Assembly: GCF_947496775.1 (NCBI RefSeq)
Contig: NZ_CANMDU010000001.1
Location: 186,001 to 250,000 of the forward strand
DNA length: 64,000 nucleotides
Source: an uncultured Maribacter sp.
GTDB lineage: Bacteria > Bacteroidota > Bacteroidia > Flavobacteriales > Flavobacteriaceae
Direction: 5' to 3'
The notes below the pieces were generated by a model. The model was not told the origin of the DNA. It saw nothing but the letters and a program-made list of their open reading frames with translations, and ran no database searches. Shown here piece after piece: positions 1-64,000 of this stretch (its first letter is position 1; each line of letters starts with the position of its first letter). The position numbers were made by a program, and so were the translations under genes.

Positions 1-746
1 ATAATGTTTTTTATCAAGAATATAAAGAATTTACTGAGACTGGATATAATTCCGATTCCCCTATTCAACGAACTATTTTTGACAATTCTTTAAGAACAGA
101 AGGAAATGGGGTATCTTTAAATATTGGAGCTATTGCTAAATTAAATAAAAATGTACGTATTGGCGGTAGTTATCAATCTCCTACTTGGTATAGGTTGGAT
201 GATGAATTTTCACAACGAATAGACTCTGACCTAGGGGATGAAAATATTAACTTTATAAATTTTAATGTTGTTAATTTATTCGACACTTACACCATTAAAA
301 CACCAAGCAAACTTACCGGTAGTTTAGCTCTTATTTTTGGTAAGGACGGTTTATTAAGTTTTGATTACGTTTACCAAGACATGTCTAAAGGAGAGTTAAG
401 ACCAACGACGGATAGCAGTTTTTCTATTGAAAATGATAACATTCGTAATAATCTAAATGCCGTTTCTACTTTGAAAATTGGTGGAGAGTATAGAATTTCA
501 AGAGTAAGCCTAAGAGCAGGTTATCGTCACCAACAAAGTCCATATGCGGATAATAATTTAATTGGGGATTTAACCAGCTACTCTGCGGGAATTGGATACA
601 ACTTTGGAGGGAGTCGTTTAGATTTTTCCTTAAACCAAACCGAACAGGATTCTAGCGAACGTTTATTTAGTACTGGCATAACTACACCTACAATGATAAA
701 CAGAATAAATACCAATGCTACTTTAAGTTACACTCTTAACTTTTAA
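1..746 (+). CDS. OmpP1/FadL-family outer membrane transport protein, C-terminal part
   Basis: The reading frame is open from base 3, so the gene begins before the window; about 247 residues are visible. The protein is rich in short beta strands and contains a stretch reading SYQSPTWYRLDDEF, followed by repeated G-Y-R strands and a C-terminal strand ending in F (SYTLNF). This is the usual end of a Bacteroidota OmpP1/FadL/TodX-type barrel, a family that takes up hydrophobic compounds across the outer membrane. The internal ATG at 195 is not the true start because coding continues upstream. A strong terminator follows 20 bases after the stop. The family call rests on remembered motif similarity; the substrate is unknown. 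Confidence 0.75.
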   Translation, partial: NVFYQEYKEFTETGYNSDSPIQRTIFDNSLRTEGNGVSLNIGAIAKLNKNVRIGGSYQSPTWYRLDDEFSQRIDSDLGDENINFINFNVVNLFDTYTIKTPSKLTGSLALIFGKDGLLSFDYVYQDMSKGELRPTTDSSFSIENDNIRNNLNAVSTLKIGGEYRISRVSLRAGYRHQQSPYADNNLIGDLTSYSAGIGYNFGGSRLDFSLNQTEQDSSERLFSTGITTPTMINRINTNATLSYTLNF

Positions 747-766
747 AGAAAAATGAAAATATGTAA

Positions 767-797
767 AAAAAGCGCTTTTATCTAAAAGCGCTTTTTT
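767..797. terminator. Bidirectional intrinsic terminator
   Basis: A 13-bp inverted repeat (AAAAGCGCTTTTA with its complement) has a two-base loop and is flanked by A and T runs. It lies between the converging porin gene and the type IX cargo gene, so it can end transcription from both sides. Confidence 0.85.
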
Positions 798-2239
798 TAT
801 CTTTTTAAGGTAAAATGTGTTTTTCTTATTTTAGCAACTAAGGTACCCGCAACATCTTCATCATACTCAAAACGAAACCAATAATCAGAAGACGGCATTT
901 CCTTACCATTAAAAGTACCATCCCATCCAATATTATTTTCATCTAGCTGTTTTAATAATTTCCCATACCTATCAAATATATAAACTCTAGGGTTTGCCAA
1001 TGTTTCAATTCCAAATATATTCCAGGTATCATAAAAACCATCATTATTTGGCGTAAAAAACTTAGGATATGCAACTATTAAAAATTCTATAGGCTCCGTA
1101 ATTCCGCATCCATTTTTATCATTTATTACCACTGTATTTAATCCCGGTGGCACATCAGTAAACACAGGATCGTCCTGAAACTCTCCTCCATTAATGGCGT
1201 ATTCATAACTACTATCTCCTTCCACAAAAATTTCTATATTGTTTTTATCCGGATCTATAGTTAAATTGGTGTCTAATATTTCTACTCGGTCCAAAACAGG
1301 ATCCCCATAAAAAGTTATTAGTATTCCTCCCTCATCCTCTACGGTTGGAGGGGTTCCTGAAATAGTTGTTATTTCCGCGAAGTATCTGCCAGAAGTAGGA
1401 CTAGAAACCACTAATTCTGCTCCAAAAGGACCAGTACCAACTAAAGAACCATCTATTACCCCATCATTCTCATAATCAACTTCCCAGGTAACAGACGCAA
1501 TATCCGCGCCTGCTGGAGAATTAAGAGCACTTAATGTTATATCTGGATCACCTTCGCAAGCAACTATATCTAATCCTAAAAACTCATCTCTCAAAGTACA
1601 GTCTAAAGCTGTATTCTGATCCGCCTCAACAGAACTACCTGTAAAGGTCAAAGAATAAGGCTCTGGATCTCCGTCAAAATTAGTATTGAAATTGTTTATT
1701 AAAATATAGTATATTTCTCCTGGTTGCACTTCTAACCACTCATCATAGGTATTCTGACTTCCTGTTAAAAATGGCGCTCCTATTTGTCCACTTTCGGGGT
1801 TTACCCCTACTCCTGTAAATCCTGTATCGTTTACTTCATAATTACAACGAATAGGTTCAACAGCACCACTACTTATATCGCCACAATTCACATCTGGGCC
1901 ATATACCGCGAAATCCCATTCCGCCGTTGTTATAGTTGCACCTCCTACTGGCAAGGCTTCAATATCAAAACCAACTTGTCCTCCGGTACCTGCCCTAAAA
2001 ACATACCACGATGTGTTGTTCTCTATATTTGCGGAAGAAATGCTTCCTTTTTCAAGACAACCTGTTTGCCGAACTACGTCCGGGTCAAAATCATCAATAT
2101 CTCCTCCTCCATCGGCTTCGGAAAAAATTGGTGCATCTGCGCAAACAGGAATTGCTGTTCTGCAGTCTGCCGAGTTTTGAGCTTTGCTACTTATTGATAA
2201 AAACAAAAAAAAGCAAACTACATAAAAAAGTGATCGCAT
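797..2239 (-). CDS. Type IX secretion system cargo protein with type B (gliding-type) sorting domain
   Basis: A 480-residue secreted protein. Residues 1-20 form a signal peptide (MRSLFYVVCFFLFLSISSKA). The first half carries Cys-containing DCRTAIPVC and a W-Y-x-F-R beta-sandwich like that of the downstream paralog. The last 90 residues form the type B sorting domain: FFTPNNDGFYDTW, Y-I-F-D-R-Y-G-K-L, W-D-G-T-F-N-G and a terminal H-F-T-L-K-R. Known for the family: such proteins cross the inner membrane by Sec and the outer membrane by the type IX system, and end on the surface or outside. It shares its N-terminal layout with the next gene, so the two look like tandem duplicates. The actual ligand or enzyme activity is not evident. 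Confidence 0.85.
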   Translation of the reverse strand: MRSLFYVVCFFLFLSISSKAQNSADCRTAIPVCADAPIFSEADGGGDIDDFDPDVVRQTGCLEKGSISSANIENNTSWYVFRAGTGGQVGFDIEALPVGGATITTAEWDFAVYGPDVNCGDISSGAVEPIRCNYEVNDTGFTGVGVNPESGQIGAPFLTGSQNTYDEWLEVQPGEIYYILINNFNTNFDGDPEPYSLTFTGSSVEADQNTALDCTLRDEFLGLDIVACEGDPDITLSALNSPAGADIASVTWEVDYENDGVIDGSLVGTGPFGAELVVSSPTSGRYFAEITTISGTPPTVEDEGGILITFYGDPVLDRVEILDTNLTIDPDKNNIEIFVEGDSSYEYAINGGEFQDDPVFTDVPPGLNTVVINDKNGCGITEPIEFLIVAYPKFFTPNNDGFYDTWNIFGIETLANPRVYIFDRYGKLLKQLDENNIGWDGTFNGKEMPSSDYWFRFEYDEDVAGTLVAKIRKTHFTLKR

Positions 2240-2369
2240 AGATATGGGGCTAACATTATACTAGTGATTACTACTATAACTGTAGCAAAGAGGGTTTATT
2301 ATGTATAACGATAAAATTATACCGTTAATCGATGAACAGCATATTTTTTTTAAGAAAAGCTCGCTAGAA

Positions 2370-4175
2370 CTATCTTTTTAAGGAAAAGTGATTGTTAATA
2401 TACTTTGCAGTCCTGGATTGCCCATTTTCATCTTCATAAGTTAATTTAAACCAATAATCGGATGATGGTAACTCAACTCCATTATAAGTACCATCCCAAC
2501 CTACGGAGTTAGCATTTAAATGCTTAATTAATTTCCCATACCGATCATAGATATACACTTGCGGATTTTGCAATATATATATTCCATCAATATGCCAAAT
2601 ATCACTAAATCCATCTGCATTTGGGGTAAAAAATTTATCAAAACCCACAACAACTATCTCCTCTGTAACAGCCCCACAACCCCTAGGATCTATTACAGTT
2701 AGGGAATGAGTTCCTGGTAAAACATTCTGAAATTTATTTGACAATTGTATCTCCCCATCATCTAACTGATATTCATATTCACCTTCTAAATCTATTGTAA
2801 CCGTAACCACATTATTACTCTGTAAATCATCAATATGCACATCTGTAATCCTTGGTAATTCAGAAATTACTACTGTAATAGATTCTGTATTAGAACAACT
2901 TACACCATTACTGGTCTGCGTAGCCGTAAGAGTATAAACTCCTTCTTGAAACACCTCTATACTAGAGGTAGTTTCGCCAGTATTCCATAAATAAGAATAA
3001 TTCGTATTTGGTATTATTTGACCAATAAATCCTGAAGTTTCATTGGCACATAAAAACAATTCATTGGGAAAGTTTAAAACCGGCTCTTCTATAACTTCTA
3101 AAGTAAATTGTTCCGACACATCAAAACAACTAGAATTCTCTATGGATGTTGTTCGAACATAAATTACATGTGTTCCCAAAACATCTATCACATCTTTAGA
3201 CATTGCCCTAGCACCATTCATAGCATCTGTTAGCGATAAATGATAGCTAATCCTAAAGTCATCTGGACTTTGGCCCCCCAAAGCTTCCACATCTTTTAAA
3301 GCCAGACTAAATACAGAATCATCCGAACATACCACTTCATTATTTAAAGAATTAGTTATAGGGGAAGGAGAATAAGCTACTTGAGCCTCACTAATTATAT
3401 TTCCACTGGTAGGCATTACAACAACAACCCTATAAAGAGCAGAAACCGCAACCGTTAATGTAGGTCCGTTTTCTCCAGGTATTCTAGAAAAACCAGTGCC
3501 AATATCTAAAAACCACTCGTAGGTAACAGCCCCTACCGTTGTAGCATCTAAAACAATATTATCCGTATCACAGGCAGAGATTGGCGGTCCTAATAAGTTA
3601 TTAATAATTGAACAATCCAAAGCATCATAAGGATTTGTTATAAAAATATCTCCAGAAAACTGAATAGAAAAACCTGAATTTGTATTACTAAAATTATTCA
3701 GCAACAAATAATAATCTTCTCCTGCCTCTACTTGCAGCCAATCTTCATATAAAAAAGTATCTTCATCTCCAGTTGGATCTACACCAACACCCATAAAAGA
3801 ATTAGCATCCGCATTATCAAAAAAATTACAACGAACAGGTTCTCCTAGAGCATTACAATCGGATGCTTTATATAAAGCAAAGTCCCAATCTTCAGAAACG
3901 TCAAAGCCTATATTAAATCCTAATTGCCCACTTGCTCCAGTTCTAAATCTATACCAGGCCGAATTAGTTTCCAAAAAACCCGACATAGTCCGTCTTAAAC
4001 AACCGCTCTCTTCTGCATTATTAAAATCATCTACACCATACCCAACAGTACCTCCATTTACAGGCGTATTGTTACATATCGGAACAGCATTTGAACAGTC
4101 AGGATATACCTGTCCATGAAGGCTAAATCCGCCTAAAACAAAAAGAAAACTCAATATAGCTCCTAAACGGCTCAT
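2370..4175 (-). CDS. Type IX secretion system cargo protein with type B sorting domain, larger paralog
   Basis: A 601-residue protein if started at the ATG ending at 4175, which gives a clean signal peptide (MSRLGAILSFLFVLGGFSLHGQ). An ATG 18 codons upstream is in frame but would put CCSYFYRF ahead of the signal. The N-terminal part (DCSNAVPIC, W-Y-R-F-R, W-L-Q-V-E-A-G-E-D-Y-Y-L-L) matches the neighbour. The middle holds two Ig/PKD-like beta regions, and the C-terminus is the gliding-type B domain (FFTPNADGFSDIW, Y-I-Y-D-R-Y-G-K-L, W-D-G-T-Y-N-G, HFSLKR). It is likely a surface adhesin-like protein. It is about 120 residues longer than its neighbour because of the additional middle region. 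Confidence 0.85.
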   Translation of the reverse strand: MSRLGAILSFLFVLGGFSLHGQVYPDCSNAVPICNNTPVNGGTVGYGVDDFNNAEESGCLRRTMSGFLETNSAWYRFRTGASGQLGFNIGFDVSEDWDFALYKASDCNALGEPVRCNFFDNADANSFMGVGVDPTGDEDTFLYEDWLQVEAGEDYYLLLNNFSNTNSGFSIQFSGDIFITNPYDALDCSIINNLLGPPISACDTDNIVLDATTVGAVTYEWFLDIGTGFSRIPGENGPTLTVAVSALYRVVVVMPTSGNIISEAQVAYSPSPITNSLNNEVVCSDDSVFSLALKDVEALGGQSPDDFRISYHLSLTDAMNGARAMSKDVIDVLGTHVIYVRTTSIENSSCFDVSEQFTLEVIEEPVLNFPNELFLCANETSGFIGQIIPNTNYSYLWNTGETTSSIEVFQEGVYTLTATQTSNGVSCSNTESITVVISELPRITDVHIDDLQSNNVVTVTIDLEGEYEYQLDDGEIQLSNKFQNVLPGTHSLTVIDPRGCGAVTEEIVVVGFDKFFTPNADGFSDIWHIDGIYILQNPQVYIYDRYGKLIKHLNANSVGWDGTYNGVELPSSDYWFKLTYEDENGQSRTAKYINNHFSLKR

Positions 4176-4281
4176 AAATAATGCTAAAATTTGGAATCTA
4201 TAAAAATAACTACAGCATATTATTAACACTAATTTATGTTGTGTAACACCCCTAGAATAGTATAAAGTGGCATATTATGTA

Positions 4282-4289
4282 TATCTTTG
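4282..4289 (+). promoter_or_regulatory. Promoter -7 element for folE
   Basis: TATCTTTG matches the Bacteroidota -7 consensus TAnnTTTG and lies 23 bases before the folE ATG. I do not see a clear TTG element at the usual spacing. Confidence 0.55.
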
Positions 4290-4312
4290 CCCTTCCTAAA
4301 AGTTGAATTTAA

Positions 4313-4993
4313 ATGAAAATTGACAGCACAACGAATGAGGAGTATGATGACATTGGTGATAACCATATTGCCTCTTCTGAAGACACTCCGATGCGAGAAG
4401 ATGCTTTTGCATTAAACGACGAAGAGAAAATACAAAAAATTAAAGGGAGCGTTAAAGAAATTCTACAAACTCTAGGATTAGACTTAGAGGATGACAGTCT
4501 TAAAGGCACCCCAAATAGAGTGGCTAAAATGTTTGTCAATGAAATATTTGGTGGTCTAAATCCCGAAAAAAAACCCAAAGCCTCTACTTTTGACAATAAA
4601 TACAAATATGGTGAAATGTTGGTAGAAAAAAACATAACACTTTATTCTACTTGTGAGCATCATTTACTCCCTATCGTTGGAAGGGCTCATGTTGCTTATA
4701 TTTCTAATGGTTCTGTTGTGGGGCTTTCTAAAATGAATAGAATTGTAGATTATTATGCAAAACGACCTCAAGTTCAAGAAAGATTAAACATTCAAATTGT
4801 TAGAGAATTACAAAAAGCCCTAGGTACTGAAGATGTCGCGTGCATTATAGATGCAAAGCATTTATGCGTTAATTCCCGAGGAATAAGAGATATAGAAAGC
4901 AGTACTGTAACAGCCGAATACGGAGGCAAATTTAAAGAAAAAGCTGTTAGACAAGAATTCTTAAACTTCATTAAATTAGAAACTAATTTTTAA
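4313..4993 (+). CDS. folE: GTP cyclohydrolase I
   Basis: This 226-residue enzyme converts GTP to dihydroneopterin triphosphate, the first step of tetrahydrofolate and pterin synthesis. The signature [10 protein letters not shown] is at about residues 111-120 and A-K-H-L-C-V at 181-186. Cys114, His116/117 and Cys185 correspond to the zinc and catalytic residues of the family. The C-terminal S-R-G-I and T-V-T-A-E-Y-G-G motifs are also present. The first 35 residues are an acidic extension, as is common in Bacteroidota. A TAnnTTTG promoter precedes it, and cysS follows after 17 bases, so the two are probably cotranscribed. Confidence 0.96.
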
Positions 4994-5010
4994 CACTATC
5001 ACCCTTACGA

Positions 5011-6492
5011 ATGCAAGTATCTGAAAATCAGACATTAAAAATATACAATTCTCTTAGCGGAAAAAAAGAAATTTTTAAACCTATTAACGAAGGACATATT
5101 GGAATGTATGTTTGCGGTCCAACCGTATATAGCAATGTTCACCTAGGAAACTGTAGAACATTCATGTCTTTTGATATGATTTTTAGGTATTTTAAACACC
5201 TAGGTTATAAAGTAAGGTATGTACGCAACATTACAGATGCTGGTCACTTAGTTGATGATGCCGATGAAGGCGAAGACAAAATTGCAAAAAAAGCAAGATT
5301 AGAGCAACTTGAACCTATGGAAGTTGTACAGCGTTATACAATCGATTTTCATAACATTTTAGAAAAATTCAATTTTTTACCGCCAAGCATTGAGCCGACA
5401 GCTACGGGACATATTATTGAACAAATTGAGATTGTAAAAGATATTATAAAAAAAGGATTTGCGTACGAAATAAATGGTTCTGTTTATTTTGATGTAAATA
5501 CTTTTAATGAATCTCATGAATATGGTAAACTTAGTGGTAGAAAATTAGAAGATATGATTTCTAATACCCGAGAACTTGCCGCACAAAGTGAAAAAAGAAA
5601 TCCTCAAGATTTTGCCTTATGGAAAAAAGCAGAAGCAGAGCATATTATGCGTTGGCCTTCTCCATGGGGAGATGGTTTCCCAGGATGGCACCTTGAATGT
5701 ACCGCAATGAGTACCAAATACTTAGGAGAAACGTTTGATATTCACGGAGGCGGAATGGACTTAAAATTCCCCCATCATGAATGCGAAATTGCTCAAGCCG
5801 AGGCTTGTAATGGCCATTCTCCTGTAAACTATTGGTTACATGCCAATATGCTTACTCTGAACGGAAAAAAAATGGCAAAATCTACAGGAAATAGCATTCT
5901 ACCAAATGAAATTTTTACAGGAGAAAACACTATTTTAAGCAAAGCATTCTCCCCGTCTGTAGTTCGTTTCTTCATGATGCAAGCGCATTACACAAGTATC
6001 CTAGATATTAGCAACGATGCTTTATTGGCATCTGAAAAAGGATACAACAAATTAATGGAAGCTATAGATAATCTAGAAAAACTCCCAGCAAAAGAAACCT
6101 CTTCTTTCAATTTTAAAGCATGGCAACAACACTGTTATGATGCTATGAATGATGATTTTAATAGCCCTATTCTAATTTCTAAATTGTTTGAGGCTGTAAA
6201 ACAAATTAATCTGATTAAAGAAGAAAAGGAAAGTATTAGTAAGGCTGATAAAGATATTTTAAAAACAACTTTACATAGTTTTGTTTTTGATGTACTCGGT
6301 TTAGAAAATAAAAACAACTCCAATGATGGAAGTAACAAATTAGAAGGTGTCGTAGAGTTGTTAATAGAACTCAGAAAAGAAGCTAGAGAAAATAAAGATT
6401 TTGCAACATCGGACAAAATCAGAAATCAACTAGCCGAAATGGGTATTGAACTAAAAGACGGAAAAGAAGGAACTACATTTAATGTTTCCTAA
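5011..6492 (+). CDS. cysS: Cysteine--tRNA ligase
   Basis: A 493-residue class I aminoacyl-tRNA synthetase that charges tRNA-Cys. Near the N-terminus are the zinc-binding C-G-P-T-V-Y and a HIGH-type motif written H-L-G-N. The zinc ligands continue at H-L-E-C-T-A-M and H-H-E-C-E, and the KMSKS loop is K-M-A-K-S-T-G-N-S. The C-terminal helical anticodon-binding DALR-type region follows, including the N-D-D-F-N-S/T segment. The length is normal for the family. It lies directly after folE on the same strand. Confidence 0.97.
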
Positions 6493-6531
6493 ATTACCTT
6501 AAAGAAACCTCACTAAAAATGGCTAAATAGC

Positions 6532-6756
6532 ATGATAAAAAAAATACTCATTGCTCCTTTTGTATTTTTAGTGAGGTTTTACCAAACAGCGATATCTCCA
6601 TTTACACCAGCAACATGCCGATATTCCCCTACCTGCTCGCAATATACATTAGAAGCTTTAAAAAAACATGGTCTATTTAGAGGCGGTTGGTTAGCCACAA
6701 AACGTATTTTTAGCTGCAATCCATGGGGAGGCAAAGGCTATGACCCGGTGCCATAA
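6532..6756 (+). CDS. yidD: Membrane protein insertion efficiency factor YidD
   Basis: A 74-residue protein with the family pattern: a hydrophobic N-terminal helix ([11 protein letters not shown]), T-A-I-S-P-F, then [19 protein letters not shown], and a final C-N-P-W-G-G. YidD proteins sit at the inner membrane and help YidC insert proteins. It lies between cysS and lgt on the same strand. A diverged second copy occurs at 49391-49675. Confidence 0.95.
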
Positions 6757-6847
6757 TTAATTTGCAACTTTAAGAAATACTAACATTTCTTTTTAAGGTT
6801 ACATTGACGTAAATACTTATCTTAGTCGTTCAAAAAAATAATATCGT

Positions 6848-7804
6848 ATGTTTTTCTTAGGTATCACTTGGAATCCAAATGAAACTCTTTTCAATATTGG
6901 TTTCATTCAAATTAAATATTACAATTTATTATGGATAACCTCATTTGCTCTAGGATGGTACTTAATGAAAAAGATATTCCTAAATGAAAAGAAAACTGTT
7001 GAACAATTAGATTCTCTTTTTATTTACACCGTTTTAGCTACTATGTTAGGAGCTCGCTTAGGTCATGTTTTTTTCTATGATTGGCCATACTATCAAAATC
7101 ATTTATTAGAAATATTACTTCCCATTCGAGAAAGTGCTGGTGAAAAATTATTTGGTCTTATTAATGGGTACGAATTTACTGGCTTTACTGGACTAGCAAG
7201 TCATGGAGCTACCCTTGGTATTATCATTGGTATGTATTTATACACCAGAAAATATCCGGAGTTTAAAATTCTATGGATACTAGACAGATTAGTTGTTCCT
7301 GTTTCCATAGGGGCTTTTTGTGTTCGTTTAGGAAACTTTTTTAACTCCGAGATTAATGGAAAACCTGTAGAAGAGTCTTTTATATTTGCCACAAGGTTTA
7401 TAAGAGACTCGGATGATTTACACCCTAGCAAAGCATTAGCTATTACTAAAGAAAAAACATTAACCGCAGCATATGATGCGATAGAGAATAATCCAGAATT
7501 TTCTCAATACCTAGCTGAAATTCCGTACAGACACCCTGCGCAATTATACGAAGGCATATGCTATATTTTTGTTTTTGTAATCCTATATTTTCTTTATTGG
7601 AAAACAGATAAGAAAAACAAACCAGGATATCTTTTAGGCTTGTTTTTGGTTCTTCTATGGACTATTCGTTTTATTGTAGAATTTGTTAAGAAAAGCCAAG
7701 GTGGTTTTGAGGAGTCTTTAGGACTTTTATCTACCGGCCAATGGTTAAGTATTCCATTTATAATTGTAGGTTTATTTTTTATGTTTAAACCTAGAAAAGT
7801 ATAA
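6848..7804 (+). CDS. lgt: Prolipoprotein diacylglyceryl transferase
   Basis: This 318-residue polytopic membrane enzyme moves diacylglycerol from phosphatidylglycerol to the lipobox Cys of prolipoproteins. It shows about seven hydrophobic segments, the substrate-site motif R-L-G-N-F-F-N-S-E-I at about residues 160-170 and H-P-A-Q-L-Y-E-G near 230. A hydrophilic insert at about residues 175-225 is common in Bacteroidota members. The next gene encodes a lipoprotein that would be a substrate. Confidence 0.95.
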   Translation: MFFLGITWNPNETLFNIGFIQIKYYNLLWITSFALGWYLMKKIFLNEKKTVEQLDSLFIYTVLATMLGARLGHVFFYDWPYYQNHLLEILLPIRESAGEKLFGLINGYEFTGFTGLASHGATLGIIIGMYLYTRKYPEFKILWILDRLVVPVSIGAFCVRLGNFFNSEINGKPVEESFIFATRFIRDSDDLHPSKALAITKEKTLTAAYDAIENNPEFSQYLAEIPYRHPAQLYEGICYIFVFVILYFLYWKTDKKNKPGYLLGLFLVLLWTIRFIVEFVKKSQGGFEESLGLLSTGQWLSIPFIIVGLFFMFKPRKV

Positions 7805-7824
7805 CCCAATTAATACTCTTAAGG

Positions 7825-8313
7825 ATGAAAAAAATTAATCTTTCGTTTTTCTTATTTTTTTTCCTCGCAATACTTATCAGCTGTAAAGAAGAAACTAAAA
7901 AAGTAGTAAAAACAAAACCTATTGTTTTTACTAAAGAAGGGATATTAACTATATATAAAGCAGAAAAAGACTCTATTCTCACCCAAATGGACATTGAAAT
8001 TGCTGAGAGCGATTACGAAACTCAAACAGGTTTAATGTACCGAGAAGGTATGAAAGAAAATCAAGGAATGCTTTTTATATTTCCAGATGTGGCGGTACAT
8101 TCTTTTTATATGAAGAACACAGAATTTCCTTTAGATATAATTTATATTGACGAAAACCTAAGAATAGCTAGTTTTCAAGAAAATGCAAAACCCTTTAACG
8201 AAGAAGGACTTTCTTCATTAGTCCCTGTTAAATATGTATTAGAAGTAAATGCTGGCTTAGCTGAAAAATGGATACTAGAGGTTGGCGATAAGGTAGAATA
8301 TAGCAAACAATAG
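7825..8313 (+). CDS. DUF192 family lipoprotein
   Basis: A 162-residue protein starting with a lipoprotein signal (M-K-K-I-N-L-S-F-F-L-F-F-F-L-A-I-L-I-S-C), so Cys20 is the lipidated residue. The remainder is a DUF192 domain with the typical L-M-Y-R-E-G-M, M-L-F-I-F-P, F-Y-M-K-N-T and P-L-D-I-I-Y segments, and Y-V-L-E-V-N-A-G near the end. The domain forms a small beta barrel of uncertain function. It follows lgt by 20 bases. Confidence 0.9.
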   Translation: MKKINLSFFLFFFLAILISCKEETKKVVKTKPIVFTKEGILTIYKAEKDSILTQMDIEIAESDYETQTGLMYREGMKENQGMLFIFPDVAVHSFYMKNTEFPLDIIYIDENLRIASFQENAKPFNEEGLSSLVPVKYVLEVNAGLAEKWILEVGDKVEYSKQ

Positions 8314-8319
8314 AAAAAA

Positions 8320-8838
8320 GTGAATTTATTATTAGAAGGCGAAAAATCTAAACGGATAATATTCCGTAAAATAGCTCCTTCTGATTTTGATTCCTGGCTT
8401 CCTTTTTACAAAGACCCAACAAGCACCCAATTTTGGGAAGGGATAGAGAAAGATCCAAAAATTGCTTGTAAAAACCACTTTGAAGGAGTTTTTCGTAGAT
8501 ATAATAATAATCTAGGAGGAATGAATGCCTTACTAGAAAAAGAGTCCTTAGAATTTATAGGAATGTGCGGTCTACTAGTACAAACAGTAGACGCTGTAAA
8601 AGAAATAGAAATTGGTTACTCTATACTTCCTAAATATAGAAAATTAGGTTATGCTACAGAAGCAGCCAAAAAATGTAAAGAATTTGCTATTTCTAATAAA
8701 ATCTCCGATTCTATTATATCCATAATTCATATAAACAATATCCCTTCTCAAAAAGTAGCAATAGCAAATGGTATGTTTCTAGACAAAACTACTACCTATA
8801 AAAATAATCCAGTACACATTTATAGAATAAAACTATGA
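8320..8838 (+). CDS. GNAT family N-acetyltransferase
   Basis: A 172-residue RimJ/RimL-type acetyltransferase. A GTG start is chosen because it lies six bases after the upstream stop and gives L-L-E-G-E-K-S-K-R-I-I-F-R-K as the first strand. Later motifs are E-I-G-Y-S-I-L-P-K-Y-R-K-L-G-Y-A-T-E-A (acetyl-CoA loop) and N-I-P-S-Q-K-V-A-I-A-N-G-M. The acceptor is unknown. Its stop overlaps the next gene's start by four bases, so translation is probably coupled. Confidence 0.88.
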   Translation: MNLLLEGEKSKRIIFRKIAPSDFDSWLPFYKDPTSTQFWEGIEKDPKIACKNHFEGVFRRYNNNLGGMNALLEKESLEFIGMCGLLVQTVDAVKEIEIGYSILPKYRKLGYATEAAKKCKEFAISNKISDSIISIIHINNIPSQKVAIANGMFLDKTTTYKNNPVHIYRIKL

Positions 8839-10079
8839 GAAAAACACAACACTGGGCTATTTTTACAAATAACGAATCCAATAAAAATCTTCTTGCGAAA
8901 AGATTACTCAAAAAAGGACGTTATAAAGGCTTTACCCCTTTCACAAGCACCAAAATTTCTCTTTTTTCTAAAATAACAATAGAGCGTTTTATTGATGAAG
9001 AAGATCGTCATGATGAAAAGATTCTTACAAAAGGTTTTAAACAAGCTTTAAAAACGCTATCTAGTGGTGAACAAAAAAAAGCACTATTACAATATCTATT
9101 TAACAAGAATACCGAAGCTATTATTTTAGACAATCCGTTTGATAATTTAGATAGTAACTCACAGAAAAATCTAAAAGAAACACTTTCGGAAAAAGCCAAA
9201 ACTATTTCTTTTATTCAGATTATAAGCAGAAAAGAAGATTTACTCCCTTTTATAACTAATTATGCTTTTCTAGAAAAAGAAACTCTAAATACCTATAGCT
9301 CCTTTAAAGAAATTAATATCCCAAATAAAAACACAAAATTCCTTGGTACTATTCCACCTCCTATAAAACCATCTAACTATACCGAAAAAACACTAATTCA
9401 ATTAAAAAACGTAAATGTTTCTTTTGAAGATAAAAAAGTACTTCAAAATATTAACTGGACCATTGAAAGAGGTTCTTTTTGGCAACTTATAGGAAGTAAT
9501 GGCAGTGGAAAAACCACTTTATTATCTATGATTACAGGAGAAAACCCCAAAGGATACGGACAAGAGCTATTTCTTTTCGGAAGAAAAAAAGGAACAGGAG
9601 AAAGTATATGGGATATAAAAAAACGAATCGGATATTTTACTCCAGCGATGACAGATAAATTTAGAGGTTACCACACCGTTGAACAAATGATAATTTCCGG
9701 ATTTAACGATTCTATTGGTCTTTATGTAAAACCATCTGCTACTCAAAAAAAACTGGCTAAGGAATGGCTCTCCTTAATAAATATGTGGCATTTACATGAC
9801 TCCCTATACAACGAACTATCTATGGGGCAAAAACGCTTAGTTATGACAACTAGAGCCATGGTAAAACACCCTGACTTATTAATTCTAGATGAAGCTACTG
9901 CTGGTTTAGATGACGCTTCTGCGCATTTACTAATATCTTTTGTAAATAAGATAGCCTCAGATTCCGAAACAGCAATTATTTTTGTTTCTCACAGAAGTGA
10001 AAGAGGATTAAACCCTGCCTATCGTTTTGTTTTAAATCCAAGTTCCAATGGGTCTTTAGGAACAATACAGCCTTCTTAA
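8835..10079 (+). CDS. Tandem ABC ATPase, ModF-like
   Basis: A soluble protein of 414 residues with two ABC domains. The first (about 1-150) has lost its P-loop: the region reads F-T-N-N-E-S-N-K-N-L-L-A. It keeps a signature-like L-S-S-G-E-Q and a D-box ending D-N-P-F-D-N-L-D. The second (about 185-400) is complete: G-S-N-G-S-G-K-T-T-L-L, L-S-M-G-Q-K-R and L-L-I-L-D-E-A-T-A-G-L-D. This asymmetry is known from ModF/PhrA-like ATPases, named for molybdate loci, but no molybdate genes are nearby. There are no membrane segments, so a transport role is uncertain. Confidence 0.8.
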   Translation: MRKTQHWAIFTNNESNKNLLAKRLLKKGRYKGFTPFTSTKISLFSKITIERFIDEEDRHDEKILTKGFKQALKTLSSGEQKKALLQYLFNKNTEAIILDNPFDNLDSNSQKNLKETLSEKAKTISFIQIISRKEDLLPFITNYAFLEKETLNTYSSFKEINIPNKNTKFLGTIPPPIKPSNYTEKTLIQLKNVNVSFEDKKVLQNINWTIERGSFWQLIGSNGSGKTTLLSMITGENPKGYGQELFLFGRKKGTGESIWDIKKRIGYFTPAMTDKFRGYHTVEQMIISGFNDSIGLYVKPSATQKKLAKEWLSLINMWHLHDSLYNELSMGQKRLVMTTRAMVKHPDLLILDEATAGLDDASAHLLISFVNKIASDSETAIIFVSHRSERGLNPAYRFVLNPSSNGSLGTIQPS

Positions 10080-10142
10080 AATGATATTTTAAGCCAAATA
10101 ACGAGAAAAATTCTATTACTTATAAAAGCAGATAATAAAAAA

Positions 10143-10176
10143 AAAAGAGCCTTAAGAAAATTCTTAAGGCTCTTTT
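10143..10176. terminator. Bidirectional intrinsic terminator
   Basis: A perfect 16-bp inverted repeat around AAGAGCCTTAAGAA has a two-base loop. It lies between the ABC ATPase gene and secDF, which converge on it; both strands give a hairpin followed by T residues. Confidence 0.9.
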
Positions 10177-10198
10177 ATATGTACATTTTTTGTATTTG

Positions 10199-13180
10199 TT
10201 ACTCCACAATATCTTCTGCTTTACCAGAAAGTATTTTCTTCTTTAAAGTATCAAACATCACAGGAGTTGCAATGAATACGGATGAATATGTTCCTACAAC
10301 AACACCAATAATCATAGCAAACATAAATCCTCTTAGCGATTCTCCACCGAAAATAAATATCGCAAGTAATACTACTAAAGTGGTTAAAGATGTATTCAAT
10401 GTTCTTCCTAACGTGCTGTTAATAGCCGAATTTACATTCTCTCCATTATTCCATCCTCTTTCACCAATAATCTCTCTAATACGGTCAAACACAACTACGG
10501 TATCATTCAGAGAATAACCAATTACAGTAAGTATGGCTGCAATAAACGCTTGATCTATTTCCATATTAAACGGCATTACTTTTCCTAAGATTGAGAATAT
10601 CCCCAATACAATTAAAACGTCATGAAAAACAGCTACAACCGCTCCCAATGAGAATTGCCACTTACGGAAACGTAATAAGATATATAAAAATACAACTGCA
10701 AGCGAACCTATAATTGCTAAAAATGCATTGTTCTTAATATCATCGGCAATAGTTGGACCTACTTTTACAGATTGTAATATACCAATAGACTTATCATTAC
10801 TACCAACAATAAAATCTCCTTTAGATATACCATCTGGTAAATACTTCTGTAATGCAGTAAATAGTTTAGTTTGAATTTCATTATCCACCTCAATACCTTC
10901 TACATCTACTTTATAAGGGGTTGTTATCTTAATCTGATTCCCCTCTCCGTATGTCTTTACATTAGTACCGCTTCCGAAAACCGTATTCAATTCTGAAGCA
11001 ATTTCCGAAGGATTCACTTGTTGCTCAAAACGAACTTGATACGAACGTCCTCCGACAAAATCTACACCTTGCTGCAATCCTGCTCCAAAGAATAGAGAGA
11101 ATAACCCAACACTTACTAATATTGCCGAAATTACATAAGCAATTTTTCTTTTAGCAAGGAAGTTAATTTTTATCCCCTTAAATAAATTCTTAGTAATTGC
11201 AGTAGAGAAATCTAAAGTTCTTCCTTTTCCACTTAAATACCAATCTACCAATAATCTTGTAATAAAGATTGCCGTAAATAAAGAAGTAACAATACCTATT
11301 AGTAAGGTTGTTGCAAATCCTTTAATAGGACCTGATCCAAATACAAATAATATCATCGCTGTAAGACCTGTAGTTATATTAGCATCTAAAATAGAAGATA
11401 ATGCATTGCTAAAACCATCTGCTACGGCTTGAGATTTTCCTTTACCCTTAGCTAACTCTTCTTTTATACGTTCAAAGATTAGAACGTTAGCATCTACCGA
11501 CATACCAATAGTTAATACAATACCAGCTATACCAGGTAAAGTAAGAACTGCATTTAAACTAGTAAGAACACCGAATATTAATAATATGTTTAACAATAAA
11601 GCTACATCTGCAAATGCACCTGCTTTACCATAATAAAATATCATCCATAACAAAACAATAGCCATTGCTATTAAGAATGACATAAAACCACTATCTATAG
11701 CTTCTTGTCCCAAAGAAGGACCTACAATCTCCGATTGAATAATTTCTGCTGAAGCGGGTAATTTACCTGCTCGCAGTACATTAGAAATATCTTTTGTTTC
11801 ATTAACCGTAAAGCTTCCAGTAATTTCTGAACGTCCTCCAGAAATTGGACCAGAAGATACCCCCGGAGCGGTATACACTTTATTATCTAAAACAATAGCA
11901 ATACCAGTTTGGTTTGTATACGCATCTCCTGTTAATTTTTCCCACAATTTAGCACCCTTCGTATTCATGGTCATGGATACTGCTGGTTTATTAAATTGAT
12001 CAAATTCATTTGTAGCATCACTAACTACATCTCCACTAATTCTAGGAGTACCATCTCTGTTAGATTTTAAAGCATATAGCTCTACTATCTCTGCATCTTC
12101 ACTAGAAGGGCGCTCCCAAACGAATTTTGTAAATTGAACATCTGCAGGTAGCAACCTTCTTACCTCGGGCATCCTTAAGTAAGACCCTAATTTAGCAGTA
12201 TCCTTAATAGCAACTCTAAACATTGCATGACTACCTGGGCTAGCAGGTATTAATAAATCATATAAAGGATTTACTTGGTTCGCTAAATCTAAAGAATCTG
12301 CTGCAACATCCGAAAGCAAAGAATCTATCTCAGTTTCTTGAACTTCTGGCTCATTTTCCTTTTTAAGGTCTACAATAGTCTTTAATTTTTCATTTGCAGA
12401 GATTAGGAATGTATTAAAACTAGGATTCCCTTGTTTATGTGTTTCCCAAAATTCTAACTGTGCAGTACTAGATAATAGACCCTGCGCTCTTGCTATATCT
12501 CTTGCTCCTGGCAACTCAACTAAAATACGTCCAGAATTACCTTCTCTCTGAATGTTAGGTTGTGTAACACCAAAACCATCTATACGTTCTCTTAACACTT
12601 CAAATGCAGAAACGATAGACTCATCTATTTTTCTTTCAATTATAGGTTTAACAGCATCGTCTGTCATTTGGAAATTAACTTCCTCGCTAAGTCCTTTATT
12701 TGCAAAAATATCCGGAGAAGCAAGCTTAGTATCTCCTTTTATTTTATCAAAAGCTTCAAAAAATAAATTTACATATGTATCATCGCTGTCTTTAGATAAT
12801 GCATCTGCATCTGCTAATGCCTTATTAAAAACAGGATTTTTAGTATTGTTTGTTAACCCTTTTAAGATATCCTTTACTGAAATCTGAAGTGTAACATTAA
12901 TACCACCTTTAAGATCTAGTCCTTTATTTAACTCTTTCTTTTTAGCCTCATTATAATTAGTATACCCCAAAACAGCATTATTCCCAATGGAGTCTAAATA
13001 ACTAGCTCCTATCGCTTCTCGTTTTGCGATATAATCTGTTTCAGTTTCCGAAATTTGGCTAGCTGCATATACTTCCGCTTCCCCTTCTACTTTACTTGTA
13101 ATAAAAGTGTAAGAAAGTTGATAAATACTAACTAACCCAAATAATAAAGCAAATAGCTTTATAAGTCCTTTATTTTGCAT
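10199..13180 (-). CDS. secDF: Protein translocase fused subunit SecDF
   Basis: This 993-residue inner-membrane protein joins SecD (about 1-640) and SecF (about 650-993), the usual Bacteroidota arrangement. It uses the proton motive force to finish Sec-dependent export. Visible motifs are L-D-L-K-G-G-I-N-V near 90 and the P1 domain (R-I-D-G-F-G-V-T-Q-P-N-I). These are followed by G-I-A-I-V-L-D-N-K-V-Y-T-A-P-G-V, the RND block I-G-M-S-V-D-A-N-V-L-I-F-E-R-I, and the SecF block Y-S-L-N-D-T-V-V-V-F-D-R-I-R-E. A SecD-like orphan lies just upstream on the same strand. Confidence 0.97.
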   Translation of the reverse strand: MQNKGLIKLFALLFGLVSIYQLSYTFITSKVEGEAEVYAASQISETETDYIAKREAIGASYLDSIGNNAVLGYTNYNEAKKKELNKGLDLKGGINVTLQISVKDILKGLTNNTKNPVFNKALADADALSKDSDDTYVNLFFEAFDKIKGDTKLASPDIFANKGLSEEVNFQMTDDAVKPIIERKIDESIVSAFEVLRERIDGFGVTQPNIQREGNSGRILVELPGARDIARAQGLLSSTAQLEFWETHKQGNPSFNTFLISANEKLKTIVDLKKENEPEVQETEIDSLLSDVAADSLDLANQVNPLYDLLIPASPGSHAMFRVAIKDTAKLGSYLRMPEVRRLLPADVQFTKFVWERPSSEDAEIVELYALKSNRDGTPRISGDVVSDATNEFDQFNKPAVSMTMNTKGAKLWEKLTGDAYTNQTGIAIVLDNKVYTAPGVSSGPISGGRSEITGSFTVNETKDISNVLRAGKLPASAEIIQSEIVGPSLGQEAIDSGFMSFLIAMAIVLLWMIFYYGKAGAFADVALLLNILLIFGVLTSLNAVLTLPGIAGIVLTIGMSVDANVLIFERIKEELAKGKGKSQAVADGFSNALSSILDANITTGLTAMILFVFGSGPIKGFATTLLIGIVTSLFTAIFITRLLVDWYLSGKGRTLDFSTAITKNLFKGIKINFLAKRKIAYVISAILVSVGLFSLFFGAGLQQGVDFVGGRSYQVRFEQQVNPSEIASELNTVFGSGTNVKTYGEGNQIKITTPYKVDVEGIEVDNEIQTKLFTALQKYLPDGISKGDFIVGSNDKSIGILQSVKVGPTIADDIKNNAFLAIIGSLAVVFLYILLRFRKWQFSLGAVVAVFHDVLIVLGIFSILGKVMPFNMEIDQAFIAAILTVIGYSLNDTVVVFDRIREIIGERGWNNGENVNSAINSTLGRTLNTSLTTLVVLLAIFIFGGESLRGFMFAMIIGVVVGTYSSVFIATPVMFDTLKKKILSGKAEDIVE

Positions 13181-13351
13181 TGGTTATTTAATTTGAATTT
13201 TTGACACCCTTTAGCTATACTAAAAAATATCTTTAATGATTAATTTATATTGATTTTGATATTGTTCTTTTTAAAAGAATTAAAGATTTTACTTTATTCA
13301 AAGTATTTAAATTCTTTAATAGTATCTTTTACATGGACATTTCTTTGTCTA

Positions 13352-13969
13352 TTAACAAAAACCATTTGGCCCTGCCCTTACACCTGGAATAGTATATGAA
13401 GTATTATCTATTGCAATTGCAATACCTCTATTTATTTTATAAGCTAAATGTACTTTTGCATCTTCCTTAAAAACTATAGAATTATTAAATGGTATTGCTA
13501 CTGGGTAAGAAAGTTTTTTATAGCCTTGCTTTAATACAAAAGCAAATTTTCCATGTAAATTTAATCCGTTATCTGTTTGTTGCTGCAAATCAGAAACCAC
13601 TAAATCATAATTTTTAGGAAGTTTATCCTTTGGAAAATCAACAGGTAATTGATCTATATCTTTATATGCTAAGGTTATTTTTTTATCCTGAGAAAGAATT
13701 TCTTTAACACTAATAGCATCTATATCACTATAATAACGAATACTTAGTTGCGAACTATTATTTTCTATTATTTCAATATTAGCAACACCTAAAGCTTGAA
13801 GTTTTTTGGTAATTATTACCAAGGCATCGTCATAATTAGTTACAGCATTCTTTTCAACATCTGTAAATTGCAATACAATTTGCTGATTAGCAACCTTTGT
13901 TTGCTCTTGACTTAGCCCTATTATAGCTAGAATAATAAATAAAGTACCTATGTACCATTTTGCATTCAT
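13352..13969 (-). CDS. Exported orphan protein resembling the SecD periplasmic P1 domain
   Basis: A 205-residue protein with an N-terminal hydrophobic segment (W-Y-I-G-T-L-F-I-I-L-A-I-I-G-L) that may be a signal or an anchor. Residues 30-75 (I-V-L-Q-F-T-D, A-L-V-I-I-T-K-K-L-Q-A-L-G-V, I-E-I-I-E-N-N) align by eye with the SecD P1 base. The end, G-I-A-I-A-I-D-N-T-S-Y-T-I-P-G-V-R-A-G-P, parallels the SecD segment G-I-A-I-V-L-D-N-K-V-Y-T-A-P-G-V-S-S-G-P in the neighbour. All SecD membrane helices are missing. The gene ends in G-F-C and lies about 170 bases upstream of secDF. The function is unknown; a SecD-derived periplasmic accessory is my inference. Confidence 0.6.
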   Translation of the reverse strand: MNAKWYIGTLFIILAIIGLSQEQTKVANQQIVLQFTDVEKNAVTNYDDALVIITKKLQALGVANIEIIENNSSQLSIRYYSDIDAISVKEILSQDKKITLAYKDIDQLPVDFPKDKLPKNYDLVVSDLQQQTDNGLNLHGKFAFVLKQGYKKLSYPVAIPFNNSIVFKEDAKVHLAYKINRGIAIAIDNTSYTIPGVRAGPNGFC

Positions 13970-14044
13970 GCGGCAAATATAAAAATAAAGATGTACTATG
14001 TAGTATATTTTTTACTAATATATATTTCTAAAATAGATTCCTAC

Positions 14045-14084
14045 AAAAAAAGCCTTTGTAGTAAAACTATAAAGGCTTTTTTTT
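14045..14084. terminator. Intrinsic terminator after mdh
   Basis: An inverted repeat of about 17 bp (AAAAAAAGCCTTTGTAG with one G-T wobble to its partner) lies 15 bases after the mdh stop on the minus strand. It also ends in T residues on the plus strand. Confidence 0.85.
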
Positions 14085-14098
14085 ATTTCTGTTTTAGA

Positions 14099-15025
14099 CT
14101 ATAACTCTAAAAGTCCATTTGTCTTGCTTACACCGGCTGCACTTTCTTGCATTTTCGCCTTTTCAGCATCACTCAAAGGAACATCTACGATTCTTTCTAT
14201 TCCATCTTTTCCTAAAATTACAGGAACACCGATACAAATATCATTTAAACCATATTCTCCTTCTAAATAAGTAGAACATGGGAACATTTTCTTCTGGTCA
14301 CAAGCAATTGCTTGTACCAATCCAGATACAGCTGCTCCAGGTGCATACCAAGCACTTGTTCCTAAAAGTCCTGTTAAAGTAGCGCCACCAACTTTAGTAT
14401 CCGCAGAAACTTGTTCTAATCTCTCTTCTGATAAAAATTCAGAAACTCTTACACTATTTCTTGTAGCATGTGAAGTTAAAGGAACCATTCCTTTATCACT
14501 ATGACCACCAATTACCATTCCGTCAATATCAGAAATTGGGGCTTCCATAGCTTCCGCTAATCTATATTTAAAACGCGCGCTATCTAAAGCACCACCCATA
14601 CCTATAATTCTATTTTTAGGTAAGTCTGTAGTTTTATGTACTAAATATGTCATGGTATCCATTGGGTTACTCACAACAATTAAAATAACATTTGGAGATT
14701 CTTTTACCAAATTAGCAGAAACAGTTTTAACAATACCTGCATTTATACCTATTAATTCCTCTCTTGTCATCCCTGGTTTTCTAGGAATCCCAGATGTAAT
14801 TACAGCAATGTGACTTCCTGCAGTTTTAGAATAATCATTAGTAACACCTGTAATTTTAGTGTCGAAACTATTTAATGAGGCTGTTTGCATTAAATCCATT
14901 GCTTTGCCTTCCGCATAACCTTCTTTAATGTCTAATAAAACTACTTCTGATGCAAAATCTTTAATAGCAATATACTCTGCACAACTTGCGCCAACAGCAC
15001 CTGCTCCTACTACGGTAACTTTCAT
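14099..15025 (-). CDS. mdh: Malate dehydrogenase
   Basis: A 308-residue NAD-dependent enzyme of the lactate/malate dehydrogenase type, interconverting malate and oxaloacetate in the TCA cycle. The nucleotide-binding start V-T-V-V-G-A-G-A-V-G-A-S-C is clear. T-S-G-I-P-R-K-P-G-M-T-R-E-E-L and V-S-N-P-M-D-T-M-T are followed by the active-site region G-M-G-G-A-L-D-S-A-R and I-G-G-H-S-D-K-G-M. The Arg pair R-K-P-G-M-T-R marks malate specificity. It is a single-gene unit with its own promoter-like site and terminator. Confidence 0.96.
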   Translation of the reverse strand: MKVTVVGAGAVGASCAEYIAIKDFASEVVLLDIKEGYAEGKAMDLMQTASLNSFDTKITGVTNDYSKTAGSHIAVITSGIPRKPGMTREELIGINAGIVKTVSANLVKESPNVILIVVSNPMDTMTYLVHKTTDLPKNRIIGMGGALDSARFKYRLAEAMEAPISDIDGMVIGGHSDKGMVPLTSHATRNSVRVSEFLSEERLEQVSADTKVGGATLTGLLGTSAWYAPGAAVSGLVQAIACDQKKMFPCSTYLEGEYGLNDICIGVPVILGKDGIERIVDVPLSDAEKAKMQESAAGVSKTNGLLEL

Positions 15026-15061
15026 ATTATTATATTTTATAATTTCAAATTTTCAACACAT

Positions 15062-15069
15062 CAAAAGTA
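15062..15069 (-). promoter_or_regulatory. Promoter -7 element for mdh
   Basis: On the minus strand the bases read TACTTTTG, matching TAnnTTTG, 36 bases before the mdh start. No convincing upstream TTG at the normal spacing. Confidence 0.4.
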
Positions 15070-15280
15070 CTGAATTCTCCTCAAAAAAATATGACGAAAA
15101 TCAGCAAAATTGTACTATTTATAGAATAGAAAACATCGACGAAATACCTTCTAGAATAAAAATAAATGCAATTCAACGAAGATATCGTAAATATTGTGCA
15201 ATACGTCGAATTTTAGCAATACGCCATTCTTATTTTACGTTAAAAAAACATAAAACCCCCAAATCTCAAAAACCTACACA

Positions 15281-15661
15281 ATGAAAAAAGTTTTTTCATT
15301 CCTAACAATTCTAGCCATTATTCTGGTGAGCAATTGCTCCAGAATTGAGGACAACAACGACCCTGTAATTGGTGTTTGGTCTAATGCCACTACCAGCACT
15401 AATAGTACAACTCAAAAACTTACCACAAACAAACAAGAGTGGATTTTTAATGATGCCTATTTAGGCAGATACCACGATTTACAAAATGGTAAAGTTATTA
15501 TGAAGACCGATTTTAAGTGGAGTCAAAAAGATGGTGTGTACACTATTAGTTATCCTGGATTACCAGATAAACCTACTGACACTGTTGTTATAGTAGACAA
15601 CTCTCCTGAAAGTGTTCTTCTAGAAGACCCAACTGGCAACTTAATTGCCTTAAGAGAATAA
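15281..15661 (+). CDS. Small lipocalin-like lipoprotein
   Basis: A 126-residue protein with a lipoprotein signal ending L-V-S-N-C-S, so lipidation falls on Cys19. The mature part starts with an acidic linker, then V-I-G-V-W-S, repeated Thr/Ser, and a beta-rich body (W-I-F-N-D-A-Y-L-G-R-Y). The G-V-W opening and strand pattern recall lipocalin-like lipoproteins common in Bacteroidota, but I cannot name a family with certainty. A strong terminator follows. Confidence 0.65.
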   Translation: MKKVFSFLTILAIILVSNCSRIEDNNDPVIGVWSNATTSTNSTTQKLTTNKQEWIFNDAYLGRYHDLQNGKVIMKTDFKWSQKDGVYTISYPGLPDKPTDTVVIVDNSPESVLLEDPTGNLIALRE

Positions 15662-15683
15662 ATTTTAAAAACGGAAGATTGCA

Positions 15684-15722
15684 TAAAGCTCCACATCTAA
15701 ATATAGATGTGGAGCTTTTATT
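15684..15722. terminator. Bidirectional intrinsic terminator
   Basis: A 16-bp inverted repeat (TAAAGCTCCACATCTA and its complement) with a four-base loop lies between the converging lipoprotein and DUF6588-type genes. Confidence 0.9.
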
Positions 15723-16733
15723 TTATCTAAATCCAAAATTAACACCAAAAGACAAGCTATTAAACTCCGCTAGTGTATAATCTGCATGCAATCTAAAAAA
15801 TCCTAGTTTTAACTTTGCTCCAATATTTCCTGTTACACCACTGATTTTATTGTCTAAAGAAAATGGGTCTGTATATGTTATAGGCAACGGCGTTGCAGAA
15901 ACCTCATAAGTACCTAAAACATCTATTTCTGATTTACCGGTTATATACCCTACTCCACCGTAAAAATTGATTACAGGTAATTTAGTAGATACAACAGCTT
16001 GAAACACCCAAGTATTCATAACCAAGTCTAAACTTTGATTATCTCCAGAAATTGCTCCTGTATTCTCTAAATCATAGGTACCATCTAAATGCGTATATCC
16101 TATTACGCCCGAAACAGCAATTGGCAAAACCTTGTCTGCAGGTAAGTGTTTTGTAAACTCATGTTGCAAACCCAGTCCGTAAAACCCAACTTTTGAGCCA
16201 TCCGTATCTATTTTCGGTAAAAAACGAGCTTTGATTTCTGTTCCTTTGATTAAACCAACACTAGCCTGAATAAAGGCCGAAGGAACAAAATTAATGTTTT
16301 CAGACGCTAAACCGGAAGGCAACTCTATCGTCTCGTTTACTGTATTTCCATTTACAGTAGCGGACATAATAATATTTTGCCCTTCTATATCTCCAAGAGC
16401 TGTAGAAACCATTTTAGAAGTACTGCCATCCTGAAATTGAATATTTTCATAATCTGCTGTATTTAATACAAAAGATTTTTTATCCTCATTATTTTTAAAG
16501 GAAGCCATATTACCAATAATGGAAATCTCAAAACCTCCTAAAGGTTTCGCTTTACCAGAATTATACCAGCCATTAGACATACTATACATTAATCCTTCAG
16601 AAACCGGAGTCATATATGCTGTAGTAAATTTTTCAGCATCATTTAATCCTGCTGCCAACAAATCGTTGATGTTAGATTGTGCTACCGCCTGTAAACTACA
16701 GACAAGTACTAGTAGAGAAAATATTTTTTTCAT
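15723..16733 (-). CDS. Outer membrane barrel-like protein, probably DUF6588 family
   Basis: A 336-residue protein with a signal peptide (M-K-K-I-F-S-L-L-V-L-V-C-S-L-Q-A-V-A-Q). It continues with I-N-D-L-L-A-A-G-L-N-D-A, M-Y-S-M-S-N-G-W-Y-N-S-G-K-A and G-G-F-E-I-S-I. The second half alternates hydrophobic and polar residues like a beta barrel and ends in an aromatic strand (F-G-V-N-F-G-F-R). The opening matches my memory of the Bacteroidota DUF6588 family. Its molecular role is not known. It lies behind the gyrB terminator, so it is probably a separate unit. Confidence 0.7.
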   Translation of the reverse strand: MKKIFSLLVLVCSLQAVAQSNINDLLAAGLNDAEKFTTAYMTPVSEGLMYSMSNGWYNSGKAKPLGGFEISIIGNMASFKNNEDKKSFVLNTADYENIQFQDGSTSKMVSTALGDIEGQNIIMSATVNGNTVNETIELPSGLASENINFVPSAFIQASVGLIKGTEIKARFLPKIDTDGSKVGFYGLGLQHEFTKHLPADKVLPIAVSGVIGYTHLDGTYDLENTGAISGDNQSLDLVMNTWVFQAVVSTKLPVINFYGGVGYITGKSEIDVLGTYEVSATPLPITYTDPFSLDNKISGVTGNIGAKLKLGFFRLHADYTLAEFNSLSFGVNFGFR

Positions 16734-16755
16734 GATTTAAATTTTCCCTAAAACT

Positions 16756-16785
16756 AAAAAACTCGCCCTTTAGGGACGAGTTTTT
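16756..16785 (-). terminator. Intrinsic terminator after gyrB
   Basis: A hairpin with arms ACTCG-CCC and GGG-A-CGAGT (one bulged base), loop TTTA, with a T run on the minus strand about 20 bases after the gyrB stop and just before the next gene's start. Confidence 0.8.
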
Positions 16786-16804
16786 GTTGTGTAACTAGCT
16801 TTTC

Positions 16805-18745
16805 TTATGCATCAATGTTCGCATAAACAGCATTTTTCTCAATAAATTCTCTTCTCGGTGGAACTTCATCCCCCATCAGCATAGAAAAAACTCTGTCAGT
16901 TTCTGTTGCATTATCAATAGTAATTTGTCGTAATGTTCTAAACTCAGGATTCATAGTTGTATCCCATAGTTGTTCCGCATTCATTTCCCCAAGACCTTTA
17001 TATCTTTGAATACCTACTGATCCATTAAATGTTGCTGCAATCGCATCACGTTCTTCATCATTCCATGCATAGCGTTTTTTAGTTCCTTTTTTAACTAAAT
17101 ATAGAGGCGGTGTAGCAATATATACATGACCATTCTCTATAAGTTCTCTCATGTAACGGAAAAAGAAAGTTAAAATAAGTGTTTCAATATGGCTACCATC
17201 TACATCGGCATCACACATAATAACTACTTTATGATATCTTAATTTAGATAGATTTAAAGCTTTACTATCCTCTTCTGTACCAATAGTAACTCCAAGAGCC
17301 GTATAAATATTTTTAATCTCTTCGTTTTCAAAAACACGATGTGGCATTGCTTTTTCCACATTTAATATTTTACCACGCAGTGGCAATATGGCCTGAAACA
17401 TTCTATCTCTTCCTTGCTTTGCAGTACCACCCGCCGAATCTCCCTCAACCAAGAAAACTTCACAGTTCTCCGGGTCTTGATCCGAACAATCGGATAGTTT
17501 TCCCGGCAATCCGCCAATACTCATAACCGTTTTACGTTGCACCATTTCACGAGCTTTAGTAGCTGCATGACGTGCTGTTGCCGCAAGAATTACCTTTTGG
17601 ATAATTGTTTTAGCTTCATCTGGGTTTTCCTCTAAGTAATCTGTCAACATTTCTGAAACTGCCTGACTTACTGCGGAAGAAACCTCACGGTTACCTAATT
17701 TAGTTTTTGTCTGTCCTTCAAATTGTGGTTCCGCAACTTTTACAGAAACAATTGCTGTTAAACCTTCTCTAAAATCATCTCCTTGAATTTCAAACTTTAA
17801 TTTATCAAGCATTCCAGAAGAATCTGCATACTTCTTTAAAGTACTAGTAAGTCCTCTTCTAAACCCAGATAAATGAGTTCCTCCTTCATGGGTATTAATA
17901 TTGTTTACATACGAATGCAAGTTCTCTGTATAGGATGTATTATAAATCATCGCAACTTCTACAGGGATATTGTTTTTTTCCCCCTCCATTGAAACAACAT
18001 TCTGAATCAAAGATTCCCTTGTTCCGTCTAAAAACCTAACAAATTCTTTAAGTCCTTCAGTAGAATGAAACGTCTCAGAGATAAACTCTCCTTTATCGTC
18101 TTTATTTCTTCTATCTGTAATGGTAATCGTAATACCTTTATTTAAAAAGGCCAGTTCGCGCATTCTATTTGCAAGAGTCTCATAATTGTACTCTATAGTT
18201 TGGGTAAAAATAGAATCATCTGGCTTAAAAGTTACAACAGTACCTCTCTCCTCTGTTTCTCCTATTCTTTTTACTGGGTATTGCGCCTTACCTCTTTTAT
18301 ATTCTTGTTCCCAAACAACTCCTTCTCTATATACAGTTGCTTTTAAATCATTAGACAATGCATTAACACAAGATACACCAACACCATGCAGTCCACCAGA
18401 AACTTTATACGAATCTTTATCGAACTTACCACCGGCTCCAATCTTTGTCATTACCACCTCTAATGCAGAAACTCCTTCTTTTTTATGAAGCCCTACAGGA
18501 ATACCTCTACCATTATCTTTAGTGGTTATAGAGTTATCTTCATTGATAGTTACGCTAATTGTATCGCAGTGTCCACCCATTGCTTCATCAATGGAATTAT
18601 CTACTACTTCATAAACCAAATGATGCAACCCTCTAACACCTACATCTCCGATATACATTGAAGGACGCATACGCACGTGCTCCATTCCCTCTAATGCCTG
18701 AATACTATCCGCCGAATAATTATTCTTTTTTGCTTCTTCGCTCAT
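16805..18745 (-). CDS. gyrB: DNA gyrase subunit B
   Basis: A 646-residue ATPase subunit of gyrase, which introduces negative supercoils. The GHKL ATP site shows E-V-V-D-N-S-I-D-E-A, D-N-G-R-G-I-P-V-G and G-G-L-H-G-V-G. The transducer follows, then the TOPRIM domain with E-G-D-S-A-G-G, P-L-R-G-K-I-L-N-V and D-A-D-V-D-G-S-H. The C-terminal Q-R-Y-K-G-L-G-E-M motif is present. The length is typical of Bacteroidota GyrB, without the long insertion of enterobacterial GyrB. Confidence 0.97.
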   Translation of the reverse strand: MSEEAKKNNYSADSIQALEGMEHVRMRPSMYIGDVGVRGLHHLVYEVVDNSIDEAMGGHCDTISVTINEDNSITTKDNGRGIPVGLHKKEGVSALEVVMTKIGAGGKFDKDSYKVSGGLHGVGVSCVNALSNDLKATVYREGVVWEQEYKRGKAQYPVKRIGETEERGTVVTFKPDDSIFTQTIEYNYETLANRMRELAFLNKGITITITDRRNKDDKGEFISETFHSTEGLKEFVRFLDGTRESLIQNVVSMEGEKNNIPVEVAMIYNTSYTENLHSYVNNINTHEGGTHLSGFRRGLTSTLKKYADSSGMLDKLKFEIQGDDFREGLTAIVSVKVAEPQFEGQTKTKLGNREVSSAVSQAVSEMLTDYLEENPDEAKTIIQKVILAATARHAATKAREMVQRKTVMSIGGLPGKLSDCSDQDPENCEVFLVEGDSAGGTAKQGRDRMFQAILPLRGKILNVEKAMPHRVFENEEIKNIYTALGVTIGTEEDSKALNLSKLRYHKVVIMCDADVDGSHIETLILTFFFRYMRELIENGHVYIATPPLYLVKKGTKKRYAWNDEERDAIAATFNGSVGIQRYKGLGEMNAEQLWDTTMNPEFRTLRQITIDNATETDRVFSMLMGDEVPPRREFIEKNAVYANIDA

Positions 18746-18789
18746 ATTAATTTTTATTCCTAATTATACTTATTGCAACAGCAACTTAA

Positions 18790-18797
18790 CAAAGATA
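18790..18797 (-). promoter_or_regulatory. Promoter -7 element for gyrB
   Basis: TATCTTTG on the minus strand, 44 bases before the gyrB start; an exact match to TAnnTTTG. No clear -33 TTG is visible. Confidence 0.5.
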
Positions 18798-19059
18798 AAA
18801 TAAAGGATTTTCTTTTTTTAAATGATTTTAAGCCGATATCAAATAGTTATCAACATTTACCTTAAATCTAAAAAAGCTTCTTAAAAAGGCTAAAAAAGGG
18901 CTTAAATAAGTTTTGCGAAAAATTATACACAGACATATTTTTAATATTACCATAAAAGTCTCTAAAACCGCTTCATTTTATGCCCTAATTTTATTAGAAA
19001 CATTTAGTACTCTTTATAAGCACCTTTTCCCTCCAAACTATAACTTAATTCTCATAACA

Positions 19060-19087
19060 AAAGAAGCACCCAATTGGGCGCTTCTTA
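19060..19087 (-). terminator. Probable terminator after asnB
   Basis: AAGAAGC-A-CCC / GGG-C-GCTTCTT with loop AATT makes a 10-bp hairpin with one mismatch. On the minus strand it is followed by TTTTG, about 90 bases past the asnB stop. Confidence 0.6.
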
Positions 19088-19177
19088 AGGACTAATTAAA
19101 ATAAAAAAAACTGATACTATTCTCTCGAATAGACAAACAGAATTACTGTTAATAACGCTTAATCATTAGATTAATTG

Positions 19178-20842
19178 TTAGTATGCATCTTCATGGACTT
19201 GAGCCACCGCTCTACCAGAAGGATCATTCATATTTTTAAATGCTTCATCCCATTCTAATGCTATTTTTGTACTACATGCTACAGATGCTTCTTGAGGCAC
19301 ACATAATGCTGCCGCATCTGAAGGGAAATGTTGTTCAAAAATAGAACGGTAATAAAACTCTTCTTTTGATGTTGGTGTTTGTAATGGATACCTAAATTTA
19401 GCATTTTCTAACTGCTCATCGGTAACTTCCGTTTCCACTACTTCTTTTAAAGTATCTATCCAGCTATAACCTACCCCATCAGAAAATTGCTCTTTTTGTC
19501 TCCAAGCAACACTTTCCGGAATCATGTCTTCAAAGGCTTTACGCACTACCCATTTCTCCATGCGCTCCCCATTAATCATTTTATCTTGCGGGTTAATACG
19601 CATTGCCACATCCATAAATTCTTTATCTAAGAAAGGAACACGACCTTCAATTCCCCAAGCAGCTAGAGATTTATTTGCACGTAAACAATCATACATATGC
19701 AGTTTACTTAACTTACGTACCGTTTCTTCATGAAACTCTTCTGCATTTGGTGCTTTATGGAAATATAAATATCCTCCAAAAAGCTCATCTGCTCCTTCTC
19801 CTGACAATACCATTTTTATACCCATAGATTTAATAACTCTCGCCATTAAATACATAGGAGTCGAAGCTCTAATAGTGGTAATATCATACGTTTCTAAGTT
19901 ATATACTACATCTTTTATAGCATCTAAGCCTTCTTGTATGGTAAATTTTATCTCATGATGTACAGTATCAATATGATCTGCAACTTTACGAGCTGCTGCT
20001 AAATCTGGAGACCCTTCCAACCCCACCGAAAAAGAGTGTAATTGTGGCCACCAAGCATCTTTAGTATCTCCCGACTCCACCCTTTTTTGTGCATATTTCT
20101 TTGCAATAGCGGATGTTACAGAAGAATCTAAACCTCCAGATAAAAGAACTCCATAAGGCACATCAGACATTAATTGTCTGTGCACTGCAGCTTCTAAAGC
20201 CTCTTTTACTTCCTGAATACTAGTTTCGTTTTCTTTAACGGCATCATACTCCATCCAATCTCTAGAATACCATCTCTTAAGTTCTCCATCTTTACTTTCT
20301 AAATAATGACCAGGAGGAAATAATTCAATTTTAGTACATGTCCCTTCTAAAGCTTTTAACTCAGAAGCCACATAAAAAGTTCCGTTCTGATCCCATCCCA
20401 TATATAAAGGTATAATACCCATATGGTCTCTTGCTACAAAATAAGAGTCATCTTCAGAATTGTATATTGCAAAACCAAAAATACCATTCATTTCATCTAA
20501 AAAGCTTGCTCCTTTTTCTTGGTACAATGCTAATATTACCTCACAATCTGATTCTGTTTCGAAATTATACTTTCCTTCGAATTGTTTTCTTAATTCTCTA
20601 TGATTATAAATTTCCCCATTAGCCGCTAGGACCAATTTTTTATCTTCACTAAACAAAGGTTGCTTCCCAGAAGCCGGATCTACAATAGCTAATCTTTCAT
20701 GAGCTAAAATAGCCTTATCATTTGCATATATTCCGCTCCAATCCGGTCCCCTATGCCTAATTTTCTTGGACATCTCTAACAACTGAGGCCTCAATACCTC
20801 TGTGCTCTCCTTTACATCAAACGCACATACAATTCCACACAT
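19178..20842 (-). CDS. asnB: Asparagine synthase B (glutamine-hydrolysing)
   Basis: A 554-residue enzyme that makes asparagine from aspartate, ATP and glutamine. The start is set at the ATG ending at 20842 because the next residue, in M-C-G-I-V-C-A-F, is the Cys2 nucleophile of the N-terminal glutaminase, which must become the first residue. A longer frame with 17 more residues would block it. The synthase half shows the PP-loop S-G-G-L-D-S-S and L-S-G-E-G-A-D-E-L-F-G-G-Y. The length matches E. coli AsnB. Confidence 0.96.
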   Translation of the reverse strand: MCGIVCAFDVKESTEVLRPQLLEMSKKIRHRGPDWSGIYANDKAILAHERLAIVDPASGKQPLFSEDKKLVLAANGEIYNHRELRKQFEGKYNFETESDCEVILALYQEKGASFLDEMNGIFGFAIYNSEDDSYFVARDHMGIIPLYMGWDQNGTFYVASELKALEGTCTKIELFPPGHYLESKDGELKRWYSRDWMEYDAVKENETSIQEVKEALEAAVHRQLMSDVPYGVLLSGGLDSSVTSAIAKKYAQKRVESGDTKDAWWPQLHSFSVGLEGSPDLAAARKVADHIDTVHHEIKFTIQEGLDAIKDVVYNLETYDITTIRASTPMYLMARVIKSMGIKMVLSGEGADELFGGYLYFHKAPNAEEFHEETVRKLSKLHMYDCLRANKSLAAWGIEGRVPFLDKEFMDVAMRINPQDKMINGERMEKWVVRKAFEDMIPESVAWRQKEQFSDGVGYSWIDTLKEVVETEVTDEQLENAKFRYPLQTPTSKEEFYYRSIFEQHFPSDAAALCVPQEASVACSTKIALEWDEAFKNMNDPSGRAVAQVHEDAY

Positions 20843-21056
20843 ATTATTATAAATTATATCAATTCTTAAACAAAGATGCGTATTAACTTTCAATTACAAA
20901 ACACAAAACAAGTATATAGTTACAAATACAAACAATTTTAAGCCATTTTATATAATATAGAAATTAAAATCAAAATTAAACGTCCTTATTGATGACGTTT
21001 TGTAAGTTGTCCAAAACTTTAACGACATTTTATCAAAGTTTACGTAAAGAACTTAT

Positions 21057-21064
21057 TAGATTTG
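21057..21064 (+). promoter_or_regulatory. Promoter -7 element for the DUF2911 gene
   Basis: TAGATTTG, an exact TAnnTTTG match, 25 bases before the ATG at 21090. Confidence 0.45.
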
Positions 21065-21089
21065 AATCCTATATAAAACAAACCCTATT

Positions 21090-21629
21090 ATGAAAAAATT
21101 CCTTGCACTCGCAACTTTAGCTTTTGCTTTAGTACTTACTACTCAAGTAAACGCTCAAAAATTTAATGGCTTAGACAAAAGCCCTATGGATATGGCCACC
21201 TATCCTAGTAGTTACAAAATCTCAGAAAAAACAGTTAGAGTAACCTATAGCAGACCACAATTAAAAGGTCGTTCCGTTGCGCAACTGGCTCCTTCTGGTG
21301 AAGTATGGAGAACAGGAGCTAACGAAGCTACTGAAATAACTTTTTATAAAGAAGTAAAATTAGCCGGAGAAACTATTAAACCGGGAACCTACGCCTTATT
21401 TACTATTCCAGGTGAAAAAGAATGGACTATAATACTTAACTCCAAATTAAACCAATGGGGCGCTTACACATATGATAAAGATAGTGATGTAGCCCGTGTT
21501 AATGTAACTCCTAGCAGTGACAAAGAATCTTTAGAAGCCTTTTCTATAAGTTTTAATAAAGTTGATAATGGAGCTCATTTAGTTATGGGATGGGGAAAAA
21601 CAAGAGTTGCTGTTCCTATTACTCTTTAA
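21090..21629 (+). CDS. DUF2911 domain secreted protein
   Basis: A 179-residue protein with a signal peptide (M-K-K-F-L-A-L-A-T-L-A-F-A-L-V-L-T-T-Q-V-N-A). The mature domain carries the DUF2911 hallmarks: V-T-Y-S-R-P-Q-L-K-G-R, G-E-V-W-R-T-G-A-N-E-A-T-E-I, L-K/P-G-T-Y-A-L-F-T-I-P and W-G-A-Y-T-Y. The family is exported and common in Bacteroidota; its biochemical role is not established. A single-gene unit between its own promoter element and terminator. Confidence 0.9.
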   Translation: MKKFLALATLAFALVLTTQVNAQKFNGLDKSPMDMATYPSSYKISEKTVRVTYSRPQLKGRSVAQLAPSGEVWRTGANEATEITFYKEVKLAGETIKPGTYALFTIPGEKEWTIILNSKLNQWGAYTYDKDSDVARVNVTPSSDKESLEAFSISFNKVDNGAHLVMGWGKTRVAVPITL

Positions 21630-21649
21630 TTACAATAAGAACAATTATT

Positions 21650-21681
21650 AAAAAAGCTATGGTTTCATCATAGCTTTTTTT
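21650..21681 (+). terminator. Intrinsic terminator after the DUF2911 gene
   Basis: Arms AAAAAAGCTATG and CATAGCTTTTTT with a seven-base loop, followed by more T residues, 20 bases past the stop. Confidence 0.9.
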
Positions 21682-21751
21682 GTTTTTGGTCCAATCCGTA
21701 ATTTCTATTTTATTTATAAAAGTAATACGTTTAACATTTGTTGCTTTTACC

Positions 21752-21759
21752 TAGTTTTG
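21752..21759 (+). promoter_or_regulatory. Promoter -7 element for the ABC-F gene
   Basis: TAGTTTTG matches TAnnTTTG and lies 18 bases before the ATG at 21778. The TTG elements upstream are too close for standard spacing. Confidence 0.4.
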
Positions 21760-21777
21760 CCTTTTTAAAAAATTACT

Positions 21778-23415
21778 ATGATTTCAGTAGATAATATAGC
21801 GGTAGAATTCAGTGGCGACACATTATTTAGTGATGTTTCCTTTGTTATAAACGAACAAGACAAAATTGCCCTTATGGGTAAAAATGGGGCAGGAAAATCT
21901 ACTTTAATGAAAATTATTGCTGGAATTCAGAATCCTACAAGAGGAAATATTAGATTTCCTAAGGATGCTGTTATTGCATATTTACCTCAACATTTACTAA
22001 CGGAAGATAATTGCACTGTTTTTGAAGAGGCTTCTAAAGCCTTTAGCCACATATTCTCTATGCGAGATGAAATGGAAGAAATAAACAACGCTCTAGAAAC
22101 ACGTACAGATTATGAGTCCGAAGAGTACATGAAACTCATTCAGAAAGTATCCGATTTAGGAGAGAAGTACTATGCTCTGGAAGATATAAATTATGAAGCC
22201 GAAGTAGAAAAAGCTCTTACTGGCTTAGGCTTTAAACGAGATGATTTTCGCAGGCCAACTAGTGAATTTAGTGGCGGTTGGAGAATGCGAATTGAACTAG
22301 TAAAAATCTTACTACAAAAACCAGATTTAATACTATTAGATGAACCTACTAACCATGTAGACATTGAATCTGTTTTGTGGTTAGAAGATTTTTTAGTTAA
22401 TAAAGCCAAAGCTGTACTGGTTATTTCGCATGACCGTGCTTTTATTGATAACATAACCAACCGTACTGTTGAAGTAACCATGGGGCGCATTTATGACTAT
22501 AAAGCGAACTATTCTCATTACTTACAATTACGAGAAGACCGTAGAAGCCACCAAATAAAAGCATACCAAGAACAGCAGAAATTTATTGCAGATAACCAAG
22601 CTTTTATTGATCGTTTTAAAGGGACGTACTCTAAAACGAATCAGGTTTCTTCTAGAGAAAAAATGCTAGAGAAACTTAAAATTATAGAAATAGATGAAGT
22701 AGATAATAGTTCTTTACGTTTGCGTTTCCCTCCTGCTCCTCGTTCCGGAGATTATCCTGTAACGGCCATAGAGCTCTCCAAAAGTTATGAAGACCATATT
22801 GTCTTTAATAATGCCAACCTTAGTATTGCCCGAGGAGAAAAAGTTTCTTTTGTTGGAAGAAACGGAGAAGGAAAATCTACTATGATAAAGGCTATTATGG
22901 GACAAATAGATTTTGAAGGGACATGTACTTTAGGACATAACGCCAAAGTAGGGTATTTTGCTCAAAACCAAGCTTCTTTACTAGATCCTGAACTAACCGT
23001 TTTTCAAACTGTAGATGAAGTTGCCAAAGGAGACATTAGAACACAAATAAAAAATGTATTAGGAAGATTCATGTTTAGTGGTGATGCCATTGACAAAAAA
23101 GTAGGTGTCTTATCTGGTGGAGAAAAAACAAGATTGGCAATGGTTAAACTTTTACTAGAGCCTGTAAATGTTTTAATCTTAGATGAACCTACTAACCATT
23201 TAGATTTAAAATCTAAAGACGTTTTAAAAGATGCTTTATTAGAATTTGATGGCACTCTTATTTTAGTTTCTCATGATAGAGATTTTTTACAGGGACTATC
23301 TAATAAAGTATTCGAATTCAAAGAAAAAAGAGTTATTGAACATTTTGAAACTATTGATGCTTTCCTGGTTAGAAACAGAATAGAAAGTCTTAAAGAAATG
23401 GATTTAAAAGGGTAA
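21778..23415 (+). CDS. ABC-F family ATPase
   Basis: A 545-residue soluble protein with two complete ABC domains and no membrane helices. The P-loops are G-K-N-G-A-G-K-S-T (about 36-44) and G-R-N-G-E-G-K-S-T (about 360). The signatures are F-S-G-G-W-R-M-R and L-S-G-G-E-K-T-R, and the Walker B motifs end D-E-P-T-N-H. The charged linker between the domains fits ABC-F translation factors that act at the ribosomal E site. By order and length it resembles the YbiT-like branch; antibiotic protection cannot be inferred. Confidence 0.92.
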   Translation: MISVDNIAVEFSGDTLFSDVSFVINEQDKIALMGKNGAGKSTLMKIIAGIQNPTRGNIRFPKDAVIAYLPQHLLTEDNCTVFEEASKAFSHIFSMRDEMEEINNALETRTDYESEEYMKLIQKVSDLGEKYYALEDINYEAEVEKALTGLGFKRDDFRRPTSEFSGGWRMRIELVKILLQKPDLILLDEPTNHVDIESVLWLEDFLVNKAKAVLVISHDRAFIDNITNRTVEVTMGRIYDYKANYSHYLQLREDRRSHQIKAYQEQQKFIADNQAFIDRFKGTYSKTNQVSSREKMLEKLKIIEIDEVDNSSLRLRFPPAPRSGDYPVTAIELSKSYEDHIVFNNANLSIARGEKVSFVGRNGEGKSTMIKAIMGQIDFEGTCTLGHNAKVGYFAQNQASLLDPELTVFQTVDEVAKGDIRTQIKNVLGRFMFSGDAIDKKVGVLSGGEKTRLAMVKLLLEPVNVLILDEPTNHLDLKSKDVLKDALLEFDGTLILVSHDRDFLQGLSNKVFEFKEKRVIEHFETIDAFLVRNRIESLKEMDLKG

Positions 23416-23430
23416 ATAATAAAACCCTTT

Positions 23431-24540
23431 TTACTCCTTGGTGATAGTAAACTCTACCCTTCGGTTCTTACTTTTATTCTTGTTCGTTATATTTTCTTTT
23501 AGAGGAACAGAACTCCCGTATCCTTTCCATTGTATTTTCTCTAAAGAAACTCCTAAACCTGCTAAAAATTCCGCTACTGCTTTAGCTCTGTTATTAGATA
23601 AAACTTGATTATAACCCTCCTTGCCAATAGCATCTGTATGTCCAGAAATACTAATTTTCAACCCTTCATTCTCTCTTAAATATGTTGCGATTTTAACTAG
23701 TTCTTTCTTTGCTATACAATCTATTTCAGAGACATTAAAACTAAAATGTACACTTTTAAAAACATGTATTTCTTCTAATTCGTATTCTATTTTAGGGTTT
23801 GGCAAATTCGTATCTGATTTTAAATCGGAAGGCAATTCATTTAATACAATTAAATCTATATAATAATAAGCACCTTGTTGATTCTCTTTTTTTACCCTAA
23901 ATTTTCTAGTTCTGTCATTATTTTTAAAATTACCAATGGTTATATATTGCTCCTTCCCTTTTGCCCTAAACTGAGTATGTACCATAACCCAATCCTTAGT
24001 ATCTTTATAAAAATTACTATAGCCAATTTCTAAATTTGTCTTCGATTCTAAATTTAATTTAGATAAGTGCATCTTAGAAAGTTCTTTTTTAATAGGAATA
24101 TAAAATGCCTTATTAGAAAGTAATATCCCAAATTCTTTTATTGCCGTATCTGATTTATCTGCAAGACTTACATAAAAAGAAAGATTATACAAGGCTCCCT
24201 CTTTTAAAGGAACATTAAGTTTTGCCTGCAAGTATTCCCTATAGTCCTCAGGAGCATATAAAAAAAGCCCAGCATACCCTTTTCCAAAATCTGCGTTTTG
24301 AGAGCCCTTAAAATTTTTAGGGGCACCCATTAACTTACTACAAGTATTAAAATAATCTGTAGAGCCCTTGGTTGGTATAGACCAATGGGCAATATTCTTA
24401 TTAAAGCTTCCTAATTGTGTGGGGCATTTTTTAAATTTTTCAAAACTAGGATTCAATACTAAATTTTGAGAATAAAAAACAGTCTGAGAAAAGAAAAATC
24501 CCAAAAGAAAAGTATTTTTTAAAATCGTTAAGAAAAACAT
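23431..24540 (-). CDS. OmpA-family outer membrane protein, copy 1
   Basis: A 369-residue protein with a signal peptide ending V-F-Y-S-Q. The N-terminal domain begins N-L-V-L-N-P-S-F-E-K-F and contains Y-F-N-T-C, F-G-K-G-Y-A-G and Y-R-E-Y-L-Q. The C-terminal OmpA domain (about 265-369) has I-S-G-H-T-D-A-I-G, S-N-N-R-A-K-A-V and K-N-R-R-V-E-F, the peptidoglycan-binding features. It therefore likely links the outer membrane or periplasm to the cell wall. It is a tandem paralog of the next gene, and the region order is conserved between them. Confidence 0.88.
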   Translation of the reverse strand: MFFLTILKNTFLLGFFFSQTVFYSQNLVLNPSFEKFKKCPTQLGSFNKNIAHWSIPTKGSTDYFNTCSKLMGAPKNFKGSQNADFGKGYAGLFLYAPEDYREYLQAKLNVPLKEGALYNLSFYVSLADKSDTAIKEFGILLSNKAFYIPIKKELSKMHLSKLNLESKTNLEIGYSNFYKDTKDWVMVHTQFRAKGKEQYITIGNFKNNDRTRKFRVKKENQQGAYYYIDLIVLNELPSDLKSDTNLPNPKIEYELEEIHVFKSVHFSFNVSEIDCIAKKELVKIATYLRENEGLKISISGHTDAIGKEGYNQVLSNNRAKAVAEFLAGLGVSLEKIQWKGYGSSVPLKENITNKNKSKNRRVEFTITKE

Positions 24541-24599
24541 AAGTGCCTAATTAACTTTTCCTAAGTTAACCAGTTTTATTAATGTAATGAAGAAAAAAA

Positions 24600-25733
24600 C
24601 TAATTATCCTCTTCGAACCTTGTTTCCGCAAAAGAACTTCTTTTTGCACCTGGAGCAAACCTCCTTTTAGTTAACACAAATTCTGCACGTCTATTTTTCT
24701 TTTTATCTTCAGACGTTATATTGTCTACCACGGGCTTTTCATCTCCATGACCGTACCACTGTATACGGTTTTCTTTTACCCCTAATTTCATTAAGTAGCT
24801 AGCGACACTCTTTGCTCTGTTTTCAGAAAGGTCTTTATTATAAGATTTTACCCCTTCGTTATCCGTATGCGCATGAATTGTTATAAATAATTCTGGATTC
24901 TTTTTCAGCTGGTTATACAAAATCTTTAAGTCCGACTTGGATTTCAAGTCTAACGCATATTCATCTGTAGGAAATAATACATTCTTTAAAGCATAAACTC
25001 TATCCACCATTAAATTACTGTAAATACTGTTTTCTATAGGTATTACAGATACCATATCTAAATAATAGTAAGATGCAGACTTTACTCCCTTCGTTTTTTT
25101 AGTTTTTGTGGTAGCATCATCCTTAAAATTACCAATAGTTAAAAAATTTTCTTGTCCTTTTGCAATAATTTCTACATATACTTGTGCCCAACCTTCTTTA
25201 TCTGTATAAAATTTAGGGTCGTGTATTTTTTCATAAGTGTACATATTTAAGAGCTTACCGTTTATAAATCTTTCCCCTCCTATTACTTTCGTACTTTTTA
25301 CATCTATATGTTTTTCTGAAAATAATATCCCTAATTCTTGGATAGCCAACATAGATTTTTCTGAAAGGCTTATATAAAAGGTAACGCCGTATCGTTTTCC
25401 TTTTTCTAGAGTTTGATTTAATTCCCCCTGCAAATATTCGCGATAATTATTTGGAGCCAATAAATACATCCCGGCGTACCCCTTACCAAAAGCCGCAGAT
25501 TGGGTTCCGTTAAAATTATCTGGAACTCCCATTTTATAGCTACATTCATTAAAGTAATCTGATGTTCCTTGTGTTGCCCTACTCCAATACTTTACATCTG
25601 TAGTAACATTACCTAATTCTTTAGGACAATCTTCAAAACTCTCAAAACTCGGGTTTTTTACAAGATTTTGACTCTGAACACAGGTAATCTGAAACAGAAA
25701 TACTACCAAAAAAATATTTTTCACTAAACACAT
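24600..25733 (-). CDS. OmpA-family outer membrane protein, copy 2
   Basis: A 377-residue paralog of the downstream gene. Signal peptide at the N-terminus (ending V-Q-S), then N-L-V-K-N-P-S-F-E-S-F and F-G-K-G-Y-A-G-M-Y. The C-terminal OmpA domain contains I-H-A-H-T-D-N-E-G, S-E-N-R-A-K-S-V-A and K-N-R-R-A-E-F-V. It extends further than copy 1 with a basic tail (R-R-F-A-P-G-A-K-R). Only about 60 bases separate the two genes, so they are probably one operon produced by duplication. Confidence 0.88.
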   Translation of the reverse strand: MCLVKNIFLVVFLFQITCVQSQNLVKNPSFESFEDCPKELGNVTTDVKYWSRATQGTSDYFNECSYKMGVPDNFNGTQSAAFGKGYAGMYLLAPNNYREYLQGELNQTLEKGKRYGVTFYISLSEKSMLAIQELGILFSEKHIDVKSTKVIGGERFINGKLLNMYTYEKIHDPKFYTDKEGWAQVYVEIIAKGQENFLTIGNFKDDATTKTKKTKGVKSASYYYLDMVSVIPIENSIYSNLMVDRVYALKNVLFPTDEYALDLKSKSDLKILYNQLKKNPELFITIHAHTDNEGVKSYNKDLSENRAKSVASYLMKLGVKENRIQWYGHGDEKPVVDNITSEDKKKNRRAEFVLTKRRFAPGAKRSSFAETRFEEDN

Positions 25734-25854
25734 ATCGGGGGTTTTGATATATAATTTGTAGGTTTTAACTTACAATGTAATATATCCCTAACGACGATTA
25801 CATCAAAAAAGTATACTTACATATAACTATATAGCATACTGCCTATTATTTAAT

Positions 25855-27591
25855 TTAAAAATCAAACTTATAGGTAGCTCCTCCTAAAATCTGAATTCCT
25901 TGTACCGGGTAATTAGCCCAACGTTGATAGTCTGTATTTGTAATATTAGCAGCCTTTAAGAAGAAAGACCATTGTTTAGTATAACGATATCCAACATGCG
26001 CGTTAGCATCAAAATAGCTATCTAAATTTATAATTGTAGCCTCTGGATTGCCTACCGTAGTAGAAAAATCTTGACGCTTACCTATGTAAAACAAATTAGC
26101 TCCCGCAAACCACTTTTCACCGATTTGGTAATCCATAAAAATAGAAGCCTTTGTTGTAGGTAAATTCCATGCAGAATTCCCTGTCTCTGTAGTATAATCT
26201 AATAACTCTGCGTTAGCACCAAGAGTAAAGTTTCTATTTACATCTACATTTAATTCTACGAAAAAACCTAATGTTTTTAAATCATCATAAAAGACTTCAA
26301 AAGAATTTCCGTAAAAATATCCTTTTTCATCATCCCTAAAATTATTTATAGGGTTTAGCTTATATAATGGTTTTTTATTTTCGGCTGTATAAAAAGCTTT
26401 AACATTATAACTAAGATTAGGTAACAATTGCCCTTTTAACCCTGCATATGCATTATATTGTTTATCTGTTGGAGCTATTTCTAATGTAGGCGAAACATAT
26501 GGATTTTCTTCAACGAAATCATAATAAGAATTCTGCTTTAATTCCCCAACAATTCCTCCATAAGCAATTACAGTCTCATCTATTAATCTATAAGAAGCAG
26601 TAACTGCGGGATAAATATAAAAGTTACTATCGCTATTTTCTGTATCTACACCATAAACTAAATTTACACCTAAACGAAGTGATAAATCATCTCTTAACAT
26701 AGTTAGGCTAGGATTTATACCTACTTGCATATTACTATAGTTACTCCCTACACTATTTGTAGTGCTGTTGACATTGTCATTTTTAAACTTACCACTAACA
26801 TAATCGATGTTAGCATTTATATCTAGCGTTTCATCATTTATAGGAAACTGTGCCGCAGCATTAAATACTACTCTATTCTCTCCAGATTTAACAGCATCCC
26901 AAAATCTCCTATATTTAAAATCTGCCTTTTTAAAAATTGCATCTTCTACATTAATATACGCCCCTGCTTCTCCCATATAGTAATTTTGGCGTTCATCTAT
27001 ACTATCAATAGTATTTACATCCGTAATACTAGAAGGCAAACCATACCAATTATACAATTGATGTTGCAACCCCACATCTGCTCCCCAATCCATATCTCTA
27101 TCTCGTTTAGAATAGGAGCCATTTATTTTAGAATCCGAAAAAATATTTTCCAAAACAACTCCATCCAAATCTCCTCTTGAGGAATTATGATTTAAACCAA
27201 TATCTAACCGTTCATCTCTGTTTAATGCTCTACTAGTGTAAAATTCCGCAGTAGAATTACCATAATTACCTATACCAGCAGAAGCGTACGAATTAAACAA
27301 TTCTGGTGGAGGAAGTTTAGTTACCTTAGATGCCTTCCCCTTTGCAGGGGTAAATGTAGATGCAACTGGTACCGAAAAAATACTATATTCTATTGCTTTT
27401 TTCTGTAATTCAATAGAATCGTTTAATACAGGGGTTGACTTTATCTTAAAAGCATCTGATACCGTTGGAGAATATGCTTTGGTAACCGTTACTGTTTCCG
27501 TTCCTAAATCGTCTTCTTCGGTTTCTTGTGCTACCCCTAGCTGAATACAGCTCAAAATTGCTATAAAAGTTACTTTAATATACTTATTCAT
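25855..27591 (-). CDS. TonB-dependent-receptor-like barrel without a plug domain
   Basis: A 578-residue outer membrane protein, taking the ATG ending at 27591 that gives signal M-N-K-Y-I-K-V-T-F-I-A-I-L-S-C-I-Q-L-G-V-A. A short linker (T-V-T-V-T-K-A-Y-S-P-T-V-S-D-A-F) is followed directly by about 22 predicted amphipathic strands. The C-terminus N-I-T-N-T-D-Y-Q-R-W-...-G-A-T-Y-K-F-D-F is typical of TonB-dependent receptors. The 120-residue plug is missing, so a gated transport role is doubtful. It lies 42 bases behind the 1005-residue TPR protein, suggesting a paired function. Confidence 0.75.
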   Translation of the reverse strand: MNKYIKVTFIAILSCIQLGVAQETEEDDLGTETVTVTKAYSPTVSDAFKIKSTPVLNDSIELQKKAIEYSIFSVPVASTFTPAKGKASKVTKLPPPELFNSYASAGIGNYGNSTAEFYTSRALNRDERLDIGLNHNSSRGDLDGVVLENIFSDSKINGSYSKRDRDMDWGADVGLQHQLYNWYGLPSSITDVNTIDSIDERQNYYMGEAGAYINVEDAIFKKADFKYRRFWDAVKSGENRVVFNAAAQFPINDETLDINANIDYVSGKFKNDNVNSTTNSVGSNYSNMQVGINPSLTMLRDDLSLRLGVNLVYGVDTENSDSNFYIYPAVTASYRLIDETVIAYGGIVGELKQNSYYDFVEENPYVSPTLEIAPTDKQYNAYAGLKGQLLPNLSYNVKAFYTAENKKPLYKLNPINNFRDDEKGYFYGNSFEVFYDDLKTLGFFVELNVDVNRNFTLGANAELLDYTTETGNSAWNLPTTKASIFMDYQIGEKWFAGANLFYIGKRQDFSTTVGNPEATIINLDSYFDANAHVGYRYTKQWSFFLKAANITNTDYQRWANYPVQGIQILGGATYKFDF

Positions 27592-27633
27592 ATAATATTC
27601 TTTTGTTCCGGTAAATCGGCTATACAAATTATT

Positions 27634-30600
27634 TTAGTTTGGATTTATAGAAGAATTACTTTTAGCTTCTTTAGCCTTTATTAGCGCTAATTCTCCTTTG
27701 GCTTCTGCTACCAAATCTGGATATTGACTAAAGTTCTCTATAACACTTTCTAAAATATAAGTAGCTTGGTAAGCATCTTCTAAAGCGTAGAAATTTTTAG
27801 CCATTATTACTAATCCTTTACCTCCCCATTCCTTATAACTAGAGTAGTCTTTTGCTAATTTTTGTACCGCTGTATTAGATGTTTCGAAATGGCCATCGTT
27901 ATATTTAAAGTAAGCATCGTAATACAATGCTTCCGCTGCCGTTTCTCCTGTCGCAATTTTTAAAACTTCGGAATAGGCTTCTTTAGCTCTTGGCTCATCG
28001 TTCGTCTTAATTGCTGAACGAGCAATCATTATTTGCGCATCGCTTTTTATTCTATTATCTATACTAGTTGTAGCCAATACCTTTTCTGCATAAATTATTG
28101 TTTTATCATAATTCTTTTGCTGGTAATATCCTTTCATTAAATTGGACTGAGCAAAAGTTCTATTTTGAGAAATGTTAGCAACATTCTCTAATCTTTCTAG
28201 ATAAGGTAAAGCAGTACTGTACTTTTTTTCTCCAATATATACCTCACAAACCCTGGTTAAAGCTTGCTCAGAATATTCACCAACTCCACTTTCTGCAACA
28301 TATTTATAGTAGGGTAATGCTTTTTCTTTTTGTTCTTTCCCAAAATATAATTGCGCTACGCTAAAATTAGCCTGTATAATATGAAGACCATTAGGAAATT
28401 CTTTTATATAATTTAAAAAACCACGAATAGCAGCATCATTATTTCCTTCGATATATTGCTTATCCGCAGATTCAAAAGTGGCATTATCTAACTCGCTATC
28501 TGTTACTTCTACAAAATCCAAATCTTTAACCCAAGCCGCGTACTCATTAACTCTACCTAAATCTACATAGACCAACTTTGCTGTAGATACTGCTTGTATT
28601 GCCTCTTGCGTTTTAGGGTAATCCCGAACTACCGTTTTAAATTTCCCCAGAGCTTGTTCATTTCTATTAGCATTATAATGTACCAAACCTTGACGCATTA
28701 AGGCTTGTGGCACTAAGGAACTTCCTTTAAAATCTGTAATTAATCTATCGTAAGCTCTTAATCCCTTATCTTCTTCCCCTTCAGAAACGTAAGTATTCCC
28801 TAGCTCATATAAAGCATCATCTCGTAAGGTTGATTTAGTATAAGTGGTTACAAAATCATTTAACCCAGCTATTTTTTTTGTCTTGCGATCAACAAATCCA
28901 TAACTCATGGCCTTTTGGTAAGCCGCATAATCTTTTTCTGGTCCAGTCAAAGCCAAAGACTTATTGTATGTCTCTATTGCCGGCCAGTATTTTCTACTTA
29001 CAAAATAACTATCCCCTAAGCGCAAATAACCATCATTTAGCTTCTGCATATCTTTAGTACTACTGCTAGTATAACTATTAAAATAAGTTATCGCATTGGC
29101 GTAATCTTTCTTTTTAAAATAAGTGTATGCTAAATTATAATCTACTTCATCATTTTCAGGCAACAAAGAGGCATTACTACTTTGTTTAAAAGTTGTAAAA
29201 CCAATTAAAGCATCATCGAACTTATTCAATAAATAATCCGATTCCGCTTTCCAATACACGGCTCTTGATTTAAAATTTTCATCTTCCGCACTTGCTATAG
29301 ATTTTTCAAAAGTATCCGAAGCTGCTCCGTAATCTGTATCTACAAACAACTCTACCCCTCTATAAAAAGCAACCTTCTGGTAGGTAGTTTTGCTGGCATA
29401 ATTTTTATTTTTCTCTAACAACTCCATTGCTCCAGAGAAATTCTTAGATGTAATATATGAATCCACCAACAACTCTTGCATTTCTTGTTCGTGAGAATCA
29501 TCTGGATATTGTTTTAAGTAATTAGTTATTACCTGAGGAACTGGTTCGTATGCATTACCTACCTCATAACTTAACCTAGCATAATTTAAATACGCATCTT
29601 TCTGAATTTCTTCAGAAAAATCCATTTGAGATGCATTTCTAAAAGCATTTAATGCCTCTTGCTTTTTATCCAATTTTAAATAACATTCTGCTAAATGATA
29701 ATATGCATTTTGCGAAACACTATTAGTTCCTCCTATAATTTTATTAAACTGCTGTATTGCATTAGCATAGTCTTTTTGCTGATAATACGCATATCCTAAT
29801 AAATAGTAATCCGTATTACTCCATTTTCCTCGTTTCCCTTTATATTCCTCCAAGTACGGAATTGCGTTGGAATATTGCTTTAGATTAAAATAGCTTTCAC
29901 CAATAATCTTATTTAACTCAGATATCTCCTTACGATCTGCTTTTGGTAGTTGTTTTTTTGCCAAAGCAATAGCTTCTTGAAACTTACCAAGCTTAAAATT
30001 CATATCGGCCTGGTAATAGGATAATTTTTCCTCTAAAACTTTCTGGTCTGTTATCTGGTCAAAACGCTCATTAGCCGCTTCATAATCGTCTTGTTGATAA
30101 GAGATATACCCCAAGTAATATTTAGCTTGAGACCCATATACTGGCGAAGAAGTAACTTTACTTAAATACTTTTCTGCATCTTTTGTTTTTTTAGAAGAAA
30201 ACAAAGAGTACCCATAATTAAAATTAAATTTATCCATCTCCTTTCTAGAAAGAGCCCCTTGATCTACTTTATTATACCATTTTAACGCGTAAGGATATTT
30301 CCCCGTTTCGAAATAATATTCCGCAACATCAGCAAAAGCAGAGTTTTTTTTAGTAGATGTAGGATAGTTTTCGACAAAATCTTCCATAAGTCGATCCGCC
30401 CCTAATTGATTAAGTCTCACAGCTGCATTAGCAGAATAGTAGGCACTATTAGCTGCTGTTTCTTCATCTTCTGTCTTTGCTTTTACTTTTTCAAAAATAG
30501 TCTGGGCTGCTTGGTATTGTTCATTATTATACAATGCCAATGCATTTTGATATTCTTTTTCTTCGTGGGTGTAAATTTTGGTTTCTTGGCCAGTACCAAT

Positions 30601-30651
30601 ATAAACCACTCCCAGAATCATGGGAAGTAATACGGTGTATTTTCTAAACAT
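27634..30651 (-). CDS. Large exported tetratricopeptide-repeat protein
   Basis: A 1005-residue protein with a signal peptide (ending G-V-V-Y-I-G-T-G) and TPR/Sel1-like helical repeats across nearly all of it. Typical units read Y-x-x-A-L-x-x-F-x-x-V and Y-Y-L-G-Y-I-S-Y-Q-Q-D-D-Y. The first repeats resemble the YfgC/BamD-like Y-P-T-S arrangement (E-N-Y-P-T-S). It should sit in the periplasm as a scaffold. The next gene encodes an unusual plugless barrel, so the pair may be an envelope complex; this is inference from gene order. Confidence 0.8.
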   Translation of the reverse strand: MFRKYTVLLPMILGVVYIGTGQETKIYTHEEKEYQNALALYNNEQYQAAQTIFEKVKAKTEDEETAANSAYYSANAAVRLNQLGADRLMEDFVENYPTSTKKNSAFADVAEYYFETGKYPYALKWYNKVDQGALSRKEMDKFNFNYGYSLFSSKKTKDAEKYLSKVTSSPVYGSQAKYYLGYISYQQDDYEAANERFDQITDQKVLEEKLSYYQADMNFKLGKFQEAIALAKKQLPKADRKEISELNKIIGESYFNLKQYSNAIPYLEEYKGKRGKWSNTDYYLLGYAYYQQKDYANAIQQFNKIIGGTNSVSQNAYYHLAECYLKLDKKQEALNAFRNASQMDFSEEIQKDAYLNYARLSYEVGNAYEPVPQVITNYLKQYPDDSHEQEMQELLVDSYITSKNFSGAMELLEKNKNYASKTTYQKVAFYRGVELFVDTDYGAASDTFEKSIASAEDENFKSRAVYWKAESDYLLNKFDDALIGFTTFKQSSNASLLPENDEVDYNLAYTYFKKKDYANAITYFNSYTSSSTKDMQKLNDGYLRLGDSYFVSRKYWPAIETYNKSLALTGPEKDYAAYQKAMSYGFVDRKTKKIAGLNDFVTTYTKSTLRDDALYELGNTYVSEGEEDKGLRAYDRLITDFKGSSLVPQALMRQGLVHYNANRNEQALGKFKTVVRDYPKTQEAIQAVSTAKLVYVDLGRVNEYAAWVKDLDFVEVTDSELDNATFESADKQYIEGNNDAAIRGFLNYIKEFPNGLHIIQANFSVAQLYFGKEQKEKALPYYKYVAESGVGEYSEQALTRVCEVYIGEKKYSTALPYLERLENVANISQNRTFAQSNLMKGYYQQKNYDKTIIYAEKVLATTSIDNRIKSDAQIMIARSAIKTNDEPRAKEAYSEVLKIATGETAAEALYYDAYFKYNDGHFETSNTAVQKLAKDYSSYKEWGGKGLVIMAKNFYALEDAYQATYILESVIENFSQYPDLVAEAKGELALIKAKEAKSNSSINPN

Positions 30652-30835
30652 AGCGTTCTCTAACTATTAACTAAAATATATAACGACAAATATCGTTCCG
30701 AAGTATATTATAAATATGGATGCTTCCTAATTTATTCCTAAATAATATTCAAAGCTAGTTAAACTAAAAGATTTTTAAAAAAGGTTGCCGTAGAATACCT
30801 CAGAACTTATTACTTTTATATCAACAATACCAATT

Positions 30836-31519
30836 ATGGAAGAGAATATTTTAGAACTTGATAATGTAGCTATTTTTCAAAAGGAAAGTTTAATCCTGAA
30901 TGAGGTTAGTTTAAAAGTTCAAAAAGGAGAATTTGTATACTTAATTGGCAAAACAGGGAGTGGCAAAAGTAGTTTTATGAAAACACTTTATGGCGATTTA
31001 CCCCTAAAACAAGGTTCTGGAACTATAGTAGACTTTAATCTAAAAAACCTTAAAGAAAAAGATATTCCATATTTAAGAAGAAAAATTGGGATTGTTTTTC
31101 AGGACTTTAAGTTACTACCAGATAGAACCATTAATAAAAATTTACTTTTTGTTTTAAAAGCTACTGGTTGGAAAGACCAAAGCAAAATGAAACAACAAAT
31201 AGAAAAAGTTTTAGATAAGGTAGGCATGAAAACCAAAGGATTTAAATTTCCGCATGAACTTTCTGGTGGTGAACAACAAAGAATTGCTATCGCAAGAGCT
31301 CTATTAAATGATCCTGAACTTATTATTGCCGATGAACCTACAGGGAATCTTGACCCCCAAACCAGTGTGGAAGTTATGAAGGTTTTACAAGAAATTAATA
31401 AAGCAGGCAGAACCATACTTATGGCTACCCATGATTATGCTCTTATTTTAAAATACCCCGCAAAAACCCTTAAATGTGATGCTAACAAAGTCTTTGAAGT
31501 AGTTCAAAAAGCTGTGTAA
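30836..31519 (+). CDS. ftsE: Cell division ATP-binding protein FtsE
   Basis: A 227-residue ABC ATPase. P-loop G-K-T-G-S-G-K-S-S at about 38-46, Q-loop F-Q-D-F-K-L-L-P, signature L-S-G-G-E-Q-Q-R, Walker B I-I-A-D-E-P-T-G-N-L-D and the switch His in A-T-H-D-Y. F-Q-D-F-K-L-L-P-D-R-T is characteristic of FtsE rather than of LolD. FtsEX controls septal cell-wall hydrolysis. No ftsX is adjacent; it may be elsewhere. Divergent from the large TPR gene. Confidence 0.85.
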   Translation: MEENILELDNVAIFQKESLILNEVSLKVQKGEFVYLIGKTGSGKSSFMKTLYGDLPLKQGSGTIVDFNLKNLKEKDIPYLRRKIGIVFQDFKLLPDRTINKNLLFVLKATGWKDQSKMKQQIEKVLDKVGMKTKGFKFPHELSGGEQQRIAIARALLNDPELIIADEPTGNLDPQTSVEVMKVLQEINKAGRTILMATHDYALILKYPAKTLKCDANKVFEVVQKAV

Positions 31520-31554
31520 CTCCTATTATAAAAATTACTACAAGCCTTCTTTAT

Positions 31555-31986
31555 ATGGTGACCCGAAAAGAAAAAACAAACATCAAAAAAGTTAACCCTT
31601 TTATAGGAATTCTTCTTTTTATTATATCTGTAATTTTATTCCTTATTACAGGTCCATTAGGTCTTATATATGGCTTTTGTCATAAGCTTTTTAAAAATGG
31701 AATAATTGGTATTGGAGAATATCTTTTAAAAATAGCAATATCCATAGACCAATTGGGTAATGTATTAATGCAACACCTATTAAATGCTTTATGGATTAAA
31801 AAAGGTGGTTATAAATTTGGCAATAGAGACGAAACTATTTCTAGCGCAATTGGAAAAAACAAACAGCTAAATACGCTTAGTTCTTTTGGAATTTTAATAG
31901 ATAAAATATTAGATATAATAGACCCAAACCATTCTTTAAACTCCATTGATTATTTTATAGAACCAACTACGGATTCTTTAAATTAA
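31555..31986 (+). CDS. Conserved one-helix membrane protein of unknown function
   Basis: A 143-residue protein. After a basic N-terminus there is one long hydrophobic stretch (about 17-42). Then comes a soluble part with G-G-Y-K-F-G-N-R-D-E-T-I-S-S-A-I-G-K-N and D-P-N-H-S-L-N-S-I-D. This block recurs in Bacteroidota hypothetical proteins as I remember them, but no function is known to me. It follows ftsE after 35 bases and precedes ppgK, so it may be cotranscribed with them. Confidence 0.6.
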   Translation: MVTRKEKTNIKKVNPFIGILLFIISVILFLITGPLGLIYGFCHKLFKNGIIGIGEYLLKIAISIDQLGNVLMQHLLNALWIKKGGYKFGNRDETISSAIGKNKQLNTLSSFGILIDKILDIIDPNHSLNSIDYFIEPTTDSLN

Positions 31987-32049
31987 ACTATGCAAACAAT
32001 CTTTTTCTAATTCTTTTCGTTACTTTGTTACACGAACTAATAAAAATTC

Positions 32050-32799
32050 ATGGAAGTATTAGGTATTGATATAGGTGGCTCCGGAATGAAAGGAGCTATA
32101 GTAAATGTAGAAACTGGAGAAATGACCACCAAGAGGTTTAGAATCCCTACACCTAAAGGAAGAAAGCCTAAAGATATGGCAAAGGTTATTAAAGAAATTG
32201 CAGAGCATTTTAACTATAACGGTCCTATCGGATGTGGTTTTCCAAGCATTGTAAAGCATGGTGTATGCAAATCTCCTGGTAATTTAGATGCTTCTTGGTT
32301 AAACGTAAACATACATGAACTTTTTAGCGAGATAACAGGACTACCTGTAACTGTAATTAACGACGCAGATGCTGCGGGATACGCTACCATGAATTACGGC
32401 ATTGGCAAAAATAAGAAAGGCCTTGTAGTTATGATTACTATTGGTACTGGTCTTGGTAGCGGTATGTTTTTAGATGGTGAATTAATTCCTAATTTTGAGC
32501 TAGGACAAATACCATATAAAGAATATGATAAAATAGAACTCTGGGCTGCTAATTCTGCGAAAGAACGTGAAGACCTTAGCTATAAAAAATGGGGTAAACG
32601 ATTTAATAAATTTTTAAGTTTGGTAGAAATTATTACCTGTCCCGATTTAATTATTTTAGGAGGCGGCTCTTCCAAACACTTTGAAAAATATCGCGAGTGT
32701 ATTACAATAGATACTCCTGTAATTCCTTCTGAATTACAAAACCATGCTGGTATTATTGGTGCAGCTGCAGCCGCATTACACCAAGCTCCGAAAGATTAA
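32050..32799 (+). CDS. ppgK: Polyphosphate glucokinase (ROK family)
   Basis: A 249-residue sugar kinase. The phosphate site G-I-D-I-G-G-S-G-M-K-G-A opens the protein, followed by P-T-P-K-G-R-K-P. Later come N-D-A-D-A-A-G (substrate Asp) and I-T-I-G-T-G-L-G-S-G. The short length and the missing ROK zinc motif fit the PpgK type, which phosphorylates glucose with polyphosphate or ATP. Phosphoryl donor choice cannot be read from the sequence. Confidence 0.87.
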   Translation: MEVLGIDIGGSGMKGAIVNVETGEMTTKRFRIPTPKGRKPKDMAKVIKEIAEHFNYNGPIGCGFPSIVKHGVCKSPGNLDASWLNVNIHELFSEITGLPVTVINDADAAGYATMNYGIGKNKKGLVVMITIGTGLGSGMFLDGELIPNFELGQIPYKEYDKIELWAANSAKEREDLSYKKWGKRFNKFLSLVEIITCPDLIILGGGSSKHFEKYRECITIDTPVIPSELQNHAGIIGAAAAALHQAPKD

Positions 32800-32817
32800 C
32801 AGATACATATTAAAACT

Positions 32818-32853
32818 AAAAAAGCTCCAAATTAAATAATTTGGAGCTTTTTT
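32818..32853. terminator. Bidirectional intrinsic terminator
   Basis: A perfect 16-bp inverted repeat (AAAAAAGCTCCAAATT and complement) with loop AAAT between the converging ppgK and typA genes. Confidence 0.92.
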
Positions 32854-32866
32854 ATCTATAAAACGT

Positions 32867-34666
32867 TTACGCAATTTTATTACGCTTACGCTCATTCTCT
32901 GTTAAGTAAATTTTACGTAATCTTAAATGACTTGGAGTAACCTCAACATATTCATCTTTCTGAATGTATTCTAAGGCTTCTTCTAAAGAAAATTTAATAG
33001 CCGGAACAATTTTCGCTTTATCATCTGCCCCAGAAGAACGTACGTTAGAGAGCTTTTTAGTTTTAGTGATATTTACAGTCATATCATCCCCTCTAGAATT
33101 TTCGCCAATTACTTGTCCTTCATAAATATCTTCTCCAGGATCTACAAAAAACTTACCTCTATCTTGTAATTTATCTATAGAATAAGGAATAGCTTTACCA
33201 GTCTCCATAGAAACTAAAGATCCGTTTTGCCTCTGAGGAATTTCTCCTTTCATTGGTTGATACTCTAAGAAACGGTGTGCCATAATTGCCTCACCAGCTG
33301 TAGCAGTTAAAAGTTGGTTACGTAAACCTATAATACCTCTAGATGGAATTAAAAACTCACAAACCATACGATCTCCTTTAGCTTCCATACTAGTCATTTC
33401 CCCTTTACGCATAGAAACAAATTCTACGGCTTTTCCTGAAACGCTTTCCGGTAAATCTATAGTTAAAGATTCCATAGGTTCGCATTTAACCCCGTCTATT
33501 TCTTTTATAATAACTTGCGGTTGCCCTATTTGTAACTCGTACCCTTCTCTACGCATAGTTTCTATTAATACAGAAAGGTGTAGTACCCCACGACCAAAAA
33601 CTAAAAACTTATCTGCACTATCGGTTTCATTTACACGTAAGGCTAAATTCTTTTCTAGTTCCTTTTGTAATCTTTCATTAATATGTCTCGAAGTTACAAA
33701 CTTACCATCTTTACCAAAGAACGGACTATCATTAATGGTAAACAACATACTCATGGTTGGCTCATCAATAGCAATAGTCTTTAATCCTTCTGGATTTTCT
33801 AAATCCGCAACAGTATCCCCAATTTCAAACCCTTCAATACCTGTAATAGCACAAATATCACCTGTTGCAACTTCTTGTACTTTTAGTTTTCCTAAACCTT
33901 CAAAAACAAAAAGTTCTTTTATTTTAGATTTTACCATAGACCCATCTCTTTTTACCAAAGAAACTTGTTGCCCTTCTTTTAAAGTACCTCTCTGTAACCT
34001 TCCGATAGCAATACGCCCTGTAAAAGAAGAAAAATCTAAAGAAGTAATTAGCATTTGCGTATTCCCTTCTTTTGGCTCAAAAGTTGGGATATGCTCAATA
34101 ACCATATCTAATAATGGTTCTATATTTTCAGTTTCTTTTTTCCAATCGTCGCTCATCCAATTGTTTTTAGCTGAACCGTATACCGTTGGAAAATCTAGCT
34201 GCCATTCTTCAGCACCTAACTCAAACATTAAATCAAAAACTTTTTCATGCACTTCTTCTGGAGTACAGTTTTCTTTATCTACTTTGTTTACTACCACACA
34301 AGGTTTTAAACCTAAATCTATTGCTTTTTGTAATACAAAACGCGTCTGCGGCATAGGACCTTCAAAAGCATCTACCAACAACAAAACTCCATCTGCCATG
34401 TTTAGTACACGTTCTACCTCACCACCAAAATCGGCGTGACCAGGAGTATCTATAATATTAATCTTTGTGTCTTTATAAACAACAGAAACGTTTTTAGAGG
34501 TAATAGTAATACCACGTTCACGTTCTAAATCATTATTATCCAAAATTAAATCTCCTGTATTCTGATTCTCGCGAAACAATTGACAGTGATACATAATCTT
34601 ATCTACCAAGGTAGTTTTACCGTGATCTACGTGCGCAATAATTGCGATGTTTTTTGTTGTTGACAT
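32867..34666 (-). CDS. typA: Translational GTPase TypA/BipA
   Basis: A 599-residue ribosome-binding GTPase with the G domain at the N-terminus: A-H-V-D-H-G-K-T-T-L, R-E-R-G-I-T-I, D-T-P-G-H-A-D-F-G-G-E-V and N-K-V-D. The C-terminal region G-R-G-V-L-H-L-S-V-L-I-E and S-R-G-I-I-G-L-R is specific to TypA rather than EF-G or LepA. It aids 50S assembly at low temperature and stress adaptation in known cases. It has its own promoter. Confidence 0.96.
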   Translation of the reverse strand: MSTTKNIAIIAHVDHGKTTLVDKIMYHCQLFRENQNTGDLILDNNDLERERGITITSKNVSVVYKDTKINIIDTPGHADFGGEVERVLNMADGVLLLVDAFEGPMPQTRFVLQKAIDLGLKPCVVVNKVDKENCTPEEVHEKVFDLMFELGAEEWQLDFPTVYGSAKNNWMSDDWKKETENIEPLLDMVIEHIPTFEPKEGNTQMLITSLDFSSFTGRIAIGRLQRGTLKEGQQVSLVKRDGSMVKSKIKELFVFEGLGKLKVQEVATGDICAITGIEGFEIGDTVADLENPEGLKTIAIDEPTMSMLFTINDSPFFGKDGKFVTSRHINERLQKELEKNLALRVNETDSADKFLVFGRGVLHLSVLIETMRREGYELQIGQPQVIIKEIDGVKCEPMESLTIDLPESVSGKAVEFVSMRKGEMTSMEAKGDRMVCEFLIPSRGIIGLRNQLLTATAGEAIMAHRFLEYQPMKGEIPQRQNGSLVSMETGKAIPYSIDKLQDRGKFFVDPGEDIYEGQVIGENSRGDDMTVNITKTKKLSNVRSSGADDKAKIVPAIKFSLEEALEYIQKDEYVEVTPSHLRLRKIYLTENERKRNKIA

Positions 34667-34711
34667 AAAATTAAATTATTTAATAGCTTAATATATGCTA
34701 TTTTAAGCGTG

Positions 34712-34744
34712 CAAAGATACCTTTATTTTTATGAAGCTAGCAAA
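34712..34744 (-). promoter_or_regulatory. Promoter for typA
   Basis: On the minus strand TTTG (34744-34741), then 21 bases, then TATCTTTG (34719-34712). Both elements match the Bacteroidota consensus, and the -7 element ends 45 bases before the typA start. Confidence 0.6.
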
Positions 34745-34883
34745 TAGTTACACTATTTTTATCTAACTGACTATGAGACAGTTCCATTTATTACAAGATT
34801 CTCTATTTTTTAAATTAGAGAAGTCTACCAAAAATATTAAAACTTGTCCTGGTGCATACCATCCTTCTCCTCTATAGAAATTG

Positions 34884-34891
34884 TATCTTTG
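34884..34891 (+). promoter_or_regulatory. Promoter -7 element for kdsA
   Basis: TATCTTTG, 19 bases before the kdsA ATG. Its position just upstream of 34911 also argues against the earlier ATG at 34881, which overlaps the element. Confidence 0.55.
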
Positions 34892-34910
34892 CGAACTTAA
34901 TTGTAAGAAA

Positions 34911-35729
34911 ATGAAACTAGACCTAATACCGCAAATTAAACATACTAACAGCAACAACTTTTTTCTTTTATCTGGTCCCTGTGCTATTGAAGGAGAAGAT
35001 ATGGCATTACGAATTGCTGAAAAAATAGTTTCTGTTACTGATGCTCTTAAAATACCTTATGTATTTAAGGGTAGTTTTAAAAAAGCAAACCGTAGTAGAG
35101 TAGATTCTTTTACAGGTATTGGGGATGAAAAGGCATTGAAAATTTTACGCAAAGTATCTGAAACTTTTCATGTTCCTACAGTAACCGACATACACACTAA
35201 TGAAGATGCAGAAAGAGCTGCTCAATATGTAGATATTCTTCAAATTCCTGCTTTTTTAGTCCGTCAAACAGATTTGGTAGTTGCTGCTGCAAAAACTGGA
35301 AAAGTTGTAAATTTAAAAAAAGGACAATTTATGAGTCCTGAAAGCATGCAACATGCGGTGACCAAAGTAACCGATTCTAAAAACCAACAAGTAATGGTTA
35401 CAGATCGTGGAACTATGTTTGGCTATCAAGATATGGTGGTAGATTTTAGAGGCATACCAACTATGAAACAATTTGCTCCTGTGGTATTAGATGTTACCCA
35501 CTCCTTACAACAACCCAACCAATCTTCGGGAGTTACTGGAGGCAGACCAGATATGATTGAAACAATTGCCCGTGCGGGTATCGTAACTGGCGCTGATGGT
35601 ATTTTTATGGAAACACATTTCGACCCAGCTAATGCTAAAAGTGATGGCGCCAATATGCTACATTTAAATTATTTAGAAGGGTTATTAACTAATTTAGTTT
35701 CTATTAGGAAAACGGTTAATTTATTGTAA
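34911..35729 (+). CDS. kdsA: 3-deoxy-8-phosphooctulonate synthase (KDO-8-phosphate synthase)
   Basis: A 272-residue enzyme that condenses phosphoenolpyruvate with arabinose 5-phosphate for the KDO of lipopolysaccharide. The start is placed at 34911 because the promoter element overlaps the earlier ATG and M-K-L-D-L begins the fold. Motifs are S-G-P-C-A-I-E-G, K-G-S-F-K-K-A-N-R-S-R, T-D-I-H-T and D-R-G-T-M-F-G-Y. The Cys in G-P-C, the His in D-V-T-H-S, the Glu in M-E-T-H-F and the Asp in K-S-D-G-A-N correspond to the metal ligands of metal-dependent KdsA (Aquifex type). This is the metallo form rather than the Asn form of E. coli. Confidence 0.94.
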   Translation: MKLDLIPQIKHTNSNNFFLLSGPCAIEGEDMALRIAEKIVSVTDALKIPYVFKGSFKKANRSRVDSFTGIGDEKALKILRKVSETFHVPTVTDIHTNEDAERAAQYVDILQIPAFLVRQTDLVVAAAKTGKVVNLKKGQFMSPESMQHAVTKVTDSKNQQVMVTDRGTMFGYQDMVVDFRGIPTMKQFAPVVLDVTHSLQQPNQSSGVTGGRPDMIETIARAGIVTGADGIFMETHFDPANAKSDGANMLHLNYLEGLLTNLVSIRKTVNLL

Positions 35730-35769
35730 GAAATTCTATATTTGGTGCGTAATTTAAAATTTACTCAAA

Positions 35770-37746
35770 GTGCGCATTAAATTCTTTCTTCTATTATCTA
35801 TTACTTTTACTACATTTTTGTTTTCTCAGAAAAAAAAAGGCCACCCTTTTGGCGAATTGCTTTTTTCCGAAAAACAATTAACAACCTATGATAAAGATTC
35901 AACTGCAAATGCAGTAGTCCTTTATGAAAGAGGAGACAATTATTTTGAAATAATAAATGGCTATGTAAGGTTAGTTAAAGATTATCATGTAAAAATTAAA
36001 ATCTTAAACAAAAAAGGTTTCGATAATGGCACTATTTCCATAAATCTATACCATAATAATGACAGTAGAGAAAGTCTAAAAGAACTAAAAGCTATTACCC
36101 ACAATGAAGGAATTAAAACAATTCTTCAACAGAATAAAATATACACAAAAGATCTATCTGAAAGATGGAAAGAAACTACTTTTACTTTTCCTAATATAAA
36201 AGAAGGAAGTATTTTAGAATACAAATACAAACAAATATCTCCTTACATTTTTAATTTTAATGGATGGGAATTTCAATCTAATATTCCTAAAATCTATAGT
36301 GAATTTAACGCTAAAATACCAGGTAATTACTTATACAATAGAGTATTAAAAGGCCCTCTTTCTTTAAACACAAATGATGCTTCTATTAAAAAAGATTGTT
36401 TCTACGTAGACGGATACCCTGAACCCGCAGATTGCGAGGTTTTAAAATATGTAATGAAAGATGTTCCTGCTTTTAATGAGGAAGAAGAATACATGCTCGC
36501 AGCATCTAATTACATATCTAAAATTGAATTTGAACTTTCGGAGCATCGTCGTTTTGACGGTTTAAATCACAAATACACCAAATCATGGAAAGATGTAGAC
36601 AAAGAATTTAGAACCGATAAAGACTTTGGTAGGCAACTGACCAAAAAGAATTTCTTTGAAAAAAATGTCCCGACAAGTTTACTAACTAGTGAGAAAGACT
36701 CTTTAGAAAGAGCTAAAAAAATATACGGTTTTATACAAAACCACTTTACATGGGATGGTAAATATTCTTCTTACGGAAGAGCTCGTGTTAAGGAAGCTTT
36801 TAATTCCAAAAAAGGAAATGCCTGGGAAATAAATATGTCGCTCATTAATTTACTAAATGCTGCCGGAATACCTTCTAAAATGATGCTTATTTCTACAAGA
36901 CAGAGTGGTCTTCCTAAAACCACGCATCCGGTTATGAATGATTTTAATTACATACTTGCCAAAACAGAAATTAAAGGAGAAACCTATTTGCTAGATGCCA
37001 CTAACAAGTATATGCCATTTGGCTCATTACCATTTAGAGCATTAAACCACTATGGTCGTGTTATGGATTTTAAGAATGAAAGTTCTTGGAAAAAAATAAC
37101 CCCTAAACATGGAAGTAGAGAAGCCGTTATAGGTGAAATAAAACTTAACCCAACCACTAAAAAAACAAATGGTACTTTAAGAATTGTTAATACCGGATAT
37201 AGAGGAATTAGTAAACATGAAGAAAAGAATGAGATAAACGAGGAAGAATATCTTAATCAACTAGAAGAAAGCATTTCTGATGATTTTGTAATTACAGATT
37301 ATCTTTTTGATGAAGAAAAAAATACTCCTCTAAAAACACACGAAATACTTACGTTTGAACTGGAGAATAGCTTTAAAGAAAAGATGGTTTATCTAAATCC
37401 TTTTCTTGTGAAATTTTTCAAAAAGAATCCTTTTTTAAGTGAGGAACGAAACTTTCCGGTAGATTTTGGATATAAAAGGAGATATACCTACATGATAAAT
37501 ATAGAAAAACCACTTGGTTACATGGTACATGAATTACCTAATAATAAAAACATAAAATTCGGAGATAATTATGGTCTTCTCCGTTTTTCAACGCAGCAAA
37601 ACTCGAATAACATTGCTTTGTCCTTTGATTTAACATTAAATAAAACTCATTTAGAGGCTGAAAATTACTCAGCGCTTAAAGAATTATTTAAATATGTAAC
37701 TAGCATTCAAAATAATTCCCTTATAATTTTCAAAAAAGCAGAATAA
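35770..37746 (+). CDS. DUF3857 / transglutaminase-like secreted protein
   Basis: A 658-residue protein starting at GTG with a signal peptide (M-R-I-K-F-F-L-L-L-S-I-T-F-T-T-F-L-F-S). Residues 45-250 are a DUF3857 domain (G-S-I-L-E-Y-K-Y-K-Q). Around 310-400 is a transglutaminase-like fold (H-F-T-W-D-G-K-Y-S). The position that normally holds the catalytic Cys reads K-K-G-N-A-W-E-I, and the expected His site is N-D-F-N-Y, so the enzyme appears inactive. A C-terminal beta region follows. Such proteins are often envelope components in Bacteroidota; the function is unknown. Confidence 0.8.
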   Translation: MRIKFFLLLSITFTTFLFSQKKKGHPFGELLFSEKQLTTYDKDSTANAVVLYERGDNYFEIINGYVRLVKDYHVKIKILNKKGFDNGTISINLYHNNDSRESLKELKAITHNEGIKTILQQNKIYTKDLSERWKETTFTFPNIKEGSILEYKYKQISPYIFNFNGWEFQSNIPKIYSEFNAKIPGNYLYNRVLKGPLSLNTNDASIKKDCFYVDGYPEPADCEVLKYVMKDVPAFNEEEEYMLAASNYISKIEFELSEHRRFDGLNHKYTKSWKDVDKEFRTDKDFGRQLTKKNFFEKNVPTSLLTSEKDSLERAKKIYGFIQNHFTWDGKYSSYGRARVKEAFNSKKGNAWEINMSLINLLNAAGIPSKMMLISTRQSGLPKTTHPVMNDFNYILAKTEIKGETYLLDATNKYMPFGSLPFRALNHYGRVMDFKNESSWKKITPKHGSREAVIGEIKLNPTTKKTNGTLRIVNTGYRGISKHEEKNEINEEEYLNQLEESISDDFVITDYLFDEEKNTPLKTHEILTFELENSFKEKMVYLNPFLVKFFKKNPFLSEERNFPVDFGYKRRYTYMINIEKPLGYMVHELPNNKNIKFGDNYGLLRFSTQQNSNNIALSFDLTLNKTHLEAENYSALKELFKYVTSIQNNSLIIFKKAE

Positions 37747-37774
37747 GAAATAATACTACATTACATTTATACTT

Positions 37775-38140
37775 TTATTTCCAAAACTTTTTATATCGAA
37801 CTTGGTACGCATCGTCAAGAACCTCTTTTAAAATAGTGTCTTCTATCTCTTCTAAAGTAGTATAGCGTATGGATTTCATTACTTTTCTACCTGCGGTTAC
37901 CAATAATTCTGTGTGGACGGTTAAATGCGCCGAATTCCAAAAACCTACATCTACATAATTTTCACTTTTACTCTTATTTAAATAGCAAAAGGGTCTACCA
38001 TCCACATAATAAAAAGGTATTTTATATTTATATTTTAACTCTATACCTGGAATAGTACTTTCTATTATCCATTGTAGATGTAATAAGATACTTCTAAAGG
38101 GTTCTGATTGATTAATAATATAGTTCTCTGCAGGGTTCAT
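37775..38140 (-). CDS. DUF1801-like protein
   Basis: A 121-residue soluble protein. It shows an N-terminal helix (Y-I-I-N-Q-S-E-P-F-R-S-I-L-L), P-G-I-E-L-K-Y-K-Y-K-I-P-F-Y and C-Y-L-N-K. These match the YdhG/DUF1801 pattern, a small domain of unknown function. It stands alone on the minus strand between two plus-strand units, with no terminator visible. Confidence 0.75.
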   Translation of the reverse strand: MNPAENYIINQSEPFRSILLHLQWIIESTIPGIELKYKYKIPFYYVDGRPFCYLNKSKSENYVDVGFWNSAHLTVHTELLVTAGRKVMKSIRYTTLEEIEDTILKEVLDDAYQVRYKKFWK

Positions 38141-38184
38141 AACTAAATGTAAAATTTTAATCCGAATTAAAAAACAAAAAATAA

Positions 38185-38214
38185 TTGTTTGCTAATAAAA
38201 TAATATTAACTTTG
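38185..38214 (+). promoter_or_regulatory. Promoter of the membrane protein/regulator operon
   Basis: TTG (38185-38187), 19 bases, then TAACTTTG (38207-38214). This is a near-perfect Bacteroidota promoter. The -7 element overlaps the start of the operator at 38209-38230. Confidence 0.75.
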
Positions 38215-38230
38215 TATTTCAAAGTACTTT
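38209..38230 (+). promoter_or_regulatory. Operator, first copy
   Basis: A 22-base site built of ACTTTG-TAT, TTCAAAGT and ACTTT. It differs from the copy at 39197-39218 at only two positions. It contains a near palindrome ACTTTG...CAAAGT and covers the promoter -7 region, as expected of a repressor site. The winged-helix protein encoded downstream is the likely binder (inference). Confidence 0.65.
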
Positions 38231-38234
38231 AAAA

Positions 38235-38879
38235 ATGAAGCAAAATAAATACTTAGAAGATATCTCTGAAATAAAGAATATGATGAGTCGTTCTTCTCGA
38301 TTCATGTCCTTAAGTGGACTATCTGGAATATTGGCTGGTATATACGCACTCATAGGTGCCTTTCTTGCTAAATCTAATATGGATTATTACATATATAGTT
38401 CCGACTCGAGTGAAATTCTTACCAGAACAGAATTTAGTCAGGTATATGGTTTCTCGGCATTAGCTATTAAATTACTAATCATTGCATTTAGTGTTATTCT
38501 AGCCGCAACTGTAACCGGAATTATTTTAACGTATAACAAAGCAAAAAAAAGTGGTGAAAAAATGTGGGATGTCTCTAGCAGGCGTTTGTTAATTAATTTT
38601 GGTGTCCCCTTACTTATTGGAGGCTTATTTTGTTTTGTGTTAATACAGCAAGAAATTGCTGGTTTGGTTGCTCCTACTACTTTAATTTTTTATGGACTTG
38701 CATGTGTTAATGCAAGTAAGTATACTTTGGGTAAAGTACGTTATTTAGGTTATACAAACATTATTATTGGTTTAATTGCTACACAATTTATTGGCTATGG
38801 ACTTTATTTTTGGGCTTTAGGCTTTGGTGTTTTCCATATATTTTATGGAGCTTTGATGTATTTTAAAGACGAAAAATAA
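38235..38879 (+). CDS. Polytopic membrane protein, unknown function
   Basis: A 214-residue protein with about six hydrophobic segments (near 25-45, 72-98, 118-136, 142-160, 168-190 and 192-210) and charged ends. I do not recognise the family. Its stop is four bases before the winged-helix regulator gene, so the two are coexpressed. This is a common pairing in Flavobacteriia. The function may be sensing or a target of the regulator. Confidence 0.65.
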   Translation: MKQNKYLEDISEIKNMMSRSSRFMSLSGLSGILAGIYALIGAFLAKSNMDYYIYSSDSSEILTRTEFSQVYGFSALAIKLLIIAFSVILAATVTGIILTYNKAKKSGEKMWDVSSRRLLINFGVPLLIGGLFCFVLIQQEIAGLVAPTTLIFYGLACVNASKYTLGKVRYLGYTNIIIGLIATQFIGYGLYFWALGFGVFHIFYGALMYFKDEK

Positions 38880-38883
38880 TACC

Positions 38884-39174
38884 ATGAGTTTAATAGACAA
38901 TATAAATAAAGCTTTTGATCATAGAATAAGATTAGGCATAATGTCTATTCTTATGGTAAATGATTATGCCGATTTTAAAATGCTAAAAGAAATGTTGGGA
39001 GCAACAGATGGTAATTTGGCTAGCCATACAAAGGCTCTAGAAAAAGAAGATTACATTAAAGTAGAAAAACAGTTTATAGGTAGAAAACCTAATACAAGGT
39101 ACTCTGCAACCCCACTAGGAAAAGCGGCATTTACAAAACATATTAATGCTTTAGAAAAATTAATACGAAAGTGA
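38884..39174 (+). CDS. Small winged-helix transcriptional regulator
   Basis: A 96-residue DNA-binding protein. H-R-I-R-L-G-I-M-S-I-L-M, D-F-K-M-L-K-E-M-L-G-A-T-D-G-N-L-A-S-H (recognition region), L-E-K-E-D-Y-I-K-V and G-R-K-P-N-T-R-Y-S-A-T (wing) fit the HTH_34/MarR-ArsR-like winged-helix family. It has no ligand domain. It sits between two almost identical operators, one before its own operon and one before the next, so autoregulation is likely. Confidence 0.85.
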   Translation: MSLIDNINKAFDHRIRLGIMSILMVNDYADFKMLKEMLGATDGNLASHTKALEKEDYIKVEKQFIGRKPNTRYSATPLGKAAFTKHINALEKLIRK

Positions 39175-39196
39175 AAACCTTTTTTTTTATTCATCT

Positions 39197-39218
39197 ACTT
39201 TGAAATTCAAAGTACTTT
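39197..39218 (+). promoter_or_regulatory. Operator, second copy
   Basis: The site has ACTTTG-AAA, TTCAAAGT and ACTTT, with a perfect palindrome TACTTTGAA-A-TTCAAAGTA (39196-39214). It is 10 bases before the Coq4-like gene. It matches the first copy at all but two bases. CTACTTTG within it is a one-mismatch -7 element, so it could be both promoter and operator. Confidence 0.65.
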
Positions 39219-39228
39219 CAAATAAACT

Positions 39229-39684
39229 ATGAGAGAGAAAATATTAGAGTTACTATATGAATGGAGTAAAAAACCATATCAAAAATTTATGAAAAACAAT
39301 ACCCCATGGCACATTTCAACGGCTAAACTACAGTCCTATCCTCAAGGAACATTAGGCCAGCAACTGGGACTATTTCTAAAGACTAATAATTTTCGGATAG
39401 AACCCAAATTAGAAAGTCATGATGTGTTTCATGTACTTACCAACACGGGCACTTCTGTTCCAGAAGAAATTAGCATGCAATATTATCTTTTAGGAAATGG
39501 TAAGCGTAGTATCTATTTAATAACAGTCATAGTATTAGGAACTATATTATTCCCTGATTACATTACTTTATTCTACAGAGCCTACCAAAGAGGGAAAATA
39601 GCACTCCCCTTCTACCAACTAAACTTTTTAAAAATGCTACAACACCCTATAGAAAAAATAAAATCCACCTTTAAAATTCAATAA
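39229..39684 (+). CDS. Coq4-like protein
   Basis: A 151-residue protein. The motif H-D-V-F-H-V-L-T followed 11 residues later by Glu matches the HDxxH-x11-E metal site of the Coq4 family, which acts in ubiquinone synthesis. There is a hydrophobic stretch near residue 95. Flavobacteria use menaquinone, so ubiquinone synthesis is not expected; the role must differ or the annotation is by fold only. It heads an operon under the second operator, with two membrane proteins behind it. Confidence 0.75.
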   Translation: MREKILELLYEWSKKPYQKFMKNNTPWHISTAKLQSYPQGTLGQQLGLFLKTNNFRIEPKLESHDVFHVLTNTGTSVPEEISMQYYLLGNGKRSIYLITVIVLGTILFPDYITLFYRAYQRGKIALPFYQLNFLKMLQHPIEKIKSTFKIQ

Positions 39685-39696
39685 AATCATCATCTT

Positions 39697-41100
39697 ATGA
39701 ATACACATATTAAATCTATTTTATCTGCATTGGCCTTTAGCATATTATTTTACAGTAAAAGCTTCGGTTTAAATTTATTTTTAATTTCTATTCTTATAGT
39801 TAGTCTATTAATGGCTTTGAAAAAAGAGCACTATACTTCTTGGAAATTCCCAACTATTTATTTGCTAAGCGCACTACTTGTTTTTATAACCCCTACAAAC
39901 TATACCATTTTTGTTCATGCAATGGCATTTCTTCTGTTTATAGGAAAATCTATAGCTCCGAATAGTCCTATTTATCTTTCTTGGTCTATAGGAGTCATGA
40001 ATATGATAGTTGCTTCAGCAATTAACTATAATGAACGTACTAAAGGTACAGAAACTACTAAAAAAGAAATTTCAAACACAACTATAAACTATATAAAGGG
40101 CATTATTGCCGCAATTCTTCTTCTTTTTGCATTCTCTTTATTATACAAAAATGCTAATCCCGTTTTTAATGAAGTACTCACGCAGATAAGTTTCGATTTC
40201 ATAAGTGTTCCTTGGTTGTTTTTTACGTTTATTGGCTATGTTTTATTTCAACATATTTTACGTCCTTATAACCCTAAGGACCTCATAGAACAAGATGAAA
40301 AAATAGGAAATAACCTCGAAAAACCTATACAATCGTTTTCATTAAAAACTCTAAAAAAAGTAAAAGAAGAGCACACCTTAGGGAGTATTATATTTATTGC
40401 TCTAAATGTATTATTAGTATTTTTCTTAACTACAGATGTTATTTATTTACTCCAAGAAAATTCTAGCATAAAAGTTTCTTATTCCTCCTCTGTGCATCAA
40501 GGAGTCTACGCTTTAATGTTTTCTATTATCTGTGCTATAATTTTAATTCTTTATTTCTTTAGAGGAAACTTAAATTTTTATAAAAAGAATAAGCAATTAA
40601 AGACCCTAACATTCCTTTGGATAGGTCTCAATGTCATTTTAGCATTATTTACCTGCATTAAGAACTATCAATATGTAGAAGCTTTGGGTTTAACTTATAA
40701 GCGTATTGGTGTTTTCGTATATATATTACTTACACTCATTGGTCTTATTACAACCTATATAAAAGTTAACCAATTAAAAAACTTTTATTTCCTCTTACGC
40801 ACCAATATTACCATACTATTTTCTTGCCTTTTTATTAGTGCTCTAATACCGTGGGATAAAGCAATAACAGAATATAACTTAACGCAAATATATAACCCTG
40901 ACATAACCTATTTAATACAACTAGGAGTAACCAATAGTAAGCAGTTACATACGTATTCTTCACAAAACAAAGGAAAAATAAAAGAGAAAGATTTTGAACG
41001 TATAAACGCAAAATACTCCTCTTTTTTAAAAAAAGAATCCGAAAGAACCTGGCAAGAATATACGCTGTATCAGTTAACAGATAACAACAACAAACAATGA
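39697..41100 (+). CDS. Polytopic membrane protein, DUF4153/DUF4173-like
   Basis: A 467-residue protein with about 12 hydrophobic helices and long loops. The layout, with a late L-T-Y-K-R-I-G-V-F-V-Y and a C-terminal soluble tail (T-Y-S-S-Q-N-K-G), recalls the Bacteroidota DUF4173/DUF4153 proteins. It overlaps the next gene by four bases and lies 12 bases behind the Coq4-like gene. The function is unknown. Confidence 0.7.
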   Translation: MNTHIKSILSALAFSILFYSKSFGLNLFLISILIVSLLMALKKEHYTSWKFPTIYLLSALLVFITPTNYTIFVHAMAFLLFIGKSIAPNSPIYLSWSIGVMNMIVASAINYNERTKGTETTKKEISNTTINYIKGIIAAILLLFAFSLLYKNANPVFNEVLTQISFDFISVPWLFFTFIGYVLFQHILRPYNPKDLIEQDEKIGNNLEKPIQSFSLKTLKKVKEEHTLGSIIFIALNVLLVFFLTTDVIYLLQENSSIKVSYSSSVHQGVYALMFSIICAIILILYFFRGNLNFYKKNKQLKTLTFLWIGLNVILALFTCIKNYQYVEALGLTYKRIGVFVYILLTLIGLITTYIKVNQLKNFYFLLRTNITILFSCLFISALIPWDKAITEYNLTQIYNPDITYLIQLGVTNSKQLHTYSSQNKGKIKEKDFERINAKYSSFLKKESERTWQEYTLYQLTDNNNKQ

Positions 41101-41393
41101 GTTATTTTACACTTAAACACCACCAAAAAATAGTAAAGTTGACTGCTATATGTTTTGCTTTAGGTAATATTATATTCCTATTACTCCTAATCTCAAAACA
41201 AGATTTTGTTATTGGTTTTGGTATCTTATTTTTTTGCTTTTTTATACTTAGTAATGCCATTGCAATGTTTACTATACTAATAAATATGCTTACAGAACCA
41301 AAGAAAATGCAAGAACATATTACTGTTCTATTCTTATTACTGTTTAACTGGCCCATAGCAGGACTATATATTTATTTCATTTCAACAGTATAA
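41097..41393 (+). CDS. Small three-helix membrane protein
   Basis: A 98-residue protein with three hydrophobic segments (about 15-33, 36-60 and 75-95). It starts inside the stop of the preceding gene (ATGA overlap), so the two are translationally coupled. No family recognised. Confidence 0.6.
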   Translation: MSYFTLKHHQKIVKLTAICFALGNIIFLLLLISKQDFVIGFGILFFCFFILSNAIAMFTILINMLTEPKKMQEHITVLFLLLFNWPIAGLYIYFISTV

Positions 41394-41489
41394 TAGATTC
41401 CCATTTTTTTATAAAAAAAGAAGGTTTTTTCTTACAACAAAAATAAACAATAAACGTTTTATACGTACCCAGATCTTAATTTTCAAAAA

Positions 41490-42137
41490 ATGAAGTATAC
41501 ATTCTTACCTATTAACCCGTATTACCGAAGATTAGCATTGTTATCTCTATTAGGAACTTTGGTCCTAATTTACCGAGTAACTACTACACAAACAATACTT
41601 TTTACATTCTTATTATGGAATCTTTTTTTAGCAATTTTACCGTTAATCGTTTCTAAAATTATACGTTATAATTCGAAAGTAAATTCGTCTAACATAGCCT
41701 TAGCAGTTCTATTTGTATTATGGATACTCTTTTTACCAAATAGTCCTTATATAATAACGGACTTTATTCATTTAGAAACTGGAATTTCTACCATGTGGGT
41801 AGATCTATTTATGCTTTTTATTTTTGCATTAAATGGTGTTCTATTAGGAACACTTTCAATGGTAGACATGTTTCATTCTCTCACCAAGAAATTTAATCAA
41901 AAAATAGCTAACATCACTTTATTGAGCAGCTGTTACTTGAGCGGTTTTGGTATTTTTATTGGTCGCTTTTTACGCTTTAACTCTTGGGATATAGTGGCCC
42001 GCCCAAAGGTATTATTCTACTGTATTTACAAATGTCTTTTCCTATGGGAAGCATGGTTATGGACGCTTGGTTTTGGTAGTTTTATGTGGGTATCTTTTAT
42101 AATTCTTAAACCATTTATTAGGCACCCCAGTAAATAG
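41490..42137 (+). CDS. DUF1361 membrane protein
   Basis: A 215-residue polytopic protein with the DUF1361 motif F-L-P-N-S-P-Y-I-I-T-D-F-I-H-L at about 85-100 and seven or so helices. The family's biochemical role is not known. It begins 96 bases after the Coq4 operon and has no close partner. Confidence 0.85.
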   Translation: MKYTFLPINPYYRRLALLSLLGTLVLIYRVTTTQTILFTFLLWNLFLAILPLIVSKIIRYNSKVNSSNIALAVLFVLWILFLPNSPYIITDFIHLETGISTMWVDLFMLFIFALNGVLLGTLSMVDMFHSLTKKFNQKIANITLLSSCYLSGFGIFIGRFLRFNSWDIVARPKVLFYCIYKCLFLWEAWLWTLGFGSFMWVSFIILKPFIRHPSK

Positions 42138-42236
42138 CGATGGGCAATACTCACAAGATATTAGATGAAATAGCTTTAAACATTTCTATACAATAATTGT
42201 GATATTAATTCCACTGGTGGCAATAAAATTCTTCCC

Positions 42237-43442
42237 TTATTCTTTACCATCCACATAATTCTGCAAATAGGCATACCTTTGGGTTAACTTTCCTTCTTTT
42301 GTCATTCTTGCTCTTTCCAAAACACCATCCTTATCATCATTAAAAAAAGCGGGAATCACATGTTTAACAAAGGCTTTTCCAAAACCAATACTCGCATCTC
42401 TTGGGAGTTCGCAAGGTAAATTATCAACCGCCATTACTGCAATTGCATTAGTCTCTTTAAAATCTACTTCTGATTCTGATTCCGCATTATACCCATAAAT
42501 AGGGTCTGCAATAGTAGATGATCTTATAGTGGAAGCCACAGGACCGTCTATATCGCAACTTACGTCGGCCACAACTTTAATTTTAAAATCTGGATGTTTT
42601 GCATCTTCTCTGCTAAACAAATATGGCGCACCATCCCCATAAAAATGACCGGCGATATAAAAGTCTGTTACTTTAGTGAAACGTGTAAAATTCGTTTTAT
42701 ACTCCTCTGGATTTGTAAAAAAATCTGCTTTATTTCCACGTATACCGTCTTTGCGTTTATTATATTCCGATGCATCAATCTGGCAATACACAGGCTCCAA
42801 AAAATCATCCTGTAAGTACTCTTTTACATTTACCTTGGTTATATGCATAGCATCTAACATTTCTTTTGCACCATTCCCTACTCTACCCTTTCCGGTTAGC
42901 ATAATTTTTATGTTCGGCAGTTTTATTTTTCTTAGATGATTTATTAAATCTTCTTGGTCTTTTAAATTTTCTGCTTTCGGTAACTCAAAAGCATTGTATT
43001 TTAAACCATAAGCCCTAAAACCATTATACGCTCCTACAATTCCGGCATACCTTCCAAAAGCCACAACACGTTGCTCTTTGCTATTTGTAATTACCTCATG
43101 GTCGTACATTTCTATATTCTTTTGCAACATGGTGCGCAATAACTCCCTATTATATGGTTGTTTTTTTATGGTATGGGAGAAAAAGAAATATTTTTTATTC
43201 GGAATTAGAGACTCCATAGGAACTTCTTTTACACCAATCAACACATCGCATTCCTCCATATTAGTAGAGATAGGCAACCCCACATTAGCATACTCAGCAT
43301 CTTTAAATACACGAATTGAAGAAGGTTCTACTAAAATCTTAGCATCATTAAACTTGCTAATTACTTCTTTGCAAGCTTCTGGTGATAAAACAACACGACG
43401 GTCCGGTGGATTTTTTCGTTCTTGAATAACTCCGAATTTCAT
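42237..43442 (-). CDS. NAD(P)-dependent oxidoreductase of the alanine dehydrogenase/saccharopine dehydrogenase type
   Basis: A 401-residue protein. The N-terminal AlaDh_PNT domain opens F-G-V-I-Q-E-R-K-N-P-P-D-R-R-V-V-L and contains K-Y-F-F-F-S-H-T. A nucleotide fold around 175-210 reads I-M-L-T-G-K-G-R-V-G-N-G-A. The C-terminus contains V-A-D-V-S-C-D-I-D-G-P. These features fit lysine-forming saccharopine dehydrogenase (Lys1-like) or alanine dehydrogenase. The substrate cannot be decided, and no lysine genes are nearby. Confidence 0.8.
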   Translation of the reverse strand: MKFGVIQERKNPPDRRVVLSPEACKEVISKFNDAKILVEPSSIRVFKDAEYANVGLPISTNMEECDVLIGVKEVPMESLIPNKKYFFFSHTIKKQPYNRELLRTMLQKNIEMYDHEVITNSKEQRVVAFGRYAGIVGAYNGFRAYGLKYNAFELPKAENLKDQEDLINHLRKIKLPNIKIMLTGKGRVGNGAKEMLDAMHITKVNVKEYLQDDFLEPVYCQIDASEYNKRKDGIRGNKADFFTNPEEYKTNFTRFTKVTDFYIAGHFYGDGAPYLFSREDAKHPDFKIKVVADVSCDIDGPVASTIRSSTIADPIYGYNAESESEVDFKETNAIAVMAVDNLPCELPRDASIGFGKAFVKHVIPAFFNDDKDGVLERARMTKEGKLTQRYAYLQNYVDGKE

Positions 43443-43479
43443 AAATATATTTTTATAACTTATATTTTAACAAAAGTTT

Positions 43480-43511
43480 CAAATGTAACAAAATTGAACT
43501 GCAGAAACAAA
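43480..43511 (-). promoter_or_regulatory. Promoter for the dehydrogenase gene
   Basis: On the minus strand TTTG (43511-43508), 20 bases, then TACATTTG (43487-43480), a good TTG / TAnnTTTG pair, ending 37 bases before the start codon. Confidence 0.65.
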
Positions 43512-43672
43512 ACTTTTTTTTGGAATACTTTTTGAACTACCTTTGCTGGCTCCTTATAATAAAATCCCATATATATTGTGTATACAGTACTATATAAGGA
43601 TACAAATATAGAGCAAAGTTCATTGAAAAAAATAATGTTTAAAGGTGTTTTTATGCACCTAATAAGCGTTAA

Positions 43673-44070
43673 GGGGCCGACTGGTTTTGACAGCGAGACT
43701 AATTGGAATATAAGCATGCCGAGCTTTGTTATATGGCTCGTTAATCTCATATATCACACTTTTAATAGGCGAAAATAATTACGCTCTTGCCGCTTAATCT
43801 GAATTATAGTAAGATTAGCCTCGTCTCTACTAGGTAGAGAAGCGAGATGTCCCTGAATAGCCTCTGTCGACGGCGATTCAACTCGGGGCACCATAAATGT
43901 CGATATAAGGATATTGTTGCTTTGGCAGTATCACTAAAAGGTAAAGAAGCTAAGTATGTATTGGGCGGTTTCTAGTCAGGTACATATCGAAAACCAAGTA
44001 GAAACTAAGCATGTAGAAAGTATTTTAATTACTTGTTTGGACGAGGGTTCGAATCCCTCCGGCTCCACGA
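43673..44070 (+). ncRNA. ssrA: Transfer-messenger RNA
   Basis: The RNA starts GGGGCCGACTGG and ends with a tRNA-like TTCGAATCCC arm and CGGCTCC-ACGA, whose acceptor arms pair over seven bases with one G-U. The tag frame at 43768-43797 reads G-E-N-N-Y-A-L-A-A-stop, a known flavobacterial tag form. It frees stalled ribosomes and tags the peptide for proteolysis. A full CCA is not encoded (ACGA), so CCA must be added after processing. The length of about 398 bases is normal. Confidence 0.96.
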
Positions 44071-44076
44071 TTAAAC

Positions 44077-44175
44077 GCAACAGGTTTGCGATTTAGAACT
44101 TAAGAAGTCCGACAAGTTTACTTGATCGGGCTTCGTTGTTTCTAAAGCGCCTGTACTACATGTACAACCTGTTGC
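44077..44175 (+). ncRNA. Structured element directly after ssrA
   Basis: Outer arms GCAACAGGTT (44077-44086) and AACCTGTTGC (44166-44175) pair perfectly. Inside are TTTAGAAC with GTTTCTAAA (one bulge) and a strong hairpin GAAGTCCGA/CAAG with loop TTTA (44104-44134). This may be the processing and termination region of tmRNA or a separate folded RNA. I know no named family with this layout. Confidence 0.45.
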
Positions 44176-44392
44176 ATTTACAGTACGTAAGCTTTAGTGA
44201 ACAACAAAGTTAATCCTCCATACCACCGATACTAACACCACATTTTTTCTCATGCCCTATACCCCGTCTTGTTTATTAAAAAAATAAAATCGCTTTAATG
44301 TTTTTATTCTAGATTAAAATCAACATACAAACACCTTATCATTATAAGACTTCATTTTATAGAGTACTTTATTCTATATATAGCTAACCGAA

Positions 44393-44400
44393 TAACTTTG
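44393..44400 (+). promoter_or_regulatory. Promoter -7 element for two micro-ORFs
   Basis: TAACTTTG matches TAnnTTTG and lies 12 bases before the first micro-ORF ATG. Confidence 0.4.
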
Positions 44401-44412
44401 TAGTACATTAAA

Positions 44413-44478
44413 ATGGCTAGAAACCTGCGAGAAACAATTATATACCTCGATTATAGAGAAAAACATAGGAAAGCATGA
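44413..44478 (+). CDS. Possible 21-residue leader peptide
   Basis: The frame encodes M-A-R-N-L-R-E-T-I-I-Y-L-D-Y-R-E-K-H-R-K-A-stop, a basic peptide. Its stop overlaps the next ATG by four bases (ATGA), and it follows a -7 element. The short length makes it a weak call. Confidence 0.3.
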   Translation: MARNLRETIIYLDYREKHRKA

Positions 44479-44606
44479 AAACCGTACTACTTAAAGTTAA
44501 AAAAGAACTTCATAAAGAAGATACATTAGCTGCAGTTGTTTGCACAATACTATCCATATCTATATTCGTAATAATGAAAATATTAAGTTTTGAAGGTAGG
44601 TTTTAA
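44475..44606 (+). CDS. Small one-helix membrane protein
   Basis: A 43-residue frame with a basic N-terminus (M-K-T-V-L-L-K-V-K-K-E-L-H-K) and one hydrophobic helix (about 19-38). An AGGA sequence seven bases upstream could be the ribosome site, and coupling to the leader is possible through the ATGA overlap. No family recognised. Confidence 0.45.
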   Translation: MKTVLLKVKKELHKEDTLAAVVCTILSISIFVIMKILSFEGRF

Positions 44607-44717
44607 AAAAGCGTATTTAATAAATCTTAAAAACCATGTTTACATAAAGTATTACAGAAATCCGTAACACATACGACACTTAATATTTTTAATTTAGCAA
44701 TGTTAAAATTCTTAATA

Positions 44718-45533
44718 ATGCTAAAAAAAATAATACTCCTAGCCTTCTTACTTTTTCAACATAGTTTGTTCTCTCAATCTAAACAACTCCACTTAATTTC
44801 CTGGAATATTCAAGACTTTGGGAAAACTAAAAACAGCGGTGAACTAGAAAAAATTGCAGATATTATTAAAGGAGCAGATATTGTTGCTATCCAAGAAGTA
44901 GTAGCGGGTTATGGTGGTGCACAAGCTGTAGCAAAACTTACCGCTATTTTAAACAGAAAAGGAAGTAAATGGGATTATGTAATTAGTAACCCAACCAATA
45001 GCCCAAAATACGTGGCAGAACGCTACGCCTTTGTTTGGAAGACAAAACATATTAAAATAAAAAACAGAGGTAGATTAATTAAGGAGCTGGAAAAAGAGAT
45101 AGACAGAGAACCTTTTCTGCTAGATTTTTATATTAATGGCAAAAAACTGTCCGTACTAAATTTTCATTCTAGGCCTTTTAATAAAAATCCGCAGTCCGAA
45201 ATAACAGCCTTAACTAACTATTGTATAAAAACATTTAAAAGTCCTCTTATTTTGGCAGGCGATTTTAATGTAAATGAGAAGGATGTTGTTTTTAACTCTT
45301 TAAAAAATAGTGGCTACGCTCCTGCTGTTTTGGGTAAAAAAACAACTCTAAAAAAAGCCTGTAACAAAAATAATTACCTAAACCATGCTATAGATAATAT
45401 TTTTTATTCCAAGAACATTATTAAAACAGAAAGCAGCGTAATTGACTTTGTAAGCTTTTGCGAAAATTTAACAAATGCCAGAAAACTATCAGATCATTTG
45501 CCTGTTTATCTTAACTTTTCAGTTTTATTTTAA
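44718..45533 (+). CDS. Secreted endonuclease/exonuclease/phosphatase family protein (DNase I fold)
   Basis: A 271-residue enzyme. The ATG at 44718 gives a good signal peptide (M-L-K-K-I-I-L-L-A-F-L-L-F-Q-H-S-L-F-S-Q); an ATG six codons earlier (44700) is also possible. Catalytic motifs are S-W-N-I-Q-D-F-G, V-A-I-Q-E-V, A-G-D-F-N-V and S-D-H-L-P. These are the Asn, Glu, Asp-Asn and Asp-His of the fold. It acts outside the inner membrane, probably on nucleic acids or phosphoesters, but the substrate is not visible. Confidence 0.88.
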   Translation: MLKKIILLAFLLFQHSLFSQSKQLHLISWNIQDFGKTKNSGELEKIADIIKGADIVAIQEVVAGYGGAQAVAKLTAILNRKGSKWDYVISNPTNSPKYVAERYAFVWKTKHIKIKNRGRLIKELEKEIDREPFLLDFYINGKKLSVLNFHSRPFNKNPQSEITALTNYCIKTFKSPLILAGDFNVNEKDVVFNSLKNSGYAPAVLGKKTTLKKACNKNNYLNHAIDNIFYSKNIIKTESSVIDFVSFCENLTNARKLSDHLPVYLNFSVLF

Positions 45534-45595
45534 CCTCGTTGGTGCAAAAAACTAGACTAGGGCTTTTCATAGGAGAAATAGTTGGTTACTGAGTT

Positions 45596-46609
45596 TTATC
45601 TTAATGTTGTTTTTCTTATTACTTCAAAAAATTCTGATTTTACTTTGTCTTCAGGTACTCCTTTGCAACAGTTTTCTGTTTTTCTAATTCCATTCTTTTT
45701 GAAATCAATCGTCCATCCATTTCTTTTCTTCAACTTAACCATTTCGTAATTATTCCCATTAGAATGACCAGTCCAATAATTTTCGTCAACTTGCACCCAA
45801 TCAATATCAAAATTTAATTTGTCTATCGCTTGTCGAAAATCATTACAATTTTGATATCTCGTTCCTTTTCTTTTATGAATTGATTTTTTTAAAATTTTAA
45901 TTATTTTTTTGGGAATATGTGGCAAAAATATTCTTGGCGGAAATTTATCTTGTTTCACAGCTTTTTCCCATTCTTCAAAACTAGTAAATACAAAATCCAA
46001 TTTATTTGTATTGTTCAAAAGTCGGTAAAAAGTAATTCCTGTCCCATAAATATCAGAAATTCTGTCCATTGGATTTCCTTCAATTACTTCTAAAGGTTGG
46101 TGTGGTCTATATCCATCTATATTACTTGGTTCAGAGTGATAATTAATTGCTAATCCAAAATCTGAAAGTTTTATTTCGTTCAAATCGCCAAACAATATAT
46201 TTGCTGGTTTTATATCTTTGTGAAGAACGTTATTATTATGTGCATGTTCAAGTCCTAAAAGAGTTTGTTGAATTATTCGACAAGAATCTTTTACTGTTAT
46301 AAATCTTTTTTCGATATGCTTTTGAATAGAACCTTTTGAAAGGTACTCCATTACTATAATTACAACTTGCTCTCCTTTAAAAATTATAGAGCGAACATCT
46401 TTAACATCCACTATGTGTTTATGTCTACAAACGTCTAAAGTTTGACCTTCTTTAACTGCATTTACAAACTTATTTGGATTAGTTACTTTTATTACTTTTA
46501 CTGCAATCTCTTTTTGTAAGAATGGATCATAACATAAAAATACGTTTCCAAAGTTACCACTACCTATATGGGTAATAATTTGAAATTTATCTAATTGCTC
46601 TACAGCCAT
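45596..46609 (-). CDS. Serine/threonine protein kinase
   Basis: A 337-residue cytoplasmic Hanks-type kinase. Glycine loop G-S-G-N-F-G, Lys in I-A-V-K-V-I-K, catalytic H-K-D-I-K-P-A-N and D-F-G, with all key residues present. After the kinase domain (about 10-265) is a 70-residue unrecognised tail (V-D-E-N-Y-W-T-G-H). No membrane segment. Its start directly abuts the stop of the possible RuvC-fold gene upstream, so the two are cotranslated. It may be a stress or defence kinase; this is inference. Confidence 0.9.
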   Translation of the reverse strand: MAVEQLDKFQIITHIGSGNFGNVFLCYDPFLQKEIAVKVIKVTNPNKFVNAVKEGQTLDVCRHKHIVDVKDVRSIIFKGEQVVIIVMEYLSKGSIQKHIEKRFITVKDSCRIIQQTLLGLEHAHNNNVLHKDIKPANILFGDLNEIKLSDFGLAINYHSEPSNIDGYRPHQPLEVIEGNPMDRISDIYGTGITFYRLLNNTNKLDFVFTSFEEWEKAVKQDKFPPRIFLPHIPKKIIKILKKSIHKRKGTRYQNCNDFRQAIDKLNFDIDWVQVDENYWTGHSNGNNYEMVKLKKRNGWTIDFKKNGIRKTENCCKGVPEDKVKSEFFEVIRKTTLR

Positions 46610-47062
46610 TTATAAAATATTAAACCAAGCCACTAAAACAGCATCTTTCATTGCTTTATTCCAATAGGGTTTGTGTATACCTATTATTGGGTCAATATAT
46701 TTGTAAACATCAGTTTTCTTTGGTTCTCCAAATTTAGTTGCATTTATTCCTTGAGATGAAAAAGAATTTATTTTAATTCCTTTCTTTTTTGCTATCAAAT
46801 TCAAAATCCCTTGAGGATAGCAAGAACTTTTTATTTGAGCTAATGATGATATTGAAATTGATATTTTATGTGAAATAACATCTGGATGGTGTTTGTCTAT
46901 AATTAATGATATTTGAGTTTCAAACCATTCCATTAATTCGTCAGTTTCTAAATTTGGTAGGACAATTTTGTTCTTTTCGATTATTGTTGGTTCACTTGCT
47001 ATTTTTTCAAGTATTGCAAAGCTAAATTCATTTTTTGCAAAGTTAAATCCTAATGCCTTCAT
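46610..47062 (-). CDS. Possible RNase H/RuvC-fold protein, unknown function
   Basis: A 150-residue protein. It starts K-A-L-G-F-N-F-A-K-N-E-F-S-F-A-I-L-E, like the first strand of the RuvC fold but with Asn where the first catalytic Asp sits. It continues I-N-S-F-S-S-Q-G-I-N-A-T-K-F-G and ends K-D-A-V-L-V-A-W-F-N-I-L, similar to the last RuvC helix. The fold call is by eye only. It is zero bases from the kinase start. Confidence 0.45.
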   Translation of the reverse strand: MKALGFNFAKNEFSFAILEKIASEPTIIEKNKIVLPNLETDELMEWFETQISLIIDKHHPDVISHKISISISSLAQIKSSCYPQGILNLIAKKKGIKINSFSSQGINATKFGEPKKTDVYKYIDPIIGIHKPYWNKAMKDAVLVAWFNIL

Positions 47063-47143
47063 ATTTTTTTTTGGTTGATTACTATTGTTGATTTTAGATT
47101 AAGTGACTAATAACATATTACTCATAACCATTATCTACAGTTT

Positions 47144-47794
47144 TTATTCGAGTGTTGAACCGTCTGCAAATATGATTTTATCAGGTGTCCATACGACTTT
47201 TAAATCAGCTAATTCTTTATTTCGTATCCGCTTATCCTCATCGCTGAATTGATTGTAATCTGTTGTGTAAGTTCCTTTAAAAATAGTTCCTGCCTCTATA
47301 GGGTCGTCAATTGTCAAGCTTACAGATGTAATTTTAGTATCAAATAAATCGTTTATTGAAATGCTTCCTTTAAAAGCTCTAATATCTTTGTCTGTTTTGT
47401 TTTCAAAAGCCAAACTATAAGTTAAGTAGTCTTCATAGTCATATTTTTGGTAACCCTTGTCGTACATAGCTACCGTCAATGCAGAACCCAATCTCTGTCT
47501 TTTTTCTTCTTCTTGTCGTTTTGTTTTTTCAGTAAGTTCTTCTTGTTCCTTTTTATAATCTTTAGCTTCTTCAAGAATTTCTCTGTAGGTTTTGCCTTCT
47601 AGCTTTTCATCTTTCATTTTTGCTCGAACAATCCATCCAGCCATAACCTGAACTTCCTTTTCCGTCAAGTCTCCATCTTTTTTAATTTCTTTAGCATCTT
47701 GAGAAAGAGTATCTTCATTATACTTTTTATCCAAAGGCCCAGAACAAGAAGTTAAAATTCCGATGAGCGTCAATCTAAGTAATGTCTTTTTCAT
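47144..47794 (-). CDS. Lipoprotein with coiled coil, unknown function
   Basis: A 216-residue protein with lipobox L-T-S-C-S near residue 17. Residues 60-100 are strongly charged and helical (E-I-L-E-E-A-K-D-Y-K-K-E-Q-E-E), suggesting a coiled coil. The rest is a beta-sandwich-like region (S-L-A-F-E-N-K-T-D-K-D-I). No family recognised. Its stop is about 80 bases upstream of the start of the possible RuvC-fold gene. Confidence 0.7.
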   Translation of the reverse strand: MKKTLLRLTLIGILTSCSGPLDKKYNEDTLSQDAKEIKKDGDLTEKEVQVMAGWIVRAKMKDEKLEGKTYREILEEAKDYKKEQEELTEKTKRQEEEKRQRLGSALTVAMYDKGYQKYDYEDYLTYSLAFENKTDKDIRAFKGSISINDLFDTKITSVSLTIDDPIEAGTIFKGTYTTDYNQFSDEDKRIRNKELADLKVVWTPDKIIFADGSTLE

Positions 47795-48114
47795 TCTTGT
47801 TTATTTATATTTAGAGATTAAGATTTTAATGTCAATAATTGGTTAATAAAAGCCTTACCACTTTCCTTAATTGTAATATTATTTCCGAAAGTTCTTCAAT
47901 ATTATACACAACAATTGGATAAACGTATTTTATCACGTATATATCCATATTATAGAATAGTGTTACCCCCTATTCTAAAAAAACCTGCCCACTAACTTGG
48001 TAGTTCCCCCGAGCTCCTCCTTAGTAAGCAAGCAACGTCTACTTATATTACATAATTCTGCAACTGTTAATGAAAATTGCAAAAATTATATAGTGTTTAA
48101 AAAGTAGTTTTATT
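47795..48114. other. 320-base intergenic region with hairpins
   Basis: It contains no convincing frame. On the minus strand it holds the G-rich terminator-like element at 47977-48029 and a second hairpin (TAGAATAG and CTATTCTA at 47953-47977, with loop GGGGTAACA on the minus strand). Confidence 0.6.
47977..48029 (-). terminator. Terminator-like hairpin with G-rich loop
   Basis: On the minus strand GCTTACTAA (48029-48021) pairs with TTAGTGGGC (47995-47987), including G-U pairs, and a run of seven T follows after AGG. The enclosed CTCGGGGGAACTA is identical over 13 bases to the loop of the element at 59818-59886. It lies 86 bases after the stop of the gene at 48115, so it may end the nuclease operon. 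Confidence 0.6.
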
Positions 48115-48345
48115 TTAATCCTCCCAACCGCAGAGAGTTCTACCTAATGCTTTTGCTTTTTTTATAGTAACATCTTCTATGGATGCAGAACATCTAGATA
48201 GGCCACGACAAGACTTAGAATAATGGTATTTTTTACTGCTTTTTGTATTACAGATGTATACTTGTGTTTCTGGTTTAAAAGAGAACAATAGCAATGCAAT
48301 TGTTAAAAACAGCATACCATTCTTTACGGTTTTATTCCTTTTCAT
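48115..48345 (-). CDS. Small exported Cys/His-rich protein
   Basis: A 76-residue protein with a signal or anchor helix (M-L-F-L-T-I-A-L-L-L-F-S-F) and a compact domain with V-Y-I-C-N, K-K-Y-H, S-C-R-G-L-S-R-C and L-C-G-W. The four Cys and one His suggest a metal site. The pattern recurs in Bacteroidota as far as I recall, with unknown function. Its first 14 bases overlap the end of the nuclease gene upstream. Confidence 0.65.
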   Translation of the reverse strand: MKRNKTVKNGMLFLTIALLLFSFKPETQVYICNTKSSKKYHYSKSCRGLSRCSASIEDVTIKKAKALGRTLCGWED

Positions 48346-49384
48346 ACCAATTTGCTGTTTCTAAAAGTTGTTCTTCAAATTGGTATATATCGTCTATAGA
48401 TTCTATTGGCATTCTAGTTTCCCCAGTATCTTCTTGAAAAACACCTATGTATTTGTTTCCTCCATTTAAATGAAGCCTACATAAAGGTTTTCTATTATTA
48501 TCATCCAATAATATTCCAAAATAAGACTGGGTATCTCTATGTGCAATTCTATGAGTAGGTAGCACTCGTCTTAAAATGGCGACCACAATTCCATAAGCCT
48601 CTAGCTCTTCCTCTGTAGTTATAATTTTACTTTCTTCCTTTATTTCTTCAATCTCTTCTTGTTGCTTTTCGGTTTCTTTATTTAGGGCTGCATTTAAACG
48701 GTTATTAACTTTATCGCTAATTGTTTGGTTAAATGCTTTGCCTACCAAATCGGTAAATTCTTCTGTAACACGTTTTGTTAATATTCCAGAGTATACTTCC
48801 TTTGCTAATAGTTTTACTAAATCTACAGAAGGGGTTTGCAGGTGATTAGCTATAACTTTTTTAAGTTCCTTAGTATATTTTAAGGAGCTTGCATTATCTA
48901 CTATTTTTTCAACATCAAAATTAGCTTTTTGAAATTTTGCAATTTCATGTATTGTAGCTTCTTTTAAATTGGTGATATTGAATTCTAAAAATGGTTTTTC
49001 ATCCATTTTATTGGTAGCATCTAAATCGGTGTAAAAACGATAATCAATACCGTTAGTTAGTAATGCAAATCGAGTTTTTGATGCATGAAAATACCGAAAT
49101 AGCTGTGAATTATGCGCATTGAGGTTTTCTTTCCAATTTTTACACTCAATTATAATAATGGGCTTTTCATTTTGAAATATAGCATAGTCGACCTTTTCGC
49201 CTTTTTTAAGTCCAATATCGGCTGTAAACTCCGGTACTACCTCAGTTGGATTAAAAGTATCATAACCCAAGGCATTTATAAATGGTAATACAAAAGCATG
49301 TTTAGTAGATTCCTCGGTATCTATTTTACCTTTGAGAGTGTTTATTTTATCTGCGATTGCTTTTAGTTGGTTTTGGATTTCCAT
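48332..49384 (-). CDS. Type I restriction HsdR N-terminal domain nuclease-like protein
   Basis: A 350-residue protein. The region K-V-D-Y-A-I-F...P-I-I-I-I-E-C-K at about 60-80 is the PD-(D/E)xK nuclease core of the HSDR_N family. Helical residues 100-250 follow, then a C-terminal I-G-V-F-Q-E-D-T-G-E-T domain. It lacks the helicase part of HsdR, and no methylase or specificity subunit is nearby. So it is a stand-alone protein whose target is unknown, possibly a defence nuclease. Confidence 0.82.
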   Translation of the reverse strand: MEIQNQLKAIADKINTLKGKIDTEESTKHAFVLPFINALGYDTFNPTEVVPEFTADIGLKKGEKVDYAIFQNEKPIIIIECKNWKENLNAHNSQLFRYFHASKTRFALLTNGIDYRFYTDLDATNKMDEKPFLEFNITNLKEATIHEIAKFQKANFDVEKIVDNASSLKYTKELKKVIANHLQTPSVDLVKLLAKEVYSGILTKRVTEEFTDLVGKAFNQTISDKVNNRLNAALNKETEKQQEEIEEIKEESKIITTEEELEAYGIVVAILRRVLPTHRIAHRDTQSYFGILLDDNNRKPLCRLHLNGGNKYIGVFQEDTGETRMPIESIDDIYQFEEQLLETANWYEKE

Positions 49385-49390
49385 GGTGTC

Positions 49391-49675
49391 TTATTTTAAT
49401 AATCTTTTTGCTATATTTTCTTCATTGATAATATCTCTATTTGGTAATATCAGGTGAATTTTATTATTGATTGGGTTCTGAAATATTTGATACCCTTGTC
49501 TACAATTTTTATATCTAAATTTGAATGCCTTTACCCCTTTCCAAAAACCACTTTTAGAAGTAACCTCAAAAACATGCTTGGAGCATGACTCTCTGAAAAT
49601 ACATTTTCTGCGTTTCGATTCAGGAATTAACACCCAATAGAATCGAATAAAAATTAGAAAGAAATGCTTTATCAT
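49391..49675 (-). CDS. Second, diverged YidD-like protein
   Basis: A 94-residue protein: F-I-R-F-Y-W-V-L-I-P, then C-I-F-R-E-S-C-S-K-H-V, G-F-W-K-G-V-K-A-F-K-F-R and C-R-Q-G-Y. These parallel the YidD at 6532 ([26 protein letters not shown] and C-N-P-W). All three YidD Cys positions are kept, but the tail is 25 residues longer. It lies between the nuclease gene and a DUF4177 gene. Confidence 0.75.
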   Translation of the reverse strand: MIKHFFLIFIRFYWVLIPESKRRKCIFRESCSKHVFEVTSKSGFWKGVKAFKFRYKNCRQGYQIFQNPINNKIHLILPNRDIINEENIAKRLLK

Positions 49676-49905
49676 GCTTTCTTAAAAACAACCATTTGTT
49701 TATTAGTAGTATATCCAGGAGTAGCTCCGATTCCAAAACACCCATTTTCTCCAGAAACATACGTTGAAATCACCTCTACTCTAACATATTTCCACCCCTC
49801 ATTATCATAATGATTAATAAACCTTTCTAAATAATCTGATGCATCTTTGGATGTAGATGCTTTAACATCAAAACTAGGTTCTAAAGGCACTACTTTATAA
49901 TCCAT
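49672..49905 (-). CDS. DUF4177 protein
   Basis: A 77-residue soluble protein of the form Y-K-V-V-P-L...L-E-R-F-I-N...E-G-W-K-Y-V-R-V-E, then M-V-V-F-K-K. This is the small alpha-beta DUF4177 fold of unknown function. It overlaps the next gene by four bases. Confidence 0.8.
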   Translation of the reverse strand: MDYKVVPLEPSFDVKASTSKDASDYLERFINHYDNEGWKYVRVEVISTYVSGENGCFGIGATPGYTTNKQMVVFKKA

Positions 49906-49908
49906 ATC

Positions 49909-50061
49909 TTAACCTTTATAACCATGTCGTTTTGCATTATCAATACAATCCGATTTGTTAACATAACCCTGTGTTGAAGCTCCAACAATTCGTCCATTTA
50001 GAGCAGTTCTTCTCCATCTCCATTCATTACTAACATCTTTGTAAAATTCCCATTTGTCCAT
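49909..50061 (-). CDS. DUF1508-like (YegP-type) small protein
   Basis: A 50-residue protein starting M-D-K-W-E-F-Y-K-D. The longer frame to 50097 adds twelve residues with no fold content. W-E-F-Y-K-D...W-R-W-R...A-L-N-G-R-I-V...S-T-Q-G-Y-V-N-K-S-D-C match DUF1508 repeats, here a single copy. It lies three bases before the DUF4177 gene. Confidence 0.75.
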   Translation of the reverse strand: MDKWEFYKDVSNEWRWRRTALNGRIVGASTQGYVNKSDCIDNAKRHGYKG

Positions 50062-50104
50062 ACTATTCCTATTTATAATTAATAACACTCCAAACATACC
50101 CCCA

Positions 50105-50141
50105 TAAAAAAAGAATCCCTTACAGATATCTGTAAGGGATT
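50105..50141 (-). terminator. Terminator of the sensor kinase/response regulator operon
   Basis: A perfect palindrome (AATCCCTTACAGA and its complement) is followed on the minus strand by a run of seven T, 40 bases after the response regulator stop. Confidence 0.88.
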
Positions 50142-50183
50142 TAAATTTGTTTAAATATTGAAGTTTTTAAGAAAGCTTAAATG

Positions 50184-50849
50184 TTAAATTTTTCCTTCTT
50201 TCGCTAGTTTAAATAGTAAACTTGTAGTGTTCTTGGTTTCATACTCATCATAAAGCTTGCTTATTCTTTTATCAATAGTACTTTCACTATTAGGAGTTTT
50301 ATTTTCCCTTTTAAACTTATCAGAGACTTCTTTTTTCGTAAGCCCGTTAGCGAGTTCTTTCAATATAGATCTATCAAAATCATCCAATTCAATAGTATTG
50401 TTCGCAGCAGTTAAATTAACTTGTGGCGATACATAAGTCCTGTTATGAAACACTTCATTAATAGCATTGACCAATTCAATCATTCCGTTACGCCCCTTAC
50501 ATACATAACCGTTAATTTTATGTTCTTTAAAAAGGGTGTTGATTTGTAACGGGTTGTTCTCCATAGAATGCACAATAATTTTTAGATTGGGCTGCAATGC
50601 TCTTGCTGCTTTTATGAGTTCTCTCCCAGAAGTTATTTTTCGGTCAATATGGTCTTCTTCAAAAAACAAATCGGTAACCAATAACTCAAATGGAGCATTA
50701 TTCTTCAGTGCTACTTTTAATCTTGTAAATACCTTATCGCAATACAACTCGTTTTGCAATTCTTCAATGGCCAATTTTTCATGTAAGGTTTCAGCGATAC
50801 CATGATTTTCTCCTTGAAAATCTTCTGCTAATATTACTTTTTTGAACAT
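50184..50849 (-). CDS. Response regulator, LuxR/NarL-type
   Basis: A 221-residue regulator. Residues 1-125 are a receiver domain (V-I-L-A-E-D-F, phosphate-accepting Asp in L-L-V-T-D-L-F). The C-terminal helix-turn-helix contains L-K-E-L-A-N-G-L-T-K-K-E-V, but the recognition part is longer than in standard LuxR proteins. It follows the sensor kinase gene after 11 bases. Targets are not known. Confidence 0.85.
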   Translation of the reverse strand: MFKKVILAEDFQGENHGIAETLHEKLAIEELQNELYCDKVFTRLKVALKNNAPFELLVTDLFFEEDHIDRKITSGRELIKAARALQPNLKIIVHSMENNPLQINTLFKEHKINGYVCKGRNGMIELVNAINEVFHNRTYVSPQVNLTAANNTIELDDFDRSILKELANGLTKKEVSDKFKRENKTPNSESTIDKRISKLYDEYETKNTTSLLFKLAKEGKI

Positions 50850-50860
50850 ACTGCGTTTTA

Positions 50861-52846
50861 TTACTTAGGAATTCGGATTTCTGCTCGAAAGCCCTTTCCT
50901 TCTTCTGAATCAAAAGTAATGATTCCGTCTATAGCTTGAATACGCTTTTCTGTATTTTGAAGTCCATTTTTTCGAAACAAGGCTTCTTTGGATGCTCCTA
51001 CTCCGTCATCTTCATAGTAAATAAAGAGTTCTTTATTTAAATCTTTAAACAAAATGACAGTTTGTTGAGCCTTACTATGCCGTGCCATATTAATAACCAA
51101 TTCTTGCAATACCTTAAAAAGCATTGTTTTGGTTTGATGACCTACCAATGACCAGTCTAGCTCATTACCACCATCAAAAGTCATGTCGACTTCAGCTGGT
51201 TTTGTATATTTTAATGTCGCTTTCAGGCCATTCCAAAAATTAGGGCCGGTATCAACTGAATTAAGTTCTCTAGAGAAATCTCTAGCATGGTTGTAAATTC
51301 CTTCTACAGTATCTAAAATTAATCCTTTATCAGCATTACGTTGTATTAAAGACATTACTTTATTTAGTTTGCCCCCATGATCATCGTGCAGCTTCCTTGA
51401 GAGTTCTGCTTCAGTTTCTTGAATAGCAGCTAGCCTTTCCGTTTTGTTTTTTAGTTTTAATCGTTTAGTCCGCTGTCTAAAACCGTATAGCGAAAGTCCA
51501 AAAACGGAAGTAATAAAAAGGAAACCTCCCAAATACAATATCTTTTGATTTCTTTGTTCACTGGTTTCTAATTCTTTTTCTGCATTTTCTTTTTCTAAAC
51601 GTAAAATAGATTCTTGCTTTAACTTATCATCATATTTATACTTAGCAAACTGGGTTTTTACTCTTAATTCTTGCTGATATAAACTATCGTTTAAAGTAAC
51701 ATAACGGTCTCGTATAAAAACATTTTTTGTGTCTATTTTCATTAAGAATTTTAGTGCATCTTTTTCTGCCCTAGGAATCTTTAATTTTTTAGATAACTGA
51801 ATAACGGAGTCAAAATAAGCTTTTGCTTTTGACGGGTTCTTTCTAGTATAGAATTCTCCTAAATGGGTATAACTAGCAATTTGCCCTCTTTGGTCTTTTT
51901 CTTTCTTTCGTATCCATAAAGCTTTAATAAATTGATCTTCTGTCTGATTTAAACCAGACAGCCATTTTGCGTATGCTAGATTATCTAAAACCCGTGCATA
52001 TTTTTGATTACTATTTTGAGTCAACGAATCTTTACTAATGCTTTCTAGTATTGCAATTGCTTTTTTATATTGTTCGTTATCAATATAAGTAGCAGCTAAA
52101 TTATTTTGGTATATTAACTTATCTTTTTTTGAATTTGCGGTTTCTATTGCCTTAGCGTAATATTTTAATGCATCTATATAATTTAAAAGTTTTCGATGGT
52201 TTGTTCCTAAAGCATTATAACAAGAAGAAATATATTTAGAATCCTTTTTATTATTTAAATATTGTAACGCCTCTGTTAAAGATTCTTTACTACCAAAAAA
52301 ATCATTTTTATTTTTTTGAATAGTTCCCATATTATAGAGGCACTTACCTATCCAACTACTATCTCCTTTTTTACTAAAATAATTTTTTGAGGTATTGTAA
52401 TTTTGGAATGTTTCACTGGAGTTATTAGCTATTTTATCAAAATAGTATGCCATTAAATAATATTGTTTTCCAAGAAAAATATCGTCCTTAATTTGCAAGG
52501 CATGATTTATTAGTTCCAAATTAGAAACATGAAGACTATCATATTCTTCCAATGAAAAAAGAAGACGATTTTTTTTATATAGTAATTGAGAATATATCGT
52601 ATCCTTATCACTAGCTTTTAATAAAAATAAAGATTTATTTATTGCATTAAGCCTCTTATTCAATGCCAGAGTTTTATCCATAGAGATATTATGATAAAAA
52701 AGAATACTATCATTTAACATCTCTGTTTTTGAAGAATCATCTTCATTCATCATTATACAAGAGAAAAACAAGCTAATAAAAAATAAAACTATGTAGTTTT
52801 TCAAACAATATTTTTTTTTAAAAGTATTCAAAAAAGGGCTATACAC
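50861..52846 (-). CDS. TPR-containing lipoprotein-type histidine kinase
   Basis: A 661-residue sensor. A lipoprotein-like signal ends L-F-F-S-C, then TPR repeats at about 120-400 and a membrane helix (L-Y-L-G-G-F-L-F-I-T-S-V-F-G-L-S-L). A HisKA_3-type dimer domain has R-K-L-H-D-D-H-G-G, followed by an ATPase domain with E-L-V-I-N-M-A-R-H and E-D-D-G-V-G. This is the class of TPR kinase common in Bacteroidota. Its partner is the response regulator just downstream, and the small lipoprotein gene lies just upstream. Confidence 0.88.
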   Translation of the reverse strand: MYSPFLNTFKKKYCLKNYIVLFFISLFFSCIMMNEDDSSKTEMLNDSILFYHNISMDKTLALNKRLNAINKSLFLLKASDKDTIYSQLLYKKNRLLFSLEEYDSLHVSNLELINHALQIKDDIFLGKQYYLMAYYFDKIANNSSETFQNYNTSKNYFSKKGDSSWIGKCLYNMGTIQKNKNDFFGSKESLTEALQYLNNKKDSKYISSCYNALGTNHRKLLNYIDALKYYAKAIETANSKKDKLIYQNNLAATYIDNEQYKKAIAILESISKDSLTQNSNQKYARVLDNLAYAKWLSGLNQTEDQFIKALWIRKKEKDQRGQIASYTHLGEFYTRKNPSKAKAYFDSVIQLSKKLKIPRAEKDALKFLMKIDTKNVFIRDRYVTLNDSLYQQELRVKTQFAKYKYDDKLKQESILRLEKENAEKELETSEQRNQKILYLGGFLFITSVFGLSLYGFRQRTKRLKLKNKTERLAAIQETEAELSRKLHDDHGGKLNKVMSLIQRNADKGLILDTVEGIYNHARDFSRELNSVDTGPNFWNGLKATLKYTKPAEVDMTFDGGNELDWSLVGHQTKTMLFKVLQELVINMARHSKAQQTVILFKDLNKELFIYYEDDGVGASKEALFRKNGLQNTEKRIQAIDGIITFDSEEGKGFRAEIRIPK

Positions 52847-52880
52847 AATAGTATAACCCTAATAAATATAGTTTTTCTTA

Positions 52881-53039
52881 TTAATTTTCTGGTGGTGGCG
52901 GTGGCGGAACATCTCCATCATCTCCTTCCGTTGCTTGGGTTTCATAAAGGGTATCTGTATCTGCAATAGAATCGCTTGTACAAGAAAATAAAAACGTATT
53001 AAAAACTAGTGCCATAACGGCTATCATTATTTTTTTCAT
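52881..53039 (-). CDS. Small proline-ended lipoprotein before the kinase gene
   Basis: A 52-residue frame with a lipoprotein signal (M-K-K-I-M-I-A-V-M-A-L-V-F-N-T-F-L-F-S-C). A short acidic segment follows and a tail of six Pro (D-V-P-P-P-P-P-P-E-N). Its start codon is preceded by weak purines. It lies 34 bases upstream of the kinase gene on the same strand, so it may be an envelope accessory of the sensor. Confidence 0.55.
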   Translation of the reverse strand: MKKIMIAVMALVFNTFLFSCTSDSIADTDTLYETQATEGDDGDVPPPPPPEN

Positions 53040-53425
53040 AATATTTTAGTTTAAAATTTGGACGCACCTACGGCTATCCAAACTGTTCAGATATTTTGCG
53101 ATACTTTATCGCGTTAAAAAAATGAAGAGACGTCTCCCTTGGTTTTGAGAAGTAGAAATCTAAATGCAGTAGTGCTTAACTTACTTCTCTATTGGGTTAA
53201 TTACCAACTGCATTACAGATTTCCGTAACAGCTTGTTTTGTACATTTGTTATGTTAGCATTTCATAACAAGAACTTGCCGATGATGCAAAGTAAATTGAA
53301 TAGAAAGAAGATATTATAGACATGTGAAAGACATGTTTTAGACACCTATTAGACACTAATAGTAATGGGCTTTTCAAAAGCATTGTGTCGGGTACTTGTC
53401 TAATGAGAATTGTACTTAATAAAGG
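53040..53425. other. 386-base divergent intergenic region
   Basis: No gene seen. It holds inverted arms AATGCAGT (53163-53170) and ACTGCATT (53207-53214), a GAGACGTCTC palindrome near 53126, and the four-fold AGACA array described at 53318-53355. Confidence 0.6.
53318..53355 (+). repeat. Four AGACA direct repeats at exact 11-base spacing
   Basis: AGACA starts at 53318, 53329, 53340 and 53351, each separated by exactly 11 bases, so all sit on one face of the helix. A reverse copy (TGTCT, 53397-53401) lies between the array and the gene at 53426. Such phased direct repeats are typical of response-regulator binding. Confidence 0.6.
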
Positions 53426-54160
53426 ATGGATACTAAAAAAATAGAAGAAATTGTTCGAAAAGTTTTTACTAAAGCAAAAACAGAATGCATATCACATTCA
53501 AGATATGCCTTGTCTAACCATATAGGAGAGAAAACAACATTGAGTTCAAAAACCTTAGAAAGAGCTTATAATCGATATATAAACAATAAAGGGAATAATG
53601 GAGCATTAAATCCAGAAAGTATAAACTTACTTTGTAAGTATTTAGGATATTTGGATTATGAAGATTACATGAAATCTGCTCCTAAAAAACTAAATCCTAA
53701 TCCCTCAGGTATTTCAAAAAACTACAATTGGAAACTTATTACAATCTATGTTGGAATAGTATTCGGAGTAATAGCTTTAGTAACATTATTAACAAAAAGT
53801 GACCTATTTGATTATACACAATTGCAAGAAAAAAAGAAATGCATGACCTGGGTAAAAACCCATTATGAAGAAGTTTCCTGCTCCAAAAAATTCGGTTCTA
53901 GGACAGAACCTATAGATCCAATTAAATTAGCCAATTTTAAAAAAGAAGAAGTGACTATGGCTACTGAATTCTTTGATGAGATAACCAACCAACCTCGTAT
54001 TTGGTATTACAAAAACAAAAAAGGAGAAATAGAATATTATACAGCTCCAGGGCTTCATCCAGTAAATGGTGAAACACTAAAAAAAATAACTACAGGTATT
54101 ATTAACAAATATGTACCAACGCACACTAACAATATGAGTTCTTTTCTGCAAAAAAAATAA
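53426..54160 (+). CDS. Conserved one-helix membrane protein of Flavobacteriia
   Basis: A 244-residue protein. Residues 1-90 (Y-A-L-S-N-H-I-G-E-K-T, L-L-C-K-Y-L-G-Y) look like a small helical, possibly DNA-binding domain. One membrane helix lies at about 102-122 (W-K-L-I-T-I-Y-V-G-I-V-F-G-V-I-A-L-V) and the C-terminus is outside. I recall similar N-terminal parts in flavobacterial hypothetical proteins, without function. The AGACA array lies about 70 bases upstream. Confidence 0.6.
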   Translation: MDTKKIEEIVRKVFTKAKTECISHSRYALSNHIGEKTTLSSKTLERAYNRYINNKGNNGALNPESINLLCKYLGYLDYEDYMKSAPKKLNPNPSGISKNYNWKLITIYVGIVFGVIALVTLLTKSDLFDYTQLQEKKKCMTWVKTHYEEVSCSKKFGSRTEPIDPIKLANFKKEEVTMATEFFDEITNQPRIWYYKNKKGEIEYYTAPGLHPVNGETLKKITTGIINKYVPTHTNNMSSFLQKK

Positions 54161-54171
54161 AACAAATAACA

Positions 54172-57100
54172 CTACACTTTTCTTCTATTGCTAAAATAGG
54201 CCAATACAGCAACTACAACCATAAAACCTGCTACAAAATATACAAACAGTGGTATTGGCACGGGGTCACCTGCTGCATAACTATGTAATCCTGACAAATA
54301 GTAGTTAACCCCAAAGGAGGTCATAATTATAGACCAAAAAGCAAACATGCTTGCTACATGTAATACGTAGGTGCTTTTTAATGCTGGGATAAATCGTAAA
54401 TGCAACACTATAGCATAAACAATGATACTAATTAATGCCCAAGTTTCTTTGGGGTCCCATGCCCAGTAGCGCCCCCAAGATTCATTGGCCCAAATACCTC
54501 CTAAAAAAGTCCCTATAGCTAAAACAAACAACCCTATAGTCATAGAGGATTCATTTATGTAGGTAAGTTCTTTTATTTTTAGATCTAGCCTTTCTTTCGT
54601 TTTTGGTGTTTTTATAATCATTAGAATTAAAGCCATTAATCCCAAAATGGCAGATAATGCTAGAGGCGCATAACTACTTACAATAGTCGCTACATGGACT
54701 TTTAACCAGTACGATTTTAGTACTGGCATTAGGTTCGTTATTTCAGGATTAATCCAATCTAAATAGCTTACAAATAGTAGAGCTCCAGAAAACAAGGTTG
54801 CAAGAGGCAATGCAAAATCTGACTTTCTATAGGTTAGTAATCCACAAAGCATAAGTACCCAAGCAACAAATATTAGCATTTCATACCCATTACTCCAAGG
54901 AGCATGTTGCGCCACATACCAACGTAAAACAATATTCCCTGCAAATGCAACAAAACTAAGAAGGGTTAGAAGGATCAGAAAATTCCATAGCAGTTCTATA
55001 TTTTTGTTTTCTATAAATACTTTTACCATTGCCAATACTAATAGCAAAAACCCTAAAACGAATAGTACCTGAAAAAGCCAAAAATTAAGATTCAAATCAT
55101 TATACCATAACTCGGCAGCTACTCTTTTATCACTAGGAATAATATCTTTTCCTAAAATTTTTTGATAGGTGTTTATATACCCCAACTTTTCCGTTGCTTC
55201 TCCCCAGTTTTGCATAGCAACGTCAGAAAAATATGTTGGAATTATTGCTTTTGCAAAACGCCCATCTTCTTCTGGAAAATCATTAAAATGATGGGTATAA
55301 GTAAACCAGGTATTATTAGCGTCTTTACTATTAGGAAATACTTTTAAATAATTACCAATAAACACATTGTAAAGAATATTAAAACGTTCGTCTACTTTTA
55401 AAACCTCTTTGTCAAACTCGTTCCTTTCCGCTGGTTTTTTCTGATTGGCAATTTCTACATCTTCAGAAAACAAGTACTCCCCTCCTTCTCCTAACAAGTT
55501 TTGAAAAGATATTAAACCATTTTCTCCCAACTCTAAAGACGCATAGATACTTCCAAGTTTTTGTTTATCTATTTTAATAATAGGTACTTGCTCCCAATAA
55601 TTGGCAGAAACATGCATTGCCAAAAACGTTTGATTTGCATCTAATGTTACGGTAGCGCCATTTTGAGTTAGTTTAAAATAAGGTCTACCAGAAATTTTAC
55701 GTAAAAACTCAGATGCTAGTGTATTAATTGGTTTTATTCTACCGTCTAAATCTTGTACCATTAACCTTCCAAATAAAGCAGCGTGGTCAACATCTATAAT
55801 TTGTTCTTGTCTTTTTTCTTGCTCTTGAATAGGACTTGCCTGTACAAAGCCCCCTAAAAGAAGTACTAACAACAACATTGTTTTATTCTTTTTTAGCTTA
55901 TTTAGTTTTTTGTTTATCTCTCTAAATCTTGATGCTTTTCCAAAAAGTGTAAAGAACATACCTAATCCCATTAAAAGATACCCCAAATAGGTTACCCATG
56001 TGCCTATAGCATCATGATTTACAGATAGTACTGTTCCTTGCTCATCCGTATCATAACTCGCCTGAAAGAAACGATATCCTTTATAATCCAAAACATTATT
56101 CATAAAAATACGATAGAGCGTTTTTACTTCTCCATCTACCACAGTTACTTCACTTGCATATTCAGATGGACTTGTAGACCCCGGATACCTCTCTAACTGA
56201 AAATCATTCAACTGAATAGAAAATGGGGTTTCCTGTGCTTCTGCGCCATAGGAAAGTAAAACAGATATATCTTTAAATTCCGCTTTATGTTCTGTGGGCA
56301 AAAAGCCTTGTCTATATAATAAGTTGGTTGTTTTTGTTTCTCCGTCTATAGTAACATCTACTAATAAGGCATCATCCTTGTTAGGGTCATTGTCTTTTAA
56401 CTTATCAGATGTACTTACAATGTTAATTTTTGCCTTAGGATGATACGCTGTTGGAACAAAAGAAGCATCTCCGTCTCTATAGAGCGTACGTAAAGTCATA
56501 TTCATTAATGTGTCTTTCTTAATTTTTCCTGCCGTTTGGGAAGCCATAATAAAGAAATCTAATTCCCTAGGGGTATGCATTTTAAAAACACCGTCTTTTT
56601 CTAAAATATTTATAACGCCTTCTCCTTCCGCCTCAAAACCAACCAAATGTTTATGCGCTCCTATTTGCTCTATTTCTCCTTTTTGCAAGAATACTGTTTC
56701 TCTTCCGTTACCAGAAGTAACTACCATCTCTAATAAAGATGTACCGGCTTCTACATTATCCTCGATTTTTGGCAAAGCATCCGCTACAAATTGATGGTAC
56801 GAAATTTCTATTGGAGTAGAATTAAAATCTGTTTTTATATTAAAATCATTATCCGTTAATGGTGAAAAACTAACTTTTTTAAGTACTACTTTGGTTGTAT
56901 TCCCATCGGATATTTTTGCCTTAATATAATTAGCATCTGATATTATAATATTGGAAGAAGCCCCTTCTCTAATACGCATTACGCCTCCATAAGAAGTGTA
57001 CCTAGTAATACCTGCTCCAACTATAATTACAATAAATGCTATATGAAAAAGAAGAATAGACCATTTTTCTTTTCGATGGAGTTTATATTTAAAAATATTC

Positions 57101-57291
57101 AGTAGAAAACTTATGCTTAAACCGACCATAATGAGCTCAAACCACAAGGCATCATAAATTAATTTCCAAGCTGTTGCAGTTCCAAAATCATTCTCAATAA
57201 AAGTAGCCACGGCCATAGCGGTACCAAATAGTAATAAGAGAAACGTTGCTAGTATAGGAGATGCAAATATTTTATATAGTTTCTGTGTCAT
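54172..57291 (-). CDS. ccsBA: Cytochrome c synthase CcsBA (ResB-CcsA fusion)
   Basis: A 1039-residue membrane protein joining a ResB-like half (about 1-460, with helices near 12-33, 47-63, 82-102 and 430) and a CcsA half. The CcsA end contains W-G-R-Y-W-A-W-D-P-K-E-T-W, the haem-handling WWD-type motif, and His residues in flanking loops. It attaches haem to the CxxCH sites of exported cytochromes. Its location after nrfA fits the maturation of NrfA and NrfH. A terminator-like hairpin lies just before its start. Confidence 0.92.
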   Translation of the reverse strand: MTQKLYKIFASPILATFLLLLFGTAMAVATFIENDFGTATAWKLIYDALWFELIMVGLSISFLLNIFKYKLHRKEKWSILLFHIAFIVIIVGAGITRYTSYGGVMRIREGASSNIIISDANYIKAKISDGNTTKVVLKKVSFSPLTDNDFNIKTDFNSTPIEISYHQFVADALPKIEDNVEAGTSLLEMVVTSGNGRETVFLQKGEIEQIGAHKHLVGFEAEGEGVINILEKDGVFKMHTPRELDFFIMASQTAGKIKKDTLMNMTLRTLYRDGDASFVPTAYHPKAKINIVSTSDKLKDNDPNKDDALLVDVTIDGETKTTNLLYRQGFLPTEHKAEFKDISVLLSYGAEAQETPFSIQLNDFQLERYPGSTSPSEYASEVTVVDGEVKTLYRIFMNNVLDYKGYRFFQASYDTDEQGTVLSVNHDAIGTWVTYLGYLLMGLGMFFTLFGKASRFREINKKLNKLKKNKTMLLLVLLLGGFVQASPIQEQEKRQEQIIDVDHAALFGRLMVQDLDGRIKPINTLASEFLRKISGRPYFKLTQNGATVTLDANQTFLAMHVSANYWEQVPIIKIDKQKLGSIYASLELGENGLISFQNLLGEGGEYLFSEDVEIANQKKPAERNEFDKEVLKVDERFNILYNVFIGNYLKVFPNSKDANNTWFTYTHHFNDFPEEDGRFAKAIIPTYFSDVAMQNWGEATEKLGYINTYQKILGKDIIPSDKRVAAELWYNDLNLNFWLFQVLFVLGFLLLVLAMVKVFIENKNIELLWNFLILLTLLSFVAFAGNIVLRWYVAQHAPWSNGYEMLIFVAWVLMLCGLLTYRKSDFALPLATLFSGALLFVSYLDWINPEITNLMPVLKSYWLKVHVATIVSSYAPLALSAILGLMALILMIIKTPKTKERLDLKIKELTYINESSMTIGLFVLAIGTFLGGIWANESWGRYWAWDPKETWALISIIVYAIVLHLRFIPALKSTYVLHVASMFAFWSIIMTSFGVNYYLSGLHSYAAGDPVPIPLFVYFVAGFMVVVAVLAYFSNRRKV

Positions 57292-57299
57292 ATCTTTCT

Positions 57300-57340
57300 A
57301 AAAAAACATATCCTCATACACTACAGCAGTGATGAGGATA
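57300..57340 (-). terminator. Hairpin with T run between nrfA and ccsBA
   Basis: On the minus strand, arms of 13 bp (TATCCTCAT/CACT with one bulged base, loop of five) are followed by seven T residues that end nine bases before the ccsBA ATG. It may end part of the nrf transcript or protect its 3' end. Confidence 0.7.
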
Positions 57341-57373
57341 AGTTATATAATTATTAATCTATCCGAATGGCTA

Positions 57374-58867
57374 TTAATTCATGGAAACGGACTTTGTTTC
57401 CATTTTAGCCTCACGAGCTTTGGCAGCTTCCATCCATTTGGGTAATAAATTTTCTTTAAAAGCTTTCTTTTCTCCTTCTAGCTTTTCTATATCTAAACCT
57501 ATATATTCTTGCGCCTTTTCTTTAGAAGAAATATCGGGCATCTCTACTGGTTTATTATGCCCTAAATCTGCCAAAAGACGTGCTAATTTAACTCTCGCTT
57601 CTGCTGCAATATCTAATCCACCACCAATTACTCTTGCTATTTCTACAGGAGAATGAAAAGATGCACCATGAGACGCTGCTGAATAATCCCAACGCCATTG
57701 CGCATGCCGAATATCTTGTAAAACAGGTTTCATTTGTTCTGGAGTAGCTCCTAATTCCCATGCTTTACCAGCTTCTACATGAGATTTAACTAATAAATCT
57801 TCTAATTTTATACGATTTTCCGTGGCTTTACGCTGACGCTCATAAACGTTTTCCATCAATTTAGTAGATTCTTCTCTATGACAGGCTTGACAAGCATTAG
57901 CCATGTTATTTAAAGGAGATTGTACATGGTGATCGGTAAATTTTTGACCACCTTCACTTTTATAAGGCATGTGGCAATCTGCACAAGAAACTCCCCTATC
58001 TGCATGTACTCCGGTTTTAAAAGTTTCGTATCCGGGGTGTTGCGCTTTTAACATAGGTGTTTTACTAATCTTATGAGTCCAATCGGAAAATTCTAAATCA
58101 TCATAATACTTTTCCATATCTTCTACAGTCATTCCATCTTTCCAAGGAAAAACCAGATACGGAATACCTTCTTTTCCTGGTAGTTTTTTATTAAAATAAT
58201 ACTCCACGTGGCATTGCGCACAAACTAAGGAACGCATTTCTTGGTGCGTAGCTTGGTTAATATCTTTCCCCATTGAATCAAAAGCTTCTACCAAAGCAGG
58301 CCGCGTAATTCTTAATTTCATATTACCCGGATCATGACAATCCGCACAACCAATAGGGTTTACTACTTCTTCCCCTTTATCTGCCCATTTTCCTTCATAA
58401 AATTCTGCTACTCCATTTTCGCTCATTAGTCTTGGGACATCTGGACTTTTACAGGTCCAACATGTTGCAGGCATAGGCCCATCTCCCTTTCCTGTTGGGC
58501 CACCCGTTCTTAAAGTATTACGAATATCCTCAATAGCATAAGAGTGTCCTCTTCCTTGATTGTAATCTTTAGAAAAACCATAGCCTGCAAAAAGAACCAC
58601 TAATCTGGGATCTTCTTCCAACACATCTCTCATTGCAGATCCGCCCTGAAAACTAGCAAATGTAGTATCTGCTGTTTGTAACCAAGACTGATATTCTTTG
58701 GGGTAATTATCTCCCCAAACCTTATTTCTAGGCTCATTTTCCCCAATATTAACTTTTGGCACATATTGATATTTGGCTTCACTCTTTCTATTAATAATAC
58801 TAGAAGCCAATAAGCCTAGTAAAAAAACAGCAATAATTGTTACTACAAATAAGACCTTATTTTTCAT
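57374..58867 (-). CDS. nrfA: Ammonia-forming cytochrome c nitrite reductase, catalytic subunit
   Basis: A 497-residue periplasmic enzyme that reduces nitrite to ammonium with six electrons. A signal anchor comes first (V-T-I-I-A-V-F-L-L-G-L-L). Five haem sites are visible: C-W-T-C-K at about 136-140 (Lys-ligated catalytic haem), C-A-D-C-H 174-178, C-A-Q-C-H 216-220, C-A-D-C-H 295-299 and C-Q-A-C-H 326-330. The active-site W-T-H and R/H surroundings are present. It lies 11 bases behind nrfH. Confidence 0.97.
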   Translation of the reverse strand: MKNKVLFVVTIIAVFLLGLLASSIINRKSEAKYQYVPKVNIGENEPRNKVWGDNYPKEYQSWLQTADTTFASFQGGSAMRDVLEEDPRLVVLFAGYGFSKDYNQGRGHSYAIEDIRNTLRTGGPTGKGDGPMPATCWTCKSPDVPRLMSENGVAEFYEGKWADKGEEVVNPIGCADCHDPGNMKLRITRPALVEAFDSMGKDINQATHQEMRSLVCAQCHVEYYFNKKLPGKEGIPYLVFPWKDGMTVEDMEKYYDDLEFSDWTHKISKTPMLKAQHPGYETFKTGVHADRGVSCADCHMPYKSEGGQKFTDHHVQSPLNNMANACQACHREESTKLMENVYERQRKATENRIKLEDLLVKSHVEAGKAWELGATPEQMKPVLQDIRHAQWRWDYSAASHGASFHSPVEIARVIGGGLDIAAEARVKLARLLADLGHNKPVEMPDISSKEKAQEYIGLDIEKLEGEKKAFKENLLPKWMEAAKAREAKMETKSVSMN

Positions 58868-58878
58868 ATTTCCTGTCG

Positions 58879-59475
58879 TTATTTATTCTTTTCTTTTTGT
58901 AACCAAGTAGGAATTACTGCTTCCTCTTGATCGGTTGGTAATGGTGCTATATTATATTGTAAAGTGGATATCCCTTGAACCTTCCCATGCGGAATCTCCT
59001 GGTGACAGCTCCAACACTGTCTTTCCGTTCTATTTTCTGTATGATTATCTACCCAACCAACATATTTGGTTTGCGTTACTTGTTGCACATGACAACGAAT
59101 ACAATTTGCTTGTACCACTTTTTGTGATGCCTCTTGCATTTTAATAACATCGGGCTCTGCTCTTAAGGTAAATATGGACGCATGATACAATCCGTCTTTT
59201 GCTTTAAAAAAGTACTTGTTTACTACATTATCATGAGGAACATGACAATCATTACAATTTGCCCATTCTCTATGGGAACTATGCATCCACCCATTATAAA
59301 CAGGAGTCATAACATGGCAATTTACACATGCTTCTGGATTATCCGACATATAGGATACAACTTCTCCTTCCTTAGCCAAAAATAAACCTACACCAAGAAA
59401 CACTGCAATAAGAAATACTGCTGTAGTTCTCCATCTAGAATTTTTATTAGGTAATATATTAGGCGTTTCTTTCAA
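58879..59475 (-). CDS. nrfH: Nitrite reductase electron donor NrfH (NapC/NirT type)
   Basis: A 198-residue membrane-anchored tetrahaem cytochrome. One N-terminal helix (V-F-L-I-A-V-F-L-G-V-G-L-F-L) is followed by C-V-N-C-H at 50-54, C-N-D-C-H at 74-78, C-I-R-C-H at 125-129 and C-W-S-C-H at 154-158. It passes electrons from menaquinol to NrfA. First gene of the nrfHA-ccsBA unit; the palindromes upstream are described separately. Confidence 0.96.
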   Translation of the reverse strand: MKETPNILPNKNSRWRTTAVFLIAVFLGVGLFLAKEGEVVSYMSDNPEACVNCHVMTPVYNGWMHSSHREWANCNDCHVPHDNVVNKYFFKAKDGLYHASIFTLRAEPDVIKMQEASQKVVQANCIRCHVQQVTQTKYVGWVDNHTENRTERQCWSCHQEIPHGKVQGISTLQYNIAPLPTDQEEAVIPTWLQKEKNK

Positions 59476-59498
59476 TTCTTGGTTGCTTATTTATAGCA

Positions 59499-59506
59499 CA
59501 AAAATA
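59499..59506 (-). promoter_or_regulatory. Promoter -7 element for nrfH
   Basis: TATTTTTG on the minus strand, 24 bases before the nrfH start, matches TAnnTTTG. Confidence 0.4.
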
Positions 59507-59570
59507 ATAAACAAAATAACATGTAACTAAAAGAAAATCAATATTTTAAATAAAATTTTTGATTTCAATT

Positions 59571-59612
59571 TTTTTAATAAAAACATGATAAATATCATGT
59601 TTTTATTAAAAA
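59571..59612. promoter_or_regulatory. 20-bp-arm palindrome with FNR/CRP-like core upstream of nrfH
   Basis: The left arm (59571-59590) and right arm (59593-59612) are perfect complements of 20 bases with two bases between. The centre, ATGAT-AAAT-ATCAT, resembles the FNR/CRP-family core TTGAT-N4-ATCAA. It lies about 116 bases before the nrfH start. Binding by an anaerobic or nitrite-sensing regulator is inferred, not shown. Confidence 0.55.
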
Positions 59613-59708
59613 CTACTCCCTAAAAAGAAACCAATAACCTATTTCAATATCCTACAATATGCCTCATAAAAAAGAAGGCATTAACTTACTAGTTGTTTAA
59701 GTATAATA

Positions 59709-59728
59709 AATACCCACTAGTGGGTATT
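59709..59728. promoter_or_regulatory. Perfect 20-base palindrome
   Basis: AATACCCACT followed by AGTGGGTATT with no spacer. Its GC-rich core stands out in an AT-rich stretch. A site for a dimeric regulator is likely; the binder is unknown. Confidence 0.5.
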
Positions 59729-59817
59729 GTTTCCCTAAAATATGATTTTTACTTTCGCTCTCATAAAATTTACACGTAACCGATAGTTCTAAATATTCAA
59801 CATTAAATAACATATTG

Positions 59818-59886
59818 CCCTTTACTAATAAAACTTAGATAATACTCGGGGGAACTATTACTAGGAAAACAAGTAAAGGGTTTTTT
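59818..59886 (+). ncRNA. Candidate small RNA or attenuator with G-rich loop
   Basis: CCCTTTACT (59818-59826) pairs with AGTAAAGGG (59872-59880), followed by six T. Inside, CTTAG-A-TAATA pairs with TATTA-CTAGG (ten pairs, one bulge), exposing an 11-base loop CTCGGGGGAAC. No frame runs through it and no plus-strand gene ends before it, so it is not simply a gene terminator. The same 13-base motif occurs at 48001-48013 on the other strand. Confidence 0.5.
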
Positions 59887-59939
59887 ACATAAAAAAGTCT
59901 TCAATTTTAAAAACAAAAGTTATTTCGTCTAAAAATGAC

Positions 59940-59947
59940 TATTTTTG
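59940..59947 (+). promoter_or_regulatory. Possible -7 element for the LuxR-type gene
   Basis: TATTTTTG lies 216 bases before the ATG at 60164, giving a long leader if used. Confidence 0.3.
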
Positions 59948-60163
59948 TATCCGCTTAAACAAAAGCTAATCAATCTTTTAATAGTTCGTTACACTCATGA
60001 TACACCATTTCATGAAAATAGATTAGGTACATTTCTACCATTTAATTGAAAAAAATGGATGCACTTAATTCATATAGAGACTGTATAAAAATTAGTGGCT
60101 TTTATTTTAGTTCCCTCAAATTTTTAAAAATAGATTAACCAAAAATGCTTTATTTATAAAAAA

Positions 60164-60904
60164 ATGAAAGCGGGAGACGAAATAAAAAACCTTAGAGAAA
60201 ATATTCAAAAAACTACAGGAACTTATAGTAGTAAGCTGGAAAATTATGCAATTTTTGACCAGTTTCCATTAAATAGCAAACAATGTTTGTATGTCGCAAA
60301 TTGGAGATCCAGAGGTATTGTTTATGAAAAAGGGTTAGAAAATTTAACTGGTTATACCTTAAAAGAATTTAATACCGAAGATATAATTGCATATACCCAT
60401 CCAGAGGATAGAGAATTAGTAAAAAATATAACTACGGGGGTTGTTTCTCATGTTATTAGCACCCCCATACAAAACAAAGAATCTCATTTATTACTTTCTT
60501 TTCGATTTTTAAAGAAAGATGGCAGTTATTGCAAAATACTAGTTCAATCCTCCGTATTAGAAAGAGACGAAGAAGGGAAAATGATTAGCAACTTTTCATT
60601 ACTTACAGATATTTCTTTTATAGAAACTCATGATAGAGTGGAATGGGAATTTCACGCAAGAGAATTAGATTTAATAGCTTTTAAAAAAGTTATTTATAAC
60701 CTATATCGCGATTTCTACACAAAACGTGAAAAAGAAATCATTAACTTAATTGCAAAAAAATACACCTCAAAGGAAATAGCTAATCAACTATGCTTAAGTA
60801 AATTAACAGTACAAACCCATCGAAAAAATATTTTAAGAAAAGCTAAATCTCATTCCATTGATGACGTATTATCTTTTTGTAAAAAAAATGGAATTATAGG
60901 GTAA
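60164..60904 (+). CDS. PAS-LuxR type transcriptional regulator
   Basis: A 246-residue protein with a PAS-like domain (about 40-160: L-T-G-Y-T-L-K-E-F, Y-T-H-P-E-D-R-E, F-R-F-L-K-K-D-G-S). A LuxR helix-turn-helix follows at about 180-246 (T-K-R-E-K-E-I-I-N-L-I-A-K, S-K-L-T-V-Q-T-H-R-K-N-I). It has no receiver Asp and no membrane helix, so it senses something in the cytoplasm. Its gene faces nrfH, so it may control nitrite reduction. Confidence 0.85.
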   Translation: MKAGDEIKNLRENIQKTTGTYSSKLENYAIFDQFPLNSKQCLYVANWRSRGIVYEKGLENLTGYTLKEFNTEDIIAYTHPEDRELVKNITTGVVSHVISTPIQNKESHLLLSFRFLKKDGSYCKILVQSSVLERDEEGKMISNFSLLTDISFIETHDRVEWEFHARELDLIAFKKVIYNLYRDFYTKREKEIINLIAKKYTSKEIANQLCLSKLTVQTHRKNILRKAKSHSIDDVLSFCKKNGIIG

Positions 60905-60949
60905 GTAATAGTATCTTATTTTCTTAACTTTCCATTGAATTTGGGAAGT

Positions 60950-62326
60950 ATGTACACTATAATTGATATTGAAACAACAGGAAACGGAATTAAAGGTAAT
61001 AAGATTACTGAGATATCCATTTTCAAATTCAATGGCCAAGAGGTAGTAGAAGAATACACTAGCCTCGTAAATCCTGAATGTGATATTCCTTATTTTATAA
61101 CTGGACTTACAGGAATAGATAACGCAATGGTCCGCGACGCCCCAACAATAAAGGAAATAGCTCCCAAAATCTTAGAAATAACCAAAGACACCATATTTGT
61201 GGCACATAGTGTTGGGTTTGATTATAATGTAATTAAAAATGAATTCGAAAATCTTGGAATTTCATATAGTCGAAAAAAACTATGCACAGTTAGGCTGTCT
61301 AGAAAATTAATTCCTGGATTGCAATCTTATAGTTTAGGCAAACTATGTTCTACTTTAAAAATTCCTTTGAGTGACAGACATAGGGCCCGTGGAGATGCAC
61401 ATGCTACCTTAATTTTATTTGAGAAATTACTAAAAACAGAAGGCTCTTCAACTGTTTTTAGCTCTTTTTTAAATGCTAAGTCTCAAGAAAACACCCTCCC
61501 ACCTTCTTTACCTAAGGAAGAATTTAACAAACTACCAAATACACCTGGTGTGTATTACTTTAAAGATGCCAAAAACAAAAGTATTTATATTGGCAAAGCC
61601 ATAAACATAAAAAAAAGAGTACTTAGTCACTTTTACAACAAGAGCAATAAAGAGGTTGAAATGTGCGCAAATACCGCTCATTTAGATTTTGAAAATTCTG
61701 GGAACGAATTAGTAGCTTTATTAATGGAATCTGCCGCTATAAAAAAAGAAATGCCTTTATATAATAAAGCGCAAAAAAAAACTACTATACAATATGGCAT
61801 TTTTTGCTATGAAGACAGAAATGGGGTTAAGCATATAGCCTATAATAAAATAAAGTTAGCCCCCAATTCTGTTCAGCAATTCTTTAATATAACGGATTGT
61901 AGATTTGCGTTAGAAAAAATATGCGAAGAATTTGAACTATGCCCTAAATATTGCCACTTACAAGAAAACATAGGCCAATGCTCTCATTATAAAATAAAAA
62001 AATGTAATGGAATTTGCCAACAAAAAGAAAGTGTAGAAATCTATAACAAACGTGTAAAACAAGCATTAAAGAGTTTGCAAAATTCCCAAGAAACGTATCT
62101 AATAAAAGAAAAAGGAAGAGTAAGTAACGAAATTGCCATTGTTCTAGTAGAACAAGGAGAGTACCAAGGATATGCTTTTATACCAAAAGATGAACAAGTA
62201 AATAACTTAGAAGACTTGCAAGTGCATATTATACCTCAAAAACACAATTTAGATACTTTAAGGATAATAAGTAATTACGTTCAAAAAAAACCTAAAAATG
62301 TTATCTCTTCTTTAACTTCTTACTAA
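60950..62326 (+). CDS. DnaQ-type exonuclease fused to GIY-YIG nuclease
   Basis: A 458-residue protein. The ATG at 60950 with GGGAAG just before it is preferred over the upstream TTG at 60935. The N-terminal DEDDh exonuclease has I-I-D-I-E-T-T-G, V-A-H-S-V-G-F-D-Y-N and H-R-A-R-G-D-A. The GIY-YIG domain (about 200-280) has P-G-V-Y-Y-F-K-D...I-Y-I-G-K-A-I-N-I-K-K-R and resembles the UvrC/Cho N-terminal nuclease. This fusion is known in Bacteroidota and Actinobacteria as a repair-type enzyme, without UvrC's C-terminal half. Confidence 0.88.
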   Translation: MYTIIDIETTGNGIKGNKITEISIFKFNGQEVVEEYTSLVNPECDIPYFITGLTGIDNAMVRDAPTIKEIAPKILEITKDTIFVAHSVGFDYNVIKNEFENLGISYSRKKLCTVRLSRKLIPGLQSYSLGKLCSTLKIPLSDRHRARGDAHATLILFEKLLKTEGSSTVFSSFLNAKSQENTLPPSLPKEEFNKLPNTPGVYYFKDAKNKSIYIGKAINIKKRVLSHFYNKSNKEVEMCANTAHLDFENSGNELVALLMESAAIKKEMPLYNKAQKKTTIQYGIFCYEDRNGVKHIAYNKIKLAPNSVQQFFNITDCRFALEKICEEFELCPKYCHLQENIGQCSHYKIKKCNGICQQKESVEIYNKRVKQALKSLQNSQETYLIKEKGRVSNEIAIVLVEQGEYQGYAFIPKDEQVNNLEDLQVHIIPQKHNLDTLRIISNYVQKKPKNVISSLTSY

Positions 62327-62551
62327 AAAAGCTGGTGCCCACAACACTGTTAATAAGGCACCAACTTACCACTAACCAATCTTTTATTTCTTAAATTATT
62401 ACAATTTCGTAGCCTAATTCCTACTAAATATAGGTAAATAGATTTAGATAACAAACTTAATAGTCAACAGAAAAAAAAATGAGTTAAAACGTAATGCAAA
62501 AACATTAAGCTCTAACCCATTCGTAACAACAAGGTATGCAGTATTTTTTAG

Positions 62552-62686
62552 CTACACTTCCTCTTCCTTTTTACCACTATTCATAAAAATTAGTAACATG
62601 GCAACTAGACCTACACAAACCAATCCAAAAACTCCTATCATAACAATTCCATTGGTCCAATCTACTAAAGGCAACGTATGTAACAT
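62552..62686 (-). CDS. Small one-helix membrane protein
   Basis: A 44-residue frame: M-L-H-T-L-P-L-V-D-W, then a hydrophobic helix (I-V-M-I-G-V-F-G-L-V-C-V-G-L-V-A-M-L-L-I-F) and an acidic-basic tail (S-G-K-K-E-E-E-V). It is encoded 104 bases behind the MBL/rhodanese gene on the same strand, so cotranscription is possible. No family recognised, though the design is typical of a real small protein. Confidence 0.55.
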   Translation of the reverse strand: MLHTLPLVDWTNGIVMIGVFGLVCVGLVAMLLIFMNSGKKEEEV

Positions 62687-62790
62687 CTTTCTATTTTTAT
62701 TATTTGATGTAAAATTAAAACCTTATAAAAATATAGAATATGATAAAAATCAGTATTTCTTTTTACTTTTTTAATTTTCTAGAAAAAGCA

Positions 62791-64000
62791 TTATAGTGTA
62801 GACGGACACACATAATTTGTTACGTCAACATTTGTCGTTTTTATAGCTGCAAAACCACCTGCAACATCTACTAAATTATGAATTCCCCTACTTTTTAATA
62901 TAGATGCGGCAATAACAGAACGATAACCACCTGCACAATGAATATAAAAAGTACTTTTCGCCGGAAATTGCGATAAATGGCTATTTAAGTCACTTAAAGG
63001 TGTATTTATAGCATTCTTTACATGTTCTGATTGAAATTCGCTTACTTTACGAACATCAAAAACGGAAATAGAGTCATCCTTTAGTCCCTTTTCTGCTTCA
63101 GCGGCAGAAATAGAGGAAATGGTATCAAAATCCTTTCCAGCACTTTTCCATGCGTCTATTCCTCCTTTTAAATACCCTATAGTCCCATCAAAACCAACTC
63201 TAGATAAGCGCGTAATTGCTTCCTCTTCCTTACCTTCTGGTATTACTAATAAAATAGTTTGCTTTATATCTGCAATTAAAGCTCCTACCCATGGTGCAAA
63301 ATCTCCATTCAATCCAATAAAAATTGAACGAGGTACATGCCCTTTAACGAATTCTGACTGATTTCTAACATCCAAAACTATTGCCCCAGTATCATTGGCA
63401 GCTATTTCAAAATCTTTAGGAGATAAAGCGGTTGTACCCCTATCTAACACAATACTAATGTCCTCATAACCTTCTTTATTCATTTGTACATTTAAAGGAA
63501 AATATTTTGGCGGTGGCAACAAACCATCCGTAACCTCTTTCACAAACTCTTCTTTTGTCATGCTAGCCCTAAGCGCATAATTCATTTTTTTTTGATTCCC
63601 TAGAGTATCTACCGTTTCTTTCATCATGTTTTTCCCGCAAGCAGAACCTGCACCATGAGCTGGGTAAACTATAACATCATCAGACAAAGGCATAATCTTA
63701 TTTCGTAAACTATCATACAAGGTCTCTGCCAATTGTTCTTGCGTTAAATGGGCCGCTTTTTGAGCTAAATCTGGCCTACCAACATCCCCTAAAAACAAGG
63801 TGTCGCCTGAAAAAATAGCATGGTCATTGCCATTTTTATCCTTCAATAAAAATGTAGTGCTTTCCATAGTATGCCCTGGCGTATGCAAGGCAATGATGGT
63901 TAACTCCCCTAATTTAAATTCTTGCCCGTCTTCCGCTATTACGGCATCAAAAGAAGGTGAAGCTGTTGGGCCATAAATTATAGGCGCTCCTGTTTCTTTA
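62791..64000 (-). CDS. MBL-fold hydrolase with two rhodanese domains, N-terminal part missing
   Basis: About 402 residues are visible, since the frame stays open to the right edge; the apparent start at 63888 is only an internal TTG codon. The metallo-beta-lactamase part shows L-H-T-P-G-H-T and G-D-T-L-F-L-G-D-V-G-R. The first rhodanese domain lacks the active-site Cys (L-L-V-I-P-E-G). The second has C-A-G-G-Y-R-S with Cys. The order fits persulfide dioxygenase/rhodanese fusions of sulfide oxidation. The zinc-binding HxHxDH motif must lie outside the window. Confidence 0.85.
   Translation of the reverse strand, partial: KETGAPIIYGPTASPSFDAVIAEDGQEFKLGELTIIALHTPGHTMESTTFLLKDKNGNDHAIFSGDTLFLGDVGRPDLAQKAAHLTQEQLAETLYDSLRNKIMPLSDDVIVYPAHGAGSACGKNMMKETVDTLGNQKKMNYALRASMTKEEFVKEVTDGLLPPPKYFPLNVQMNKEGYEDISIVLDRGTTALSPKDFEIAANDTGAIVLDVRNQSEFVKGHVPRSIFIGLNGDFAPWVGALIADIKQTILLVIPEGKEEEAITRLSRVGFDGTIGYLKGGIDAWKSAGKDFDTISSISAAEAEKGLKDDSISVFDVRKVSEFQSEHVKNAINTPLSDLNSHLSQFPAKSTFYIHCAGGYRSVIAASILKSRGIHNLVDVAGGFAAIKTTNVDVTNYVCPSTL

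Follow-up and report, generated by a model that had tools for sequence, protein, structure and literature searches.

A Recurrent G-Loop Hairpin in Several Marine Flavobacterial Genera Is Probably an Undescribed Small Regulatory RNA

Results

Hairpin Elements A and B

The window, the whole stretch of 64,000 nucleotides of Maribacter DNA that was analyzed, carries on its plus strand a hairpin, element A (59818-59880), upstream of a regulator gene (60164-60904, +). The product of this gene has PAS_3 (PF08447) and GerE, or LuxR-type (PF00196), domains above the Pfam cut-off, and the gene is denoted here as PAS-LuxR. The outer stem P1 of element A (59818-59826/59872-59880) consists of the nine pairs CCCTTTACT/AGTAAAGGG, and the inner stem P2 (59834-59844/59856-59865) holds the loop CUCGGGGGAAC (59845-59855, +). 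P1 is followed by a terminator-like TTTTTT tail at 59881-59886, and with this U run the element spans 59818-59886. The minimum free energy of the fold is -17.2 kcal/mol with a z of -3.2. The region upstream of A on the same strand is gene-free, in agreement with the original prediction that A is not behind any gene.

Element B is a hairpin on the minus strand (48032-47977) whose outer stem comprises 13 contiguous pairs; it has the same loop CUCGGGGGAAC at 48013-48003 and a U run, and z is -2.1 for B alone. The loop is identical across all A and B copies. The exact 13-mer CTCGGGGGAACTA was found at 59845-59857 (+) and 48013-48001 (-). Both copies lie in loops of terminator-like hairpins that end in a T run, as had been proposed, and no third copy is present in the 3.96 Mb genome. 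The nine-pair outer stem that had been assigned to both elements holds for A but not for B. When up to two mismatches to CTCGGGGGAACTA are allowed, 3 occurrences appear in the window; the expectation from dinucleotide shuffling is 0.37, and a count of 3 is not reached in any of 100 shuffles. The earlier view that the repeat is unlikely to be due to chance is borne out. Several G-U pairs are present per stem in both A and B, and these become mismatches on the other strand; the strand with the G-rich loop is therefore the RNA strand. A stable hairpin at 47953-47977 (-) with the loop GGGGGTAACA directly follows B and had been thought similar. It is missing beside B in the other B-bearing species (L004), and the likeness of its loop to that of A and B is probably due to chance.

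In a search of the window against Rfam 15, only tmRNA reached the gathering cut-off, and at the element no match was obtained up to an E of 10. The relatives of the element gave nothing in Rfam 15 up to an E of 5. In the alignment of A and B copies, 95.9% of the cells are paired, and both-sided changes are found in 6 of 15 pairs. The covariation score is 0.633, relative to 0.326 for shuffled alignments and at most 0.233 for slid controls. For P1 in three genera the pairing is 100%, with both-sided changes in four of eight pairs. The Zobellia copy was left out of model R2 since its stem is not alignable in register with the others, and its R2 score is poor because the internal loops are missing from the Zobellia hairpin. 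The compensatory stem changes around a constant loop that the original prediction called for are thus present, and A and B are real RNA elements. It is highly improbable that the 13-mer belongs to a mobile or repeated DNA element. Two copies are found 12 kb apart, but these are the only two in the genome, their flanks and stems differ, and the compensatory changes follow RNA pairing, including G-U pairs.

Distribution within Maribacter

Relatives were assigned to Maribacter from named records, and seven other species were compared. Element A is present in four of these seven (L005, L007, L008, and L009), and thus in five species including that of the window; the further copies in related genomes that had been anticipated were accordingly found. 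In the five species, A is far better conserved than its flanks. The orthologous A always lies ~280 nt upstream of the PAS-LuxR gene on the same strand. Genomes G001 and G003 are without the PAS-LuxR gene and also without A. In G006, the PAS-LuxR gene is at a contig end, the position of A is unassembled, and B is present. As far as the contigs allow, A and the PAS-LuxR gene are co-present or co-absent in the genus. The genes upstream of A vary by species (nrfHA, a sugar transporter, a NUDIX gene, and a phage-like gene), and the conserved block therefore belongs with A and PAS-LuxR. Element B is known from two species, that of the window and one with an orthologue, L004. The 13-mer matches in G048 (L003) and G001 (L006) are within coding sequence and were dismissed as chance.

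Promoter Module Upstream of Element A

The five Maribacter species share, upstream of A, the arrangement TACCC-N6-(G/A)GGTA, exactly 23 nt, and a TAnnTTTG-like box. In the window, the 16-bp palindrome TACCCACTAGTGGGTA is at 59711-59726 (+) and the -7 box TACTTTCG is at 59750-59757 (+). The box has one mismatch to TAnnTTTG, and its spacing to the palindrome is exact in all of the orthologues. Element A lies ~90 nt behind this TACCC-N6-GGGTA palindrome promoter. The TACCC half-site resembles NarL-type sites, and the palindrome is likely a LuxR/NarL-type (GerE) operator. According to PMC9723704, the sigma-A consensus of Flavobacterium psychrophilum is TAnnTTTG at -12 to -5. With the box placed in this way, the palindrome is centered near -43 of the predicted start, the position of a class-II activator. 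A small RNA of ~125 nt (59762-59886, +) is predicted from the promoter and the terminator-like hairpin, with its start set by the -7 box and its end by the U run.

The module TACCC-N6-GGGTA + 23 nt + TAnnTTTG gave 88 matches in 60 of 397 Flavobacteriaceae genomes, relative to 2 for the reversed control. A palindromic operator is thus held at a fixed helical position upstream of a promoter box, as in class-II promoters. The consensus from the 88 sites extends to AAATACCCA-N-TA-N-TGGGTATTT. The palindrome folds, and in Zobellia it is followed by T's; its interpretation as a mere terminator was ruled out by the fixed 23-nt spacing to the -7 box. Upstream of B, the palindrome promoter was not found.

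Most of the inspected module sites are located 20-250 nt before a gene, often one with a secreted or lipoprotein-like product. The module mostly precedes other genes, and it looks like the mark of a widespread, apparently undescribed LuxR/NarL-type regulon. Elsewhere in the genome of the window, tandem duplicate 94-aa genes (MHYLYIIYSVALDKYY...) are found at C3:133274 and 133645 (L053 and L054), each flanked by the GC-rich palindrome CCCCGAAGCTTCGGGG.

The Same Tip in Other Genera

The 650 nt downstream of all 88 promoters were searched for the tip of the hairpin; the promoter pattern used to collect these sites carried no hairpin information. The tip TCGGGGG(G)AA is present at 7 of the 88 promoters relative to 0.2 expected, with a maximum of 2 in 300 shuffles. 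The seven cases represent five independent loci: Maribacter, G281 (Zobellia-like), G175, G121, and G267. Downstream of the same promoters, the five-G tip gave 0 antisense and 0 reversed-word cases. These tips sit on unrelated or compensated stems, and some are beside PAS-LuxR genes.

In Zobellia amurskyensis (L041), two palindrome promoters surround a second PAS-LuxR gene, and the second promoter is followed by the hairpin GGTCTCGTTC-TT-TTCGGGGGAA-CT-GGGCGGGACC and a T run. The stem of G175 is wholly different (GAACCGTGTC/GGCACGGTTC). An outer stem of the A type with compensatory changes appears in G121 (CCCTTCAT/ATGAAGGG) and in G256 (CCCTCCAT/GTGGAGGG). The loop form at the Zobellia, G175, G121, G267, and G256 loci is (T)TCGGGG(G)(G)AA, and the tips of G121 and G256 deviate slightly (GAAA; four Gs). 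The behavior expected of a structured RNA, covarying stems and a loop conserved in related genomes, is therefore found, with the tip constant in Maribacter, Zobellia, G175, G121, G256, and G267.

A model built from A only, with no promoter information, gave a weak match in G256 (L021) at an E of 0.0019 per genome over 397 genomes, a value that alone could be chance. A palindrome promoter was later found upstream of this match, and its small ORF is related to the ORF of G121 (51% over 35 aa). Among the A-only model matches inspected over the 397 genomes, L021 is the only real one outside the genus; the other weak matches inspected are plain terminators or chance. Two matches in viral contigs lack the hairpin design and were judged to be chance. 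At L284 and L021, related proteins of ~57 aa with the motif aYELTE.EL...IRL are encoded just upstream of the hairpin, and a Pfam search with these proteins gave no match.

It is rather unlikely that the hairpin is only an intrinsic terminator of the ordinary kind, with an apical loop favored for folding or termination efficiency and with no regulatory role. Like a terminator, nearly every copy lies at the 3' end of an apparent transcript and has a U run; some of the copies come after small ORFs. However, the two copies of the 13-mer in 3.96 Mb show that it is no general terminator loop in this genome, and the hairpin is specifically tied to one promoter class. The design is also poor for a terminator: the U run is interrupted (TTTATTT) in the A orthologues of four Maribacter species, and large internal loops part P1 from P2.

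The neighboring genes were compared across the genera. In Zobellia, G281, and G175, a PAS-LuxR gene lies directly upstream of the promoter; in 20 kb of sequence at G121 and at G267, no such gene was found. The hairpin is followed by a tRNA adenosine deaminase gene in Zobellia and G281; G175 has no close ORF, and G121 and G256 differ again. These differences between genera in the downstream gene stand against a leader attenuator or switch of PAS-LuxR, in which the transcript from the promoter would continue past the hairpin to the gene, with read-through modulated by the G loop. The constant position of A in Maribacter, always ~280 nt upstream of PAS-LuxR on the same strand, speaks for such a leader, and no conserved promoter was recognized nearer to the gene. 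A C-rich site is located in the same leader, but it is downstream of the hairpin and thus cannot act on its termination. An attenuator is on the whole improbable. The original prediction had offered either a free small RNA or an attenuator, and the former fits A, which lacks an ORF, ends in the manner of a terminator, and has a conserved promoter of its own.

Complementarity of the Loop and Candidate Targets

The C-rich site GTTCCCTC in the PAS-LuxR leader (60110-60117, +) is complementary to the loop of A. The leader motif GTTCCC(C/T) forms seven contiguous pairs with the loop in six of six genomes, and 4 of 1000 shuffled loops equal that in a test that was chosen after the site had been seen. 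This complementarity suggests a possible feedback loop on PAS-LuxR. The C-rich word complementary to the tip is not enriched downstream of the 88 promoters, and the motif GTTCCC-N0-3-AAATTT does not occur more often than its reversed control. The word TAGTTCCCC, considered as a possible target site in general, occurs at ~2 times its control, mostly in coding sequence, and the sites are heterogeneous. The intergenic TAGTTCCCC sites examined are likewise heterogeneous, with clear conservation at one only. That site is in the diverged 3' UTR of a ~32-aa membrane ORF in four A-bearing Maribacter species; L232-L235 keep TATAGTTCCCC, and it is absent in four others, including the species of the window and G006.

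Pairing is the leading candidate for the mode of action of the tip, as judged from these complementarities, and protein binding is its main rival. Under the latter, the constant tip would be a protein-binding element, and the RNA would be a decoy for, or be stabilized by, a protein that recognizes a GGGG(A) loop irrespective of the stem. The stems are unrelated and the tip does not vary, as would be the case for a protein site, and the evidence for pairing targets is thin. A GGA in a loop also resembles CsrA-type sites, although CsrA is not known to be common among Bacteroidetes. Pairing is instead favored by the site in the PAS-LuxR leader whose complementarity to the loop is conserved, and a protein site is considered somewhat unlikely.

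Other hairpins with loops complementary to the G tip were observed. At L156 (G007) and L192 (G002), a terminator hairpin with compensatory stem changes and the loop AGTTCCCC follows a TonB-receptor-like gene. In the genome of the window, a perfect 13-bp hairpin with the loop GTTCCCCCCGA immediately precedes the start codon of a response-regulator-like gene (L111, C2:292255).

Discussion

The recurrent G-loop hairpin of several marine flavobacterial genera is probably an undescribed small regulatory RNA. The explanation that we tentatively prefer, at a probability of about 0.4, is that A is part of a small RNA behind a LuxR/NarL-type class-II promoter and that the G-rich tip is its working part, most likely a pairing seed. 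The palindrome would be bound by an activator of the LuxR/NarL type, for which the product of the adjacent downstream PAS-LuxR gene is a plausible candidate, and the RNA of ~125 nt would thereby be switched on. Element A would be the 3'-terminal hairpin of this RNA, with the outer stem and the U run ending transcription. The inner hairpin would display the constant tip (U)UC-GGGG-GA(A)C as a pairing seed for C-rich mRNA sites, and the PAS-LuxR leader may itself be among the targets, resulting in feedback. In the other genera, the RNA that ends with this tip would be either non-coding or a small mRNA with an ORF of ~57 aa, again behind a promoter of the same type. Element B may be the module repeated at the end of a different transcript, where the palindrome promoter is lacking. 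Counted against this explanation are the one mismatch in the -7 box, the lack of a promoter at B, the lack of enrichment of the complementary word, the heterogeneity of the TAGTTCCCC sites, and the tip differences in G121 and G256.

A broader proposal, which is possible but doubtful, is an RNA family across the Flavobacteriaceae with an invariant G-rich tip and interchangeable stems, carried on non-coding RNAs and small mRNAs, that would supply the post-transcriptional control within a LuxR/NarL-type regulon with the fixed promoter. The hairpin provides a recognizable RNA family, unnamed in Rfam 15, with a testable working part in the GGGG tip. The promoter class is common to at least 60 of the sampled genomes, and a candidate activator is encoded beside the RNA. 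Sequenced isolates exist in the lineages with the RNA, Maribacter vaceletii and Zobellia amurskyensis among them. In the literature searched, no description of the 23-nt module in Flavobacteriaceae was found.

Little has been described of the regulatory RNAs in the Flavobacteriaceae. A literature search turned up a single large study, which reports many regulatory RNAs in F. psychrophilum and functional data for one only (PMC9723704). Rfp18 and the other Rfp sRNAs from that work are similar to A in that they come from the same bacterial family and are conserved beyond one species, and a single stem-loop is the pairing region for several predicted targets (PMC9723704). Rfp18 differs from A in that transcript and deletion data are reported and it affects metalloprotease mRNAs; the text of PMC9723704 does not report a LuxR-type promoter for it.

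Unlike the C-rich-loop sRNAs of Staphylococcus, A has a G-rich tip that would need C-rich targets and not ribosome-binding sites. RoxS is under the control of a response regulator. RsaA and RsaE/RoxS (PMC3961350 and PMC4409812) resemble A in having a constant, homopolymer-rich, unpaired stretch in a hairpin, the presumed seed, but this C-rich motif of theirs is directed at G-rich Shine-Dalgarno sites. Like the NarL/LuxR class-II promoters, the module upstream of A has a palindrome with NarL-like half-sites that keeps a fixed distance to the promoter box, and it adjoins genes for GerE-domain regulators; it differs from those promoters in being built on the Bacteroidetes TAnnTTTG box.
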